DNA from: Ignavibacteria bacterium
Lineage (GTDB): Bacteria > Bacteroidota > Ignavibacteria > Ignavibacteriales > SURF-24
Direction of reading: 5' to 3'
Assembly: GCA_025612375.1 (NCBI GenBank)
Contig: JAAXKN010000004.1
Span: 124,001 to 188,000 of the forward strand
DNA: 64,000 bases
Position 1 is the first letter of the stretch, and each line of letters opens with the position of its first letter. Position numbers and translations under genes: made by a program. Shown piece after piece: positions 1 to 64,000 of the stretch. A model generated the notes under the pieces. The model was not told the DNA's origin and searched no databases. It saw only the letters and a list, made by a program, of their open reading frames with translations.

Positions 1-186
1 CTAAAATTGCTTGTAAAAAGTTAAATCAGTAAGTTTTACACGTGAATTTCTTAATTGTTGAGTTTTGAGCTGGAATAATAAAGCTCGGCTTCACAGAATT
101 CCGGTTTCTTTGAGAAATTCAGGTTATGGGGGATAAAAAAAGTTAAATCAATTGCATGATTAGATAAAATTTTTAGGAGAACTAAA

Positions 187-1071
187 ATGATCGGTTACCT
201 TTATGGATCTTTGCTTGCAATCATCCAGTTAGTAGTTGTTATTGTAGCGTTATATCTGTTCGGATCCAGACTCCAGAAAACAGAAGGAGAAACCTTTAAG
301 GCCCGCTTTAAGGCTGCAAAAAAGGGGATTTTAGTTGTACCGGCTTTATTGCTCGTACTCTTTTTTGCATTTGACGGATATTTAGCCGTGAAACTAGTTG
401 AGCAGAAAGATGCCTCACAGATAATGGACTTCCTGCTTCTCGATAAAATGCACAGGAATACAGACGACCTGCTCAGTGATCTGTCCAAAGAAGTGAAAAA
501 CTTCTCTGACCATCACCCCGAATTTAATGTGCAGTATGAAGTTCAAAAGCAGTCGAAACCCGCTTCATCCTACGAAGATGCGGTGGTTGACCAGGCTTTC
601 CAGGTTGTCCTTTATGCTGAACGCAAGGGCATAGGGAATGATCCGGAACTTCAGAAAATTAAACTGATGAAGGACGACGTCCAGGAAATGCGTAAGGAAA
701 TGGCCAGAATTGAAAGTTCACTGTCAAACCCTATAAAAGTACAGAAAGGCGAAACACACCGCACAATAGTTCAGCGCTACCTGAAGGACGAAATGAAGCT
801 TGACGACAAGCAGATTAAATCCATTGTCAGCAGGACGGCACTTTTTAACAGCCTCGTCCCAAATTTCTACGTCTATAATCTCTATAAGGACGGCGTCTTT
901 TTAACAACCGTTACACAGGGTGAAGCTAAGGTCTCACCGATGACAGTTGCAAGACTCTCACAGAAAAGAATGATGAGCGGCGTTATTAAGGAAAATAATG
1001 AGCTGAAACTTTCTCTGGATTCGCTTAGATCAGCTTATAAGCCAGACACTGAAACTCCTGAACAACAATAA
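187..1071 (+). CDS. Membrane-anchored protein of unknown function
   Basis: I do not recognise this 294-residue protein. It has two hydrophobic segments (about residues 5-27 and 49-71) separated by a basic stretch. A mostly charged C-terminal part of about 220 residues follows, with heptad-like helical stretches near 160-180 and 262-285 that suggest coiled coil. The C-terminal region would lie on one side of the inner membrane, probably outside the cytoplasm if both segments span. The start is supported by TTTAGGAGAACTAAA just before the ATG. It is monocistronic, with a strong hairpin terminator 25 bases after the stop. No catalytic motif is visible and I assign no function. Confidence 0.8.
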   Translation: MIGYLYGSLLAIIQLVVVIVALYLFGSRLQKTEGETFKARFKAAKKGILVVPALLLVLFFAFDGYLAVKLVEQKDASQIMDFLLLDKMHRNTDDLLSDLSKEVKNFSDHHPEFNVQYEVQKQSKPASSYEDAVVDQAFQVVLYAERKGIGNDPELQKIKLMKDDVQEMRKEMARIESSLSNPIKVQKGETHRTIVQRYLKDEMKLDDKQIKSIVSRTALFNSLVPNFYVYNLYKDGVFLTTVTQGEAKVSPMTVARLSQKRMMSGVIKENNELKLSLDSLRSAYKPDTETPEQQ

Positions 1072-1093
1072 AATTACATTATATTTTTAATTT

Positions 1094-1128
1094 AAGCCCG
1101 GGGAAGATTATCCCCGGGCTTTTTTTTA
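1094..1128 (+). terminator. Rho-independent terminator after the first gene
   Basis: An 11-bp GC-rich stem (AAGCCCGGGGA / TCCCCGGGCTT) with a 6-base loop is followed by a T-run. It ends the plus-strand gene whose stop is at 1071. The next gene on the right is convergent. Confidence 0.9.
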
Positions 1129-1137
1129 TGATAGGAC

Positions 1138-1890
1138 TCATTTTAATATATCTGCCGTAAGAATCAGTGTCTGTGTGGGTTCAGTGGGATCATTGCTCGA
1201 AACTTTTATGTTCCTGGCTATTTTGCCCTTCAGGTTTGAAGTGTCAATGTCAACCTTTAAGTATCCCTTTTTCCCCGGTTCAATTTTTCTGCCGCTCAGG
1301 CGTGTTGCAATGCCCGGGCCGGTTGTTACAACAAATCCTATGTCAAGAGGTGAACCGCCTGTATTTGTAAAATTAAAAGTGTACTGTGCAACCTTGCCTT
1401 CCTTTAATTTTCCCAAATCGTGCACTTTTTCCGTAAATGAAAGCTTCGGCGTTTTTAAGACTGACTTGTTGCTCCCAATGCCGGCGTTCGAAATAACATT
1501 AGTATTCGCTATACCGCCAGTTAAAACATTTGCTGTAAATGTAACCTTGGCTGTAGCGTGCGAGGGATCATTTGTTTCGATATACACGGTTTTATTCTGC
1601 TTGCCCTCTCTTCCCTCTGAATTAAAGGTTACCTCCAGCCCCGTGAATTCTCCGGGCCCTAATTTATTTTTTCCCGGTTTTGCAGCTGTGCAGCCGCATG
1701 AGGCCCTGACTTCCTTTATATCCAGAATTTCGCCTCCCACATTCTTTATTGTATAGATTTTAGTCACCTTTTCCCCTGCTTTTATATCTCCCATGTCATA
1801 GCTCGATGGTGTAATTGAGATCTGGGGAAACTGCTGTGCAAACGTAAAGCCTGAAATAAAAAGAATCATAAAAAAGTATCTTTTTAACAT
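1138..1890 (-). CDS. Secreted DUF1573 protein
   Basis: A 250-residue protein with a signal peptide (about 1-18) and two immunoglobulin-like DUF1573 repeats (about 25-125 and 145-250). The first repeat carries the family's Cys-Gly-Cys motif (C65, C67) in the context ASCGCT; the second has lost it. DUF1573 proteins are periplasmic or surface beta-sandwich proteins common in Bacteroidota-type bacteria, and their biochemical role is not established. It is the last gene of a three-gene minus-strand operon after a rhodanese and a MauE/DoxX protein, one base after the preceding stop. The context suggests a role in extracytoplasmic thiol or sulfur chemistry (inference). Confidence 0.85.
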   Translation of the reverse strand: MLKRYFFMILFISGFTFAQQFPQISITPSSYDMGDIKAGEKVTKIYTIKNVGGEILDIKEVRASCGCTAAKPGKNKLGPGEFTGLEVTFNSEGREGKQNKTVYIETNDPSHATAKVTFTANVLTGGIANTNVISNAGIGSNKSVLKTPKLSFTEKVHDLGKLKEGKVAQYTFNFTNTGGSPLDIGFVVTTGPGIATRLSGRKIEPGKKGYLKVDIDTSNLKGKIARNIKVSSNDPTEPTQTLILTADILK

Positions 1891-1891
1891 T

Positions 1892-2338
1892 TTATCCCTC
1901 CAGCTTTAATGACCTGTTTTCTGAATACATTGTGTAAAAGCCAAGCAATAAAAGACCCGAATTCTCCAGAATTTTCTGCCACCCGACCCTGCTTCCAGAA
2001 GCTGTTCCGAAGCATCCGCATTCAATATTAAGACCGCGGGAAATGCTGATGACTACGAGCATGCTAAACATTACTAATAAGAAGCTTATAATTGCGGCAT
2101 TTTCCCTTGCCAGTATCCCGAATACCAAAAGAAGTCCCGAGACTACCTCAATCCAGGGGATTACTACGGCAAGAAAATTAACGAGCACTTCGGGGAAAAT
2201 TCTATAATCATAAATAGCCTTTGCAAAGGCATTAGGCCCGGAAATCTTCTCCATTCCCGCAATTACAAATACTACTCCAAGCGCCACTCTTGCAAAGAGC
2301 AGAAGATATTCATTCTTTAAAATATTTTTCAGTTCCAT
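1892..2338 (-). CDS. MauE/DoxX family redox-associated membrane protein
   Basis: A 148-residue integral membrane protein with four predicted spans (about 12-30, 52-76, 82-100, 124-141), the size and layout of the MauE/DoxX family. A Cys-Gly-Cys pair (C107, C109) in ECGCFG follows span three; this is typical of MauE-like members thought to pass electrons or disulfides across the membrane. Its ATG abuts the stop of the upstream rhodanese gene with no intervening base, so the two are almost certainly translationally coupled. The exact electron partner is not visible here; the rhodanese and DUF1573 neighbours are the obvious candidates. Confidence 0.85.
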   Translation of the reverse strand: MELKNILKNEYLLLFARVALGVVFVIAGMEKISGPNAFAKAIYDYRIFPEVLVNFLAVVIPWIEVVSGLLLVFGILARENAAIISFLLVMFSMLVVISISRGLNIECGCFGTASGSRVGWQKILENSGLLLLGFYTMYSENRSLKLEG

Positions 2339-2836
2339 CTATTTTGAAATGGGATATTCGGCTTCAGCCCAGGAATTCCAGCCGCCGAAAAAAATAAAAA
2401 CTTTATTGTAGCCCATTAGTGCCAGCTTGTTACCAAGCAGAATGCTCAGTTCGCAGTCCGTTCCCCCGCAGTATGAAACCAGCGGCTCATCTTTGGGAAT
2501 ACGGCTAAGCACCTTTTGATATTCAGCCAGTTTGTTATAAGGAACATTTATAGCGTTTTCAATGTGCCCGCTCAGGAAATCTTCAGCGTCACGGGCATCA
2601 ATAAAAATAACATTTGCTTCGTGGAGCCTGAGGGCTTCTTTTAGCGAGATGTGTTTTGGTTCACTAGAGACTTGTAAGTTCACGCTTTCACTTTTTAGCA
2701 GTTCACCGGATATGTAATTCTTAATGCTGAAGCCGAATAACGGCACTCCTCCCTGTGAGAAATAATTGTACGTTATCCCAAGGCAAAGACTGCTCATGAT
2801 AATAATTACAACCTTATTGAAGTTAATTTTTACCAT
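2339..2836 (-). CDS. Membrane-anchored rhodanese-like protein
   Basis: A 165-residue protein with an N-terminal signal anchor (about 7-27) and one rhodanese domain (about 63-163). The hallmark segments are present: the DARDAEDFLSGHI stretch, INVP, and the C-terminal GGWNSW. The active loop reads SYCGGTDCE, giving catalytic C123 plus a second cysteine C128. The usual closing Arg of the C-x4-R loop is replaced, so the pocket may use an intramolecular disulfide instead of classical thiosulfate chemistry. It is the first gene of the operon with MauE/DoxX and DUF1573 and is predicted to face the periplasm. Confidence 0.85.
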   Translation of the reverse strand: MVKINFNKVVIIIMSSLCLGITYNYFSQGGVPLFGFSIKNYISGELLKSESVNLQVSSEPKHISLKEALRLHEANVIFIDARDAEDFLSGHIENAINVPYNKLAEYQKVLSRIPKDEPLVSYCGGTDCELSILLGNKLALMGYNKVFIFFGGWNSWAEAEYPISK

Positions 2837-2952
2837 TGGATTTATTCATTTTGTGGGAGCTGCATTAACTTTAAGATAAGCTGCTGAAAAATAAGAAGCA
2901 AACGCGGTGTGATCTAACAGGCACGTCCCGGCAGGCAGGCCTTAGGTTTTAT

Positions 2953-2982
2953 GGAAGATGGATAATGAGGTATCCATCTTCC
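2953..2982. terminator. Stem-loop downstream of the beta-lactamase gene
   Basis: A perfect 12-bp stem (GGAAGATGGATA / TATCCATCTTCC) with a 6-base loop, 28 bases past the stop of the minus-strand beta-lactamase gene. The T-tract is weak, so termination is likely rather than certain. Confidence 0.6.
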
Positions 2983-3010
2983 TAAGGATATTAACCCTGA
3001 AAAGTGAGCT

Positions 3011-3898
3011 TTATTTTACGTATTTGTCCCAGCCCGTCTTTGCGATCCTGGCTATTACTCCTTCCCGCACGGCCTCCGGAGCCTTTGAATCTGAGACAAA
3101 AACCGCCACGAGGAGGTGTCTTCCGTCAGGCAGAGTTACAATTCCAATGTCATTGGTAGCTGCGGCAATTCCTTTTTCTGTGCCTGAGGTTCCGGTCTTG
3201 TGTGCCACTTTTGTGTCTTTGGGAAGTAAGCCCTTGATCCTTCTGGAACTGGTTAAAAGGTTAGTCATGTCATCTGAAAGGAGTTTTTCAGTCTCTTTCT
3301 TAAATAATCCGCCTTTATAAATTAAATAAAGCAGCCGGACTGCCTCACGCGGTGTAGAGGTGTTTTTGTATTGGACGGAGTAATCCAGCCCCATCTGCTT
3401 TTCAGTATTTTTTACATAGATGTCTTTAATTCCCAGGCCTGCAAGATACTTCATTATCTCCCCGGGCCCGCCGCAGAGCCTCATGAGCACATCACTTGCA
3501 GTTCCGTCGCTTTCTGAAACGGCATAACGGATCAGGTCAAGGACTTTCATGTGGAAGTTTCCCTTTGGGTTCTTGTCCCTTATCGGGCTATACTGTTTTT
3601 TACTGATGAAGTCGCTTTTTTTTACGAGTATCATGCTGTCCAGGCCGAAAAAGCCTTTGTCAACTTTTGAAAGCGCTGCCATTGCAATAGGCAGTTTATA
3701 AACGCTCTGCATCGGGAAATTCCCTTCGGCATTCAGCCATGAGGCCTCTCCTGTTTCTGCTAGCATCAGGCCCGCGCCCACGCGCCCCTGAGCATCATTT
3801 GCAATCTTTTCTATTTCCTTTTCAATACTTTGCGCATTAAGTGTACTGCATGTGAAAAAGATGAGTGCTGCCGATAAAAAAATATTCAGATGTTTCAT
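3011..3898 (-). CDS. Class A beta-lactamase, subclass A2 (PER/VEB/CfxA-like)
   Basis: A 295-residue exported serine beta-lactamase with a signal peptide (1-22). Its residue numbers happen to match Ambler numbering. It has the nucleophile motif S65-V-Y-K68, an S130-D131-G132 loop, E166 in an NTEKQM omega-loop start as in PER enzymes, and K234-T-G. The SPIRDKNPKG stretch near 104-113 is also typical of the Bacteroidota A2 group. The SDN motif is SDG here, which could alter substrate range. The gene stands alone with its own downstream hairpin and no mobile-element marks, so it is probably a native chromosomal enzyme. Its substrate spectrum cannot be read from sequence. Confidence 0.93.
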   Translation of the reverse strand: MKHLNIFLSAALIFFTCSTLNAQSIEKEIEKIANDAQGRVGAGLMLAETGEASWLNAEGNFPMQSVYKLPIAMAALSKVDKGFFGLDSMILVKKSDFISKKQYSPIRDKNPKGNFHMKVLDLIRYAVSESDGTASDVLMRLCGGPGEIMKYLAGLGIKDIYVKNTEKQMGLDYSVQYKNTSTPREAVRLLYLIYKGGLFKKETEKLLSDDMTNLLTSSRRIKGLLPKDTKVAHKTGTSGTEKGIAAATNDIGIVTLPDGRHLLVAVFVSDSKAPEAVREGVIARIAKTGWDKYVK

Positions 3899-3958
3899 AA
3901 TTTCTTATAACCGGATAATAATTATTTGTTATTTGTTGAATTAAAAGAATTCAAAAAG

Positions 3959-5272
3959 CTACATCAGTCCCGAGGGAGTCTGCGGGGTGGACAATATCTT
4001 TGTGAAGATCTTCCAGCGCTTATCCTGATTATCCTCAGTGCCGGTATTCTTTTCCACATAATCTCTGATCATATCCTGCCCCAGCGTGTAATTTATTACA
4101 TAGCTTCTGTATTGCTCAATAAACCTGAGCGACCTTTCAGCGCGTTCGCGTGACTGCATGTTATACTTCATTAGCCAATTGATTGTTTCTTCCTTTGTAA
4201 ATTTCCCGTCCAGGTAATTGCGTGCAGCTTCAGTCATGGCATACTGAAGATTATTGATTAAAGCCCTTAACTTGTAATACTGTTCTGCTTTCGAGGTGTC
4301 AAGCCCGGCAAGAGGGTAGAGGACATTCTTCTCAAACTCAAGCCTCTCGTTCCCGGGGAAAATCATATCGACGCCGAAATTCGCGCTTCCTTCGGCTATG
4401 AGCGACTGAGGGCTGTAAAGAGGGTAAACTGTAAACTCAACCCAGCCTTTGCCCTTTGAAAGATCCTGCTCTAAGAGGGCGTTATAAACATGATGCCCCG
4501 GGTAGCCCTCGTGAGAGGCCAGGCCAAGTGGCGCGTCAATATAAGTCGGGAGCTCTGTGTTTACCTGGATAAGGCTGAATGCATTTCCCTTATACCAGTT
4601 GTAGGCGCCCCAAGGCTTATCCGTTACATATTCGACCTTAAAGTTTTCCCCTTTGGGGAGCTTTATGTGTTCAAGCGTTCTTCTCCGGCACTCCTGTATC
4701 GCTGCTGAAAAAACGGCATCCAGTTTGTCTTTTGGTATTATTAAATCTTTCCTGAAATTTTCATACCTATCCGAAAGGCTGCCATCCCCGGGCAACAACC
4801 TGTTAATTTCCTTTAACTGGTTTTCAAAGTATTCCTTCCCATGCACGGGGGCCACGGCATCGTAAAGAGCCTTCGACTCCTCATCAAACGTCATCTTTTT
4901 ACCGTTCAGTATTTCAATCCTGGCCCTGACGGCCGAGATCTGATCTTTCAAAAACTTCTGGCGCAATTTTTCAATTTCGCTTAAAGCTTTCGCCGGGATT
5001 TTATTCAGACCGCTTAAGAGCCCTTCAGCCTCAGCGCGGAGCTTTTCATACGGGAAATTCTTTTTCTCATCCCCGCTTAATTCAGCAGGCTTCCACTTTT
5101 CAGGGCCGTAATATGCATCCACATAGCCGTCATCATATTGTCCTACGTTTAATACCAGCTTAACATATTTTTCGGCAATAGTATCCATCGGTTTATCCTT
5201 TGCATAGTATGTTGAAAAAAGAGCGAACAAAATTAAAGTAATTGATGCCAAAGTTGATTTGAGAACTTTCAT
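3959..5272 (-). CDS. DUF885 family putative metallopeptidase
   Basis: A 437-residue protein when started at the ATG at 5272, which is followed directly by a hydrophobic export signal (about 1-23) and preceded by a GAGGCAGG ribosome site. A longer in-frame reading back to 5377 adds a basic leader before that signal and is less likely. DUF885 proteins carry a conserved HEGxPGHH motif, present here in SHEGYPGHHVY, which resembles a zinc-binding HExxH-type site. Members are thought to be secreted peptidases of uncertain substrate. No operon partner is apparent. Confidence 0.85.
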   Translation of the reverse strand: MKVLKSTLASITLILFALFSTYYAKDKPMDTIAEKYVKLVLNVGQYDDGYVDAYYGPEKWKPAELSGDEKKNFPYEKLRAEAEGLLSGLNKIPAKALSEIEKLRQKFLKDQISAVRARIEILNGKKMTFDEESKALYDAVAPVHGKEYFENQLKEINRLLPGDGSLSDRYENFRKDLIIPKDKLDAVFSAAIQECRRRTLEHIKLPKGENFKVEYVTDKPWGAYNWYKGNAFSLIQVNTELPTYIDAPLGLASHEGYPGHHVYNALLEQDLSKGKGWVEFTVYPLYSPQSLIAEGSANFGVDMIFPGNERLEFEKNVLYPLAGLDTSKAEQYYKLRALINNLQYAMTEAARNYLDGKFTKEETINWLMKYNMQSRERAERSLRFIEQYRSYVINYTLGQDMIRDYVEKNTGTEDNQDKRWKIFTKILSTPQTPSGLM

Positions 5273-5511
5273 TACCTGCCTCAATTTTGTAAACAATAAC
5301 TGTAATATAACAACTGGCAGCCGACTTTGAAAAGACTCCCGGAGTAATAAATGGATACTCCGGAAAGAACGAAGCAACTATTGCGTGACAGGAACTGATG
5401 CCAGGGATCCCTGAAGTGATAGAGATCAACAATGCTTTTGTTTCTTAATGCCCGATGTCTTAATTTTCGTTGTGACTTTTGAGATAACATTCAATTATAT
5501 AGAGGTCCCAA

Positions 5512-6798
5512 ATGAAATTTCGCATCTCTCTCATAACTTTTCTTTTTATTTCAGCAGTTTCAGGGCCCTTGCTCGCCCAGGGCGGGCAAACAACATTACC
5601 ATTTCTTCTGATGCCGACAAGCGCCGAAATGTATGGAATGGGCTACGCTTCTGTTGCTCTTCCCTCCAGCGACCCGATGATTCCTTTTTATAATCCTGCA
5701 CAGCTTGGAATGCAGAGTTTTAATAATAACCTCTCAGTTGGTTATAATTCCATCGACTGGCTCCCAAGCTATCGCATGGGGTTGAAATTGACGAGCTTTG
5801 CTATTAACGGGGGAATAGACCTGGAAAGATACCTCAAAGAGATTCCCCCTGTCAGCATTGGATTTGGCTATTCAAATATGAAAATGAATTTTGGCAACTT
5901 TTTGTATGGTGATGATGGTCTTGGAAGCAGTGGATCTTATGATAAGACCGACAACTTTACGCTTAGCGCTGCAATCAATTACTATATAAAAGCCTCCCTG
6001 GGATTTACCTACAAGCATGTTTTTTCTAAACTCGGGGGAAAAATTAAAATTAATGGGGAGCTGAAAGAGGCTTCTGCAACCGCTGATCTATACGACTGGG
6101 GTGTTTTCATTCAGGCTCCCGTCTTCCCGATACTTGAAAAAACCATGAACCGCCCGTTTAAAATATATCAAAATATATCTCCTGTTTTTGACCTCACCTT
6201 TGGCTTTTCAAACAGCAACCTGGGACAGAATTCTCTCTTCTATATCTCAAAGGATCAGGCCGACCCTCTGCCAAGAATGGCCCGTACTGGAATTGGCCTC
6301 CTGGCGGGATTTAAGTATGAGGCCGGAGACGTCTCAATTATGCCTTTAACGGCTAAATGGACCATTGAGGCAAATGACGTTCTCGTAAGCTCCAAAAAAG
6401 CGGGAGGATGGGATTATCAGTCCGGATTTGGTGACATCAATTTCTTTAAAGAAGTAATTGCAGGTAAGACAAATTTCCAGACTAAAAAACTTAAGGGTTG
6501 GGAACTGAACTTGCTGGAAACAATAAGCCTGTATGGCGGGCGCTTTGAAGAGGACGTTGATATGGGTGGCCGCAGGTTTAACTCAAATGGATGGAGCCTA
6601 AGAACTGCTGGATTGTTTAAGGTCCTGAGAATAATGAGTCCAAACCTCTTCGGAAATAACCTTATAAGCTACGCTCTTAACCACCTGGACTTCCGCTACA
6701 GCACAGGTAAGGCGACGACAGATTACCCATCTTCTGCAAGCAACGATCAGAAGTTCAGCACGTTTAACGTGATATTTTACGGTCTCTTGAGGAACTGA
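5512..6798 (+). CDS. PorV/PorQ-like outer-membrane beta-barrel protein
   Basis: A 428-residue protein with a cleavable signal peptide (about 1-23, ending LLAQ). A long alternating beta-strand pattern resembles the PorV/UPF0164/FadL-like barrels. The early segment TSAEMYGMGYASVALPSSD...FYNPAQLG matches the start of PorV-type proteins, where a conserved G-M-G-x-A patch and an NPA motif occur. PorV is the T9SS factor that shuttles cargo to the attachment complex. Ignavibacteria often encode several paralogues, so this may be PorV itself or a relative. The ATG is preceded by ATAGAGGTCCCAA. The T9SS cargo genes in this window give it plausible clients, but they are not in its operon. Confidence 0.75.
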   Translation: MKFRISLITFLFISAVSGPLLAQGGQTTLPFLLMPTSAEMYGMGYASVALPSSDPMIPFYNPAQLGMQSFNNNLSVGYNSIDWLPSYRMGLKLTSFAINGGIDLERYLKEIPPVSIGFGYSNMKMNFGNFLYGDDGLGSSGSYDKTDNFTLSAAINYYIKASLGFTYKHVFSKLGGKIKINGELKEASATADLYDWGVFIQAPVFPILEKTMNRPFKIYQNISPVFDLTFGFSNSNLGQNSLFYISKDQADPLPRMARTGIGLLAGFKYEAGDVSIMPLTAKWTIEANDVLVSSKKAGGWDYQSGFGDINFFKEVIAGKTNFQTKKLKGWELNLLETISLYGGRFEEDVDMGGRRFNSNGWSLRTAGLFKVLRIMSPNLFGNNLISYALNHLDFRYSTGKATTDYPSSASNDQKFSTFNVIFYGLLRN

Positions 6799-6820
6799 TA
6801 GGCTGCTCTAAAATAAATTC

Positions 6821-6850
6821 AAGCCCGCCGGGGTCATCTCCCGTCGGGCA
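6821..6850. terminator. Hairpin between convergent genes
   Basis: A stem GCCCG-x-CGGG / CCCG-x-CGGGC with one mismatch lies between the convergent barrel gene (stop 6798) and MFS gene (stop 6856). It probably serves one or both. It lacks a long T-tract. Confidence 0.5.
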
Positions 6851-6855
6851 ATTCC

Positions 6856-8109
6856 TCAGGCTTCCTGCTGGACGGGTTCTTTGATAAGTACCCGTCCAGC
6901 AGGCTTTTCAATCCACCTGCGGAAGAACAGGGATATGAACAGACTCACAATGCTCACTGCACAAAGCGTGAATATAAATGACGCCCAGCCGTAATGGTGC
7001 ATTATTACCCCCGTACTTGTCCCAAACAGGCTTGACCCGGCATAGTAAAACAACAAAAATAAGGATATGGAAACCGGCTTTCCTACAGGAGAATATTGCG
7101 CTACAATTTTACTGGCTATTGTGTGAGCCCCGAAGAAGCTTGCCGTAAAAATCCCAAGTCCCAGAATAACCAGAATTAGGCTTGGCGTAAGCATCAAAAG
7201 AAGTCCTACGAGTAAAAATGAAACTATTGCCGGGAGCGTTTTCTGTGAACTGAACCTGTCCGACAACACTCCTGCCGACATGGATCCTGCCGTCCCGGCT
7301 ATGTACATGAGATAAAGTGAAGCCAGTATCTCGTGAGGCAGAAAGAACGGGGATGCCTGCATGCGGAAGGCCAGGTAATTATATATGCTGACAAAGCTCC
7401 CGAGGTAGAGCGCCGCAAGAATGTACATGGAAAGCAATAAAGGGTTACGCAGATGCATTCCCATGGTCTTCAGGCCCTTTATAGTATCAGTCTTGTACGG
7501 CTTGAAATGCCTGGAGGCCGGAGCCTCAATTACGAAAAGCATCCCGAAAATAAAACATATTGTGCCAATCATGCCTGCTGCCCAGCGCCATGAAAGCCAC
7601 CCCGTAATGAGCGTTGCAACAATGCGCCCGCTCATGCCGCCGATTGCGTTACCTGTAATATAAAGGCTTGTAGCTTTACCAAGAGCCGAAGGATGGATTT
7701 CTTCTGCAATATAAGTCATTGCAACCGAGGCCGAACCTGAAAGGAAAAACCCCTTCAGCATATTGATGGTTATAAGGACAGGGAAAACCGGCACAAAAGA
7801 AGAAATTACAGTCAGTACCGATGAGCATATAAGTGCAAGCCCTATCAGCTTCTTGCGCGAAATTCTGTCTGCAAAGAGAGCTCCTGCAAACAGTCCGGCA
7901 GCGATCCCGATGGTTGAAAACGAGACCGTAAGGCTGCTTTCAGCGGGGTTGATTGAAAATTCTTTGCCTATTGCGGGAAGTATGGGCTGAAATAAGTAGA
8001 GCTGCATGAAACAGGAAAGTCCTGCTAAGAACATTCCTCGTGCAATTTTATTAAATTCTTTACTTTTTTTTGTTACTCTGTTGTCTTCTGGAAGAACAAA
8101 TTCCTTCAT
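6856..8109 (-). CDS. MFS exporter (YnfM/AraJ-like drug-proton antiporter type)
   Basis: About 417 residues with twelve predicted membrane spans in two halves around a central loop near residue 205. The first span reads FMQLYLFQPILPAIG, close to the YnfM-type MFS subgroup. The loop after span 2 has the family motif A (GALFADRISRKK). The substrate cannot be predicted. The ATG at 8109 is preferred; a TTG four codons upstream is also possible, and neither has a clear ribosome site. It stands alone, with its stop facing the barrel gene. Confidence 0.85.
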   Translation of the reverse strand: MKEFVLPEDNRVTKKSKEFNKIARGMFLAGLSCFMQLYLFQPILPAIGKEFSINPAESSLTVSFSTIGIAAGLFAGALFADRISRKKLIGLALICSSVLTVISSFVPVFPVLITINMLKGFFLSGSASVAMTYIAEEIHPSALGKATSLYITGNAIGGMSGRIVATLITGWLSWRWAAGMIGTICFIFGMLFVIEAPASRHFKPYKTDTIKGLKTMGMHLRNPLLLSMYILAALYLGSFVSIYNYLAFRMQASPFFLPHEILASLYLMYIAGTAGSMSAGVLSDRFSSQKTLPAIVSFLLVGLLLMLTPSLILVILGLGIFTASFFGAHTIASKIVAQYSPVGKPVSISLFLLFYYAGSSLFGTSTGVIMHHYGWASFIFTLCAVSIVSLFISLFFRRWIEKPAGRVLIKEPVQQEA

Positions 8110-8272
8110 TATCAAAACCAATCATTTAACCGAAATCAGAACTCAAGCAGCATAAATAGCATACTCAAAAATAAAAAACAAACCTACGCATTTTTTAATA
8201 AAATGACAATGCATTACGCTGAGGCGTGAGTGGTATTATTGAGGTTCTTTGTCTTAAAAAAGGCCGGATGAG

Positions 8273-8318
8273 CAAAAAAAATCCGGGAGAAATCAGAGGC
8301 CCTCTTTCTCCCGGATTA
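8273..8318 (-). terminator. Terminator of the tetR-adaptor-RND operon
   Basis: A stem AATCCGGGAGAAA / TTTCTCCCGGATT followed on the minus strand by a run of eight T, 30 bases past the stop of the RND gene. Confidence 0.85.
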
Positions 8319-8349
8319 TAGACTGAATCAGCAGTATCTGAAAAAAACT

Positions 8350-11300
8350 CTAGACTTCTTCCAATACTTCCACTTGAACGTCTTTAGCCGCAGCCTTTTT
8401 CTTTGCAAACCTGTGCTGGAATTTTACCTTCAGGTTTTCCATGACCATGTAAACCGAAGGTACAAGAATAAGCGTCAGCATAAGCGAGCTCGTAAGACCG
8501 CCGATGATTACCCAGGCAAGTCCGTTCTTGCTTTCAGAGGAAGCTCCCGATGAAATTGCAAGAGGGATCATACCGATAACCATTGCAATAGTAGTCATAA
8601 GGATAGGCCTTAATCTTTCCTTTCCTGCTTCTACTAATGCTTCTACTACCGTCCGCCCATCCTCTTTCAGCTTGTTTGTAAAGTCAACGAGCAGAATTGC
8701 GTTCTTGGCCACCAGACCCATAAGCATAATTATACCGATGAGCACAAACATTGAAATATTTTGTCCCGCGAGTGCAAGTGCAAGGAGCGCTCCTATTGTT
8801 GCTACAGGAAGAGAGAAGAGTACAACAAAGGGATAAAGATAAGAATTGTACAGTGCAACCATTACAAAATAAACCAGCAGAATAGCTGCAACAAGAGCAA
8901 AAAGCAGGCTGCTGAAAGCCTCGCTCTGGCGCTGGAGCTGCCCGATATATTCAATGCTGACGTTGTTATTATGTATGTTGGCGGCAACAATTTTCTTTAT
9001 ATCGTCACCTACTGTACCAACAGGGCGGCCGAATACCTGGCTCTGTACTTTAATGGATGACATTCTTCCGTAACGCTCCAGCTTGTTCGGACCAAGCGAC
9101 TGATAGATGTTTGCAAACTGCCTCAACTCAATTATCTCGCCTTTAGAATTTACAAATGTGATTGAACCCAGGTCATCTATCTTTGTCCTGTCAAACTTAT
9201 CCATCATTACATTTATGTCGTAGTCAGTTCCGTTTTCGGAATACTGCAGGTTCGTACTGCCTGCAAATGCAAGCTGAAGAGTTGTTCCCACGTCTGCTAC
9301 TGAGAGTCCCAGCATAGACATCTTGTCGCGGTCGAGTGACACGTGAACCTCAGGCTTGCTTTTCTCAACAGAAAGATTGATGTCGTTAACACCGGGAACG
9401 TTCTTAATGAGACCCATTACCTGGTCTGCTGTCTTATATATTTCATTCATGTCAGAGCCTCTTAAGAGGATCTGTATCGGGGCCTCAGCCGTGCCGAACA
9501 TACCCGCTGCCGCAGCAGTTACTTTCAGGCCCGGTATCTTGGCCAGTATTTCCTGCTTCGTTTTCTCTGCATACTGCTGAACTGAGTAGTTCCTTTCTTT
9601 CTTGTCGATAATGGTTACAGTCAGTTCCGACTTCTGCTGATCATTGCTTCCGCCCATGCCTGAGCTCGAATAGCCGACGTTGGCAAACACTTTTGTGACT
9701 TCAGGCTTGGAGAACAGGAGCTTTTCCACCTTCTCTGTAAGTATATTTGTCTGATGCAGATTGTTCTGCGCTTCACCTTCAAGCTGGATCAAAAACTCAC
9801 CGCGGTCACTCTCGGGCATAAACTCACTTCCGATAAAGCCAAAGCCAAGAAGAAGGAATGACGCAATAAATAAAACAAATACCGTGGCTGATACAACGAG
9901 CTTATGATTAAGTCCCCAGCGCAGTGTTTTCTCGTAAAGAATAACGAGCTTTTTATAGAGATCTTCAAACCCTAAGGCAATCTTTCCCATCAGTGTACCG
10001 CGTGTCAGCCTTTCAATCTTGCTGAACCTTGAGGCAAGAAGGGGAGTAATGGTAAAAGATACAAAAAGGCTCATGAGTGTAGAGAATACTACAACCAGTG
10101 AGAACTCCCTTATGATGTTTCCGATCATGCCGGAGATGAGCGCCATAGGAACGAATACCACAACGTCCACCATGGTAATTGCAACTGCTGTAAACCCTAT
10201 TTCATTTCTTCCGTCTAAAGCGGCTTTCTTCTTGTCCTTGCCCATGGCAAGGTGCCTGTAGATATTTTCAAGCACAACTATCGAGTCGTCAACCAGGATA
10301 CCGATAACAAGCGAAAGAGCCATCAGCGTCATGATATTCAGCGAGAAGTTGAAAATATACATGCCTGTAAATACCGATATGATTGAAGTCGGAATTGAAA
10401 CAAGCACAATAAGTGAGTTTCTGAATGAATGCAGGAATAAAAACATTACTATTGCAACAAGCAGAATTGCAAGGCCAAGATCCTCCATAACGGCGTCTGC
10501 AGATGCCAGCGTATAGACCGAATTGTCAGACGCAATATCGAACCTTACGCCGCTTGATTGATACTGCTGCTCTATTACCTTAAGCTCATTTTTTACAAGC
10601 TGGCTTACTTCAACCGAATTGGCATCTGACTGTTTTTGTATCATGATACCGATTGAGTTTTCGCCGTTGATTCTGTTGAGTGCCGTGTATTCGGCAATAC
10701 CGTCAACTATTTCGGCCACGTCTGAAAGCCTTATGTCACTTCCGCCCGGCGTGTGGTAAACAATGACGTTCTTCAGCTGCTCAAGTGAGGCAACTTTGCC
10801 CGAGAGGCGTACAGTGTACTGGCTCTTGCTGCCTTCAATCTTGCCGGTTGCAAACTGCATGTTTGAACTGCTTACTGCGGCATAGAGCTGCGCTATGGAA
10901 ATTTTGTATGCGGCAAGCTTGTCCCTGTTCACATTTATTCTTATTTCGCGCTCATCACCGCCAAGAATAGTTACCATACCAACACCGCTCAGCTTTGCAA
11001 GCTGCGGCTTTATCTGGTCCTTAGTAAGCTGGTAGAGCTTTGTTGCAGGAATTTTACCGTATACGCCAAGTTTAAGTACAGGAATCTCATCTGTTGAAAA
11101 CTTTAGCAGAGATGGAGTTTTTGCGTCTTCAGGCAGCTGGTATAAAACTCCGTTAACTTTCCTCTGCGCATCCTGAAGTGAAAGGTCGACATTTGTATTT
11201 GGAACGAGTTCCAAAACTATGGCCGAATATCCTTCCATCGAAGAGGAACTCATGCTCTTTACGTTTTCGAGCGCTGAAAGGGCATCCTCAAGTTTTTTGG

Positions 11301-11490
11301 TTACTGAGTTCTCAACCTCACCTGCAGATGCTCCAGGATATACTGTAGTTATTGCTACTATAGGTACATCCACCTTTGGTATCAGGTCATAATTAAGCTT
11401 TGAGTAGCAAAGCAGACCAAGCAAAGAAAGAGCAGTAAATACAATAACTACCAGTGTAGATCTTTTTATAGCTAATTCAGTTATAGTCAT
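8350..11490 (-). CDS. RND efflux pump permease (HAE1/AcrB family)
   Basis: A 1046-residue inner-membrane pump with the standard RND layout: TM1 (about 10-30), a large periplasmic loop, TM2-6, a second large loop and TM8-12. The proton-relay aspartates are present in GILVDDSIVVLEN of the fourth span, and the matching Lys in LMGLVAKNAILLVDF of the tenth. Its start MTITELAIKRSTLVVIV is typical of HAE1 members from this lineage. It works with a periplasmic adaptor and an outer-membrane channel to expel hydrophobic compounds. It follows the adaptor gene by 8 bases in a TetR-headed operon. No TolC-like channel is encoded nearby. Confidence 0.96.
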   Translation of the reverse strand: MTITELAIKRSTLVVIVFTALSLLGLLCYSKLNYDLIPKVDVPIVAITTVYPGASAGEVENSVTKKLEDALSALENVKSMSSSSMEGYSAIVLELVPNTNVDLSLQDAQRKVNGVLYQLPEDAKTPSLLKFSTDEIPVLKLGVYGKIPATKLYQLTKDQIKPQLAKLSGVGMVTILGGDEREIRINVNRDKLAAYKISIAQLYAAVSSSNMQFATGKIEGSKSQYTVRLSGKVASLEQLKNVIVYHTPGGSDIRLSDVAEIVDGIAEYTALNRINGENSIGIMIQKQSDANSVEVSQLVKNELKVIEQQYQSSGVRFDIASDNSVYTLASADAVMEDLGLAILLVAIVMFLFLHSFRNSLIVLVSIPTSIISVFTGMYIFNFSLNIMTLMALSLVIGILVDDSIVVLENIYRHLAMGKDKKKAALDGRNEIGFTAVAITMVDVVVFVPMALISGMIGNIIREFSLVVVFSTLMSLFVSFTITPLLASRFSKIERLTRGTLMGKIALGFEDLYKKLVILYEKTLRWGLNHKLVVSATVFVLFIASFLLLGFGFIGSEFMPESDRGEFLIQLEGEAQNNLHQTNILTEKVEKLLFSKPEVTKVFANVGYSSSGMGGSNDQQKSELTVTIIDKKERNYSVQQYAEKTKQEILAKIPGLKVTAAAAGMFGTAEAPIQILLRGSDMNEIYKTADQVMGLIKNVPGVNDINLSVEKSKPEVHVSLDRDKMSMLGLSVADVGTTLQLAFAGSTNLQYSENGTDYDINVMMDKFDRTKIDDLGSITFVNSKGEIIELRQFANIYQSLGPNKLERYGRMSSIKVQSQVFGRPVGTVGDDIKKIVAANIHNNNVSIEYIGQLQRQSEAFSSLLFALVAAILLVYFVMVALYNSYLYPFVVLFSLPVATIGALLALALAGQNISMFVLIGIIMLMGLVAKNAILLVDFTNKLKEDGRTVVEALVEAGKERLRPILMTTIAMVIGMIPLAISSGASSESKNGLAWVIIGGLTSSLMLTLILVPSVYMVMENLKVKFQHRFAKKKAAAKDVQVEVLEEV

Positions 11491-11498
11491 GTCTGTCT

Positions 11499-12557
11499 TT
11501 AATTATTATTATTAAGAATTTTAATTGATTTGTTGTCTGCCAGGTTTACCTGGCCGCTTACGATAACTTTGTCGCCTTCGTTAAGTCCTGAAACAACTTC
11601 CAGTGATTCATTGCTCTGGCGTCCGATTGTAATACTCTTTAAGAGGGCTTTGCCGTTGGATGCAACAAATACCTTTGCATCCTTGATGCTCCCCTGAAGG
11701 GCTTCACGCGGTATAAAGAGCCCCGTTCCTGACTGGGCAACGGAAATCTCAATGTTGACAAATGTACCGGCCTTTAAGGGATTCTTCTGGCTGTTTGCCA
11801 CTTCAATTTCAACAGGGAAGTTGTGTGCATTGTCTCCCTGAGGGCTTACAAAACTAATCTTGCCCGTGAAAGTTGCGCCCGGATAAATGTCTGTTGTTAT
11901 TTTAACATTGTCGCCTGTATGCAGGTAGTAAACATTTGTTTCAGATACGTTTACTTTTACTTTAAGTTTTGAAATATCCATTATGGTTGCAATTGGGGTT
12001 CCCAAATTAACAAACGCCCCTTCTTCAACCATTTTCTTTGTAATTATTCCGCTAATAGGGGCGGATATCTGTGTATAGGCCAGCTGCTTTTCAGCCTGTT
12101 CCATCTGGTTTTTGGCAGCTTCATAGCCGATTCGTGCGTTGTCGTAGACCTGTTCCGAGGAAACCCCTTTATTGTAAAGATTTTCTGTACGTGTGAGATC
12201 CTTCTTCAATCTCTCAGCTTCAATCTTTGCAGTTCCATATGCGAGTCTCTTTATTTTGTCGTCGATTATTGCAATTACAGTTCCCTTGTTGAAGTGCTGC
12301 CCCAGCTCGAACTTTCGTGCTATGATCTTGCCCGATGTCTCTGCGGCAATGTCAACTTCTTTATATGGATAAAGTGTGCCAGTAAGGTTCAAAGTAAAAG
12401 AAGAAGATTTTCTTTCCACGCTGGCTGTAGTTACGGAAACCTGCTCGGTGGTAAGGTTCTGCTTTTGTGATACTATTTTTTCTCTGTTTGCTTTTAATCT
12501 TGCAGCGGCAAGAATTACTATCAGAAGGACTATTATAATAGATATTGTTTTTTTCAT
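11499..12557 (-). CDS. RND efflux periplasmic adaptor (membrane fusion protein)
   Basis: A 352-residue adaptor with an N-terminal membrane anchor (about 5-22). It lacks a lipobox, so it is held by the helix. The biotinyl-lipoyl-like half motif (GTLYPYKEVDIAAETSGKI) is followed by an alpha-hairpin of about 45 residues, the second lipoyl half (ISAPISGIITKKMVEEGAFV), and beta-barrel and membrane-proximal domains. The short hairpin suggests direct docking to a TolC-type channel supplied from elsewhere. It lies between the tetR regulator and the permease on the same strand. Confidence 0.94.
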   Translation of the reverse strand: MKKTISIIIVLLIVILAAARLKANREKIVSQKQNLTTEQVSVTTASVERKSSSFTLNLTGTLYPYKEVDIAAETSGKIIARKFELGQHFNKGTVIAIIDDKIKRLAYGTAKIEAERLKKDLTRTENLYNKGVSSEQVYDNARIGYEAAKNQMEQAEKQLAYTQISAPISGIITKKMVEEGAFVNLGTPIATIMDISKLKVKVNVSETNVYYLHTGDNVKITTDIYPGATFTGKISFVSPQGDNAHNFPVEIEVANSQKNPLKAGTFVNIEISVAQSGTGLFIPREALQGSIKDAKVFVASNGKALLKSITIGRQSNESLEVVSGLNEGDKVIVSGQVNLADNKSIKILNNNN

Positions 12558-12617
12558 GTTTTGTCACTTAAGATTATTGATTAAATTGGTACAGTTCCTG
12601 TTTTTTTTGTGAAATAA

Positions 12618-13193
12618 CTAAATGCTGTTAATATATCTTTCTACCATTCTTACATAAAGGCCGTGAAAGTCTTTCATATGCGGGTGGTCCTTATCTGACC
12701 TCAGATTAAAGGATATGGCCCCGTGGCACAGGCACAAGAATGCGAAAATAAGCTCCCAGACCGTTTTTTCGTCTTTCCCGGAGATCTTTGTCATCGTGCT
12801 TTTCATCAGCTCCATTATTGATCTCATGGTTTCGTTTGGCGCAGTGCGTTCAAGGTGAAACATCAGCTGAAAGAGTTCTTTATGTTCAAGGGCAAAATCC
12901 AGGAAAATCAGTGAGATTTTTGTCATCAGGCGCTTGGGGTCCGATTCTGTCTGACTGGCTTCGGTAAACTGCTTCCTGATTATTTCAAAGCCCGAATATA
13001 CCAGGCCTTTTAAGAGATCTTCCTTGTTATCAAAGTACTCGTAGACAATCGGGGGGGTATATTCCACTTTATCGGCAATCCTGCGTATGGTTACTGCCTG
13101 CCATCCCTCTTTTGCGGCAATTTCTCTTGCGGCATCAAGGATCTTTGAGCGGGTTTCTTCCTTTTCCCTCTGTCTCCTTTCGATATGGCTCAT
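12618..13193 (-). CDS. TetR/AcrR family transcriptional regulator
   Basis: A 191-residue regulator. The N-terminal helix-turn-helix (about 16-62) contains AVTIRRIADKVEYTPPIVYEYFDNKEDLL, split here by the recognition helix around residues 46-55. The C-terminal region is a TetR_C_33-like all-helical ligand domain. Being first in the operon with the adaptor and RND pump, it most likely represses its own operon and is relieved by a pump substrate. A 15-bp palindrome 19 bases before its start codon is the best operator candidate. Confidence 0.92.
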   Translation of the reverse strand: MSHIERRQREKEETRSKILDAAREIAAKEGWQAVTIRRIADKVEYTPPIVYEYFDNKEDLLKGLVYSGFEIIRKQFTEASQTESDPKRLMTKISLIFLDFALEHKELFQLMFHLERTAPNETMRSIMELMKSTMTKISGKDEKTVWELIFAFLCLCHGAISFNLRSDKDHPHMKDFHGLYVRMVERYINSI

Positions 13194-13211
13194 TTTAACT
13201 CTGTAATAATT

Positions 13212-13226
13212 TCTAACATTGTTAGA
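13212..13226. promoter_or_regulatory. Candidate TetR operator
   Basis: TCTAACA-T-TGTTAGA is a perfect 15-bp palindrome (7-bp arms, 1-base centre). It ends at 13212 on the gene side, 19 bases before the tetR start codon. Size and position match autoregulatory TetR operators; assignment to this regulator is inference. Confidence 0.7.
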
Positions 13227-13323
13227 TACAAACTTACTAAAAAGTTGCCACGCCAGTCAACACTCTGGAGCAAAAAAGGGAAAATTAATCTTCAGGAGGT
13301 GTGAAAGGCCCGGGGACCTGAAT

Positions 13324-13357
13324 AAAAAAAACCCGGGATAACCTGTCCAGGGTTTTT
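13324..13357 (-). terminator. Terminator after the orphan CHASE4 kinase gene
   Basis: An ACCC-x-GG / CC-x-GGGT stem flanked by A- and T-runs, giving a T-run of eight on the minus strand. It sits 32 bases past the kinase stop. Confidence 0.75.
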
Positions 13358-13388
13358 AAGTTTATAAAAAAAGTTCACTAAAATCTTT

Positions 13389-15305
13389 TTACGCAACGGA
13401 CGATTCAGGCTCTTTTTCAACACTTTCTTCTTCATTAAAGACTACCGTAAAGGTGCTTCCAACGCCTTTTGTGCTTTTAACCAGAATTTCAGCGTTGTTG
13501 AACTCGCAGTATTTTTTTACCAGTGCCAGGCCAAGGCCATTTCCCTCAAATTTCCGCCTGTAGCCCTGTTCTTCCTGAGAAAATGGCATAAATAGCTTTT
13601 TCTGATAATCCTCAGACATTCCGATACCAGTATCACTTACATCTATGCAGATTTTTTCTGTCTCAGGCCTGTAAACACTGAGACTTATCTCGCCCGAATT
13701 TGTATACTTGATGGCATTGTGTAAAAGATTCACCAGAATCTGATTTATGGTATAAAGGTCACCGTTTATGACCGCGTTTTCAGCTGCATTCCTGATATTA
13801 AGTTTAAGATTCTTAACGTCCGCCATGGAGGAAAATTCATTCTTTATGTTGCGGATGACATCTTTTTCCAGGTCAATTTCCTGATAATTGCATTCGAAAC
13901 GCCCGGTCTGGATTTCCGACATATTGAGTATCATATCAATCGTCCTGATCATTCTTCGGGAACTGCTGTCAATTGCGCTGAAGCTGAACTGCATATCCTC
14001 GCTTAAAGGCTTTTCGACCTCTTCCTTAATCAGGGAAATGTAGTTAAGAATTGTATTGATGGGGGTTCTTATTTCATGCGACATCTGCGCCAGGAATTCA
14101 GTTTTCAGCCTGTCGGATTCCTCCGCCTTTTCTTTTGCAGCTCTTAGCTCCTCTTTAACCTTTTTAATCTTCACTATCTCGTCTTTCAGCCTTTCATTCG
14201 CATCAGCCAGTTCAAGCGTTCTGTCTGTTACCATATCCTCCAGGTTATTCTTAATTTTCCTCAGCTCTTCTTCAATTCTGCTCCTTTCAGCTATCTCATC
14301 TATAAGTTCTTCTTTCTGCCTGAAAAACTTTATTATTAAAGAAGAAAGCTTTCCGAATTCATCTTTCTTAGCCTGAAGCCTGGAAATAAAATCAGGATTT
14401 TCCAGCTGCAGGCTCCTCGCTATCTGCCTAAGGGGATTGCTGACTGTAACAAGGAGGAAAACTGATGAAAAGACCATCACCAGCGCTATAAAAATAATAA
14501 TTGATATAAATTGAACGTTTGCCGAAGCCTCAACTTTGCTGATCATTGAAAAGGTCCTTTCAGACCTTATTGTGCCTGCAGGCTTCCTGTCCCATGTATA
14601 GAGTTCAATATGATTCATGATTGTTGAATTGTTACTGGTTTCGTAAAGCGGAGTGCCGGGCAGAAGGCTTGTCTTTGAAGAAGTCAGCAGGTCTAATTTA
14701 TTCAGGTAAGACTTCGAGAGTAATCTTCCGGTAAAAAAATAACCCGACGGAGGGAGCTGCCTTAACGTATCTCTTGAAGGCTGAACCGGTGAGCCGAAGA
14801 CTTCCATCAGTCCATTCGAAACCGGCAGAAAGAAATGACTGAATTTTTCCCTGGATATTAGTTCTGTAAATTTGGGATTCTTAACAGGAGGTCCGGCCTC
14901 GGAGGCGGGCATATTCCGTCTTTTCGAATATACCAGGGATAACTCACGGGAATATATCCAGATATAATTTGCATCAAAAGTGCTAAGCCCGGGATCAATA
15001 TTTTCCTCGGCCCAATTTTTATCGGGAGTTTTTATAAATTGGACCATTTCATCCCACAGAGAATAATCCCTGGTAATAGCTTCCAGGCTTTTGCCGGTCA
15101 TACTAAAGGATGCATTTAATAATTTTGCCTGCTCCTTTTTCTGATCGTTCAAAAGATCTTTTATCTTATCGTTTTCGGAAAGTCTGAACAGAACGATACC
15201 CGTTGAAAATATCACTCCTATGCCCAGCATTAACAGGAACATCTTAATCTGAATGCTTGCTTTCAAATTTCCCCCAAAAAGAATTTGAGTAAATACAGAT
15301 TTCAC
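13389..15305 (-). CDS. Orphan CHASE4-HAMP sensor histidine kinase
   Basis: A 638-residue membrane kinase. TM1 (about 20-41) and TM2 (about 260-284) bracket an extracytoplasmic CHASE4 domain with its signature DYSLWDEM near residue 62. A HAMP-like segment (about 285-335), a coiled coil (about 340-400), HisKA with H410 in MSHEIRTP, and HATPase_c follow, with the N, G1 (DTGIGM) and G2 (GNGLGLALVKKY) boxes intact. It should autophosphorylate on H410. There is no response regulator next to it; genes on both sides belong to other units. Its sensor half closely resembles that of the kinase at 35017-37770, so the two are paralogues and may share a regulator. Confidence 0.92.
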   Translation of the reverse strand: MKSVFTQILFGGNLKASIQIKMFLLMLGIGVIFSTGIVLFRLSENDKIKDLLNDQKKEQAKLLNASFSMTGKSLEAITRDYSLWDEMVQFIKTPDKNWAEENIDPGLSTFDANYIWIYSRELSLVYSKRRNMPASEAGPPVKNPKFTELISREKFSHFFLPVSNGLMEVFGSPVQPSRDTLRQLPPSGYFFTGRLLSKSYLNKLDLLTSSKTSLLPGTPLYETSNNSTIMNHIELYTWDRKPAGTIRSERTFSMISKVEASANVQFISIIIFIALVMVFSSVFLLVTVSNPLRQIARSLQLENPDFISRLQAKKDEFGKLSSLIIKFFRQKEELIDEIAERSRIEEELRKIKNNLEDMVTDRTLELADANERLKDEIVKIKKVKEELRAAKEKAEESDRLKTEFLAQMSHEIRTPINTILNYISLIKEEVEKPLSEDMQFSFSAIDSSSRRMIRTIDMILNMSEIQTGRFECNYQEIDLEKDVIRNIKNEFSSMADVKNLKLNIRNAAENAVINGDLYTINQILVNLLHNAIKYTNSGEISLSVYRPETEKICIDVSDTGIGMSEDYQKKLFMPFSQEEQGYRRKFEGNGLGLALVKKYCEFNNAEILVKSTKGVGSTFTVVFNEEESVEKEPESSVA

Positions 15306-15461
15306 TGAACTAAGATAGGTAACCGGGATTCAATATTATCAAATAAGAACTTATTTGTCTACCGGGATAAACAGAGCCCTTTAGCCAAAAATTAAAATTT
15401 CCATTCCGTTTAGACATCTGAGACCGGCAAAAAGTTCAGTTTCCAACGGTTTCTTTACATT

Positions 15462-18400
15462 TTATTTCATTATTATCATTTTTTTAGAGGCCGAATTTTG
15501 TCCCTGGCTTAATCTGTAAAGATAAATACCGCTTGGCAATGATAAGGCCTGCGAATTAAAGGACACCGTATAACGTCCGGGTCCTTTTACCTCATTGACC
15601 AGAGTTGTAACCTCTTTTCCTAGTATGTCAAATACCTTTAACTCTACAAAGCCCTCCTGCGGAACTTCATAACTTATTGAAGCCGATGGATTAAAGGGAT
15701 TCGGGAAATTCTGCATGAGCATAAAGCCGGCCGGCAGAGTTTCCTTACTGGCTAAGGGGCTTATATCTCTTTTGCCGATCACGAACCAGGTGGGGTAAGT
15801 TGCATCTATAACATAGGGCTTGCCCGGGCCATCGGGCTCAAGAAAATTGCTCTTTAAGGCTATCTGATCGACTGTCTGATGTGTAATGCCTGAAATGGTT
15901 CCGGTATTATGAAATGCAATTGTCCTGTCATTAGCTGAGTAAGTAGGGTACCCTATAACCGGTAGAGGCCCGGCTACAGTTGCAACATTCCCGGTATTAA
16001 AGTCGGCTGCCCGCACATAGTCCTGCTTTTTGTTTTCATCGATGTAGTCGAATGTAAAACGTGTTGTGGAGGTCTTGGAGAAGGACGGGTTTGCAACGCT
16101 TATGCCTTCGCTCTGCGGAGGAAAGACTGCCTCCATGTATCCTGTTTCTATGTTCAGTAAGTTGATGTTCCAGAAACTGAGTGTGCCGCCGGTAGACTGT
16201 TTCAGTTCATTATATGCATCAAAGAGGAGGAATTTTCCCGAAGGCTCAAATGAAAGCTCATCTGCATAAAGCGCTGTCTTTGCATCGGCAGCATCATATG
16301 ACTTTGTAGCGATCTTAAAGGCTTTGTAAGTCTGATTGATCAGATCAATGTAATAAATTGTCGTATCCTGGTACATTGATGTCAGGGCAAGTGAGGTCAA
16401 TCCCGGACCGATTGCCACGCTGCCCCAGACTCCGCTGGAATCAAGAATAGTCTCCTGCGTATTATCTGGGTTTGCAAGAAGCGCCCTTAAATTATTATTC
16501 TGATCGACAAAAACAACAAGCCCTGTTGCATCCGAGACTGCCGGACGGTTGCTAACGGGCGTTTGTGATAAAGCAAAAAAGTCGGAATTTGAAGTTATCG
16601 TAGTTTTTGCCATGTAGATTGAATTCGGGTCTGAAGGTTCGGTATTCGTCATGAGTATCCACTCCGCCCCTTCCAGTGTGCTTGGAGGCGGGGGAGGTGT
16701 TCCGCCGTCTTCTTTAACTCCAACAGCTTCCCAGGCATTTTTTACCTGCTGAAGCTGAGGACTGTTTTCACCAAAAAGATCAGCGGCGGCTCTTTCTGTT
16801 GCAATGCGTGCATCAGTAAACTGCGAGGATTTGGTCAGATAAAGTGTCAGCGCCCTGTACCATATCATTCCGGCCTCAGATCTGCCGAGGCTCCGGGCCA
16901 CCTTGCAGAAAGCATAGTTCGGGATGCCGCTGTTTGTATGAACCCCTCCGTTATCTCCATCTGTCTGAACGAACTCACTCATATTTTCAGGCTGCCAGGC
17001 GTGTTCACCCTCTGAAGCCCCGTTGTGCGGATTTGACATATCCCTTAAACATCCGGCTGGAAATTCCTGAAAGTCTTTTACTATCGTTTCTCCCATCTGC
17101 CAGTTTAAGGTATCTACCAGCGCGCCGAAAACATCGGAGAAAGACTCATTCAGGGCTCCCGACTGATATTGATATTCCAGTCCTGCTGAATACTGTGTAA
17201 TGCCGTGAGTCATTTCGTGAGCCGCTACATCGAGTGCTCCGGCAAGAGGCTTGAAAGAGCTTCCGCCGTCGCCATAACACATAATCATGCCCGACCAGAA
17301 GGCATTGTCCATTGACTCGCCATTACTCGTTACGTGCACTGTAGAATATATGGTCATCCCGTTATCATCAATTGAATTCCTTTTGCAGAAATTGAGGAAA
17401 TACTTGTAAGTTAATATTGCATTATAATGAGCAGAAACAGCGGCCGGATCATTCCATTCATTCCCCTCTGAGGTTACAAAATATAAAGGCGACGTGCCGT
17501 CAAAATCATTATTTCTTAAGTCCAGGGAAACAATTGCGCCAATCATTCCGTCTGGAATTACTGACATTGCGTCGTTATACATCGGCTCGGATGCATCTGC
17601 AAGGAAGTAACCAGTCCCGAATTGATAAACCGGGAAAGTCCTTTGTACTCCGTCCAGGTCTTTTCCGCTCCCGGTTTTAGGCCCGTCATAACTAATATTG
17701 TTGTATGAATGAAGTATATCTCCTGAACCGGCATCAATGAAGTAATACCAGTCCTGTGACAGGTCTGCCCTTATCTCAACAAACCATGCAAGGTGGGGTA
17801 TGTGGTTCCTGTCGTGCCAAATAATTTTCTTCGTAACAGGCCCGTTATATTTTATTATCTTTGCCAGTGCGGGAGGAAATTCTGTTATTGCAGTCTTTCC
17901 CCTGAGGTCCGACATTGCTTCTTCAAGGGCACGGGAAGAGCTGACACTTCCTTTTACATCCGCAATCATCTCTGGCGTCGGCTCATATATGCCGTTCATG
18001 GAAATTATTCTGCCGGCGTTGTCAAGATGAACAATAATTTCCCTGGCCCATACCTCAAGGCCCCTATAAGTCTGAATATATTTCAGATGGGACATGCTAA
18101 ACTGGTCCGTCTTTTGGCTTGTAAGACGGAATTCATTTGCGGGATCTTTAATCTTCAGAAGCGTTTTATTTTCCATCAGGAAATTAGCGGTACTTTCTGA
18201 CAAATTTCCTTTTGGAACAGTTCTATTCATCCTGCTGTTTGAACTGCTGTTAAATTCAATGTAGCGTGGTGTACCCGATTCCTTGTTCCAGAAAATTTTT
18301 CGGGGATTATCCGATGCCCCGGGCCCGGGAAGAGGAAGATTCATGTTCATTTGCCCTGGAGCAAAAGAATAGGTCTTAATACCTGCACTTAATCCGTTTC

Positions 18401-18563
18401 TCTGCAGGAAAGAATTAAGATTTCTTCCTATGCTCATCAGGGAAACGGAACCCGGATGAGAATAATTTTTTTTGTGAGTCCTTTTACCTTCTAAATTATG
18501 CCCTGAAATATCAGTTAAAAGTAAAAATAAAAGAAATAACAAAAAGCCAAGCTTCTTTTCCAT
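15462..18563 (-). CDS. Secreted M4 (thermolysin-like) metalloprotease with T9SS sorting domain
   Basis: A 1033-residue secreted protease. It has a signal peptide (1-21), an FTP/PepSY-type propeptide (about 100-280) and an M4 catalytic domain (about 300-625). The zinc site is complete: HEMTH at 449-453 plus E473 in the NESFSDVFGAL helix, and a downstream HTNSGIPN segment carries the catalytic His region. A linker rich in proline (around 628-634) leads to a beta-propeller-like domain (about 640-935). A T9SS type A sorting domain follows (about 950-1033), starting at QNFPNPFNP and ending in KKMIIMK. It is predicted to be exported through T9SS to the surface or medium to degrade protein. Confidence 0.95.
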   Translation of the reverse strand: MEKKLGFLLFLLFLLLTDISGHNLEGKRTHKKNYSHPGSVSLMSIGRNLNSFLQRNGLSAGIKTYSFAPGQMNMNLPLPGPGASDNPRKIFWNKESGTPRYIEFNSSSNSRMNRTVPKGNLSESTANFLMENKTLLKIKDPANEFRLTSQKTDQFSMSHLKYIQTYRGLEVWAREIIVHLDNAGRIISMNGIYEPTPEMIADVKGSVSSSRALEEAMSDLRGKTAITEFPPALAKIIKYNGPVTKKIIWHDRNHIPHLAWFVEIRADLSQDWYYFIDAGSGDILHSYNNISYDGPKTGSGKDLDGVQRTFPVYQFGTGYFLADASEPMYNDAMSVIPDGMIGAIVSLDLRNNDFDGTSPLYFVTSEGNEWNDPAAVSAHYNAILTYKYFLNFCKRNSIDDNGMTIYSTVHVTSNGESMDNAFWSGMIMCYGDGGSSFKPLAGALDVAAHEMTHGITQYSAGLEYQYQSGALNESFSDVFGALVDTLNWQMGETIVKDFQEFPAGCLRDMSNPHNGASEGEHAWQPENMSEFVQTDGDNGGVHTNSGIPNYAFCKVARSLGRSEAGMIWYRALTLYLTKSSQFTDARIATERAAADLFGENSPQLQQVKNAWEAVGVKEDGGTPPPPPSTLEGAEWILMTNTEPSDPNSIYMAKTTITSNSDFFALSQTPVSNRPAVSDATGLVVFVDQNNNLRALLANPDNTQETILDSSGVWGSVAIGPGLTSLALTSMYQDTTIYYIDLINQTYKAFKIATKSYDAADAKTALYADELSFEPSGKFLLFDAYNELKQSTGGTLSFWNINLLNIETGYMEAVFPPQSEGISVANPSFSKTSTTRFTFDYIDENKKQDYVRAADFNTGNVATVAGPLPVIGYPTYSANDRTIAFHNTGTISGITHQTVDQIALKSNFLEPDGPGKPYVIDATYPTWFVIGKRDISPLASKETLPAGFMLMQNFPNPFNPSASISYEVPQEGFVELKVFDILGKEVTTLVNEVKGPGRYTVSFNSQALSLPSGIYLYRLSQGQNSASKKMIIMK

Positions 18564-18841
18564 AATTCCCCCGAATATTGTTTGTGATCTGAAATCCTCC
18601 GCTTGTGCCGGCGAAAAAGTCCTTGCTGCCGAGAGTCACTCCTGGATTTTTTTGGCCGCTATGATTTGGGGAGATATTACCTGAAGGGCATCCGCTTTGG
18701 ATGACGAGATGTGAAATTGCCGCTCTCTGAGATAATCTGACATTTTCCCAGCCCTTTATTTAACGAGATATAAGAAAATTGAAACAGAATATTAAGGTGA
18801 ATTTTTCGACCCTGGGGGTTAAAAAATTATGAGGCAGAAAG

Positions 18842-18874
18842 AAAAAAGCCCGGAGACAGGAGCCCGGGCTTTTT
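18842..18874 (-). terminator. Terminator of the tandem propeller operon
   Basis: An AAAAGCCCGG / CCGGGCTTTT stem with flanking A/T runs, 21 bases past the stop of the minus-strand gene at 18895. Confidence 0.85.
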
Positions 18875-18894
18875 GGGTAAAGTAAGAGCAAAGT

Positions 18895-20154
18895 TTATTT
18901 TAATACGGTCAGCTTTTTGCTTTCTCTGTATCCTCCTGCCTGAATTGTATATATGTACATCCCGCTTGGAAGAGATGATGCGTTAAACCCAGCTGAATGA
19001 GTCCCCGCCTGTTTTAGCCCGTTTACAATTGATGTTACTTCACATCCCAGGAGATTATAAACCTTCAGACTTACAAATTCCTGCCGGGGAATGGTATAGC
19101 TTATTGTAGTTGAAGGGTTAAACGGATTAGGATAATTCTGTGAAAGTGAGTATGAATAAATAACTCCGTTATCAATGCCATCATCAAAACCTGACTGAAT
19201 TTCAGTGTAAACTGAAAGCCCGCTGTTAAATGTTCCGATCCATTTAGAATTGTTCTTGTCAGAGACGATTGAAGTAATATAACTGCCTGTAATAGATGGA
19301 TTGAGTGTATCTATGCACGTCCAGGCCGAAGTATTAAATTTTTCCAGGCAGGTTTCTGTCCCAATCCATTTCTGGTTCTGTCCGTCTATATGAATTGCAT
19401 GAATATAGTTGTTCTTCAGCTCAGAGTTTGAAGTATTATAAATATCGCAGTTTAATCCGTCATGGCGTACAAGCCCCTGGCCCTTGGTTCCAACCCACAT
19501 GATCCCATTCTTATCGAAAGTGACCGACTGAACGTTGTTGCCGGGAAGGGGGGAGTTGTCTTTATTGTAGACAATCCAGTTTTTCCCGTCAAAAACTGCA
19601 AGGCCGTTATCCGTGCCGAAGAATTTATAATCCTGGCTGTTTACCGCAATGCAGTTTATATGATTGCTGGGAAGGGGAGAATTTCCTGTGTTGTAAAATG
19701 TCCAGTTAGTGTCGTCAAACTTTGCCACACCGCCATATATCATCCCCGCCCATTTGCTGCCCTCGTTATCGATTGCAACCGAGGTGACAGTTCTGTAAGG
19801 CAGGGGGGACTTTATGCTGTCATATATAGCCCAGTTTTTCCCGTCAAACCTTACGAGGCCAAGGCAGTACGTTGCGATCCATACGGTATTCTGCCCTTCA
19901 ATTGTAACTGCAAGCGGATGCGGGCACGTAAGGGCAGAGTTCGTTTTATCGTAGATGCTCCAGTCATTCCCGTCAATTTTAACGAGCCCTTTTTCAGCTG
20001 CAATCCATTTTACTCCGAAAGAATCTATGGCTATACTGTTTATCTGGTTGCTCGGAAGCTTCGAATTTGTGCTGTTGAATGTAACCCACTCCTTGTTCTG
20101 ACTAAAAGCATGAGACGTCACAAGTAATAATAAACAGAAACATATTCTCTTCAT
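18895..20154 (-). CDS. Secreted two-component-regulator-type propeller protein with T9SS sorting domain
   Basis: A 419-residue protein with a signal peptide (1-18). About seven repeats of roughly 42 residues follow (20-320), each with a W-[IV]-G/A core (KWIA, VWIA, KWAG, MWVG, KWIG) and a F-D-G-x-N-W turn. The C-terminal T9SS type A domain (about 335-419) starts at QNYPNPFNP. The repeats match the reg_prop family that forms periplasmic sensor propellers in hybrid two-component systems, but no kinase or membrane part follows. It should therefore act as a secreted ligand- or glycan-binding propeller (inference). A GGAGAG site precedes the ATG. It follows its longer paralogue by 23 bases and is probably co-transcribed with it. 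Confidence 0.88.
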   Translation of the reverse strand: MKRICFCLLLLVTSHAFSQNKEWVTFNSTNSKLPSNQINSIAIDSFGVKWIAAEKGLVKIDGNDWSIYDKTNSALTCPHPLAVTIEGQNTVWIATYCLGLVRFDGKNWAIYDSIKSPLPYRTVTSVAIDNEGSKWAGMIYGGVAKFDDTNWTFYNTGNSPLPSNHINCIAVNSQDYKFFGTDNGLAVFDGKNWIVYNKDNSPLPGNNVQSVTFDKNGIMWVGTKGQGLVRHDGLNCDIYNTSNSELKNNYIHAIHIDGQNQKWIGTETCLEKFNTSAWTCIDTLNPSITGSYITSIVSDKNNSKWIGTFNSGLSVYTEIQSGFDDGIDNGVIYSYSLSQNYPNPFNPSTTISYTIPRQEFVSLKVYNLLGCEVTSIVNGLKQAGTHSAGFNASSLPSGMYIYTIQAGGYRESKKLTVLK

Positions 20155-20177
20155 ATTATACTCTCCTGTTATAATTG

Positions 20178-22310
20178 TTATTTAAGCATTATCATTTTTA
20201 TAATCCTTTCTGTTACTTTTCCATTTATTGTTATGGCTTCCATTTTACAAATATAAGTCCCGCTTGCAGCCTGACTATTATTGAAGTCTTTTCCGTCCCA
20301 GACTACATTCTGGTATCCCGCCGTCTGAGAACTAAAAGTAAAGCTCTTTATTGCCACACCTAACATATTAAAGATCGTAAGCCTTACGCTGGCAGCTTCA
20401 GGCAGCGCGTATCTTATTGTGGTTGCTGGATTGAACGGATTCGGAAAATTCTGAACAAGTTCAAAATCCTTAATTACAGATCCCTTTTCACTTACAGAGG
20501 TAACTGTAACCGATGCCGTATTGCTGTAATCTGATTCGCCGCCACCGGCAACTGCCTTTATCCTGTACTCATAGCTGCCCGGAATTGCGAGGCCGGTATC
20601 AATAAATTCAACGCTGTTTTCCTGTGTGGTGGCTACTTGTATGAAACCGGATCCGGATTTCCTTTCAATTACATACCCGGTCTCGCTTTCTGAGTTGTCA
20701 TTCCAGGTAAGCTTTGTCTGATTTTTGTCTTCAGGTGATGCCTTCAGGTTGTCAGGCGCATTGAAAACTGTTGTGAACTTCCAGACCGGCGACCATTGCG
20801 TCTTTACGCTTCCATTCATGCCCTGAACCCGCCAGTAATACTGCCTGAAGTCTGTAAGGCCTTTTACTTCTTTTACTGTATCGGTTATTGCTGAATCCTG
20901 TATTACAGGGTGCAGGAATGTGCTGTCTGAAGCAATTACAAGTTTGTAGCTGTCGCAGAATGCTCCTTTATTCCAGCTGAGCCTGATATCGAGGGGTTGT
21001 TTCATGGAATTGTTTACCGGCTTTAACTGATTTGGAACCGACAAGGCCGCAATCTGAAATTTCCCGCTTGTTATTCCCTGTATCTGTGAATTTGAGATGG
21101 ATTCAATTCTGATGACACACGAGGAAGAGGATACTTCAGGCACAGTAATGTCTTCAGATCCGTCGTTTGCAGTATTTAAGACAAGGTCAACCGGGAATGT
21201 TGCGCCTCCGTCTGTGGAAAGCCTGATGTTTACATTTCCCGAAACGTTGCTTGTAGCCCAGGTTATTTTTTCTTTGCTCCCGGTTATCCATCTGGTTTGG
21301 TTTCCGGGTTCAGAGACAATAATGACGGGAGGAATATTAACTCCGTTCTCATTAAAAACTGCAATACCACCGCGTCCTGTCCCGATCCATTTATTGCCGT
21401 ATTTGTCAACTGCAATTGTTCTTACATATTTATCCGGAAGTCCGGAGTTGGCAGTGTCATAGAATGTCCACTTGTCGCCTTCAAACCTTGCCACCCCGGT
21501 TGAGTCCATCCCGAGCCATTTTATATTCCTGTTCTCAAGCGTAACACAGGCAACCCAGTTGTCATGGATAGGACTCCTTGCCTTGTCAAACTTTGTAAAT
21601 GTTGTGTCATGCAGCCTGAAGAGCCCGCAGCTGAATGAGGCTATCCATTTATCGTTATTTTTATCGATGGCAATGGAAAGCGAGGCATTGCAGGAGAGGT
21701 TGGAATTGTATTTATTTTTTATCTCCCAGTTTACTCCGTCAAATCTTGCAAGCCCCCCGCCGTTTGTGCCGATCCAGGTATTTCCAAGGCTGTCGGCGGC
21801 AAGCGAATAGACAAAATTTACAGGAAGCGGGGAATTTTCCTTAGTATATACAACCCAGATGTCATTTTCAACCCGTACAAGGCCCTTGTCACCGGTCCCT
21901 ATCCACATTACTCCTTTAGGGTCAATTACAAAAGAAGCCACCCAGTTGCTGGGCAGAAATGAATTTGATGTGTTCCAGTTTGTCCAGGTCTTACCGTCAA
22001 ACTTGTAGAGCCCTCCGGATTTAGTGCCGATCCATTTATTGTTATCTTTATCAACATAAACGACGCGAACAAAATCATTGCTCAGGCCTGAGTTCTTAGA
22101 GTTGTATATTGTCCAGTTTGTGCCATCAAATCTTGCAAGTCCGTAGCCATCAGTCCCTATCCATTTTACCTCCTGATGATCGATAGCTATTGAAGATACG
22201 TTGTTATTGGGCAGGCGTGAATTTGCGCCGTTGAAATAAATCCAATGTGAGCTCTGTGAAAAGAGCATATTGCTGAATAAAAGAAAAAGAGACAGTAACA
22301 TCTTTTTCAT
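20178..22310 (-). CDS. Secreted multidomain propeller/Fn3 protein with T9SS sorting domain
   Basis: A 710-residue protein with a signal peptide (1-19). A propeller of about seven reg_prop repeats follows (20-330), with KWIGT/MWIGT/TWIGT cores. Next come an Ig-like domain (about 335-425), two fibronectin type III-like domains (about 430-525 and 530-612), and a FlgD-like/T9SS type A tail (about 625-710) starting at QNFPNPFNP. Like its downstream paralogue it lacks any signalling domain, so it is a surface or secreted binding protein rather than a sensor kinase. It is first in the two-gene operon. Confidence 0.88.
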   Translation of the reverse strand: MKKMLLSLFLLFSNMLFSQSSHWIYFNGANSRLPNNNVSSIAIDHQEVKWIGTDGYGLARFDGTNWTIYNSKNSGLSNDFVRVVYVDKDNNKWIGTKSGGLYKFDGKTWTNWNTSNSFLPSNWVASFVIDPKGVMWIGTGDKGLVRVENDIWVVYTKENSPLPVNFVYSLAADSLGNTWIGTNGGGLARFDGVNWEIKNKYNSNLSCNASLSIAIDKNNDKWIASFSCGLFRLHDTTFTKFDKARSPIHDNWVACVTLENRNIKWLGMDSTGVARFEGDKWTFYDTANSGLPDKYVRTIAVDKYGNKWIGTGRGGIAVFNENGVNIPPVIIVSEPGNQTRWITGSKEKITWATSNVSGNVNIRLSTDGGATFPVDLVLNTANDGSEDITVPEVSSSSCVIRIESISNSQIQGITSGKFQIAALSVPNQLKPVNNSMKQPLDIRLSWNKGAFCDSYKLVIASDSTFLHPVIQDSAITDTVKEVKGLTDFRQYYWRVQGMNGSVKTQWSPVWKFTTVFNAPDNLKASPEDKNQTKLTWNDNSESETGYVIERKSGSGFIQVATTQENSVEFIDTGLAIPGSYEYRIKAVAGGGESDYSNTASVTVTSVSEKGSVIKDFELVQNFPNPFNPATTIRYALPEAASVRLTIFNMLGVAIKSFTFSSQTAGYQNVVWDGKDFNNSQAASGTYICKMEAITINGKVTERIIKMIMLK

Positions 22311-22512
22311 GGCGACTCCTTAGTTTATATAATTAATCTTAGTCATTGGAAATTAAAGGGGGAAAAAAGGGTACTTACAATTAATCATATAATTTGTCCG
22401 AATATCCGCAAGGTACAAAGAAGGTTCTACTTACGTTTTGATGAAAAGCAGCATTAGACGTGACGGCTGTCACAAGATTATCGGTGGAATTCGGGGGGGA
22501 AAGGTGTGTTTG

Positions 22513-22974
22513 TCAGGATTTATTTAAGCTGGATTTAAGAAACTCCTTCCTGAAACTAAATATTCTATTAAGCTTCTTTTTAATTACAATTGCATTCATT
22601 ATTCTTCCGATCAGTCCTAATGGAATTGCGTAATGCACTATGTCTGTCATCTCAACCCCTTCATTAACCTCACGGAAAATGTGCTCGTGGTGCCAGAGCT
22701 TGTAAGGGCCGAATCTTTGCTCATCAACAAAATATTCATAGTCTCTTACGTGGGTTATTTCAGTTACCCAGGTGACATATATCAGGGGGAATATTTTAAT
22801 GCGGTATATAATAATCTGCCCGGGGTACATTTCTCCGGGCAGAATAGACTTGATCTTGAAGTCCAGTTCGGGAGGAGTCATTATCTGAAGGTTCTTCGGA
22901 TCAGAGAAAAATTCCCAGCATTTGGTTTTGCTGACTGGTAAAACCTTCTTTGTTTCGAACCTGTAGACCTTCAT
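22513..22974 (-). CDS. SRPBCC-family (START-like) protein
   Basis: A 153-residue cytoplasmic protein with the SRPBCC/polyketide-cyclase-like helix-grip pattern: an early ETKKVLPVSKTKCWEFFSD segment, a long middle beta-sheet with an HEHIF strand near 95-99, and a C-terminal helix. Such proteins hold hydrophobic ligands in a deep cavity, and no substrate is predictable here. It stands alone between secreted-protein genes, with 201 bases upstream. I see no signal peptide. Confidence 0.8.
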   Translation of the reverse strand: MKVYRFETKKVLPVSKTKCWEFFSDPKNLQIMTPPELDFKIKSILPGEMYPGQIIIYRIKIFPLIYVTWVTEITHVRDYEYFVDEQRFGPYKLWHHEHIFREVNEGVEMTDIVHYAIPLGLIGRIMNAIVIKKKLNRIFSFRKEFLKSSLNKS

Positions 22975-23031
22975 ATTATTCCCTTGATAATAACCTTAAT
23001 AAATAAATATTCCTGCCCATTTTCATGGATC

Positions 23032-26000
23032 TTATTTCAAAAGGAGGAGCTTCCTGCTCTCTGAGAAATTACCCGCCTGCATTCTGTAGAGATAAATTCC
23101 GCTTGCGGCACTTTGTCCTGAATTATCCCGCCCGTTCCACCTTACGCTGTATATGCCCGGCGTATGCTCTGAATTTATGAGCGTTGAAACAACCTGTCCC
23201 AAAAGGTTGATTATATCAATCCTTACAGTTGAGCGCTCTGCTATCTCGTATGTTATTGTGGTTGTCGGGTTGAAAGGATTGGGATAGTTATCCATAAGCC
23301 TGTAGCTGAAATGTTTCTGAAGCCCTGTTTCATCTTTGACGTCCGTAACAGCCTGCCCGAAGACCTGGAGCTCAAGAAGTGAATAGCCCCACTCTGTTGC
23401 ACGCTGAATGCCGTACATCCTTACATAACGAGCATTCATGGAACAGGCAACTGCATCCAGGCCGCCGTCACTGTTGGTCTCGTATTTTACTGTAGTCCAG
23501 TTTTGCCCGTCTTCAGAGAGGTTGATTTTATACTGCTTCCCGTAGGCGGCTTCCCATTGAAGCACAACCTGCTCAATCTTATATACGTCCTGAAGGTCAA
23601 CGGTAATTGACTGCGGATCGCTGAAGGCAGAGGACCACCTTGTGGACAAGCTTCCGTCAACGGCATATCTGCCGCCCAGCTCGGGCTTTTCAACAGATGT
23701 TACTGTAACAGGCTTCCCAAAGGCCAGGTTCTTGGGCGGCTCGGGACTGACAGTTAACTGCGTCTTGAATGAGTTATTACTCTCCACGCATTCGTCAACC
23801 GAATTGTCGTAATCTGCTGTGGCCTCAAGCGTAAATGTGCCGGTATTTCCGGCTGTCCAGCTGTATGAGCCTTCAGGCCCGCCGTCGGCCCCAATAAGAG
23901 CCATGCCGCCAGCCGGAACAGGGGCAGAATAGTTCGTGCTCCAGCTTACTTCTTTTCCATCAATCTTAAAAAGAACCTTTATCTTCGTGTCTTTACTTGT
24001 TGCGCCGGTGCCCTGATTCATAACAGTTGCAAGGAACTGGACCTTTTCTCCCTTGAGCGGATATCTGGGAAGAGTTCTTATCCCGGTAATAACAAAATCA
24101 GGCTTTTTTACTCCGCTCTGCATCTGGAAGCTTCCTTTTAGTGGGAGGTTATCCGACGAGCCGCCTGCCATGACGTTAAACGTGCCCGGTTCCACGGTAA
24201 AAGAACTGTCGGCTTCATTGTAATAATAAAGCTCATCATTTGTAATTGTAAAGGTGACCGTCTTTTTTTCTCCGGGTTCAAGCGTAATTCTCTTAAATCC
24301 TCTCAGCTGTTTTACAGGCATTTCCACAGCCGACTGAGTGCGGCTTAAATACAGCTGGGGCACTTCGTCGCCCGCTCTTTGCCCGGTGTTTGTAACGTCA
24401 AGGCTTACTGTTACCGGTTCTCCGTATGAAGGATTCGCCGGGCTGATGACCAGGTTGCTGTAACCAAATGTTGTATAGCTCAGGCCATATCCGAAGGGGA
24501 ACAGGGGAATGAAACCTTTTTTATCGAACCAGCGGTAGCCGCCGCCATAGTCATTCGTGAAGTCATCATCCCAGGCCGGAAGCTGTGAATCTGTCTTTGG
24601 ATAAGTAACAGGCAACTTGCCTCCCGGATTGTAATCTCCAAAGAGCACCTCTGCCAGTGCGGTGCCTCCTTCCTGTCCGGGATAGAAGGCATAGATTAAA
24701 CCTTTTATTTTGTCAATTGACTGGTTAAGCCCGCAGATTCCTCCGCTGAAGAGTACAACAATAACATTTTTATTTACTGCAGCCAGCTCATTTATAAGAT
24801 CCTGCTGCTTTCCCGGAAGCTCTATTGAACCCGTAGCCCTGTCCATGCCTTCGCTTTCCTGGCTGGGATCCAGTCCGCCGCAGAAAATAACGACGTCGGA
24901 CTGCATTGCATAAAGCTTTGCCTTTGCAAAGCCGTCGGTATTGCTGCTGTTGATGTCGCAGCCCCTGGTAAAAAGTATATTTGATGCGCCGAATTTATTC
25001 TCCAGGCCGGCTTTGGGGCTGACTGTATAGAAAGGAGAAACATACGCGCTTCCGCCTCCGTCAATCTGCATAACATCGGCGCTTGGCCCGATTAAAGCAA
25101 TTGTTTTTATTTGAGATTTGTTCAAGGGCAGTATATTGTCCTGGTTTTTCAGGAGCACCATTACTTTCTTTGCCGCCTCAACTGTGAGATCTTTATGAGC
25201 CTTGCTGTTTACATCATCCGGATTTCCCACCGGATAGTAATTCATCATGCCCGACAGGAATTTTGTCCTGAGAACCCTCCGTACGGCTTCATTAATTGCC
25301 GATTCGGGTACGGTCCCTTTCTTTACAAGATCTGCCAGGCCGGTATATAGCGTCGATCCCATTTCAATGTCGCAACCTGCCTTAATAGCCTTTCCGGGAT
25401 CCCAAATGGAGCCCCAGTCGGATACAACATAATAAGGGAAGCCCCATTTTTCTTTTAATATGGTTGTAAGAAGGTTATGGTTTTCAGCGCTTTTTTCACC
25501 ATTTATTAAATTGTATGCGTTCATGACCGAAAAAGCTCCGCCCTGCTGGACGGCTGTTCTGAAATAAAGCCCGTAATATTCCATAAGCATTCTCTGGCTT
25601 ACGCTAATATTGTTGGTAAGTCTTCCGTTTTCCCTGTGGTTGGCGTTGTAATGTTTAATTGTTGCAAGGCATGGCGTCATCTGAATTCCCTTAACGGCAG
25701 CAGTGGTTATCTGTGCATCCAGGTACGGATCCTCGCCGCCGCTTTCAGCGCTTCTGCCATTTCTGGGATCACGGTTGAGATCCATTGCAGGTCCAAGAGC
25801 CTGATGCTTTCCCTTGCCCCGGAATTCTTCTCCCATTGCAGTTCCAAGCCTCTGAACAAGATCCAGGTCCCAGCTTGCGGCCATTGCAATTCCAACAGGA
25901 AAGCATGTGGCATTGCTGCCGTCACGCACTCCATGAGGGCCGTCTGCCATAATAAATCCCGGGACGTTAAGCCTCGCATTATCCGCGGTATTAAAGCCTC

Positions 26001-26160
26001 CTTCCTGATGGAGCTGAAGTATTTTTTCGTCCAGTGTCATTTTATTAAGAAGAGAATCTATCCTTTCTTCAAGAGTCTGTGCTGAAGAAAATGAACTGAA
26101 AACACTAATAAAACAAAGAAAGAAAAGAAAAGTAAAGCCGGGGCGGGAAAAGTTTTTCAT
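23032..26160 (-). CDS. Secreted glycoside hydrolase family 3 enzyme with CARDB, F5/8C and T9SS domains
   Basis: A 1042-residue exported glycosidase. After the signal peptide (1-28) come a GH3 N-terminal barrel (about 30-330) with the catalytic nucleophile D248 in VVSDWGS, a GH3 C-terminal sandwich (about 350-570) and a Fn3-like domain (about 595-670). A CARDB-type adhesion domain (about 685-790), a discoidin/F5-8C-type carbohydrate-binding domain (about 800-935) and a T9SS type A tail (about 955-1042, from DNYPNPFNP) complete it. The likely activity is a beta-glucosidase or related exo-beta-glycosidase on the cell surface; the sugar specificity is not readable. It is monocistronic. Confidence 0.94.
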   Translation of the reverse strand: MKNFSRPGFTFLFFLCFISVFSSFSSAQTLEERIDSLLNKMTLDEKILQLHQEGGFNTADNARLNVPGFIMADGPHGVRDGSNATCFPVGIAMAASWDLDLVQRLGTAMGEEFRGKGKHQALGPAMDLNRDPRNGRSAESGGEDPYLDAQITTAAVKGIQMTPCLATIKHYNANHRENGRLTNNISVSQRMLMEYYGLYFRTAVQQGGAFSVMNAYNLINGEKSAENHNLLTTILKEKWGFPYYVVSDWGSIWDPGKAIKAGCDIEMGSTLYTGLADLVKKGTVPESAINEAVRRVLRTKFLSGMMNYYPVGNPDDVNSKAHKDLTVEAAKKVMVLLKNQDNILPLNKSQIKTIALIGPSADVMQIDGGGSAYVSPFYTVSPKAGLENKFGASNILFTRGCDINSSNTDGFAKAKLYAMQSDVVIFCGGLDPSQESEGMDRATGSIELPGKQQDLINELAAVNKNVIVVLFSGGICGLNQSIDKIKGLIYAFYPGQEGGTALAEVLFGDYNPGGKLPVTYPKTDSQLPAWDDDFTNDYGGGYRWFDKKGFIPLFPFGYGLSYTTFGYSNLVISPANPSYGEPVTVSLDVTNTGQRAGDEVPQLYLSRTQSAVEMPVKQLRGFKRITLEPGEKKTVTFTITNDELYYYNEADSSFTVEPGTFNVMAGGSSDNLPLKGSFQMQSGVKKPDFVITGIRTLPRYPLKGEKVQFLATVMNQGTGATSKDTKIKVLFKIDGKEVSWSTNYSAPVPAGGMALIGADGGPEGSYSWTAGNTGTFTLEATADYDNSVDECVESNNSFKTQLTVSPEPPKNLAFGKPVTVTSVEKPELGGRYAVDGSLSTRWSSAFSDPQSITVDLQDVYKIEQVVLQWEAAYGKQYKINLSEDGQNWTTVKYETNSDGGLDAVACSMNARYVRMYGIQRATEWGYSLLELQVFGQAVTDVKDETGLQKHFSYRLMDNYPNPFNPTTTITYEIAERSTVRIDIINLLGQVVSTLINSEHTPGIYSVRWNGRDNSGQSAASGIYLYRMQAGNFSESRKLLLLK

Positions 26161-26221
26161 TATCCTGATTCCTTAAAATTATACGGCCAAATTTTAGCTA
26201 TATAACCTGCCATATGCAAAT

Positions 26222-26268
26222 AAAAAATGAGAGATAAAGATGGATGTAATCGGATCTTTATCTCTCAC
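26222..26268 (-). terminator. Terminator after the truncated SdrD-like gene
   Basis: A perfect 13-bp stem (GAGAGATAAAGAT / ATCTTTATCTCTC) followed by a T-run on the minus strand. It lies between the SdrD-like gene stop (26336) and the GH3 start. Confidence 0.85.
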
Positions 26269-26335
26269 CAGATTATTTCGCTGCCAGTCAGAATATATTC
26301 AAAAATCTGATTGTCCGGCATTTCCCAAGATTTAA

Positions 26336-27433
26336 TTACTGAAAAGTAAACGGACAGGGGGAAGACTGGACAAATGTTTTGTTATTGTTTGCATTATCAA
26401 GAGCATTCTTCAAAGCTTCCTGATAAGTGCGGATTGCGCCGCTATTAACAGTGTAGCCATTTGATCCTAAGGAACTATTGGCCTCATTCATAAGCGCATT
26501 TATAGTTATAAATCCCAAACTGTTTGCACCATTGACTCCCGGAGCATACACCAGTGCATTGCCGCTGACCTTACCATTAAAGACGTTTAATTCCATGGCT
26601 GCAAGCTGGGCAGAGAGCATATAAGCCATATTTGTGGCAGTGGCGCTTAGTAACCAGGTACGGAACTCAGCATAAGTAGAAGGGTTAAAATCCGAACCGT
26701 TGGCATTGCGTAAGTTTAAGCCGCTCAACATGGAAAGATCGCTCCCGTCAATTAGGCCCATGCCGTTTTTATTTGACCAGAAGCCGAGCGTGAGCCCGCC
26801 GCCTGCTCCCAGGCAAACGTTACCGAATTCTGCCAGTCCGGTGCCGCCATCAGCTATTGTCAGTGTAACAGAGGTGGATGTAGTATGCATCCAGCTGGTT
26901 TCAATTGGTGTAAATTCAGTTACAGTATAGCTCCCGGGTTCCACTGTAAGGCTTACGGGTGTATAGCGTATATAGTCGAAGCCATCAGTTATCTCAACCT
27001 TCCAGCCCGTCAGATTCTGGTTGTCATCATTAATGCCGTTAACATTTGCGTCATAGAATTTAATAACCTGCAATTCCGCTCTGGGCGGCAGGCTGCCGCT
27101 TATTACTTTGAAATTATCGGTTTTACTCAGGTCCGGATCAAAATTGCGTACTGAACTAACCCATACCTTATATTCTCCGCCAGAGTTAGGAGTGTTATCA
27201 TATCCTGTGGTATAAGGTGGGGTGTTGTTGCTTCCTGTTCTTAAAATAGCCTCAAGCTGATAGCACTGGTCAAACTCACCGTTTGTTACATGTATCGGCA
27301 GTGAGTCCTGCAAGCCAAGACTGGTTCCAAGCAGAACAGCTCCGCTGGGGTCAGTTACCTGGCAGTAATAATATCCGTCTGGCAAACCTGCGGCCCCCGG
27401 ATGGGCTGGTCCGCCATTTAGATATACATCTCC
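26336..27433 (-). pseudogene. 5'-truncated SdrD B-like surface protein gene
   Basis: The readable frame covers 366 codons: an SdrD B-like repeat region followed by a C-terminal domain with GLTLGFWSNKNG. The sequence already looks like family sequence from the first codon after an in-frame TAG (27434-27436), where it begins GDVYLNGGPAHPGAAG. There is no ATG, GTG or signal peptide upstream; the first possible start is a TTG at 27385, well inside the conserved part. The gene therefore seems to have lost its 5' end, including its export signal. Its terminator is intact. It could be a decayed gene, an edge left by a deletion, or an assembly error. Confidence 0.7.
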
Positions 27434-27724
27434 CTACGAGAATTTTCAGTACAGGAAGTGAGAGTATTCTAGGCAAAATTAATTCTTCCTAAAGCATAAA
27501 AATATTTGCATGAATTCCAGTACGGATTTTCAGATTGTTTTATGCGGGTGCGGAACTTTTGGAACAATGGCATATTTATTTGCGTCAATTGTATTCAGAT
27601 TCTGTTGTCTTTCTTTATGTAAAATTATTTATCTTTGAAAAGCCTGAATAATCTTTCCTGCAGAAAAGCCGCGGGATAAAATAATTTTACAAATTTTGAG
27701 ACAAATATTGAGGAGCAGAACTAT

Positions 27725-28054
27725 ATGAAAATGTCAGATATCCCTTTTGGCATTACAGACTGGTCAAAAATCGATAAGACAGAGCACAAAGGGGCCACAG
27801 GATCTGCTTACTGGCACACGCAGCAGTTCGGAGACCTTCGCGTACGCATGGTCGAATATACACCGGGCTACCTTGCCGATCACTGGTGCTCAAAAGGCCA
27901 CATCCTCTTTTGCCTTGAGGGGGAACTTATAACCGAGCTCGCAGACGGAAGAAAATTTACACTTACTCCCGGAATGAGCTATCAGGTTGCAGATAATGAG
28001 GAGGCTCACAGGTCCTTTACACAGACCGGAGCCAGGCTGTTTATTGTGGATTGA
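27725..28054 (+). CDS. Small cupin (DHCW-motif-like) protein
   Basis: A 109-residue single-domain cupin of the DHCW-motif type; here the motif reads ADHWCSKGH (near residues 56-64). The second cupin strand (LTPGMSYQVADNEEAHRS) supplies the other His. Metal binding is likely and the reaction is unknown. A GAGGAG ribosome site precedes the ATG. It is divergent from the truncated SdrD-like gene and upstream of a DUF169 gene, 115 bases away, with which it may be co-transcribed. Confidence 0.85.
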   Translation: MKMSDIPFGITDWSKIDKTEHKGATGSAYWHTQQFGDLRVRMVEYTPGYLADHWCSKGHILFCLEGELITELADGRKFTLTPGMSYQVADNEEAHRSFTQTGARLFIVD

Positions 28055-28169
28055 TGATGAATGTTATACAGGCACATGCAGACAAATTCTGATCTCCTTT
28101 TTTGTTAGGATTTTTCATACCTTTGAAACGTCTAAAGAATGATGGATTGATAAAAGGACTATAAAAAAC

Positions 28170-28934
28170 ATGATTCTAACCAGCAATATCGGCCGGGAAT
28201 TCAGGGAGAAACTGGCATTGAAATACAGTGCCGTCGGACTATATCACGATAAGAATGTGCCGCAGGATGCACTCGGGCTGAAGAAGCCCGGTCAGGGATG
28301 CATCATGCCTTTCATATTCCAGAGTGCAAAGGGAAAAACGTTTGCCTTTAGCGAAAATACGATGGGATTTGCCTGCTCGGCATTTTACTTCGGATACAAG
28401 GACTGGATTTTCCCGGGCATTGAGAACTTCCTTTCATCCGGACCGTTTCCAGGAAGGGAATGCGAGAGGTTCGTAAAGACTCCGGAGCTTACAAAAAAGT
28501 ATCTTGAAGATATCAGGATGGAAAAGAAAACCGAAGGATACACAATACTAAAGCCGCTTGAAGATTTTACTGAAAATGAAACTCCTGAGACTGTCGTCTT
28601 CTTTGCAAATGCTGACCAGATCAGTGCACTTGTATTTCTTGCCTATTATGACGCCCCTGAAAAAACGGACCGCGTTATTACAAGATTCGCCTCAGCCTGT
28701 GCCTCTGCCGTCATGATGCCGCTTCAGTACCACCTGAAGAACGAGGATAAAGCTGTATGGGGAATGCATGATATCTCGGCGCGTGCTAAACTGCCCAAAG
28801 ATCTGATGACATTTTCTTTGCCGTTTAACTTTCTCACTAAGATTTATAAAAACCTGAATGAAAGTTTTATCACAACTCACCAGTGGGATAATATCCGTCA
28901 GAGAATTATTAAAGGAGACACACAGGAAGATTAA
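28170..28934 (+). CDS. DUF169 family protein
   Basis: A 254-residue cytoplasmic protein matching DUF169: the start region KYSAVGLYHDKNVP, a middle segment with GFACSAFYFGYKDW (one cysteine), and a C-terminal part with ALVFLAYYDAPEKTD. DUF169 proteins are widespread in anaerobes, some lie near metal or C1 metabolism genes, and their function is not established. No partner is evident beyond the cupin upstream. A strong terminator follows the stop. Confidence 0.85.
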   Translation: MILTSNIGREFREKLALKYSAVGLYHDKNVPQDALGLKKPGQGCIMPFIFQSAKGKTFAFSENTMGFACSAFYFGYKDWIFPGIENFLSSGPFPGRECERFVKTPELTKKYLEDIRMEKKTEGYTILKPLEDFTENETPETVVFFANADQISALVFLAYYDAPEKTDRVITRFASACASAVMMPLQYHLKNEDKAVWGMHDISARAKLPKDLMTFSLPFNFLTKIYKNLNESFITTHQWDNIRQRIIKGDTQED

Positions 28935-28962
28935 TCCCTGTTATAATTTGAAATATATGGAC

Positions 28963-28995
28963 AAAAGCCCGGAATCAGATGATCCGGGCTTTTTG
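28963..28995 (+). terminator. Terminator after the DUF169 gene
   Basis: An AAAAGCCCGGAT / ATCCGGGCTTTT stem-loop with trailing T-run, 29 bases past the stop. Confidence 0.9.
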
Positions 28996-29035
28996 TTAAA
29001 TACTGAATGGCTGTGAATGTATGTGTTTTATGTTA

Positions 29036-30211
29036 TTACTTATTTACGGTTTCCATCTCTGCTGCACATTGCTTCTGTGCTTTACTGCGCGCAGTCAACC
29101 ATTTTCTTACAGGCACATCATAAAGTTTGAAACTTGCGTAAGCAATAGCAATTGAAGACCCCAGTAATAGAAGAGCCACAGGCCATGCTTTTAGCATAGG
29201 AATTTTATTATCAATTGCCCATGCCGTAAAGATATAGATTAAAGGATAATGAATAATGTATATGGGGTATGATATGTCGCCTAAAAACCTGCACGCTTTC
29301 TCCATATATTTCCCCTTTACTTCTCCGCTTGCACCCATGTAAACGATAATTGGGAAAAGGAAAATAATTGAGAGTGAATCATAAAGCCCGTTCATCCAGA
29401 GGTTCTCGCTTCCTCCTACCCTCGGGAATGAAAGAATGGCTATTACCATTAGACTGCACCATAAAAACGCATTTTTGACACTCCCGGGCTTAATTATTCT
29501 GGATAAGAGTAGTCCTGCGAAGAATGGGTATAGCAGACGCGTCATTCCGATCCTGAACTGAATTGGATCTAAAGACCACCCTCCTATTACGTCCCCGTTT
29601 GGACCCGTTACAGCCAGATGTATGGTCAGGCATGCGGCCAGAAATACCAGAATGGAAAGCACCCTGTTTGAGAATTTCCTTATAAAAAGGGCGTACAATA
29701 TATTTGCCACATATTCAAAGAAAAGCGACCATGCAGGACCGTTTAACGGATGCATCTCAGCCCAGCCTCTTATATCCATTGATGCCGGTAACGGCAGAAG
29801 TGTAAAACCAACGAGCATGACCAGGAGCAGTTTCCAGAGCGGGACACTGCTGATCTGGGGGAAGAGAATTGGAGAGGCGCTGAAATAAAACCCTATTGCC
29901 CCAATCACCATTCCGACAATTATCATCGGGTGAAGCCTTATAAGCCTGCGCTTAAAGAAGTCTTTTAATGTCATTTTTCCCCAGCGGTCATCATATGCAT
30001 AGCCTATTACGAAGCCCGATAATACAAAGAAAAAGTCAACGGCAAGATATCCGTGGTTAATTATCTGTTTTAAGTGATTGCCTTCTGAGAAGGCTTCAAA
30101 CAGATGGAATATTACTACCATTACTGCTGCTACGCCGCGCAGCCCGTCAAGGATCTGATAATGGCTTTTGGAATCTGAAAAAGAAGTATCCTGGGTGGTT
30201 AAAGAATTCAT
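29036..30211 (-). CDS. Acyltransferase 3 family membrane protein
   Basis: A 391-residue protein with about ten membrane spans. The family start signature is LDGLRGVAAVMVVIFHLFE, containing the catalytic His (H36); FFFVLSGFVIGYAYDDRW lies in the second span region. Acyltransferase-3 proteins move acyl groups (often O-acetyl) onto surface polysaccharides or lipids across the inner membrane. The acceptor is unknown. It stands alone, with a 262-base AT-rich intergenic stretch upstream. Confidence 0.9.
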   Translation of the reverse strand: MNSLTTQDTSFSDSKSHYQILDGLRGVAAVMVVIFHLFEAFSEGNHLKQIINHGYLAVDFFFVLSGFVIGYAYDDRWGKMTLKDFFKRRLIRLHPMIIVGMVIGAIGFYFSASPILFPQISSVPLWKLLLVMLVGFTLLPLPASMDIRGWAEMHPLNGPAWSLFFEYVANILYALFIRKFSNRVLSILVFLAACLTIHLAVTGPNGDVIGGWSLDPIQFRIGMTRLLYPFFAGLLLSRIIKPGSVKNAFLWCSLMVIAILSFPRVGGSENLWMNGLYDSLSIIFLFPIIVYMGASGEVKGKYMEKACRFLGDISYPIYIIHYPLIYIFTAWAIDNKIPMLKAWPVALLLLGSSIAIAYASFKLYDVPVRKWLTARSKAQKQCAAEMETVNK

Positions 30212-30441
30212 GAGTCTCTGAGAATTTTTTATATAAACCGGTAATTAAAGAAGAATTTGGAAATTCTATCCACAAAAATAGCAGAAAGTTGCGAAATAAC
30301 ATAGCACGTTTGCAGCCTGATGCCTGTTTGAATAGGTCAGACGGGAAATAAGTAATTTTACTTTTGGATGAAAGAAAAATCTATATGGCAGCAGCGGGTT
30401 TGTTTATTGAAGTATTATGGAAGGATTTTTGAAAAGAAAAA

Positions 30442-30466
30442 AGGCCGCATATTGTGTATGCGGCCT
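30442..30466 (-). terminator. Terminator after the YidE/AspT-type transporter gene
   Basis: An AGGCCGCATA / TATGCGGCCT stem with a 5-base loop, followed on the minus strand by a T-run. It is 8 bases past the stop. Confidence 0.85.
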
Positions 30467-30473
30467 GTAAATA

Positions 30474-32135
30474 TTAAAGAGTCAGTAGTATGAACATCTG
30501 CGCTACGAGCACTCTTAGGAACATTGCCAGCGGGTAAACAGTGGCGTAAGCCGTTGACTGTGCCTGCACAGGAGCCATTGAATTGGCAAATTCAAGTGCC
30601 GGCGGATCTGTCATTGTACCGCTTATCAGCCCGCATATCTTCAGATAATTAAATTTCATCAAACGTGCTATGATTGAAATTATCATTATGGGGAAGAATG
30701 TGATAGCAGCTCCGTAAAGCATCCACCAGTAGCCGCCGTTCCAGATCGTGCTGAAGAAGTTTGCGCCGGAGAGCAAACCCACGCTTGCAAGGAAAAGAAC
30801 AATGCCTACTTCTCTCAGCATCATGTTTGCCCCTGGAGTCATGTAGAAATCCATCTTGCCTACTCTGCCCTTGTAGCCAAGCAGAATAGCAACAATCAGC
30901 GGACCTCCGGCCAGACCAAGCTTTGCCGGAGCAGGCAGACCGGGAATGAAAACCGGTATGCTGCCAAGGATGATGCCTAAAAATATTCCGATAAAGACCG
31001 GTACAGTATTAGGTACCGATAATTCTTTTACTGAATTTCCAAGCTCGTTCCTGATATCAGTCAGAAGATCTGTTTTTCCTACTATTCTTACCGTATCGCC
31101 GAATTCCACTGTCGTATCCAGTGAGGGAAGTATTTCCATTCCCGCTCTGAAAATGCGTGTTATATTGGCTTCATAACGGCGGTAAATACCAATCTGCTGT
31201 ATCGTTTTACCTGCATATTTCCTGTTGGTTACAAGAACGTTGGTCATCGATAAGTCTCCCCTTATCTCACGCTTTTCCTGTATTGCAACTTCACCGATCT
31301 TCAGGCTGAGATTTTCAAAGTGGTTTTCTGTTGATACTCCGTAAAGTACATCCCCTTCTTTGATTATTTCGCTGTTTATACCGATTAGAAACTGATCGCC
31401 GCGCTTTATACGCGAAATAACAAGCTCCTTGTCGATTATGGTTTGTATGTATTCGATCTTCTTTCCGAAAAGCTGGGGATTAGTGACGCAAATGCTTACA
31501 CTTTCAAGCTTTGTAGTCATACCTTCAAGATTCTTTGTATAACTTTCAGCTTCATCCTTTACTTTTATCCTGAAAAATATCCTTACAAGTATCATTGTAA
31601 GAATGATTCCCATAACACCGAAGGGATAAGCTACTGCATAACCCATGCCTGAGAGACTAGCAGCCTGAGCCCCGGTCTTTGAGAATTCATGGAGAACCTG
31701 CTGTGTTGAGCCGAGACTTGGAGTATTTGTTACGGCTCCGCACATAATGCCGGTTGCAAGAGAAGGAGGAAGACCGTAAATCTTATAAATGCCGAAGGTT
31801 ATTGCAAGGTTCAGTAAAACAATTGAAGCCGCAAATAAGTTAAGCTTTAACCCTTCGTTTTTGAATGTTGAAAAAAAGCGCGGACCTATATCGAGTCCGA
31901 TTGAATAAACAAATAAAATCAAGCCGAAATCACGTGCGAAACCAACTACGGCTTCATTGGCACGTGCTCCCAGGTGCGCAATCAGCAGCCCCGAGAAAAG
32001 AACCCCTGCAATGCCAAGCTTTATATTTTTTATTTCAACTTTCCCAATAATTACACCTGAAAAAGCAGCAAGACAAAGATAAAGAATCGTCGATGCAGTG
32101 TTTTGTGTCGTTAGTAATGTGTAAAGAAAACTCAT
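30474..32135 (-). CDS. YidE/YbjL/AspT-type transporter with two TrkA-C domains
   Basis: About 553 residues from the ATG at 32135, the usual length of the family; a GTG 20 codons upstream is possible. Six N-terminal spans (GxxxGCGAVTNTPSLGSTQ-type re-entrant motif near residue 130), two cytoplasmic RCK/TrkA-C domains (about 190-275 and 275-360) and a second membrane half with the matching MTDPPALEFANS motif give the duplicated antiporter fold of the aspartate:alanine exchanger family. The substrate is unknown; in other bacteria members exchange small dicarboxylates. It is monocistronic with its own terminator. Confidence 0.9.
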   Translation of the reverse strand: MSFLYTLLTTQNTASTILYLCLAAFSGVIIGKVEIKNIKLGIAGVLFSGLLIAHLGARANEAVVGFARDFGLILFVYSIGLDIGPRFFSTFKNEGLKLNLFAASIVLLNLAITFGIYKIYGLPPSLATGIMCGAVTNTPSLGSTQQVLHEFSKTGAQAASLSGMGYAVAYPFGVMGIILTMILVRIFFRIKVKDEAESYTKNLEGMTTKLESVSICVTNPQLFGKKIEYIQTIIDKELVISRIKRGDQFLIGINSEIIKEGDVLYGVSTENHFENLSLKIGEVAIQEKREIRGDLSMTNVLVTNRKYAGKTIQQIGIYRRYEANITRIFRAGMEILPSLDTTVEFGDTVRIVGKTDLLTDIRNELGNSVKELSVPNTVPVFIGIFLGIILGSIPVFIPGLPAPAKLGLAGGPLIVAILLGYKGRVGKMDFYMTPGANMMLREVGIVLFLASVGLLSGANFFSTIWNGGYWWMLYGAAITFFPIMIISIIARLMKFNYLKICGLISGTMTDPPALEFANSMAPVQAQSTAYATVYPLAMFLRVLVAQMFILLTL

Positions 32136-32238
32136 AATTGTTAATGGTATCTGGTTATTGAATAAATGTAAATTGACTTTTTTAGCAGCAATCACTCATT
32201 TCTGTAAATGAATGATTATAAAATAATACAGAAGAAAA

Positions 32239-32260
32239 CTTATTAGATCCGTCTAATAAG
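32239..32260. promoter_or_regulatory. Palindrome upstream of the YidE-type transporter
   Basis: CTTATTAGA-TCCG-TCTAATAAG: 9-bp perfect arms with a 4-base spacer, about 105 bases before the ATG of the transporter gene. It is AT-rich with no T-tract, so an operator is more likely than a terminator. The regulator is unknown. Confidence 0.45.
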
Positions 32261-32511
32261 CATTCAGAGCCTGTTATTATTTGATAATCATAAACTATTA
32301 TGTGTGCGCTTTCAGGAATGCTATGTGAGTTAAAGCAGATAATAACCAGGAACACATACATTGCCAAATATCAAACCACTATTCATGAAATCTGATTTCA
32401 AAAATAGAGAAAAATTTCCTTATTGACAATCCGGCATGCAATTAATAACTGGCGCAGGACCATAAAAATCAACAAAAAGCCCTTTAAAGTTGAATAAGGC
32501 AGAGTTTGAAT

Positions 32512-33012
32512 TCAGGCAGTAGCATTAAATCCCTCATGGAATTCCACCGCTCCATGAGCAGAATATTTCCCGAGAGGAAGGGCCATGAAGTACTCCTGCG
32601 GGACCCCCTCAAAAGTTAATTCCGGAATGTTTCTGAATCCGAAGCGCTGATAGTAGTTCGGGTCACCCACTAAAACCACTCCTTGGGCTCCCATTTCTTT
32701 CAAAATGGATAAGCCCTCATGCATAAGTGCTTTCCCGATCCCTTTCCTGTGCATCTCCGGAAGAACGGATATTGGGCCAAGACCATACCAGCCATCGCTT
32801 CCATCGGAGATTGTAACGGGGGAGAAAGCTATATGGCCAATAATCTTATCTTCAGATTCAGCTACAAGTGAAATGGTGAGTACGCCGGCATCGCGCAAAG
32901 CCTTAATAATGAACTGTTCAGTGTGCGGGCTTAATGCAAGGGTTGCAAAAGCCAGCTTGGTAACATTCGTTATTGCTTCAAAGTCGGATTCTCTTTCTTT
33001 GCGGATGATCAT
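32512..33012 (-). CDS. GNAT family N-acetyltransferase
   Basis: A 166-residue GNAT protein of the YhbS-like group: IGHIAFSPV in the first core strand, and ISVLPEMHRKGIGKALMHEGL carrying the acetyl-CoA pyrophosphate loop (R-K-G-I-G-K). VVLVGDPNYYQRFGF and the C-terminal PQEYFMALPL are characteristic of this subgroup. The acceptor substrate is unknown. It stands alone. Confidence 0.9.
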   Translation of the reverse strand: MIIRKERESDFEAITNVTKLAFATLALSPHTEQFIIKALRDAGVLTISLVAESEDKIIGHIAFSPVTISDGSDGWYGLGPISVLPEMHRKGIGKALMHEGLSILKEMGAQGVVLVGDPNYYQRFGFRNIPELTFEGVPQEYFMALPLGKYSAHGAVEFHEGFNATA

Positions 33013-33407
33013 TTTAACCCCGGTTAATTTTACTTGTAGTATTATTGAAAAGTTGAATTAAAAATACTAAACACATTATATCATTATCAAGCTGGTCTCA
33101 GGCTTTTTTTATTTTTTGAAAGCAGAATGCATCCGCATTAACAGATCTCACGGCATAAATACGCGGTGGGAAAATGCGTGTATGTAAATTAATGTACATT
33201 GAAACTCGGATTGTGAATATATATATAATTTGTTGTCATCTTATAGACGGAAAGAACTGGTGGAATTTACTTTCCGAAAGTGAAATGACTCTCAGGAGGA
33301 AGAATGCGAATTAGTCTAAATGCGGCGGGTTTTTCACTGTAAGATGCATACCTGCTCTAATGCAGAGGATTAAATTCATTGTTCTTTAATTTTTTGAAGG
33401 AGGATTT
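33013..33407. other. 395-base intergenic region between divergent genes
   Basis: This AT-rich region separates the GNAT and ScyD-like genes and should hold both promoters. A short frame at 33304-33342 (ATG to TAA, 12 residues) has an ideal GGAGGAAGA site in front of it. Apart from that I see no gene or repeat. Confidence 0.5.
33304..33342 (+). CDS. Possible 12-residue leader ORF before the ScyD-like gene
   Basis: ATG to TAA encodes MRISLNAAGFSL, preceded by CTCAGGAGGAAGA, a near-perfect ribosome site at proper spacing. It ends 65 bases before the ScyD-like start. It could be a leader peptide, a remnant of an older gene start, or chance; there is no attenuator-like composition. Confidence 0.3.
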   Translation: MRISLNAAGFSL

Positions 33408-34613
33408 ATGAGACGTATTATTTCAGGTTATCTGTCTTTAGCCGTTCTTTGTTCTTTTATTTTCATCGCATGCAGTAAGGATGCCGAAATGCCGACTGCA
33501 GTAAGCCAATCCGGAACAAGCAGCGGTACCGTTACATTAAATAAAATTGCATATGGCGCTCAAACCATAGTAGCAACGGACTTAAATCAGCCCCGAGGAC
33601 TCATTTTTGGTCCGGATCAAATGCTCTACGTTTCTGAATCGGGTACAAAAGGGTGTATATCAACCGTAGGACAATGCGAACAGGTGCCTCCGCCAATAGG
33701 ACCTTATCTGGGCGGACACAATGGAAGCATAACAAAAATAAATCTATCCCAGGGCCAGTCAAAACTAAATACAAATTTTCCTTCAACCCAGACCGCTCCT
33801 GCTTCAGGAGGTGAAATGACTTCAATCAGCAGCGTAGCCTTCTATCAGGGCAGTCTTTATGCACTTCTCTCCGGAGCAGGCTGCTCCCATGGCCACCCGG
33901 AAGTACCCAATGGAATACTTCAGGTCAACAGTGACGGCTCATGGAAAGAGATTGCCGATATAAGCAGCTTCCTGAAGTCCCATCCTGTAGCAAATCCTGA
34001 AGCCGATGATTTTGAACCCGACGGCGACCTTTACAGCATGATAATGCTCGACAATTACCTCTATTATATTGAATCAAATCACGGTGAACTTGACAGGTAT
34101 AACTTTAACACGGGCAGTATTGAGCGCGTTGTGGATATATCTGAAAGCCAGGGACATATAGTTCCGACAGCAATTGCATATAAAGACGGGTTTTTCTATG
34201 TCGGGAACTTAACTACCGTTCCTTATCCCGTCGGGGCGGCTAAAATCCTTAAGATAAGCCTGGACGGACAGAGTCTAAGTACTTATGCCACGGGATTTAC
34301 AACCATACTGGGCCTTACATTTGACTCCTCCGGAAACCTGTTTGTCCTTGAAACATCAATAGGCAATGGGCAGCCCCCGTTCTTCGCTGCAAACACGGGA
34401 AAGATAATGCGTATTGCAAACGGGGACGTGAATAATGTTTCTGAAGTAACAAGCGGGCTGAATTTCCCGACAGCAATGACATTAGGGCCCGACGGCAACC
34501 TGTATGTTTCAAATAACGGCTTTGCCAGTGCCCCGGGAACAGGCCAGGTTGTAATGGTAAATATCAGCACCGGCGGCACCTGCAATGGCGGCCAGAAGAT
34601 AGCAGGCAAATAA
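33408..34613 (+). CDS. ScyD/ScyE family beta-propeller lipoprotein
   Basis: A 401-residue lipoprotein; the lipobox FIAC puts the lipidated cysteine at 22. The rest is a six- or seven-bladed NHL/SMP-30-like propeller with the family's early LNQPRGLIFGPDQMLYVSESG segment and repeated G-x-L-Y-V/V-x-N blades. ScyD/ScyE-type proteins were named from cyanobacterial scytonemin clusters, but most members, like this one, occur outside such clusters and have no known activity. The ATG has an AAGGAGGATTT site. A stem-loop follows the stop. Confidence 0.88.
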   Translation: MRRIISGYLSLAVLCSFIFIACSKDAEMPTAVSQSGTSSGTVTLNKIAYGAQTIVATDLNQPRGLIFGPDQMLYVSESGTKGCISTVGQCEQVPPPIGPYLGGHNGSITKINLSQGQSKLNTNFPSTQTAPASGGEMTSISSVAFYQGSLYALLSGAGCSHGHPEVPNGILQVNSDGSWKEIADISSFLKSHPVANPEADDFEPDGDLYSMIMLDNYLYYIESNHGELDRYNFNTGSIERVVDISESQGHIVPTAIAYKDGFFYVGNLTTVPYPVGAAKILKISLDGQSLSTYATGFTTILGLTFDSSGNLFVLETSIGNGQPPFFAANTGKIMRIANGDVNNVSEVTSGLNFPTAMTLGPDGNLYVSNNGFASAPGTGQVVMVNISTGGTCNGGQKIAGK

Positions 34614-35016
34614 AGTTTTTACAAAATGATATACAGACTGGAAATGAATGAAGAAATAGTGCACAGTTGTTCTTAGAGAAGATAATTGTGCACTGATAAT
34701 TTCCTCCCTCCAATTCCAAATCATTGCTGTTGTGCGCGTAATTTCATATTTTTATACCGGAAAATTGATTTATATATCTGGTGAAATTAGGTCCATATAT
34801 TCTGATATTGTTGATTCCTGTAGAGCCCTGAATTTTTGGAGGTTGAAGATTAGCCAGCCGGCTTAAGCATAAATGCTATTTTTACTCTGAGTGCTTTTTT
34901 GATCATTTCCCCAATCACGTCCGGACATATCTTCCCAGCTTATCTGGCCAGAAAGTGAACCATTTCTCCAGCTAGACCCATTTTTTAATGCCTTTAGGCA
35001 ATAAAATGTATCTCAA
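34614..35016. other. 403-base intergenic region before the signalling cassette
   Basis: It contains a hairpin (AGTGCACA at 34659-34666 pairing with TGTGCACT at 34687-34694, extended by TT/AA) that probably ends the ScyD-like transcript. Nearer the kinase gene, CCAGCTTATC (34935-34944) and CCAGCTAGAC (34968-34977) resemble the repeats at 38532-38563. No gene is visible. Confidence 0.5.
34659..34694. terminator. Stem-loop after the ScyD-like gene
   Basis: AGTGCACAGTT pairs with AATTGTGCACT with one mismatch around a loop with further pairing, 45 bases after the stop. It has no strong T-run, so it is a probable but not certain terminator. Confidence 0.45.
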
Positions 35017-37770
35017 ATGTTGGAATTTAACATAAAAAGTACAATTCATAAAAAAGTAATAATTTTACTTCTTTCCCTTGCAGCACTTTTCATTATTGCC
35101 CTTAATATTCTGAAGGATTCTGAAACTGAAAAGGTCAAAATGCTCATAAGGGATGAAGAAAATGAGCATGCCGCCCTGCTGGAAAATTCAGTCAGGAAAC
35201 TTGGCGAAGGGCTTTACACCTTTACTGACGACTATTCCAGGTGGGATGAGATGATGGTGTTTATGAAAAAACATCAGGATAAGTGGGCCGAAATTAATAT
35301 TGACGCAGCTTTCCCCACGTTTAACATACAGGCCTTCTGGTTATATGACACTAATTTTCAGCTGAAATATTCTAAAAACACCCTTAAAGGTACCCTGAGT
35401 GAAATCCTGCCTGTTCATGACAGAAAATTCAGGGAATTTATTAAGGCTAATCCTTTCTGTCACTTTTATACAAAAACTCCATACGGAATACTGGAGATCT
35501 GCGGTAATCCGGTTCAGCCTACAGAGGATTTATCAAGGAAGTCTCAGCCCCAGGGCTACCTTTTTGCCGGGCGGCTTTGGTCGCAAAAACAGCTGCAGGA
35601 GATATCGGCCTTGATTTCCGATTCTTTGACCATCGGGGATGCCGCCAGCACCCAAAAAGAAAAGGGAAGAAAAGATTACTTATCCATTGAAAATTCGAAA
35701 AAACTGCCCGGCTGGGATAAAAAAACCGTCGCAGTTATTAAAGCAAGGAAAGAATATCCAATTTTCAAAAAAGTGTTTATCTGGGCCTATATTCAGTATA
35801 TCAGTATGATCATCTTTACTTTTGTAATGCTTTTGTGCATTTCAGTATTTCTGTATTATACTGTTAATCAGCCGTTGAGTGCTATTTCAGGGGGCTTGAG
35901 AACAGGGGCGATGGGGTTTCTGGATAAGCTTAAGAAAAGAAAGGATGAATTTGGTGAACTTGCTTTATTGATGGAGGAGTTTTACAAACAGAAACAGATT
36001 CTGGAAAATGAAATTAAAAGCAGGGAAAATGCCGAATCTGAGCTGAGGAAAATAAAAGATGGTCTGGAAGTCAGCGTTGAAAAGAGGACAATGGAATTAG
36101 CCGGCGTAAATGAGAAGCTGGAACAGGAAATAACAGAACGGAAGAAGGTGGAAAAGAGTCTTCAGGATTTCCATAAAAGGCTGACAGGCGCTTTTTTTGG
36201 AAATCCTGATTCAATAAATATCTCCAGGTTAAGTGACGGGATGATAATTGATACCAACGAAAGTTTTTGCCGCCTTACGGGTTACAGCAAGGAAGAACTC
36301 CTTGGTAAGACCACACTTCAGTTAAAATTATGGGTGAGACCCCGCGAAAGGGAAAAGATGGTTGAGCGGCTCTTATCCAATGAAACTATCAGCAATTTAG
36401 AAACCGAATTTAAGACAAAAGACGGAAGCCTTAAAGCAGTATCTATATCTATCACATTAATGGAATATGCGGATGAAAAAGCGCTTCTCTTCATGATCCG
36501 TGATGTAACTGAAAGAAAGCGTGTGGAAAGTGAACTGGTGGAATATAAACAGCTGCTTGAAGGACAGATAGAGCAAAGAAATAACAAACTGAGTGAATTA
36601 AATAAAAGCCTGTCAGAGCAGATCGGGAAAGTTGAAAAAGCTGACAATGAAATAACTGATCTGATAATATTCTTCAAAACACTGCTGGATACTATTCCAA
36701 TCCCGATTCTCATACAGGATGTTAATAACAGATATACCAACTGCAACTATATAGCGGAAGAATTTTTTGGAATACAAAAGAAGGAACTGATAGAATCGTT
36801 GTCCGGCGGCAGTTCCTTAATTTCCGGGAATGACAATGACTTCCATCCGGCTGACGCAAAATTGCTGAATGAGAGGACATTTCAGAAACTTGAATCGAAT
36901 GTCATACTGGCAAATGGCGAGACCAGAAATGTTATAATCTACAGATCTTTATATAAAAGGAAGAATGACCAGCCTGGCGGAATTATCACCGCAATATTTG
37001 ATATAACTGACAGGAAGAAAAATGAAGTTGAACTGCTCAAAACATTGGAGAAAGAAAAAGAGCTTAATGATTTAAAGTCCAGGTTCATTTCTACGGCTTC
37101 CCATCAATTCCGGACCCCGCTGGCAACCATTCAGAGTTCAACCGACCTGCTGGACATGTTCGGGAGAAAATGGCCTAAAGAAAAATATAATGAACAGCTT
37201 GCAATTATTCAGGATCAGATCCGGCAGATGATAGAATTACTGAATGATGTCCTGACTGTCAGCCGGGCTGAAGCCGGAAAAGTAGAATTTCAGCCCTCAT
37301 TATGCAACCTTCACCAGTTATGTTTAACTGCCTTTAATGAAGCAAAATCTCTAGCTAATGAATATCACAGTTTTGCGCTCGATTATAAGATGAGCGAAGA
37401 GGACTTCTATATAGATAGAAAACTATTGAAGTATATCCTGAGTAATCTGCTTGGCAATGCGGTAAAATATACATTGAAGAAAGGGGAAATAAGGCTGACA
37501 GTGGAAAGGGAAGAAGGCTTTCTGGCAATTGAGGTAAGTGATCAGGGCATCGGCATTCCTGCAAAGGATATGATTAATCTGTTTGAGCCGTTTTACAGAG
37601 CTGAAAATGCCGGCAATCTGCCGGGAACAGGATTAGGGCTTTCAATTGTAAAGAAGTCGGTTGCACTGCATGGGGGTGAAATATTCTGCAGGAGCAATGT
37701 GGACGAAGGAACAACATTCAGGGTGATATTACCTGTAATTGATTATCAGGGGAAAACTGAAAATAAATAA
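35017..37770 (+). CDS. CHASE4-HAMP-PAS-PAS sensor histidine kinase
   Basis: A 917-residue membrane kinase. TM1 (about 14-31) and TM2 (about 262-287) flank a CHASE4 sensor with DYSRWDEM near residue 70. A HAMP-like segment and coiled coil (about 290-385) lead to PAS1 (about 388-503) and PAS2 (about 548-668). HisKA carries H696 in ASHQFRTP, and HATPase_c (about 800-912) has intact DQGIGI and GTGLGLSIVKKS boxes. It is the first gene of a same-strand set, and its stop overlaps the start of the next gene by one base (TAATG), so kinase and LytTR regulator form a cognate pair. Its sensor is paralogous to the kinase at 13389-15305. No clear ribosome site precedes the ATG. Confidence 0.95.
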   Translation: MLEFNIKSTIHKKVIILLLSLAALFIIALNILKDSETEKVKMLIRDEENEHAALLENSVRKLGEGLYTFTDDYSRWDEMMVFMKKHQDKWAEINIDAAFPTFNIQAFWLYDTNFQLKYSKNTLKGTLSEILPVHDRKFREFIKANPFCHFYTKTPYGILEICGNPVQPTEDLSRKSQPQGYLFAGRLWSQKQLQEISALISDSLTIGDAASTQKEKGRKDYLSIENSKKLPGWDKKTVAVIKARKEYPIFKKVFIWAYIQYISMIIFTFVMLLCISVFLYYTVNQPLSAISGGLRTGAMGFLDKLKKRKDEFGELALLMEEFYKQKQILENEIKSRENAESELRKIKDGLEVSVEKRTMELAGVNEKLEQEITERKKVEKSLQDFHKRLTGAFFGNPDSINISRLSDGMIIDTNESFCRLTGYSKEELLGKTTLQLKLWVRPREREKMVERLLSNETISNLETEFKTKDGSLKAVSISITLMEYADEKALLFMIRDVTERKRVESELVEYKQLLEGQIEQRNNKLSELNKSLSEQIGKVEKADNEITDLIIFFKTLLDTIPIPILIQDVNNRYTNCNYIAEEFFGIQKKELIESLSGGSSLISGNDNDFHPADAKLLNERTFQKLESNVILANGETRNVIIYRSLYKRKNDQPGGIITAIFDITDRKKNEVELLKTLEKEKELNDLKSRFISTASHQFRTPLATIQSSTDLLDMFGRKWPKEKYNEQLAIIQDQIRQMIELLNDVLTVSRAEAGKVEFQPSLCNLHQLCLTAFNEAKSLANEYHSFALDYKMSEEDFYIDRKLLKYILSNLLGNAVKYTLKKGEIRLTVEREEGFLAIEVSDQGIGIPAKDMINLFEPFYRAENAGNLPGTGLGLSIVKKSVALHGGEIFCRSNVDEGTTFRVILPVIDYQGKTENK

Positions 37771-38528
37771 TGGAAAAAATATTATTAATAGAAGATGAAC
37801 AGGCTCTCAGCAATAATCTTAAAATACTGCTGACAGAGAATGGGTATAAAGTTTACCAAGCTGCTAACGGCCTCGAGGGAATAAAGATGGTGCATGAAAA
37901 AAGTCCCGATCTCATAATTTCCGATATAATGATGCCCGGAATTGACGGCTACCAGGTGCTCGAAATAATAAACAGTGAAAAAAACCTTAGTATCCCGTTT
38001 ATTTTTCTTTCAGCAAAAGCAGAGATGGAAAATCTTAGGACCGGAATGCAGCTGGGTGCAGATGACTATCTTACCAAGCCTGTCAAGGCCTCAGACCTGC
38101 TGGAAGCAGTAAAAGTCAGGCTGCAAAAGCACAAAAACTACATTAAACAGCAGCTGAAGGCCGCAATCAAACATTCTGCCCCGGGCAAAGAGTCAAATGA
38201 CACAGTAATGCTCAGACTTAACGGCAAAATTGAGCTTATAAATAAAAAAGAGATTATCTGTGTAGAGGCTTTCGGCGAATGTTCCACGGTTCATTTAACA
38301 AAAGGCAGAAAGATAGTTGCCAGTAAATTATTAAAGCAGTGGCAGGCAGTACTGCCTGAAGAGGTGTTCATAAGGATCCATCGCTCCACCGTCATCAACG
38401 TGAAGTATTTAGATAAAATTGAACCCTGGTTTCAGCGCTCCTTAAAAGTATATCTTAAGGAAACCGAAAAGACATTTATTGTAAGTAAAAGGTTCGCAGC
38501 AAAGCTGAAAGGGCATCTGTCAATTTAA
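37770..38528 (+). CDS. REC-LytTR response regulator
   Basis: A 252-residue regulator. The receiver (1-120) has the full active site: E8/D9 pocket, phospho-acceptor D52 in ISDIMMPG and the K of LTKPVKA. The LytTR DNA-binding domain (about 148-252) contains FIRIHRSTVINVKYLDKI. It is translationally coupled to the upstream CHASE4 kinase, which should phosphorylate it. LytTR proteins bind tandem direct repeats about 21 bp apart as dimers; exactly such repeats lie 4 bases after this gene, in front of the next two genes. These, and perhaps its own operon, are its likely targets. Confidence 0.95.
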   Translation: MEKILLIEDEQALSNNLKILLTENGYKVYQAANGLEGIKMVHEKSPDLIISDIMMPGIDGYQVLEIINSEKNLSIPFIFLSAKAEMENLRTGMQLGADDYLTKPVKASDLLEAVKVRLQKHKNYIKQQLKAAIKHSAPGKESNDTVMLRLNGKIELINKKEIICVEAFGECSTVHLTKGRKIVASKLLKQWQAVLPEEVFIRIHRSTVINVKYLDKIEPWFQRSLKVYLKETEKTFIVSKRFAAKLKGHLSI

Positions 38529-38531
38529 TGG

Positions 38532-38584
38532 CCCGCTTATTATAATATTTGTCCCGCTTATTAATAAACTGTTCCCCCTAATGA
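38532..38584. promoter_or_regulatory. 21-bp-spaced direct repeats, candidate LytTR binding site
   Basis: CCCGCTTATTA occurs perfectly at 38532-38542 and again at 38553-38563, an offset of 21 bp. A third copy (CCCCCTAATGA, 8 of 11 matches) lies at 38574-38584, again 21 bp on. Two-helical-turn spacing of 9-11 bp direct repeats is the known mode for LytTR regulators such as AgrA and ComE. The site sits between the LytTR gene and the degenerate-receiver kinase gene. Binding is inferred. Confidence 0.6.
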
Positions 38585-38643
38585 ATTGATCTGTGTTGAC
38601 TCATATAAAACCCCGATTATTGAAGTAATAGTTGGGGAATTAT

Positions 38644-39729
38644 ATGGTCCGGGTACTTATTGCAGAAGGCGATCATTCCTTAAGAAAAAATATAAGGGCT
38701 TTACTTGAAAGCAGCGGCTACTTTGTGCTTGAAGCAGAAAACGGCTTAGAAGCACTGCATCTGATTGAAAGTGAACTGCCTGATCTGGTTTTATCCGAGG
38801 CCCAGATTCCTCTGGTGAATGGCTTTGAACTGCTTGAAAAGCTCAAAGAGAAAGCCCTTTACCCTATGATCCCTCTTATCTTTATTTCTACAAGAGCTGA
38901 CCTGACTGACATACGTGAAGGTATGAATAAAGGCGCGGATGATTATATCGTTAAACCCTTCAAAGCAAAGGATCTTCTGGAAGCCGTAAGGATAAACCTG
39001 GAGAAGAATGCTTTACTTATCAGTGGGCTTAATAAATTCAGAGATCAGATCGCAATGAATTTCAGCCATGAGCTCAGAACACCCTTAACCCCTATCCTGG
39101 GATATTCGCAATATCTGAAAGAATATCATTCCGGACTCTCAAAAGAAGAAATTGAAGAGGCATGCGCAAAAATACAGGTTTCCGGCAACAGAATGCTGAG
39201 GCTGGTAAATAAACTACTGCTGCTTATTGAAACATTGTGCATTGCTAACGACAAAAAGAAGATCCAGGGCCTCCGGGAAAGCGGCAGAGCCGACGCCGGG
39301 GCGATAATACCTGAAACTGTCTATGAAATTGCAGCCAGGTTTTCAAGAACCCGGGATATACTGGTCAATATTGAGGATTCCTGCTTAAGGATTACTGATT
39401 CATACCTGGAGGTAATGATCAGTGAATTGGTCGAGAATGCGCTTAAATATTCACCCGAAGGCTCAACAGTGGCAATTTCCACAGAAGTTACAGATGATAT
39501 ATACAAGTTCAATATTGCAAACCAGGGCTGCGGGTTTACAAAACAGGACATAAAGAAGCATTGTGCATTTGATCAGTTTGAAAGGGAGAATTTTACAACC
39601 GCCGGACTAGGCGTCGGATTTTCACTGGTCAAAAATATCCTGGAAATATTTGACGGCAAGCTTGAGATTGACAACGAGTACAAAAAGTATACAGATATAA
39701 AAGTATCGTTACCGCTGGTAAGTAATTAA
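38644..39729 (+). CDS. Receiver-histidine kinase with degenerate receiver
   Basis: 361 residues from the ATG at 38644; a TTG four codons earlier is possible, and GGGGAA sits 6 bases before the ATG. An N-terminal receiver-like domain (1-120) is followed by HisKA with H142 in NFSHELRTP and HATPase_c (about 235-360). The receiver has Glu (E52, LVLSEAQIP) where the phospho-acceptor Asp should be, and Gly in the acidic pair (AEGDH), while the conserved Lys (IVKPF) remains. The G1 box reads NQGCGF, with Asn for Asp; the N and G2 boxes look sound. It is soluble. The receiver otherwise resembles that of the LytTR regulator upstream, so it is probably a pseudo-receiver that gates the kinase without phosphorylation. 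Confidence 0.88.
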
Positions 39730-39764
39730 CCGTTTTCTCAATAATTCTGCTCAAGAGGTCTAAA

Positions 39765-41510
39765 ATGTTTAAGCATTTACACTCAAAACTCGGATTGATA
39801 ATTCTTGGTACTGCCATTCTGTTTAATATAATTAGCAGGATAATATTTAAGGATCTGGCAATGTCTGCAATGGACATTACAGTAGTTGCAACAACAAATA
39901 TATTGCTCGCAGTGATTTCAGGAATATTCATCAACATTTTCCTTATCAAACCGATAGAAAAGCTAAGCCGTTCTGCAATGGAGGCCTCTGTTGGAAATTA
40001 CGACATTAAGATAAATACTCACACGAATGATGAACTGGGAGTACTGGGCCGTTCGATAGAGAAGCTGCTGGTGCATATTAAAGACGAAATAGCTATTTCG
40101 CAAAGTTTTCAGTTCGGAATTAATTCAGCATTCTTTATTTCCGATAAAGATACAAACATACTGTCAATAAACGAAGCTGCCTGCAGATTAATGAAGTTTA
40201 ATAAAACACCGGAAGAAATTATTAAAAAAATGAAAGTGAAAGATGTTTTTCTACAGGATGGGCTGTCAAGAAAAGCTTTCAAAGGAGATTATCTGAAAGG
40301 GGACCGTGTAACTTTGAAAGATCACAAAGGAGAAGAATTCCCCGTTTTAATACAAACCGGTCCTGTGCATAACAGTAAAAATGAGGTTGTTGCAGTTTAT
40401 GGATTCTTTGAGGATTTGCGTGAACTATTAGACAGACAAAAGCAATATCTGAATGAACAGATTGGACCGATTGCCGAAGTAATTAACTCAGTAGCACAAA
40501 GCGACCTTACAAGTTCAATTAAATTAGATGAAAAGAGCGATTTGTATTTACTAGGGGCAAATGTAAATAAAATGATCGACGGCCTTAACACTACATTGAA
40601 TGAAGTGAATCTTGCTGTTCAGGCAACGGCAAGCGCCGCAACTGAAATATCCTCATCGTCCGAAGAAATGGCCGCAGGTGCGCAGGAACAAAGCCAGCAG
40701 ACAAATGAGATTGTAAGTGCTGTTGAGCAAATGACAAAAACTATCTTTGAGAGCAGTCAGTATGCAGCAAAGGCCGCGGAGAACTCCAGGCTGGCAAGTG
40801 AAAGTGCTTCGGCAGGACAGAAAAAGGTTGAAGATACAAAGAAAGGAATGTTAAAGATTGTCGAATCCACAAAGTCTACCGGTGAAAAAATTACCTCGCT
40901 TACAAAAAAGACTAATCAGATAGGTGAAATTACACAGGTGATTGATGACATAGCAGATCAGACAAACCTGCTTGCACTTAATGCCGCAATTGAGGCCGCC
41001 CGTGCAGGCGAGCAGGGACGCGGCTTTGCTGTTGTGGCAGACGAGGTAAGAAAACTTGCCGAGCGCACCACAAAAGCAACCAAAGAAATTGCAGAGACAA
41101 TCAGCCAGATTCAATCTGAGGCGAACGAAGCCGATAATTCTATGAATGAAGCAGGAAAGGCTGTTCAGGAAGGGATGATGCTGACAGAGGCTGTTTCACA
41201 GTCATTGAATCATATACTTGAAGTAATTCAGAAAGTTTCAGATATAGTTTCCCAGGTGGCTTCTGCAAGCGAAGAGCAGGCAAGTACGGCAGAGCAGATA
41301 TCGAAGAATATTGAAGGAATTTCCAGTGTCACCCAGCAGTCTGCCGCAGGAACAGAGCAGATAGCACGTGCCGCAGAGGACTTAAACCGTCTGACAGTAA
41401 ATCTGCAGGACCTTGTATCGGAATTTAAATTGATAGAAAATGATAATAGAAGTAATTCGCACAAACTGGCCTTTAGAGGAAGCGGAAGGCTTGTAAGGCA
41501 ATCAGCATAA
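39765..41510 (+). CDS. Methyl-accepting chemotaxis protein with PAS domain
   Basis: A 581-residue chemoreceptor-like protein. Two close membrane spans (about 8-27 and 38-63) leave almost no periplasmic sensor. HAMP (about 64-116), a PAS domain (about 120-220), a second HAMP-like region (about 225-275) and the MA signalling hairpin (about 285-560) follow. The hairpin tip is the canonical [20 protein letters not shown]-type core, so CheA/CheW coupling should be possible. The PAS domain presumably senses a cytoplasmic or membrane redox or ligand signal. It lies 35 bases after the degenerate-receiver kinase and is followed by a terminator. No che genes lie in the window. Confidence 0.95.
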
Positions 41511-41558
41511 AGAATATGCCTCTTAAGGTTTTGAACAGATGCTGGTATTAATATGAAG

Positions 41559-41594
41559 AAAGCCCGATATTTTTTGGTATCGGGCTTTCTTTTT
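41559..41594 (+). terminator. Terminator after the methyl-accepting protein gene
   Basis: A perfect 11-bp stem (AAAGCCCGATA / TATCGGGCTTT) with a T-run on the plus strand. It may also serve the convergent gene at 41639. Confidence 0.9.
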
Positions 41595-41638
41595 AATACG
41601 ATCATATCTGTCAGGTTCCTGTGAAAAGACAAATGGCA

Positions 41639-43732
41639 CTATTTCAAAAGGATCATTTTCTTTGCCGCCCTGAAATTCTGCTTCCCGTCTAATGAACGGG
41701 CTTCAACAGAATAGAAGTAAATTCCAGATGAAATGCGTCCGTTGGTCTCCCACAAGACACTGTATTTGCCTGCTTTTTCAGCCTTGTCCACCAGGACAGA
41801 TATAATCTGGCCAATAGTGTTGTAAATAGTTACTTTTACATTGCTTTCCTTTGCAAGTGAATACTTGATATTAGTTGTGGGATTGAAGGGATTGGGATAA
41901 TTTTGCTCAAGATCGTATTTGTATACTATTGTGTTCGCCGGCTCAACGGCTGATGTAGCTGTATCGGGGTAGACTTTTACATCCCAGCTTATAGAAGAAG
42001 AATCTTTTGAGTTATACGCATATGCCGTAATTATTTTCTTTCCTGTATCAGCTTTAGCCGGGGTAAACTTAAAAACAGAATCTGTACTCATTAACTTTTT
42101 GTCTACGTACCATAAATATTTTACTTTTTCGCCGTATGGATCTTCGGCCTTGAGGCTGAATTGCATTTCTTTACCCACCCAGGCAGTATCAACTTCTCTT
42201 TTATTAATCTGGATTACCTCAAAGTTTGCAGTATCGGTTACAAGCTTGTAAGGGCTCCATCCTGTAATATCCGGTGGAAAACTGTTGCTCCAGAACCTCT
42301 GCAGAATGTTCATTGTAATTCTTTGGACAATACTGTCTTTGGGCAGGCCATATACCCAATAAATTGATGAGGAATTGAAAACAGCGCCACCTTTTTTATT
42401 TGTATATAAGCCCATAGTAGTATGCCTGCCCTCAATTGTATCTCCCTGGCCAACGCAGGGAGAAATGCCAAGTATTCTGAAATTCTTAGGGGTGCCGTCT
42501 GAGCCCAGGGGTTTCGGAAGCCCGTTGTCCCAACGGAACAGAGCCCCGTCAGTCTCATAGCCGACAACACTGGCCAAAGAGTCTTTCGGATCACGCCCGA
42601 ATGTCTGACCGTCTTTCAGTCCTGTATTCTTAAAAAGCCAGTGCTGTGTATTGTGAGCCGAAAATCCGCCGTAGCCCTGAGCATGAGTGAAGTCCTTGTG
42701 ATTAATATCATCCACATAACCGGCCTGTCGGAAGCTGGCTCCTAAGAACAGGTTTTCAGGAAGGTTCAGCGGCTTATCGAACCAGTTGACGGTCATCAGA
42801 GAATCCACCTTCCCATATAGAGGGTCTGTCTGTGGGTATTTATAGCAGACCAGTGTGCTGTCGTTGTCCTCAATTCTTATCTGCCACCAGCATGTATTGC
42901 CGGAGAGGCTTAAGTACTTTCCTCCATTATTAATATAATTTTCCACATTACGTCTCTGATCGCGTGACCAGTATTCAGCATGTCCCGGCTGGATAACAAT
43001 ATTATAGTGGCCCAAAAGATCCGGATACTTATGAACGTCCATCTCGGTCGCTACTTCGTACCTGATTGAATTTGCTTCAAGCCATTTAATCATTTTATAA
43101 GGATATGCCCTGAACTCAGCATACCCTCCGCTGAATAGGGGACGGTTAAAGGAGACGCGGGCACCCATTTGCCCGTTCGTAGAATTTTCAGGATAAACGT
43201 TCTTCCCGCCGTAAGTATTATAGGCTACCCAGTTAAAGAAAGGTATTACAACCAGTACGTCGCTATGCGTGCCGGGATTTTTCTCCTTTACAAAAAACAG
43301 TAATGTTGATTGGCCCGGACCTGTTTCCAGAGGGAATCTTGCCGCATATGCTCCTGATTCCCATCCTTCCGTATTTATGCTCAGGCTTACGGGCCACCTG
43401 CAGCCTGTTTCCCATGGCCTTTCGGGCAGTCCTCTGTGTCCGCCTTCAATATTATTGTAAGTTGCAACCAGCTTTTCAGATACTCCAAGTTTATAAACTT
43501 TAACAGTGTAGGGAGTATAGGTTGTGGAAATGTGAAGATTGACCGTCTCACCCTGTGTAACTGAGCAGGGGGTAGGATACCCATTCTCATTATAAGCAGG
43601 TTTCCAGCTCGAGGGCTGGGAAAACAACTTCTGGCTGAAGAAAACTGAAAATAAAATTATTAGCAAGAGATAAGATATTTTTGAGACATTAGTATCTGAT
43701 TTTTTCATGGGGGCCCCGGAGAATTTATTCAT
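41639..43732 (-). CDS. Secreted N,N-dimethylformamidase-beta-like protein with T9SS sorting domain
   Basis: 697 residues from the ATG at 43732 (an ATG eight codons in is also possible), with a signal peptide ending near LFSQ (residue 39). The core (about 60-490) matches the domain named after the large subunit of N,N-dimethylformamidase: the VLVVIPFFNWVAYNTYGGKN opening, a QPGHAEYWS motif and LSGNTCWWQ. An Ig-like segment (about 510-590) and a T9SS type A tail (about 612-697, from QNYPNPFNP) follow. The amidase link is by domain name only; most secreted members have no tested substrate, so I would not call it an amidase. Confidence 0.85.
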   Translation of the reverse strand: MNKFSGAPMKKSDTNVSKISYLLLIILFSVFFSQKLFSQPSSWKPAYNENGYPTPCSVTQGETVNLHISTTYTPYTVKVYKLGVSEKLVATYNNIEGGHRGLPERPWETGCRWPVSLSINTEGWESGAYAARFPLETGPGQSTLLFFVKEKNPGTHSDVLVVIPFFNWVAYNTYGGKNVYPENSTNGQMGARVSFNRPLFSGGYAEFRAYPYKMIKWLEANSIRYEVATEMDVHKYPDLLGHYNIVIQPGHAEYWSRDQRRNVENYINNGGKYLSLSGNTCWWQIRIEDNDSTLVCYKYPQTDPLYGKVDSLMTVNWFDKPLNLPENLFLGASFRQAGYVDDINHKDFTHAQGYGGFSAHNTQHWLFKNTGLKDGQTFGRDPKDSLASVVGYETDGALFRWDNGLPKPLGSDGTPKNFRILGISPCVGQGDTIEGRHTTMGLYTNKKGGAVFNSSSIYWVYGLPKDSIVQRITMNILQRFWSNSFPPDITGWSPYKLVTDTANFEVIQINKREVDTAWVGKEMQFSLKAEDPYGEKVKYLWYVDKKLMSTDSVFKFTPAKADTGKKIITAYAYNSKDSSSISWDVKVYPDTATSAVEPANTIVYKYDLEQNYPNPFNPTTNIKYSLAKESNVKVTIYNTIGQIISVLVDKAEKAGKYSVLWETNGRISSGIYFYSVEARSLDGKQNFRAAKKMILLK

Positions 43733-43992
43733 ACAATCTGTTTTTAGTCATGGCTTGCGTTTTGTGCTTCTCATACCTATCCACATATAATAATATTATA
43801 ATCTAATGACTAAAAATTCAAACATTTTTTTACAAGTCATGACGTTTCGCACAAGTTATCATGGAATTCATATATGCTATGTACATTTACTTTCCAACTT
43901 TTATTTTTATTATATCAGGCTTACTGCAGAAAAAGGTTTGATCCGGATAACACAAATTTTACAGAACATTGACCTTTTATATGGGAATTTTT

Positions 43993-44469
43993 ATGAAATA
44001 TTTGCTTACCTGCTGTGTGTTGCTTTTACTTGCTTTCGATTCATTCCCGGAGAGCCCTGACACTGCAAAAACAATTTGCATTATTACGAAAGATGATGAT
44101 GTGGCGGCTTTCAGAACTATGGGGCGAATACTTAACGTATCGGGATACGACCTGGAAGACTCGGAAGAAGCACTCATGGTTATTACTACTGAAATAATGA
44201 ATAAAGACTATGGGACCTTTAAGCTGGATAAAATAGCCTTAAGGCTCCGTGCCGAAATAAATATGACAGACAGTTTAACAATAATTAAACTTTCCGGAGA
44301 TTACCTGGAGAAGGGAATGATCAACCGTGAGCTGGCGGAAACCTACTTCGATCAGCACTCAAATGCCATTGCACACCGCCCCGCTTCTTCTCCGGCAGAG
44401 GAGACGGCATGGAGCTACATGATGGAAGTGGCAAAAAAATATAAAAACGGCAAGATACTCCTCCAGTGA
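43993..44469 (+). CDS. Small secreted protein of unknown function upstream of a ferredoxin-like membrane protein
   Basis: About 158 residues from the ATG at 43993, chosen because the export signal (MKYLLTCCVLLLLAFDS) starts there; an ATG at 43981 and a TTG at 43969 are in frame. The mature part is a mixed alpha/beta domain with no cysteine in its body and a central ICIITKDDD stretch. I do not recognise the family. It ends 46 bases before the 4Fe-4S membrane protein gene on the same strand, so the two probably act together, perhaps as an extracytoplasmic partner. Confidence 0.7.
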   Translation: MKYLLTCCVLLLLAFDSFPESPDTAKTICIITKDDDVAAFRTMGRILNVSGYDLEDSEEALMVITTEIMNKDYGTFKLDKIALRLRAEINMTDSLTIIKLSGDYLEKGMINRELAETYFDQHSNAIAHRPASSPAEETAWSYMMEVAKKYKNGKILLQ

Positions 44470-44515
44470 CAAATAATTATACCAAAGACACGATAAAAGT
44501 TTATCCTAAGAAATT

Positions 44516-45895
44516 ATGTTTACAGAAATTGATAAGCTGCAATATAAAGTAGCAGAGAAAGGTAAAATCAGCAGCAAAGAAAAGAACTTCAATCTTCTGG
44601 ACGTACCTTTTATTAAGAAGCTGCTCTTCTGGAAAGCATTCCCATGCTCAATTCAGACATTTATTTTGCTGGTTCTGTTCGGGTTTATCATTATGGGCTG
44701 GGGTGTTTATACACCGGAAGGCCTGGATCAGGAGCTTTTTGCAAAATCGAATATAGTATGCCTGGTTATCTGGGGCATCTGGTGGCCCATGATGATATGG
44801 ATAGTTGTTATACTAGGACGCCTCTGGTGCATGATCTGTCCCCTTGAGATGATGAGCAGGATAGGAGCAAAGATAGGACAGCTCCTGAAAATAAAAAAAC
44901 TATCAATAAACAGGCCTGTTAAATCCGGCTATATTATCGTAAGCTTATATGCTGCAATCCAACTGCTTGCAGCGGGTACAGGACTGCATTATGTTCCTGC
45001 TTACACGGCTTTATTCCTCTTTTCTCTGATCGCCTTTTCCATGGTTATAGGTTTAATTTTTAAGAGCGGCTCATTCTGCAAGGGGTTCTGCCCGATTGCA
45101 ATGACATTAAATGCTTATAGCAGGGGAAGCATGCTGGCTGTAAGGGCCAGTTCCGGCGAGAAATGCGAAGAGTGCAGAACTAAAAACTGTATGAGGCCCA
45201 CCGGGAACCGAAGTATATTTAAGTCAGACGGCGGCTGCCCGGTAAACATCTATCCGCCCCAATTAAAAAGCAATAAAGACTGCCTGCTGTGCGGACGGTG
45301 TTTGAAATCCTGTACATCCGGCAACATGCAACTGCTACTAAGGCTGCCCTTTAGTAAAAAAGACCAGCGGCAGAAAAGTGTGTCCTGGGCATTAACATTC
45401 TTTATAATGATGGACAGCGGCTTTGTCCTTAGTGAAATTTGTGAGGAGTGGGATCTAACCGATAAGATCTTTATGGCAGTTCCGCAGTATTTTCTGAACT
45501 ATTTTAATTTAAAGGGGTATTCCGGATGGATTGAAGGCCTGTGGGCACTTTTCATTTTCCCTTTATTTCTGTGGACGCTTACGGGGCTATTCCTTAAGAG
45601 CATAGGGGTGCTAAAGAGCATCATTCATTCGTGGAGGTCTTTTGCCCTCCGGGCAGTAATTATTACTTCCTCGCTGCATTTAATGAAGAGCCTCATAAGA
45701 TTTTCTGAATGGTCGGCTTTCTTTCCCTATGCCCTCAAAGGACCATGGGAAATCAATAATCCGGAGCCCCTCAGCAGCAGTGTATCATTTTATCCGGAGC
45801 CTTTATTTAACTGGTTTGTAGTTTTATCCATCAGTATAACAATCCTTTGCTTTGCGTTGTATTTCTTCATACTTGAAAAGCATATTGGGGAATAA
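44516..45895 (+). CDS. Polytopic 4Fe-4S membrane protein (NapH/NosR/CcoG-like)
   Basis: A 459-residue membrane protein with about six spans. Two loop CxxxCP motifs (RLWCMICPLE and SFCKGFCPI), typical of NapH/NosR C-terminal domains, are followed by cytoplasmic cysteine clusters CEECRTKNC and CLLCGRCLKSC that should bind [4Fe-4S] centres. These proteins carry electrons between quinol or cytoplasmic donors and periplasmic reactions. It has neither an FMN-binding domain (as NosR would) nor a CcoG C-terminal Ig domain, so it belongs to neither family proper. No terminal reductase lies next to it; only the small secreted gene upstream is linked. Confidence 0.88.
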   Translation: MFTEIDKLQYKVAEKGKISSKEKNFNLLDVPFIKKLLFWKAFPCSIQTFILLVLFGFIIMGWGVYTPEGLDQELFAKSNIVCLVIWGIWWPMMIWIVVILGRLWCMICPLEMMSRIGAKIGQLLKIKKLSINRPVKSGYIIVSLYAAIQLLAAGTGLHYVPAYTALFLFSLIAFSMVIGLIFKSGSFCKGFCPIAMTLNAYSRGSMLAVRASSGEKCEECRTKNCMRPTGNRSIFKSDGGCPVNIYPPQLKSNKDCLLCGRCLKSCTSGNMQLLLRLPFSKKDQRQKSVSWALTFFIMMDSGFVLSEICEEWDLTDKIFMAVPQYFLNYFNLKGYSGWIEGLWALFIFPLFLWTLTGLFLKSIGVLKSIIHSWRSFALRAVIITSSLHLMKSLIRFSEWSAFFPYALKGPWEINNPEPLSSSVSFYPEPLFNWFVVLSISITILCFALYFFILEKHIGE

Positions 45896-45947
45896 TTACT
45901 AATTCACCAAACATAAATGAGGCGCAAATGGTATAAATGAATGTTTA

Positions 45948-46019
45948 GACGCCATCAATTGCAACACCATCCTGTGAGAGAAATAAGCTCTGCCTGACCA
46001 GCTGTCATTAAATGGCGTC
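45948..46019. repeat. Long-range inverted repeat in intergenic DNA
   Basis: GACGCCAT (45948-45955) is the reverse complement of ATGGCGTC (46012-46019), 56 bases apart, with a minor AGAG/CTCT stem inside. It lies between convergent genes. It may be a structured 3' end or chance. Confidence 0.25.
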
Positions 46020-46092
46020 ATCTTCCATATTGAATGATTCATATTCCAAAGTGAACTTACATCGGTTTTATTGACTGGTCACAAAATAACCA

Positions 46093-46623
46093 TTATTTCC
46101 TTTTAAGTATAACTGTTGAATATGCTTCAAAATCTTTATTTGGAGGGGCTAATTCAAAGGTTTCCGTGAATTCATTATCACTATTTATTTTGTATGTTTC
46201 TTTTGCTCGCCACCCCGGTTGGATGTTTTCAATTGCTTCGGAGATGAAAATAATTATTTTTCCATCCGGCGACATACTCTCAAGTACATATTGGTTTACA
46301 AATCCTTCAATATGGAACTGCCTTAGTACAAATGTCTTTCTAAGCTTATCATAGCTGATATAACCGATATCTTCATGAATCTCTCCCTTTGGATTTTCAG
46401 CCGAAGGGGGAAAGGCCGATTTATTTCTGACTTCGATAAATTTATTGTTGAGTATAAAATTATAACTGCGCTCATAAATCCCCTGCCCCGGTTCGCCGCC
46501 GCCTTTGCCTTCCCAGTTCCCAGATAGGAATTTTAATTTCTGCCAAATGCTGTCCTGGTCCGCTTTCTGAGCAAAACAGGAAAAAGATAAAGAGAGTAGT
46601 GCAACTGCGATTATTTTTATCAT
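46093..46623 (-). CDS. Secreted lipocalin-like beta-barrel protein
   Basis: A 176-residue protein with a signal peptide (1-18). It is an all-beta protein beginning LKFLSGNWEGKGGG, the opening found in THAP4/DUF1579/DUF6265-like small barrels, with regular two-residue alternation to the end. No metal or heme ligands can be assigned with confidence. It stands alone between other small secreted-protein genes. Confidence 0.7.
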   Translation of the reverse strand: MIKIIAVALLSLSFSCFAQKADQDSIWQKLKFLSGNWEGKGGGEPGQGIYERSYNFILNNKFIEVRNKSAFPPSAENPKGEIHEDIGYISYDKLRKTFVLRQFHIEGFVNQYVLESMSPDGKIIIFISEAIENIQPGWRAKETYKINSDNEFTETFELAPPNKDFEAYSTVILKRK

Positions 46624-46752
46624 TTGATATCTCCGGACAGGGTTAAATTAAAAATGTAATCTAAACTGCAATAAAATAACAAAACTCCGCTTCAATGGGA
46701 AACACAAATTCCCAGAATTTCTGGATGCCCGGGTTCATTATATTGCACTTTC

Positions 46753-46786
46753 TATGCAGACGTTTACCAGGGCAAACGCCTGCATA
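46753..46786 (-). terminator. Stem-loop after the TIGR03118 gene
   Basis: TATGCAG-x-CGTTT pairs with AAACG-x-CTGCATA around an 8-base loop, 35 bases past the minus-strand stop. There is no marked T-run. Confidence 0.55.
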
Positions 46787-46820
46787 AAATTATATGGGTC
46801 ATCAGGAAAATACTTCTGTT

Positions 46821-47981
46821 TTATTTTTTGCACGTATTTTGCAGGTAGCCAAACAGTCCGTGACTTTCATCGTCAGGACCTGCGGTAAAATAAATTCTAT
46901 CCAGGTCTCCGGTCATATTATGCTGGCCGTCAAATACACCGTCATCTATAGTTTTTATTGCCCATAGTCCGTCAATTGCAATTGGTTTACCTTGCGTATC
47001 CATAAGCGGGCCGAGGAATTTTCCGCTGATATCGAACATGTTAACGCTTCCGTCGCCGAAGTTTCCGATGAGTATTGTGGCCGCTTTCCCATGGAAATTA
47101 TCAGGGGCAAGGGTTATGCCCCATGGCGAATTAAGGGGGCCGTTGGAAGCAAAACGCTTAATTAATTTGCCTCCTGTGGTGAAGACGTCTATAAACCCGT
47201 TACCCGGCCCTTTCTGATCATCCTCATTATCCGGGCCTTTTTGTTTGGCATATGTTACAAAAATGCGGCCATATAAGCGTTTGATATTAAATGGAGCAAA
47301 TCCTGCCGGAATGTCGTTATCGGCAAATGACATATTGGAAACCAGCTTAAAATCAGAATCGAAGACATCTATTCGTGCCTGCTTAAAGTTGGCGGCATAT
47401 AAAAAGGGGCGCCCATTATGTATGGCAATATCTATCCCCTTATAAACTGCCGACTGGCCGGATTGGTCAGCTGCAACTACGGCATTAGTTCCCAGGCTGG
47501 GTTCCCATACAGATATAATGCCGTCTTCACCGGCAAATATCAGTCTTGCCCGCGTATTTGTCTTTGGAATCATGAAGTAATTTGTGAAGTTAAATACGGC
47601 ACCTGAAGGTTTTCCGCCCGGCGCATTATTTACCGTGGGTATTGTAACGGGACTAATGGCCTGATTGCCCATAGCGTCATAAGCCAGACCTAATCCTGTT
47701 CCATTTGCAGATATCCAGAATCTGCCCGATGGGCTTAGAGCTAATCCCCAAGCGTTCTGCAGATTTGGATCACGCCTGGAAGTTGAAAATCCGGCTGTAT
47801 CTGAAACCAGATTAATCTGTTGATAAAGATTTTTCTCACTGCCTGACTTGTTCAACTGAGTGCTGCCGGACTGATCCGGGCCAACAGGTAAAACCGAAGG
47901 AGCCTTGTCAGAGCATCCGGAAATAATCACCAGCAGAAATCCCGCTATTGCAAGGATACTTAAATATATTTTACTAAGCAT
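46821..47981 (-). CDS. TIGR03118 family lipoprotein
   Basis: 387 residues from the ATG at 47981, which is preceded by an AAAGGAGGTATT ribosome site and followed at once by a lipoprotein signal (cysteine near 23 in IISGCSDK). A longer reading to 48032 lacks such support. The body is a beta-propeller of the TIGR03118 type: QINLVSDTAG, then LQNAWGLALSPSGRFWIS and repeated P-W-G-I and F-G-D-G-S blades. The function is unknown; it is probably a surface-exposed binding protein. Confidence 0.88.
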   Translation of the reverse strand: MLSKIYLSILAIAGFLLVIISGCSDKAPSVLPVGPDQSGSTQLNKSGSEKNLYQQINLVSDTAGFSTSRRDPNLQNAWGLALSPSGRFWISANGTGLGLAYDAMGNQAISPVTIPTVNNAPGGKPSGAVFNFTNYFMIPKTNTRARLIFAGEDGIISVWEPSLGTNAVVAADQSGQSAVYKGIDIAIHNGRPFLYAANFKQARIDVFDSDFKLVSNMSFADNDIPAGFAPFNIKRLYGRIFVTYAKQKGPDNEDDQKGPGNGFIDVFTTGGKLIKRFASNGPLNSPWGITLAPDNFHGKAATILIGNFGDGSVNMFDISGKFLGPLMDTQGKPIAIDGLWAIKTIDDGVFDGQHNMTGDLDRIYFTAGPDDESHGLFGYLQNTCKK

Positions 47982-48487
47982 AATACCTCCTTTATTAGGA
48001 TAAATATTACTGCTCCTGATTATCCGGACCATTGACCAGCAGACTAACTTTTAGAATTTTGGAATCGTTTAATGGCTTTAGTATGAATAGTTCTAAAGAA
48101 CAAACAATAAATATGATGCTGTTTAATTTAATCTCTGCCTGATCCTTATAATAGATGAAAATGCATCGGATCAAACCAGACAATTTTAGAAAGTTGATCC
48201 CATTTTAGAATTTCCCGGATAAGCAATTCCAAGTTATACCCGGGCCACTCTACTACAGGAGCATTGAATTTACCTTATGCAACGAAGTTTCTTGAATCAA
48301 CCCACTAAAACATACATGGATAAATAAATGATACACGGTATCTTACTGCAGGAGTGTGTCCGAAGAGAAAAAGTGAAGAGTTCATAGGGATTATCATGCC
48401 TGATTTGCTTTCGGATGGAAACAAGAAGCTAAGGAACAGGAAACGGGAACATTAGTATTAATGGATCCCGTTTCCTGTTTTAAGTGC
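47982..48487. other. 506-base intergenic region
   Basis: This AT-rich region lies between the GH65-like gene end and the TIGR03118 gene start, both on the minus strand. It holds the TIGR03118 promoter region and a strong hairpin at 48435-48479. I see no gene, tRNA or repeat in the remainder. Confidence 0.5.
48435..48479. terminator. Hairpin after the GH65-like gene
   Basis: A perfect 14-bp stem (AACAGGAAACGGGA / TCCCGTTTCCTGTT) with a 17-base loop, 9 bases past the minus-strand stop. The T-tract is weak. Confidence 0.65.
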
Positions 48488-50668
48488 TTACTTTACCGGT
48501 GTCATATCCAGTTTATTATTCCTGATGCTGATATCAAAGAGTTTGTTGTTTAAGGTGAAGTTCTTTAGTGTAAGTGAAGTGATATTTCTTGGGAGCATGG
48601 GCTTGAATTCCTGAATGAATCCTTTATCAGTCAGCCTTAAGCCCGTGTAGCCAAATATTACCTGCTGAAGAAATGCTCCCGCACCGGTCAGGAAATTAAT
48701 AGACTGGTTGGTATGTGTCTCGGCAAGCACATTAAAAGGCGGCCTCAGGTAACCTTTATACGTTTTTTCAATTGTGTAGTTGAAAAGACTGTCGTCGCCA
48801 AGCTCGGCTGCAATAATCGGTAGAAAATTACTTCCCATATTGGCTCCCGGACCTATCTGATCCAATCCTTTCACAGCATTAAGGAGATCATTCCTTTTTA
48901 CATTTTGCGGCATGTTTATCTGCAGGGGATAGCTCAGAAGGGGGGCCACGCTTGTCCAGAATCCGGCGTCTTCTTTTGTGCCTTCGGGGGCATTTTCGTA
49001 GATCGGATGGGACTGAGTCTTTGCATCAAGCGGAATAAACATTTTTTCTGCTATCTTTTTCCATTCGGGGTTTTTATCTGTATTTAGAAGATTAGCTGCA
49101 TTTGCTGCAATCTCAAGATTCAGTTTGGCAATTGAGTTGGTATATGTTTCATTGTTTACATTCTGCATGCCCTCACTTACTGAAACAAGTTTCCCGATTT
49201 CGTAGCGGTCCTTTTCTTTATTGTAATTTACACGGCTTACCCAGAAATCTGCTGTTGCCGAAATAACCTTCCATCCGAATTCTTTTAACCAGTTTATATC
49301 TTTTGTCGCCAGGTAATACTGCCATTGTGCAAGTGCTACGTCCCCAACAATATGATTTTCCTTTGCTGCATTCTGAATGGCAAAATAAGGGGTTGTCTCG
49401 GCACCGGTTTCATCCGACTCCCATGGGTACATGGCCCCTTTGTAATTGTTCTTCTTTGCATTTTCCAAAGCTGCCGGGAGCGCGTTTACCCTGAACATTA
49501 CAAGGGATTTTGCCATGCCGGGATGCATTACCAAAAGCGGGGGGAACATATAAGTATCTGCATCCCAGAATATATGCCCGTAATAGCCCGATGTTGCAAG
49601 ACCCATTGGCCCAATGCTGAAGCCCGTATTTTCCATTACACTTGAAAGAAGATAAAAGATCATTGAATGAATCAACCTTTGAAAATCCTTATCCCCTTCT
49701 GCAATAATATCTGTATTCCAAAGATTACTCATGGCAGAATTATTCTCATTCAGGAGTGTTTGGAAGCCGGTATTTTTTGCCCTATTGCAAATATCCGCTG
49801 TCTTTTTCCGGATATCTGCCTTTTCATCCCTGTCGGATTCAACGGAAACGAACTTATAAAAAGTGTACTTTTGCCCCTTTACAGCCTTGAAGCTGATTTC
49901 AACGGAGGCCGAATTATTCCCCTTCCGGGAAACTATAACAGGGGAGGAAAGCTGGTCAAAAGTAACTTCTGCTGAAATAGCAACCCTGGTATCCTTGCCG
50001 TCACTTTGCGACAGGATCTGCATCCTCCCGCTGTTCTTATCATTTTCCGAGGCTGTACTAAGAACTTTCATATATCCCGGGTACCAGAAAGGCGGCCAGG
50101 TCCCCTCAACCACAGGAGCGATGTTAGTCAGTTTGGCAAGAGCTGCTCTTTTTGGCTCCTGCCTTTGTTTTAATGGAAAAACAAGCTTTACGGTGCCTGA
50201 AAAATCAGGTGTTATATTTAATTCCATGAGGGCAAGATTCTTCTGGCTTCTTGAAATTAAGCTTATTATATCAATTGCTGTTTTCTTCTTGTTTGAATTC
50301 CAGGTGTATCTGGTCTCAAGCGTTCCATTATACATATTAAGTGTCTGCGAATAATCTGAAAACTGGGTTGAGTCATTTGCGGGATCATTAAGCCATTTTG
50401 TTCCGTTATAAAAATCGATCTCATTCCAGGCAGGCAGGCAGGCAATTCTGGGAATATCATCTTTGCCATGGTCATACACTTTAACCATAAACGACTCTGC
50501 CTGCTGTGTTCCAATCGGTGTTGAAGAAAGGCTGAAATATCCGTTACCTATATAAGTCGGGAAATAAGGACGAAAGTGCCTGGCCTGAAGGATAAAACTT
50601 TCATCCTGTGCTATTGCGGCGGAGGCTGAAAATATTACCATGAAGAGGAAAATCCTTAAATGTTTCAT
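48488..50668 (-). CDS. Secreted GH65-like (ATHL1/acid trehalase-type) glycoside hydrolase
   Basis: A 726-residue protein with a signal peptide (1-20), an N-terminal beta-sandwich (about 25-290) opening with YIGNGYFS, and an (alpha/alpha)6 barrel (about 330-660). Its GHIFWDADTYMFPPL and YPWESDETGAE motifs match the GH65/ATHL1 group. E417 in WESDETG aligns with the catalytic acid in that family. GH65 members are inverting glucosidases or phosphorylases acting on alpha-glucosides, and ATHL1 cleaves glucose from hydroxylysine-linked glucosylgalactose. The substrate is not predictable. A TonB receptor gene lies just upstream on the same strand. Confidence 0.85.
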   Translation of the reverse strand: MKHLRIFLFMVIFSASAAIAQDESFILQARHFRPYFPTYIGNGYFSLSSTPIGTQQAESFMVKVYDHGKDDIPRIACLPAWNEIDFYNGTKWLNDPANDSTQFSDYSQTLNMYNGTLETRYTWNSNKKKTAIDIISLISRSQKNLALMELNITPDFSGTVKLVFPLKQRQEPKRAALAKLTNIAPVVEGTWPPFWYPGYMKVLSTASENDKNSGRMQILSQSDGKDTRVAISAEVTFDQLSSPVIVSRKGNNSASVEISFKAVKGQKYTFYKFVSVESDRDEKADIRKKTADICNRAKNTGFQTLLNENNSAMSNLWNTDIIAEGDKDFQRLIHSMIFYLLSSVMENTGFSIGPMGLATSGYYGHIFWDADTYMFPPLLVMHPGMAKSLVMFRVNALPAALENAKKNNYKGAMYPWESDETGAETTPYFAIQNAAKENHIVGDVALAQWQYYLATKDINWLKEFGWKVISATADFWVSRVNYNKEKDRYEIGKLVSVSEGMQNVNNETYTNSIAKLNLEIAANAANLLNTDKNPEWKKIAEKMFIPLDAKTQSHPIYENAPEGTKEDAGFWTSVAPLLSYPLQINMPQNVKRNDLLNAVKGLDQIGPGANMGSNFLPIIAAELGDDSLFNYTIEKTYKGYLRPPFNVLAETHTNQSINFLTGAGAFLQQVIFGYTGLRLTDKGFIQEFKPMLPRNITSLTLKNFTLNNKLFDISIRNNKLDMTPVK

Positions 50669-50720
50669 TTTACTGCCCTCAATTATCTTTTTCGGGTTTA
50701 CTGGAAAATATAAAATCTGG

Positions 50721-50749
50721 ACAGATGAGGCGGGAAAAACCTCATCTGT
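50721..50749. terminator. Stem-loop between the TonB receptor and GH65-like genes
   Basis: A perfect 10-bp stem (ACAGATGAGG / CCTCATCTGT) with a 9-base loop, 24 bases past the TonB receptor stop. On the minus strand the loop, not the tail, is T-rich, so it may be a partial terminator or an mRNA-stabilising stem. Confidence 0.5.
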
Positions 50750-50773
50750 TCATCAAAAGCTTCTGATAACTTC

Positions 50774-53479
50774 CTAGAACCGATAACTAAGTGAAGCTGT
50801 CAGTCTCCTTGGCAGTATCGGCCTTGCAACAAAATAATACGAAGAAATGCCCGGCGTCCTCGGGTTTCCTTCCTCAAGCCCCTTGGACTGGTAAACATTC
50901 AGCAAATCAACCGAGAGAACCAGCCCCTGATTTGGAAAACCGTATGCAATGCCGGCATTCATATAATTATAAGCGTGAAGCGTAAAGTACTCCTGGTACG
51001 TAGTATACTTGCCTGTGGCCTGGTCATAGATCGCGTTTACAAGAGTTCTTGCGCCGACATAATGGAAGTCTGCATAAGCAGTAAATCCCAACATAGAATA
51101 AGTTGCAGAGATATTAGCCACCCATTTAGGTATTCCGCCGGCAGTAAGGGCTGCGCCGCCGGAGCCCTCTACATTCTTTGCCTGAGTGTAAGTGCCTACT
51201 CCAATTAAGCCAAGGCCCTGAATTGGCTGAAGCGAGAGCTCAATTTCGGCGCCGTATGCCCTGTTATCCGGATTACCTCTTATAACCCATACACCCTGAC
51301 CTGTTGCAGGATTCAGTTCAAAACCCTGGCTTACGATATTCGTAAGTTCCTCCCAGAATCCATTAACAGTAAAAGCATACAGCGGGTCAGAGAGCTTGAT
51401 GCCGCCTTCATACGATACAAGTCTCCTGTTTCCAAAGAGGTCTATCTGCTGCTGGGCTGTTGCGTCAAGGAATTCATCTAGTGCGGGCATTTTGTATGCA
51501 CGGTTTGCCTGGGCATATAAAGCAACCTGGTCCGTAAGTCCGAAATTAAGCCCTATAGATCCGGCCCAGTCTCTGATTGTACGGTTGAAATGCCTGAAGG
51601 AATAGTTTCCCCACTGTTCGTTATTATATGTGGTAGCCGGGTTATTATCCAGGTCGACTGTCGATTGATTCTCTGCGTCCTGGACGTAACTGTCGATTTC
51701 ACCTCTTAAACCCAGGTCAAGGCGCAGCCTTGGGAGCAGCGCGAATGAGCCGCCGATCATTCCTGAAAAAATTGAAGTAGAGCCGCTTCCATTGCGGTAG
51801 AGGGAAACAAAATTTCTGAAGCCGTTGAATGTCGAAAAAACCGGTGCTCCGCCGCCGGTCGAAAGGGCCATGTCAACCAGCCTTGGGTTATCCCTGACAT
51901 CCATCAGAATATCGGAGAAATACCATCTGTTGGTCTGCGTATAATTTGCAGCATAAAGCCCAATGGAAACAGTATGCTTCTTTTCGAATGTCTTCACTAT
52001 CTGCAGCTGGTCCTGGAAAGCCGACAAAGGTTTCTGAACCGTAACCAGCTGGCTGGGAGATAAAAATGCCAGGCCGTTATTGGCAGTAAGATCAAATGGA
52101 AGCTTTTGCCCGGCTGCATTGAAGTAATTTGTATAGAAAAAGCTTGCATTTGTTCCGGCCGGAAGTTTCAGCCCTGCCACATAGTCTCTAACGCTTGTGG
52201 GCTGGCCAGTAAAAATTCCATTCCAGCCCTGTGAATCCTGCATGAACTGGGCCATGTTTCTTATGGTCAGACCTTCGTCGAAATTAAAACTTACGTCGCC
52301 CGTAAGCCAGTATGCCTGTGTTATGAGGCCATCCTCAAGCGGGTATTTTAAGTCGCCAGTAGGAGTCGGGACAACCAGATTGTTGGCCTCATTGGTGTTC
52401 ATAGCGCCATAGTCTGAAAATCCCGGTACGTACTGCGGATCGTCGGGGTTCTGGAAAGGCAGTGGAAGTATGAACTGGTTCCGGTCGTTAATGACCTTAA
52501 AGCTGCCCCTGACATACCCATTATCCAAGAGTTTTGTTATGCTTCCTTTAATCTGCCCGCCCTTTATGGCAGGAAAGCCAGGATATCTTACGCCTTGGTC
52601 GTACCTGTAGAATCCGCCAAGGTTAAATCTTACGTCGTTACTTAGCGGGCCATTTACATTGAAGTCGTATCGAGCAAGGCCTTTGGTTCCCCCGGTTGCC
52701 TTTATTATGCCGCTAAAACTGGGGCCTCCGGTCTTGTTTATAAAATTAATTATTGCACCCGGCGTGTTGGATCCAAAAAGTGCTGAGGAACCGCCGCGTA
52801 CAACCTCAATGCTCTGGATGTTTTCATCAGGCCTGAATAAGTTATCCGCATTCATAAAGAAGGTATGCATGGTTGGGAATACCGGAAGTCCATCTTCCAT
52901 AAACATTACATATTCTACTCCCAGAATGCCGCGGACTGATATGTTTTCATTTACCTCACCGCCTGAACTTTCAACTCGTGTGAAGCCTGGTACATACCGC
53001 AAAGCTTCAGTTGTGCTTCTGGGATTTGCCTGTTCAAGTTCCCTTGGAGTGATTGTACTTATTGCAACGGAGGATTCAAGTTTGGGTATTGGGGAAATTG
53101 TACCCGTTACAACAATTTCCTGCAGATTAAGAACGTCTGCAGAGAGCGTGAAGTTATGCGACGCTGTCCTTCCGCCGGTAACTGTTACAGAAGTAGTGAC
53201 AGCTTTGTAGCCAATTGCACTTGCCCTCAATTGGTATGTTCCTTCAGGAACATTGGCTATTGTGTACCTGCCCTGCGCATCAGAGGCGGCACCCATAGGG
53301 GTATTTACCAGTGCAACCGTAGCATATGAAACCGGAGTCCCATCACTTTGTGTTACAGTTCCTCTTATTGTACCGGTCGTTTGTGCAAGGTCAGTTGCAA
53401 GGAATGCTGTCAGAATTAAAACAATAATGAGCCATATTGAATTAATTAAATCTTTGAAGCTAAAAGTAGATTTCTGCAT
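50774..53479 (-). CDS. TonB-dependent outer-membrane receptor with carboxypeptidase-like N-domain
   Basis: 901 residues from the ATG at 53479, which has an ideal GCAGGAGGCAAT site; a TTG five codons upstream is less likely. Signal peptide (about 1-34), CarboxypepD-regulatory-like beta-sandwich (about 35-112, GTIRGTVTQSDGTPVSYATVAL split by a turn), plug (about 120-250, with SVAISTITPRELEQ and VRGGSSALFGSNTPGAIINF) and a 22-strand barrel ending in SYRF. It imports a bulky nutrient using TonB energy. No SusD partner follows, so the ligand may be a siderophore, vitamin or sugar. The adjacent GH65-like gene hints at a sugar. Confidence 0.93.
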   Translation of the reverse strand: MQKSTFSFKDLINSIWLIIVLILTAFLATDLAQTTGTIRGTVTQSDGTPVSYATVALVNTPMGAASDAQGRYTIANVPEGTYQLRASAIGYKAVTTSVTVTGGRTASHNFTLSADVLNLQEIVVTGTISPIPKLESSVAISTITPRELEQANPRSTTEALRYVPGFTRVESSGGEVNENISVRGILGVEYVMFMEDGLPVFPTMHTFFMNADNLFRPDENIQSIEVVRGGSSALFGSNTPGAIINFINKTGGPSFSGIIKATGGTKGLARYDFNVNGPLSNDVRFNLGGFYRYDQGVRYPGFPAIKGGQIKGSITKLLDNGYVRGSFKVINDRNQFILPLPFQNPDDPQYVPGFSDYGAMNTNEANNLVVPTPTGDLKYPLEDGLITQAYWLTGDVSFNFDEGLTIRNMAQFMQDSQGWNGIFTGQPTSVRDYVAGLKLPAGTNASFFYTNYFNAAGQKLPFDLTANNGLAFLSPSQLVTVQKPLSAFQDQLQIVKTFEKKHTVSIGLYAANYTQTNRWYFSDILMDVRDNPRLVDMALSTGGGAPVFSTFNGFRNFVSLYRNGSGSTSIFSGMIGGSFALLPRLRLDLGLRGEIDSYVQDAENQSTVDLDNNPATTYNNEQWGNYSFRHFNRTIRDWAGSIGLNFGLTDQVALYAQANRAYKMPALDEFLDATAQQQIDLFGNRRLVSYEGGIKLSDPLYAFTVNGFWEELTNIVSQGFELNPATGQGVWVIRGNPDNRAYGAEIELSLQPIQGLGLIGVGTYTQAKNVEGSGGAALTAGGIPKWVANISATYSMLGFTAYADFHYVGARTLVNAIYDQATGKYTTYQEYFTLHAYNYMNAGIAYGFPNQGLVLSVDLLNVYQSKGLEEGNPRTPGISSYYFVARPILPRRLTASLSYRF

Positions 53480-54146
53480 GATTGCCTCCTGCAAGTTAGT
53501 CTTTTAGGTTATTGCTGAATTATATGCCTGCATTCAAATGGACGTATATATGTCTTTGATCTCAAAAATCATCCTAAGCTGTTAGGCCGCAATTCAATCA
53601 CCATAATAACTATCAGACAGATAATATATATTTCAGTTTCACTGAATAATCCTGCAACTGGAGGTAATTCCGGTATGTATTGGATAAGAAATTTCGATCT
53701 TAATTTAAGGAGTCTTTCATCGTAAGGATTTTCTGCTCCTAAAAGCGGAATTTCGATTATCCATTTACAGGAGACACCGAAATACCGAAAACGACTTGAC
53801 TAAACTATTCTGCTTCAGCGGACCATTACCGGCATTATAACAAACAATGGCCCTTTTATAACTTTCTCCTCTCTTTAATTTCCAGTTAAATAGTTTATGC
53901 CTGAGATTTCCTAATTATTAAAGTATCCTAATTTTATTCAATATCAAGGATTATAAAAGGTGCTATTTTGTAATTGTAAAAGGTATGTTGCTGCTGGGTG
54001 GAAAGTTTGATTTTTAACAGGGGTTTACCCTTGAAAGCAGATAACAGGCCAGCAAAATTGGAATCTGATTTGCGGGACTAAAAAAAGGAGGCAGGATGTG
54101 GTAATTAAACCATATCCTGCCCATGCGGCACTATACCCTGATCATT
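53480..54146. other. 667-base intergenic region upstream of the TonB receptor
   Basis: The longest gene-free stretch in the window. It contains the TonB receptor promoter region and, at its right end, the cydB terminator. I see no convincing reading frame, tRNA or repeat. Confidence 0.5.
54081..54122 (-). terminator. Terminator of the rrf2-cydAB operon
   Basis: A GGCAGGAT-x-TGGT / ACCA-x-ATCCTGCC type stem followed on the minus strand by CTCC and a run of seven T, 25 bases past the cydB stop. Confidence 0.85.
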
Positions 54147-55163
54147 TTAATAGCTTTCCTCGCTTAAGAGTACTTTGCCTTTGAATACTTTGTAAATAAA
54201 GGCAGTGTATGCTATTACTGCCGGCATTCCTATCAAGGCAATAATTAACATGACCGTTAAGGTTGCCGGTGTGGATGATGAATTATATATGGTTAAGCTA
54301 TATGCCAGGTTTGTTCCTGAAGGGACAAGTCTGGGGAACAGGCTTATTGCCATCAGTCCTATCATTGATGCTATAATAACTGAAGAGGATATGATAGCAA
54401 TTTTCAGTTTGCCCGCCTTAAGCGCAACCGGGAAGTATACAAATGCTGATAGGAGAAGGACAAATACGATATAGAATAACGGATTCCTTAACAGCCCTTC
54501 AAACAGGAAAGGGGATATAATAATTGAGCTCAATGTTGCAACGACATATAAAGATATGAGTGCAATCCATGAGGCTGATGCAGCGGCTTCGGCTCTTTTC
54601 TTCTGGCTGCCCGCAGATTTCATTGCCAGATAAACCGATCCCTGCATAATGAACATTGCCATGCTTAAGAGACCAATAAGGATTGAGTACGGGTTGAGCA
54701 GCCCCGGAAATGTTCCGGTAAATAATCCCTTTTCATTTATCGGGAGGCCTCTTAAGATGTTGCCGATTGCAACGCCGAAAAGAATTGAGGGAAGAAGGCT
54801 GCCAATACCGAATGCATAGTCCCAGAATCTGCGCCAGCCCGAGTCTTCCACTTTAGAGCGGAATTCCATCGATATGGCGCGTAAGATGAGTGCCAGAAGA
54901 AGAAGCATAAGTGCAATATAGTAACCGCTGAATACGGTGGCATAGACTGCAGGGAATGCCGCAAATAATGCCCCTCCGCCGGTAAGCAGCCACACTTCGT
55001 TGCCGTCCCATACGGGACCTATGGCATTAAGGCTGATCCTTTTTTCTGTCTCGTCTTTTGTAAAAAGGTGAAGAATGCCTACTCCGAGATCGAAGCCGTC
55101 TAAGATGGCATAGCCCATAATAAGCACGCCTACAAGAATAAACCAGATTGTATTTAAGTCCAT
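54147..55163 (-). CDS. cydB: Cytochrome bd ubiquinol oxidase subunit II
   Basis: A 338-residue membrane subunit with eight or nine spans, starting MDLNTIWFILVGVLIMGYAILDGFDLGVGIL with the conserved GFDLG motif split across the first span. WDGNEVWLLTGGGALFAAFP follows around residues 53-72. It pairs with CydA to form the quinol-oxidising, oxygen-reducing bd oxidase in the inner membrane. The ATG has a GGAGGCATAAAG site and lies two bases after the cydA stop. I found no CydX-like small gene after it. Confidence 0.97.
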   Translation of the reverse strand: MDLNTIWFILVGVLIMGYAILDGFDLGVGILHLFTKDETEKRISLNAIGPVWDGNEVWLLTGGGALFAAFPAVYATVFSGYYIALMLLLLALILRAISMEFRSKVEDSGWRRFWDYAFGIGSLLPSILFGVAIGNILRGLPINEKGLFTGTFPGLLNPYSILIGLLSMAMFIMQGSVYLAMKSAGSQKKRAEAAASASWIALISLYVVATLSSIIISPFLFEGLLRNPLFYIVFVLLLSAFVYFPVALKAGKLKIAIISSSVIIASMIGLMAISLFPRLVPSGTNLAYSLTIYNSSSTPATLTVMLIIALIGMPAVIAYTAFIYKVFKGKVLLSEESY

Positions 55164-55165
55164 CT

Positions 55166-56518
55166 TTATGCCTCCTCTAATTCTAATTTTACGGGTGCCC
55201 CTTTCTTAAGTTCCTCCGGTCCGTGTTTTACTTCTTTTGCCAGCAGGAATATGTACAACCCCAGAAGCGACAGATAAATAATTCCGAACATTATAATTGA
55301 GAATAATATTTCACCCGCGCTGACGGTTATTGATGCAGCAAAGCTGGTTCTTAAAAGCTTATAGACGATCCATGGCTGGCGCCCTATTTCGGCAGCCATC
55401 CATCCCACCTGGCAAGCCAGGACAGGAACGGGTATAGACCACAGTAAGATTTTAAGGAGCTTCTTGTTTTCCCAGAGCGTATTCTTCCGCATTGAAATAA
55501 ACGCCCAGGCAAGCACAAGTATCATGAACATTCCTAGGCCGACCATGGTGTGGAAAGAAACAAACGTCATTACAAGAGGGGGAATTTCATCTTTAGGAAA
55601 CTCATTTATTCCTCTTACCTTTGCGTTCACGTCACCGAAGGCCATATAGCTCAGGAGCTTGGGGACTTCTATTTTTGCATGCAGAGCCGGAGGCGGAGCC
55701 GAAGGAATCGCAAAAAGCACAACCGGAGCTCCTGTCTGTGTGGTATAGAGCCCTTCGATTGCGGCAAATTTTTCAGGCTGGGTGCGTGCTACCTGCTGTG
55801 CGTGCACATGCCCGAAAGGGAATACTTCCATTACGGATACAATAAGTCCGAAGATTACTGCGACCTTCATGGCCGATTTTGCAACCTCAAGGTGCTGCTT
55901 CCTAAGAAGATAATATGCTGCTATGCCAGCGACAAAGAAGGCGCCGCACATTAAAGCAGCATCTACCGTATGGAAGTATCTTGGAAGAGTTGATTCGTTG
56001 AATACAGCGTCAAAAAATGAAGTCAGTTCGGCGCGGTTATTATTGATGCGGTAGCCCGCCGGAGTCTGCTGCCATGAATTTGCTGCAATTATCCAGAAAG
56101 CCGACAAAGTTGCTCCAAATGCTACCATGAGGGCTGAGAACCAGTGTACCCCCTTTGAAACACGGTTTCTGCCGAAAAGATAAAGGCCGAGAAAGCCCGA
56201 TTCGAGGAAGAAAGCAAACACGCCTTCGGCAGCAAGCGGAGCGCCAAAGATATCCCCCACAAACTTTGAGTATTCGGCCCAGTTGGTGCCGAACTGAAAT
56301 TCCATTACAATACCTGTTGCCACTCCCACTGCAAATGTAAGAGCCAGAAGCTTGCCGAAAAACTTACCTGCTTTTTGATAGATCTCACTTTTCTTCTTCC
56401 AGCCTAAGCCTTCCATAATTACTACAAGCCAGGCAAGCCCGATTGAAACAGGCGGAAAAAGAAAATGAAATCCTGCTGTCATTGCAAATTGAACCCGTGC
56501 CAGAAAAACAGCATCCAT
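55166..56518 (-). CDS. cydA: Cytochrome bd ubiquinol oxidase subunit I
   Basis: A 450-residue haem-bearing subunit with nine spans. H18 (MTAGFHFLF) and the His in LPRYFHTVDA are the haem ligands of the family, and the third, a Met, lies in CQVGWMAAEIGRQPW. The quinol-binding Q loop (about 240-310) keeps RTQPEKFAAIEGL but is short, as in the short-loop class, not the E. coli long-loop class. It oxidises quinol and reduces oxygen with high affinity, so it supports microaerobic respiration and protection from oxygen or NO. GGGAGGAAATA precedes the ATG. It is the second gene in the rrf2 operon, 18 bases after rrf2. Confidence 0.97.
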   Translation of the reverse strand: MDAVFLARVQFAMTAGFHFLFPPVSIGLAWLVVIMEGLGWKKKSEIYQKAGKFFGKLLALTFAVGVATGIVMEFQFGTNWAEYSKFVGDIFGAPLAAEGVFAFFLESGFLGLYLFGRNRVSKGVHWFSALMVAFGATLSAFWIIAANSWQQTPAGYRINNNRAELTSFFDAVFNESTLPRYFHTVDAALMCGAFFVAGIAAYYLLRKQHLEVAKSAMKVAVIFGLIVSVMEVFPFGHVHAQQVARTQPEKFAAIEGLYTTQTGAPVVLFAIPSAPPPALHAKIEVPKLLSYMAFGDVNAKVRGINEFPKDEIPPLVMTFVSFHTMVGLGMFMILVLAWAFISMRKNTLWENKKLLKILLWSIPVPVLACQVGWMAAEIGRQPWIVYKLLRTSFAASITVSAGEILFSIIMFGIIYLSLLGLYIFLLAKEVKHGPEELKKGAPVKLELEEA

Positions 56519-56536
56519 TATTTCCTCCCGGAGTTT

Positions 56537-56986
56537 TTAAGTTTTTGTTAGAGCACAGTTTATTTTATCTATTGAGTCCTCATCAAATGCATAGTCGGAG
56601 ATCCTTGCTTTCTTAAATTCGTCCAGAAGTTTCTTTTCCTGAATGGCAAGAAAGCCATGGACTTTGCAGACTGCAGGAAATGAGCATACATCTTTTGATG
56701 CCAGGCAGTCGTTAAGTGCCGCCTTAAAGTTCATTGCCTGCATTACATCATAAAAGGTTATTGCCTCAGCTGCCCGGGCAAGTGACACACCCCCATAGAG
56801 CCCCTGCGTGGTTTTAATAATGCCGCCAAGCTTAAGCGTGTGAACTATTCTTGCTGCATATGACTTGGAGACGTGAAGCCTTTCAGACAATTCTGAGACT
56901 GAAAGCTGGCTTTTGGATGTTAATCCTGCCAGAAAAACCGTTATTCTTAAAGCGTAGTCGCATTCTCTTGTTATAAAACTCTGCAT
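56537..56986 (-). CDS. Rrf2 family redox-responsive regulator
   Basis: A 149-residue Rrf2 protein. Its winged helix-turn-helix (about 1-80) contains LSVSELSERLHVSKSYAARIVHTL, broken here at the turn near residue 37. The C-terminal segment has three cysteines, C94, C101 and C107, at the position of the Fe-S ligands of NsrR/IscR/RsrR. The spacing C-x6-C-x5-C differs slightly from the classical C-x4/5-C-x5-C, but a cluster is likely. Being first in the operon with cydAB, it probably senses NO, oxygen or redox state and controls the bd oxidase and itself through the palindrome just upstream. Confidence 0.92.
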   Translation of the reverse strand: MQSFITRECDYALRITVFLAGLTSKSQLSVSELSERLHVSKSYAARIVHTLKLGGIIKTTQGLYGGVSLARAAEAITFYDVMQAMNFKAALNDCLASKDVCSFPAVCKVHGFLAIQEKKLLDEFKKARISDYAFDEDSIDKINCALTKT

Positions 56987-57000
56987 ATATTACTTCTTGG

Positions 57001-57031
57001 ATTATATATTACCTGGGAGGTAATATATAAT
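57001..57031. promoter_or_regulatory. Palindromic operator upstream of rrf2-cydAB
   Basis: ATTATATATTACC - TGGGA - GGTAATATATAAT: perfect 13-bp arms and a 5-base centre, ending 15 bases before the rrf2 start. A further half-site-like CATATATTACTTC lies at 56984-56996 beside it. This is very likely the Rrf2 operator and overlaps the promoter; binding is inferred. Confidence 0.75.
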
Positions 57032-57276
57032 AAAAAGACAAACGTGTCAAGTTTAAGACGCAATGTCCTGTTTTATTTTGCAAATTTTTTACCCTGGAAG
57101 TTTTACACTTATAAAGTGTTTGATATTTTACGTCGGGGGAAGGTCATGTGAGATGTAATTGGGCTTGCTTTAATTACTCAAAACTATATTGACAAAATTA
57201 ATAAGATTATCTACTTTCACTATGGAATCTTTCCTTTTCAATTCTAATTGACTGAACATTCCACAGGAGCGATAAA

Positions 57277-57642
57277 ATGAAAGCTTTGTATCTTTTTTGT
57301 ATTCTTCCGGTTCTGGCGGTTAATGCATCAGCTCAAAACAAAATAACTCAGGAAGAAAAAGCAGTCAGACGTGAATGGGCTGAAAAACTGCGGAAGAATA
57401 TTCCGGAAGATGCTCAGCAGAAAGACATTGAAAAATTTTACTCGTCATTACCCAAAAGTACTTTGGATTCACTTCTCCAGTTTGAACTGAATACGGCGGA
57501 TACTAGTCCTAAAATTGTTCCGAACAACCCAAAACATACGCCTTACCGGGTAATCCCAATTCCACCATACCAGGGGAAAGAAAAAATTATACCGATTCCG
57601 TTAAATGATCCTGACACCAGGATTACTGAGGTAAGGAAATAA
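57277..57642 (+). CDS. Small secreted proline-rich protein of unknown function
   Basis: A 121-residue protein with a signal peptide (1-19, ending ASAQ), a charged helical middle (about 22-70) and a proline-rich C-terminal part (PIPPYQGK and PIPLNDPD). No family is recognised. ACAGGAGCGATAAA precedes the ATG. It lies 122 bases upstream of a TlpA-type gene on the same strand and may be co-transcribed with it. Confidence 0.7.
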   Translation: MKALYLFCILPVLAVNASAQNKITQEEKAVRREWAEKLRKNIPEDAQQKDIEKFYSSLPKSTLDSLLQFELNTADTSPKIVPNNPKHTPYRVIPIPPYQGKEKIIPIPLNDPDTRITEVRK

Positions 57643-57764
57643 GCTTAGTCTTGGTTTTTCTGTTTTCATATAAAGCTGCAACAGCAAACATATATAGAAG
57701 GAGATGTATGAAATAGTTTTACTCTCTTAGTCAATATTCTTTCTTGAAAATCAGGGAGTATAAG

Positions 57765-59189
57765 ATGAAAACTAATGTCTCCATGCCTTCCTTCAGGTCC
57801 ATTTTTGAAAAATGCTCAACTTTTGTCACTTATTTCTTTCTGTTACTTTTTACTTTATTTTGCCTGCCTGTGCACGCGCAGGTTAATCTCTCGGCAAATC
57901 ATTCTGGTCAAATACCGGATACTCTTATCATTAAAATGACAAAGATAAAAGGGTATGGACCCTTCCCATTAAGTTTTGGAATGCTGCAGAATATGGACCC
58001 GTCAAATATCTGGATAAGAAGTAAACCGGAAATAAAAGGAATCCCGGAGAACCTGCGAAACTTGATGTCCGGGACATTTGAAGTTGACTTTCTGCAGTAC
58101 ACATATCAAAGCTATTACGCCGGAAAAATTTCTGAAAGCTTGTTTGCCTCATGCAAGAACTCCTGGCATTGGGAACCTGACCCAGCAGAGTTCACAAAGC
58201 AGGAAATAAAAGGATCGATAGCTGTTGCTGCAGGATACGATGAGAATAACAGGCTCAGGATATTTGTTGACAAAAATAACAATTATGATTTAAATGACGA
58301 TGGATACTTTATTTTGCCGGATATAAAAGAAGGGCAGAATATATTTAGCAGGTATAATGATTCTTTGCTAATTGAAGCGGCATATGAATATTATGATGGA
58401 CGCGATGTAAGGAAAAGTAAAGCATGGATGTATATTGATTACGGACCGGAGATGTTAATCCCAAATCTGAAAGATTCTTCGATCAAACTTTTAATTAACC
58501 ATGCCGAGCATTACCTGGGCGGGTTTGTGCTTGATAACAAAAACTACTCTATTGCTCTTATGTCAGACGGCAGGCCTGTAGCAAGAGAACATTATAATAT
58601 TCTCCTGGGGGAAAAGGGGAAAGGTTTTGCAGAAGGAAGTCCTGTTGATGAAAGGGGTACCGAAAAGGGAGGATTAATCAGGATTGGAGATTATTATTAC
58701 AAATTCCTCGGGGCAAGTCTTGACGGAAGTAAAGTCATTCTTGCAAGAGAAAATGTTCTCGACAGCACAGAAGGCAACCAGGTGGGGTTAAAGGCCCTAA
58801 AATTTACCGGACAAACAATCGACGGCCTAAAGATAAATTTAAGTGAGTTGAAGGGAAAATATGTTTTACTTGATTTCTGGGGGACCTGGTGCAAGCCGTG
58901 CAGGGAGGAAATAAAGAGCTTAAAAGAAATTTACGAAACCTGCAAAAATAAAAATTTCCTCATGCTGGGCATAGCTAATGATGACGTTAAGACATTAAAA
59001 AGCTTCGTGGAGAAACAGGATCTCGCATGGCCGCAGATAGCACAGGATCAGGATAAAAGTATACTAAAGCTGTATAATGTACTTGGATATCCAACCACCT
59101 ACCTGATTGATCCTGAGGGGCGCATAGTTGCCAAAAACCTGCGGGGTCCTGATCTGATAAGAAAGCTGAAAAGCATTTTCACTGATTAA
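57765..59189 (+). CDS. TlpA-like extracytoplasmic thioredoxin protein with large N-terminal domain
   Basis: 474 residues from the ATG at 57765 (GGGAG site 6 bases before). A long signal peptide (about 1-39, ending VHAQ) precedes an N-terminal domain of about 310 residues resembling those found before AhpC/TSA-Redoxin domains in Bacteroidota. A thioredoxin/TlpA domain (about 335-470) carries the redox motif W-C-K-P-C in LDFWGTWCKPCREE and the cis-Pro in GYPTTYLID. It should reduce or exchange disulfides in the periplasm. A second ATG at 57708 lies in the same frame but is cut off by a TAG at codon 3 (see findings). Confidence 0.9.
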   Translation: MKTNVSMPSFRSIFEKCSTFVTYFFLLLFTLFCLPVHAQVNLSANHSGQIPDTLIIKMTKIKGYGPFPLSFGMLQNMDPSNIWIRSKPEIKGIPENLRNLMSGTFEVDFLQYTYQSYYAGKISESLFASCKNSWHWEPDPAEFTKQEIKGSIAVAAGYDENNRLRIFVDKNNNYDLNDDGYFILPDIKEGQNIFSRYNDSLLIEAAYEYYDGRDVRKSKAWMYIDYGPEMLIPNLKDSSIKLLINHAEHYLGGFVLDNKNYSIALMSDGRPVAREHYNILLGEKGKGFAEGSPVDERGTEKGGLIRIGDYYYKFLGASLDGSKVILARENVLDSTEGNQVGLKALKFTGQTIDGLKINLSELKGKYVLLDFWGTWCKPCREEIKSLKEIYETCKNKNFLMLGIANDDVKTLKSFVEKQDLAWPQIAQDQDKSILKLYNVLGYPTTYLIDPEGRIVAKNLRGPDLIRKLKSIFTD

Positions 59190-59234
59190 ATACGACTGAA
59201 AAAATTAATTTGAAACTTTAAGGAGGTCGCTTTT

Positions 59235-59831
59235 ATGTTTCATGCTCTTCAAAACCAGTTAAGAAAACCTTCAGGGCTATTCGGCGCTGTTGTTGCAAAA
59301 ATGATGGAAAGGCGTAACAGGAAGTTTTATAGTAAAACCATTTCTTCACTGGGGGTTAATGACGGTGACAGGATATTTGAAATTGGCTATGGTCCAGGCT
59401 ACGGTATTGAACTTCTTGCCCGGAATTACGACTGCATAATTGGCGGAATTGATTTTTCCGACCTAATGTATAAAAAAGCAGCTGAGAGGAATAAGAAAAA
59501 TATAGACTCAGGTAAAGTTAATCTGAGATATGGCGACCTGTTGGATTTGGATACGGGAAGCGAAAAATATGATAAGGCTTTCTGTATTAATGTAATATAT
59601 TTCTGGAATGATTTGAACAAAGCATTCCAGAAAGTAAATTCGCCTCTCAATGAAAACGGCATATACTTCATCTATATGGCCACAGCCGACGAACTGAAAC
59701 GGCTTGGGTTTGAAAAGGAATTTGTAAAATATTCCGTTGAACAGGTTGAGGCAGCACTCCGTCAGACGGGGTTTACTAAAGTTGAATACAAAAATGACGA
59801 TGGTTATTACATAAAAGCCTGGAAGTGCTGA
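59235..59831 (+). CDS. Class I SAM-dependent methyltransferase
   Basis: A 198-residue soluble methyltransferase. The SAM-binding motif I is DRIFEIGYGPGYGIELLAR (about 46-64), followed by GGIDFSDLMYKKA (motif II) and a YDKAFCINVIYFW segment (motif IV). This resembles the UbiE/COQ5-like small-molecule methyltransferases. The substrate is unknown. AAGGAGGTCGC precedes the ATG. It lies between the TlpA-type and GH128-like genes on the same strand. Confidence 0.9.
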   Translation: MFHALQNQLRKPSGLFGAVVAKMMERRNRKFYSKTISSLGVNDGDRIFEIGYGPGYGIELLARNYDCIIGGIDFSDLMYKKAAERNKKNIDSGKVNLRYGDLLDLDTGSEKYDKAFCINVIYFWNDLNKAFQKVNSPLNENGIYFIYMATADELKRLGFEKEFVKYSVEQVEAALRQTGFTKVEYKNDDGYYIKAWKC

Positions 59832-59946
59832 CCTGATTTTTTAATGGGTCCAGATTCTATTTTGATGCTTTAAATAGTCATAGATTTGATTAAATTAGGA
59901 GCGCTAAAATAAGTTTTGTGCCTAAACCGAAAAAAGGGAACTTCCA

Positions 59947-60843
59947 ATGTCCTATTACCGGAAAGTATCAGTTTTAATAATTTTTGCAATGTGTTTTATT
60001 GCCGGATGCAAAGGAAAATCATCTACTGAAAATGAGACTACAGACAACCAGGTAAAGAAAAGTCCAAAAAGGGGCATAGCATATAATCTGACAGATGCCA
60101 AAGATCTGGATACTCTTTCAAATTATCTCAGCTGGTGGTATAACTGGGGCTTAATTACCAGTGCTCCTGCAGATTACTACAAAAACTATAATATGGAATA
60201 TATTCCAATGCTATGGGGAGGTAATACAAGCAGCAACGACAAGGCGCTGATAAAGTCTTTTATATTGTCTCATCCCGAGATCAAATATTTACTCGTCATG
60301 AATGAGCCCAATTTAGTGGACCAGGCAAACAGAACTCCTGAGCAGGCGGCTTCAGACTGGTATCAATATGAGCAGGTTGTTTCGGACCTGGCAAGTCAGG
60401 GGAGAACGGTTTATCTGGTTGGGCCTCAGATGAACTGGGGAACCATGACCGATTATGCTGATCCTGTTACATGGCTTGATGCTTTTTATAAAGCCTATAA
60501 AGCCGGCAGCGGCGGCCGTGAACCGAAGATAGATTACCTGGCATTTCACTGGTACGACTACGGCTTAAGCACACAGCTTGACAGGCTGAAGAAGTACGGT
60601 AAGAAAATCTGGATTACAGAAATGGCCAACTGGAATAAAAACATTGACTCTTATGAAAAACAGATGGCACAGATGACGGAAATGGTCCAAATCTGCGAAT
60701 CGCGGGAGGATGTTTTCCGTTATGCATGGTTTATTGGACGTGGCAGCGGGACGGATAACCATTATACGCGGCTGTTTACAAATAACCCGGGTGAGTTATC
60801 CGCTCTGGGCAAGTATTATATAAGCCTTCCATTTAATAAATAA
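59947..60843 (+). CDS. GH128-like (Asl1) glycosyl hydrolase lipoprotein
   Basis: A 298-residue protein with a lipoprotein signal (lipid-accepting cysteine near 21, IAGCKG). It has a TIM-barrel hydrolase domain of the Asl1/GH128 type (about 40-295). KRGIAYN opens the first strand. The two catalytic glutamates are visible in VMNEPNL (acid/base) and WITEMANW (nucleophile), with LAFHWYDYG between them. GH128 enzymes cleave beta-1,3-glucans, so a cell-surface laminarinase-like role is plausible. A nested hairpin follows the stop. Confidence 0.88.
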   Translation: MSYYRKVSVLIIFAMCFIAGCKGKSSTENETTDNQVKKSPKRGIAYNLTDAKDLDTLSNYLSWWYNWGLITSAPADYYKNYNMEYIPMLWGGNTSSNDKALIKSFILSHPEIKYLLVMNEPNLVDQANRTPEQAASDWYQYEQVVSDLASQGRTVYLVGPQMNWGTMTDYADPVTWLDAFYKAYKAGSGGREPKIDYLAFHWYDYGLSTQLDRLKKYGKKIWITEMANWNKNIDSYEKQMAQMTEMVQICESREDVFRYAWFIGRGSGTDNHYTRLFTNNPGELSALGKYYISLPFNK

Positions 60844-60856
60844 GTGTAAATTAAAA

Positions 60857-60895
60857 AGCCTCAAAAACGGCGGAAGCCCGCCATTTTGAGGCTTG
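60857..60895 (+). terminator. Nested hairpin after the GH128-like gene
   Basis: AAGCCTCAAAA pairs with TTTTGAGGCTT and encloses a GGCGG/CCGCC inner stem, 14 bases after the stop. It has no trailing T-run, but the size and position suggest transcript ending or 3' protection. Confidence 0.65.
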
Positions 60896-61014
60896 AAATA
60901 TAAGCCCTGCTGAGAGCAAAGGATTCTGATGTCAAACACAATAATAGTAGTAACAAAATGACACTCGGGTCTTGAACATCGGCAGCATTTCCTGCATAAC
61001 CTTCCGGATATTCC

Positions 61015-61197
61015 TTACAAGCTAAGTAACTCTCTAACGAGTAAATATTCCTTTTCAATCATTTCCTTTGCCGGTTCAATTAAAGCCTTCCAGTTGTTTT
61101 CAACTCTCGCATTTATCCATTTGCAGCCATCTTCATAGCTTAGATTTCTTATTGAAAAAACGAAGTATAGCCAGTAGGTAATTGCACATGACAGAGT
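61015..61197 (-). pseudogene. Orphan coding remnant without start codon
   Basis: An open frame of 60 codons ends at TAA (61015-61017) and is bounded upstream by TAA at 61198-61200, with no ATG/GTG/TTG. The translation has a hydrophobic start (CAITYWLYFVFS) and a charged amphipathic end (WKALIEPAKEMIEKEY) that looks like real protein. I do not recognise the family. It may be the 3' remnant of a deleted gene, or chance. Confidence 0.35.
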
Positions 61198-61220
61198 TTA
61201 GCCGGCGTTCTCCGGGAGAT

Positions 61221-61261
61221 AAAAAAAGCCGGATGGAGATACCCATCCGGCTTTCATTTTT
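61221..61261 (-). terminator. Terminator of the frameshifted lipoprotein gene
   Basis: A GCCGGATGG / CCATCCGGC stem with flanking A and T runs gives seven T on the minus strand. It lies 28 bases after the stop of the second-frame portion at 61289, which supports that stop as the true gene end. Confidence 0.9.
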
Positions 61262-61288
61262 ATGCCTTAATTGTTCATTCTGTACTTA

Positions 61289-62694
61289 TTAAAATAGCTC
61301 TCTGCTGTCTATATAATAATATATCTTGTAAGGACCGGCATCAGGCATTGGAGTTATTTCCGGGCCAGAGTTAAAAGATACATTTCCATTTGAAATGGTA
61401 ACATCAGCTTCATGTTTTCCTTTATAATCTGCCGATAAATGATACGAGCTGTTATCCTCCAGATAAAGCCCTGCGCCTCCCTGAACAAGAGTAACAGAAC
61501 CGTAACTGATCCCATTTTTCGTGATGTTTACAGGAATCTGGTCCGGATTGACATGCTGGTTAAGGTCTCCAGGCTTCCTTGCTCAAGGTTCATCCCGGAG
61601 TTGTAGCCCGGGAATGTAAAATTGCAAGTCTTGAGATTTTTTACGGCTGTTGCAAAGAAAATTTGGCATGCCCTGGCCAAAGCGCTTAGAATGGATGGGT
61701 CTGTTATTTTCGAAAAATCAAGGGTTACAGAAGCGCCCTCAAGAAATGCGACGGAAGACTTGTGCATAAAACTGGCAGAGGCACCTGTGCCAACTCTTGC
61801 CTTTCCCAGTGAGTGCGGATTTCCATTTGCATCAACAAAATAAAATTCACCCTCGTCTCCTGCCTGAAAGGAAGTGCCGGTAGAAGGATTAGTTGTACTG
61901 CCTAGTGGCAATGTAATCTGTGCGTTAGTACTGCCAAGTGAGGCTGCCGTCCTGCCATTCTGGTCAGAAACCTCAACTGCGAATGACATCGCAGATCTCA
62001 TGGAGCTGTTGTTAAGCGTAACATTGTGCGAAGGCAGCAGGCTTACAGCCCGCTGGCTATACGTAGTGACTGAAACATTTATCTGGCCTGTGAGCGGGTT
62101 GCCGCTTGCATCCTTCAGGACTGATCCTGTAGGAATTGTTACCTGTGTCCAGGATGGGGTACTTACTGTGACCGGAGTTAGAACTGCGCCTGTGGTGGAG
62201 TTGGTGGTCCCGCCCGTAGTTGTACTAACCTGTTCAACTCCCGCATCTTTAAGAGCAGTCTTTTTTATCATCTTTACATATATGCTCTGGCTTCCGGTAC
62301 TATTTAAAATAACCGGACAATCCTCGTCCAGGTAATCATTATTATTTGCTCTGCACTGCAATACCAGTCTAACCGGGCTTGATTCAGAAATCACGGTTCC
62401 ATCTTTAATTGAAAAAGCGAAACTGCCGTCGGTTGTTGAGCGCATAGTAATCTTGTTGTTTACTTCATCTATGACCTTTGCCGAATCAGGACCTGCAAAC
62501 TTTACCGTAATTGGCGAACTGATATTCAGCCCGTCGGGATCACTTATATTGACTACAACAGTTGTCTGTCTGGCTATAGTATTTGCAATTACCATTAATC
62601 CTTCGGTGGGATTCTTAATGTCACAGCTTGTAGTTAGGAGTGATGAAACAGTAAGAGCAAAGATTGCGGATGCGATATATATACATTTTTTCAT
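61289..62694 (-). pseudogene. Frameshifted lipoprotein gene
   Basis: The 5' part (62694 to 61528) encodes a 388-residue lipoprotein: a signal with cysteine at 24, Ig-like segments, and a Thr/Ser-rich linker near 155-165. Its last residues (about SLETLTSMSIRTRFL) are unlike the rest. In the next frame a clear continuation runs from about 61575 to a TAA at 61289. It starts PGDLNQHVNPDQIPVNI, has regular beta-strand spacing and ends about 28 bases before a strong terminator. A missing A in the GGAAG stretch around 61578 would restore one frame of about 468 residues. This is either a real mutation or a sequencing error. The function is unknown. It follows the truncated barrel gene by 17 bases. 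Confidence 0.75.
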
Positions 62695-62711
62695 TTTCTT
62701 TTTTCTCCTAT

Positions 62712-63173
62712 TTAGAACTTATATGCAATGCCGAGTGAAATAACAGGATAGAACTGGAACCATTTTATATTATCCTCTACAAGAGCCTCCTGCTCTGGTG
62801 ATGCTGATGGGGAAAGAAGCCCTTCCGCAATTAAATCAACCTTAGGCTTCCCCTGGTAATAGACTCCAATGTCGAATGTCAATCCAAGGGGTGATTCACC
62901 TCCGGTTACATTACCTATTCCAATTCCAAGGTACGGGTCAATCTTGTTGAATGAGATTTTCACATCCATGTTGCCCAGGTTATCTTTATTGTATACATCT
63001 CCTCCGATTATCCTTGTAATCTGCGGTATGGCTGTTACCTGCGGCTGGTTATTGTTAATGCTGAAACCGGCTGACAATCTGAATGAAGAAGATTCAAAAG
63101 GCATGTAGTCAACAAGTGCTGTAAAGGAGTTTAGCTTGAGTTTTGCATCGAGCGAATACCGCTTGAATATCTC
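62712..63173 (-). pseudogene. 5'-truncated outer-membrane beta-barrel protein gene
   Basis: The readable frame starts right after an in-frame TAG (63174-63176) and reads EIFKRYSLDAKLKLNSFT, followed by VDYMPFESSSFRLSAG, which is already mid-barrel sequence. The first ATG (63104) lies inside this conserved part, so it is not the true start. It ends in AYKF, a normal barrel C-terminus. About 154 codons remain; the signal peptide and first strands are missing. It sits 17 bases before the frameshifted lipoprotein gene in the same direction. Confidence 0.7.
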
Positions 63174-63200
63174 CTATTTTAAGTCTGATAACCTAAGGAG

Positions 63201-63240
63201 GAGAAGTCCCTGATTTACTGCAGAGGACTTCTCTCTTTTT
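63201..63240 (+). terminator. Plus-strand-oriented terminator without a plus-strand gene
   Basis: GAGAAGTCC (63201-63209) pairs with GGACTTCTC (63225-63233), followed by TCTTTTT on the plus strand. Both flanking genes run on the minus strand. The stem could act on minus-strand transcripts too, but lacks a T-run there. Confidence 0.6.
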
Positions 63241-63264
63241 AAACGTTATTCTATCTGTTCCCAA

Positions 63265-64000
63265 CTACGCTGGGGAGTTTTGGACAGTGAGGCCTGTAGC
63301 CATAGAATAAGCCTCTGCCGCCTCCTGAATAGGAGTTAAAGCATCATGCAATGTGTTATATGAACCCTCAGACAGTAATTCGTCCGCAATCTTTTTAATA
63401 AGCAGTAGTGCCGCCTTCGTCACAGATGCGCCCAGGCTAAGTCGGGCAACACCCAGGTCCTCCAGTTCTGCAACTGTAGGAGGAAGAGAGGGCGCATTGG
63501 TCGGGTTGGCAAGAATATTTATAGGGGCCGCAATTTCCTTAACCAAAGTAGAAATGTCTTCTCTTGACCAAATGCCGGGAACGAATATGCAGTCTGCCCC
63601 CGCCTCCCGGTATTTGTTGCCGCGTTCTATGGCATGCTTTAACCGGCCTGCGGGTGCTCCCGAAGAAGTAAGAAAAACATCAGTCCTTGCGTTAATAACA
63701 AGATGAAACCCCAGATTGTCCGATAGACTTCTGATTGCCTGCAGTCTTTCACAGAACTCCGGGATTTCTACTAATTCAGGACTGAGATTACGACTGTCTT
63801 CTATGTTTATTCCTACTATTCCGGTGGCAATAATTTTATCTATGCAGGATAAAATTTCATCCGGATTATTTCCATAGCCGCCTTCAATATCTGCCGTGAC
63901 CGGGATTTTTACCCTGCTTGCTATTTTCGCAAGGGTGTCCAACATTTCGCCGAATGGGATCTTCTGACAGTCGGGGTATCCTAAAGATGCCGAAATACCC
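63265..64000 (-). CDS. Isocitrate lyase/PEP mutase family protein (5' part beyond window)
   Basis: The frame continues past the window edge; an ATG at 63945 lies inside the conserved part and is not the true start. The visible 245 codons begin GISASLGYPDCQKIPFGEM and contain KIPVTADIEGGYG, NIEDSR, and NARTDVFL followed by the GADCIFVPG segment. These are the metal- and substrate-binding parts of the isocitrate lyase/phosphoenolpyruvate mutase superfamily. This subgroup often carries carboxyvinyl-carboxyphosphonate mutase or 2-methylisocitrate lyase-like annotation; the actual substrate is unknown. Confidence 0.88.
   Translation of the reverse strand, partial: GISASLGYPDCQKIPFGEMLDTLAKIASRVKIPVTADIEGGYGNNPDEILSCIDKIIATGIVGINIEDSRNLSPELVEIPEFCERLQAIRSLSDNLGFHLVINARTDVFLTSSGAPAGRLKHAIERGNKYREAGADCIFVPGIWSREDISTLVKEIAAPINILANPTNAPSLPPTVAELEDLGVARLSLGASVTKAALLLIKKIADELLSEGSYNTLHDALTPIQEAAEAYSMATGLTVQNSPA

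Follow-up and report, generated by a model that had tools for sequence, protein, structure and literature searches.

A putative LytTR operator array at a presumed sigma28-type promoter before a chemoreceptor operon in an Ignavibacteria bacterium

In the window, that is, the whole 64,000-nucleotide stretch of Ignavibacteria bacterium DNA analysed here, an array of putative boxes for a LytTR-type response regulator lies at a presumed sigma28-type promoter, and we consider it likely (probability about 0.72) that the array, when bound, activates the operon behind it, which encodes a hybrid kinase (REC-HK) and a methyl-accepting chemoreceptor (MCP). All features described are on the forward (+) strand. 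Upstream, the gene of a sensor histidine kinase (HK) with the architecture CHASE4-PAS-PAS-HisKA-HATPase (35017-37770; Pfam and ORF) overlaps by 1 base that of a REC-LytTR response regulator (37770-38528; Pfam Response_reg and LytTR), the presumed binder of the boxes. Downstream, the probable first target gene encodes a REC-HisKA-HATPase hybrid kinase (38644-39729; Pfam and alignment with 22 other REC-HKs), preceded by the ribosome site GGGGA (38634-38638), and the probable second gene of the operon follows after a 35-bp gap and encodes a HAMP-PAS-MCPsignal chemoreceptor (39765-41510; Pfam). In the receiver of this REC-HK, Glu replaces the phosphoacceptor Asp, which is kept in all 22 other REC-HKs aligned, and AEGD replaces the usual acidic pocket; the receiver is possibly locked, as a peculiarity of the window locus. 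Judging by architecture and conservation in the sequences, it is very probable that a LytTR-type response regulator docks at these repeats, and binding of the array by a LytTR protein, with the REC-HK and MCP operon as its target, is strongly suggested. Sigma28 use, phosphorylation by the upstream kinase and exclusive control by the adjoining regulator are steps that we infer, and activation rather than repression is read from the geometry alone.

The word CCCGCTTATTA occurs exactly at 38532 and 38553, a period of 21 bp, and a third copy, CCCCCTAATGA at 38574, agrees with it at 8 of 11 bases. Box 1 starts at the fourth base past the stop codon (TAA) of the REC-LytTR gene, so the sequence-only reading of this DNA was right about the exact pair 21 bp apart, the third 8/11 copy and the start of the site just behind the regulator stop. 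A LytTR-type operator has been defined as two repeats of 9-11 nt that lie 11-13 nt apart (PMC4847170), and the array fits this definition; the window has an 11-bp repeat with 10 bp between copies, and when the 8-bp core CCCGCTTA is counted instead, the gap between the boxes is 13. The word alone was dropped as evidence, since its enrichment in the window is not clear (29 occurrences with up to 2 mismatches versus 18.8 expected, near chance), and therefore the pair had to be tested. Using a 13-bp box matrix built from 64 boxes of other loci, with the window locus left out, the window pair ranked first with 27.3 bits over the 64 kb, both strands and 19 spacings (14-32), and the next best pair reached 19.5 bits. 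Individually, putative box 1 (CCCGCTTATTATA, 38532-38544) scored 14.9 bits, rank 2 among window positions, and putative box 2 (CCCGCTTATTAAT, 38553-38565), 21 bp further on, scored 12.4 bits, rank 7. Putative box 3 (TCCCCCTAATGAAT, 38573-38586), 20 or 21 bp past box 2, is degenerate, with 0.7 bits at 38573 and -0.2 bits at 38574, and about 2% of window positions score equally high. The genome scan for word pairs that had been proposed earlier gave, with up to 3 mismatches, 5 occurrences in the whole genome (5.2 Mb, 140 contigs) and 0 for the reversed control; the window pair alone is perfect, and one of the others consists of boxes 2 and 3 of the same array.

The repeats behind REC-LytTR genes are a property of the relatives as well. 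REC-LytTR homologues were found in all 39 genomes searched, and a clear orthologue (70% identity) was found only in one, G004. A profile search of genome contigs with the REC-LytTR alignment returned mostly receiver-only matches, the best full-length one being L116 (Ignavibacteriales), and in the search of solved structures receiver domains were matched, among the matches listed. When the DNA behind 44 REC-LytTR genes of the 39 genomes was examined in a model-free manner, direct repeats were in excess at spacings of 20 bp (z 10.7) and 21 bp (z 3.2), and |z| stayed below 2 at every other spacing from 12 to 32 in the same regions. A two-box model, seeded with the word and re-estimated from the data of 56 REC-LytTR loci, fits 36 of them, with box pairs directly behind the regulator gene, a spacing of 20 in 28 loci and of 21 in 6, and the family half-site [CA]CC[GA][CT]TTA[TC][TA]ACA; when 14-30 bp were allowed, 26 loci at 20 bp and 5 at 21 bp together made up 31 of 35. 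These locus counts overstate the number of independent events, as loci that share a genome or genus are not independent of one another. Among the 37 REC-LytTR genes whose downstream DNA was long enough, 12 have no good box pair directly behind the gene. Pairs at L044, L046, L087 and L110 lie inside genes and were set aside as chance by their context. The usual spacing in relatives is 20 bp and the 21 bp of the window is the minority form, a point that goes beyond the earlier reading. Phasing in relatives that keep the genes had been named beforehand as a check, and the repeats are indeed kept at 20/21 bp, with zero indels in the orthologue from box 1 through the -10 element. The earlier assignment as a LytTR-type operator is likewise favoured by sequence comparison, because in many related genomes the same boxes, at 20/21 bp, precede genes for REC-HK, CheW and MCP.

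The gene neighbourhood points to the downstream genes as targets. The recurring order is HK, REC-LytTR, boxes, REC-HK, an optional CheW and MCP; the next four genes hold an MCP or CheW gene at 22 of the 37 loci, and a REC-HK, MCP or CheW gene at 29 of 37, and the whole genome has only 12 MCP genes. The orthologue locus has no REC-HK gene, and there the operator directly precedes the MCP gene, which agrees with the earlier proposal that the REC-HK and chemoreceptor genes are the probable targets. Where unrelated genes intervene, as at L049 in the same genome and at L053, the boxes are found just before the downstream signalling gene, and they can also lie later in the cassette, before CheW (L214) or before MCP (L060). 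Since it is the REC-HK, CheW or MCP gene that the boxes accompany, they are part of the downstream promoter and not a tail of the regulator gene. In addition, a three-box array with spacings of 20 and 20 bp precedes an unlinked MCP gene in a genome of the same genus (L215:2081-2160; G001:C40).

A promoter element lies at a fixed distance from the boxes. The motif CGA[AT][AT]A was first spotted by eye in the cassette sequences and tested afterwards. Its offset from box 2 is +40/41 in 12 loci, +60/61 in 5, including the window and the orthologue, and +81 in 1, which are steps of the box period, and it occurs nowhere else between +30 and +110. CGA[AT][AT]AT starts 40/41 bp past the promoter-proximal box and agrees with the sigma28 -10 element of the flagellin genes of the same genomes. 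In the +60/61 class a further, weaker box is found 40/41 bp before CGA; the five loci fall in the top 0.5-5% of positions of their own DNA, and the window is the weakest of them (0.048), the other four being better or similarly weak. The weak third repeat of the window is the promoter-proximal LytTR box, whose position counts more than its letters because it lies 40/41 bp upstream of CGATTATT, the place of the proximal box in relatives. This sigma28-like CGAWWATT at fixed distance was absent from the earlier reading and gives the degenerate third repeat a reason for its place.

Compared with the flagellin promoters of the same genomes, which read CTAAAC-N16-CGATAAT with 22 bp from the first C to the C of CGA in 20 of 21 cases, the cassettes keep CGAWWAT and have a weaker -35. 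Among 19 aligned cassette promoters, T at -21 is found in 12 and A at -19 to -17 in 12-13. With a -10 matrix made from flagellin promoters only, 12 of 35 cassettes have their best match at a grid position, compared with an average of 1.6 and a maximum of 6 for shuffles. The sigma28-like -10 element of the window, CGATTATT (38614-38621; CGATAATT in the orthologue), stands at a fixed distance from the boxes as in 19 loci and scores only 0.4 bits with this matrix. At the -35 position, 22 bp before the C of CGA as in the flagellin promoters, the window has TGTGTT (38592-38597), which does not match CTAAAC; TCTGT is common with the orthologue there, and among the relatives only some have a TAAA-like -35. 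An activated promoter would be expected to combine an activator site with a weak -35. A transcription start is predicted at 38625 from the sequence, by giving the C of CGA the position -11 that it has at E. coli aer (PMC2859248).

The combined arrangement was also searched over the order, using the pattern CCRYTTA-N12-14-CCRYTTA-N31-34-CGAWWAT in 164 genomes. Ten matches were obtained, compared with 0 for the reversed control, and the pattern, which contains no gene information, finds mainly chemosensory genes, as 7 of the 10 precede REC-HK, CheW or MCP genes, several of them without an adjoining REC-LytTR gene. These are MCP genes at L291, L298 and, behind one gene, L296; CheW followed by a 4HB-MCP-type receptor at L294 and L295, the latter already known from a previous search in this analysis; and REC-HK genes at L297 and, behind one small gene, L290. 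Of the other three matches, L289 lies before the genes of a LytS-type kinase and a LytTR-type regulator, L292 before that of an outer-membrane efflux protein, and L293 before an ORF without assigned family that follows a REC-HK cassette. The degenerate proximal box keeps the window itself out of the matches.

The recognition word belongs to a known type, so the earlier claim of a new LytTR recognition sequence is not supported. The LytTR response regulator BtsR/YehT of E. coli binds half-sites ACCGCTTA/ACCACTCA with a 21-bp period, in the site ACCGCTTACATCCCTAAAATAACCACTCA at yjiY (btsT), and the core CCGCTTA and the period are the same in the window (PMC4847170, Table 1). Against the BtsR/YehT-type word ACC[GA]CT[TC]A at 21 bp, the window CCCGCTTA matches at 7 of 8 positions, twice. 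The window system is not a BtsS/BtsR system, however, since BtsR has a LytS-type kinase partner and a pyruvate transporter (btsT-type) as target, whereas the window has a CHASE4-PAS-HisKA kinase, a REC-HK and chemoreceptor operon, a sigma28-like promoter and a third box. In its geometry the site resembles that of AgrA at agr P2/P3, where the proximal repeats are centred near -60 (PMC4227749): both have a pair of direct repeats ahead of the -35 of a suboptimal promoter, and boxes 2 and 3 of the window would be centred near -55 when the C of CGA is taken as -11. The AgrA word is different, and AgrA serves quorum sensing and not flagellar or chemosensory functions. A functional parallel would be E. 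coli aer and trg, chemoreceptor genes with sigma28 promoters activated by CRP centred at -49.5 (PMC2859248), where an activator binds just upstream of the -35, as would be the case in the window if its promoter is an activated one of the sigma28 type. There, CRP acts at a single site on a global carbon signal, whereas the window has a dedicated two-component LytTR protein with 2-3 direct repeats, found at many loci. A study of LytTR with sigma28, or of LytTR in Ignavibacteria, was not found in the open-access literature, and as far as the literature searched shows, LytTR operators coupled to sigma28-type chemoreceptor promoters are new.

It is possible, at less than half the weight given to activation at a sigma28-type promoter, that the operator is real and the promoter is read by a housekeeping or other sigma factor, with CGAWWATT as a non-flagellar -10 activated in the manner of AgrA or BtsR. 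The window -35 is not TAAA-like, the -10 of the cassettes is often CGAATATT and not CGATAAT, and three loci of the window's genus (L048, L050 and L088) keep the boxes and have, with no CGA at the expected place, the common core AGAATGC..., which means that the sigma class varies. The L215 core promoter, AGAATGC...TTAACTTCA, resembles L050 of the same genome and not CGAWWAT, and by these sequences the genus may have another class of promoter following such boxes. However, the flagellin promoters and five other MCP operons of the own genome, the latter with zero LytTR boxes, have CGATAAT with TAAA about 21 bp upstream, and most of the 19 aligned cassette promoters keep the T and A positions given above. 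Furthermore, every genome seen with a REC-LytTR/MCP cassette has flagellin. A candidate flagellar sigma factor is also available: the own genome encodes a 208-aa sigma protein inside the flagellar gene cluster (L264:2155-2781; G000:C2), with Pfam regions 2 and 4 and no region 3 match, which would read the cassette promoters. As no protein in any genome searched exceeded the cut-off of the FliA model TIGR02479, including this one, the flagellar sigma factor was recognised by gene neighbourhood. Such a short sigma factor was found among flagellated relatives and, among the matches listed, for none of ten flagellin-less genomes, which is a tendency and not proof.

Which LytTR protein occupies the site is a related matter, and there is perhaps one chance in four that it is bound by a different one of the genome's 11 LytTR proteins, or by several of them in common, so that the adjoining pair is not its sole master. 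Sites on C60 and on C43 of this genome carry nearly the same word; the C43 site is a three-box array, CCCGTCTGTT, CCCGCTTATT and CCCTGTTACT at 21 and 20 bp (L047:804-857, G000:C43), upstream of a CHASE3-PAS histidine kinase gene, with zero REC-LytTR genes in the 8-kb stretch examined, and this kinase gene is likely a trans target of a LytTR regulator. Against this, adjacency of regulator and site is kept in the orthologue and many cassettes, and the C14 cassette of the same genome (L049:5064-5096) has a different box word, GCGCTTACTT, which suggests a divergence of DNA specificity among the LytTR paralogues. Repression by the LytTR protein, or feedback on the kinase-regulator pair instead of downstream activation, appears improbable. 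The site does abut the regulator gene, and in a second LytTR class the same boxes precede operons of a LytS-kind kinase and a LytTR-type regulator (L099:1501-1531, L075, L077 and L289), pointing to autoregulation in that class. In the window, however, the site lies behind the regulator gene and not before the kinase gene, and the matrix scan of the window found no good box pair upstream of 35017, the kinase gene start; the boxes stand upstream of a weak -35, the position of an activator, and they stay with the downstream gene where other genes intervene. A chance duplication, or a 3' untranslated element of the regulator mRNA, was rejected on the comparative data and is very improbable. The near-chance frequency of the single word and an imperfect inverted repeat CCCC...GGGG (CCCCGATTATTGAAGTAATAGTTGGGG, 38611-38637), which spans the -10 element and the ribosome site and is not kept in the orthologue, would fit such an origin, but spacing and word are kept in dozens of loci and boxes precede MCP and CheW genes without a regulator gene.

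Taken as an activated sigma28-type promoter, the locus would work as follows. The CHASE4-PAS kinase would phosphorylate the REC-LytTR protein, as the gene pairing suggests, and its LytTR domain would bind CCCGCTTATTA-type half-sites on one helix face every 20-21 bp, as expected from the conservation and from the BtsR site of E. coli. The last box of the array stands 40/41 bp ahead of CGATTATT, the presumed -10 of a sigma28-type promoter with a poor -35. Bound LytTR therefore most likely activates: it would contact the RNA polymerase that contains the flagellar sigma factor and so bring about transcription of the REC-HK gene and the chemoreceptor gene. Sensing by the kinase would then decide whether the chemoreceptor is made at all.

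Flagellar-sigma promoters are usually thought to need no activator, and the exceptions found are E. coli aer and trg under CRP. Our results suggest that two-component systems in the order turn individual chemoreceptors on and off. For the order as a whole, we would give about even odds to a scheme in which paralogous kinase/LytTR pairs each gate the flagellar-sigma promoter of their own chemoreceptor operon, so that a layer of regulators above the flagellar sigma factor chooses the receptors of the chemosensory array and divergence of the box words keeps the switches apart. With many paralogous regulators beside their own sites in one genome and its relatives, these loci are also a ready test set for LytTR specificity. 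If the recurring LytTR array before chemoreceptor operons, seen at dozens of loci, has this role, a whole order of bacteria would select its receptors by dedicated two-component systems.
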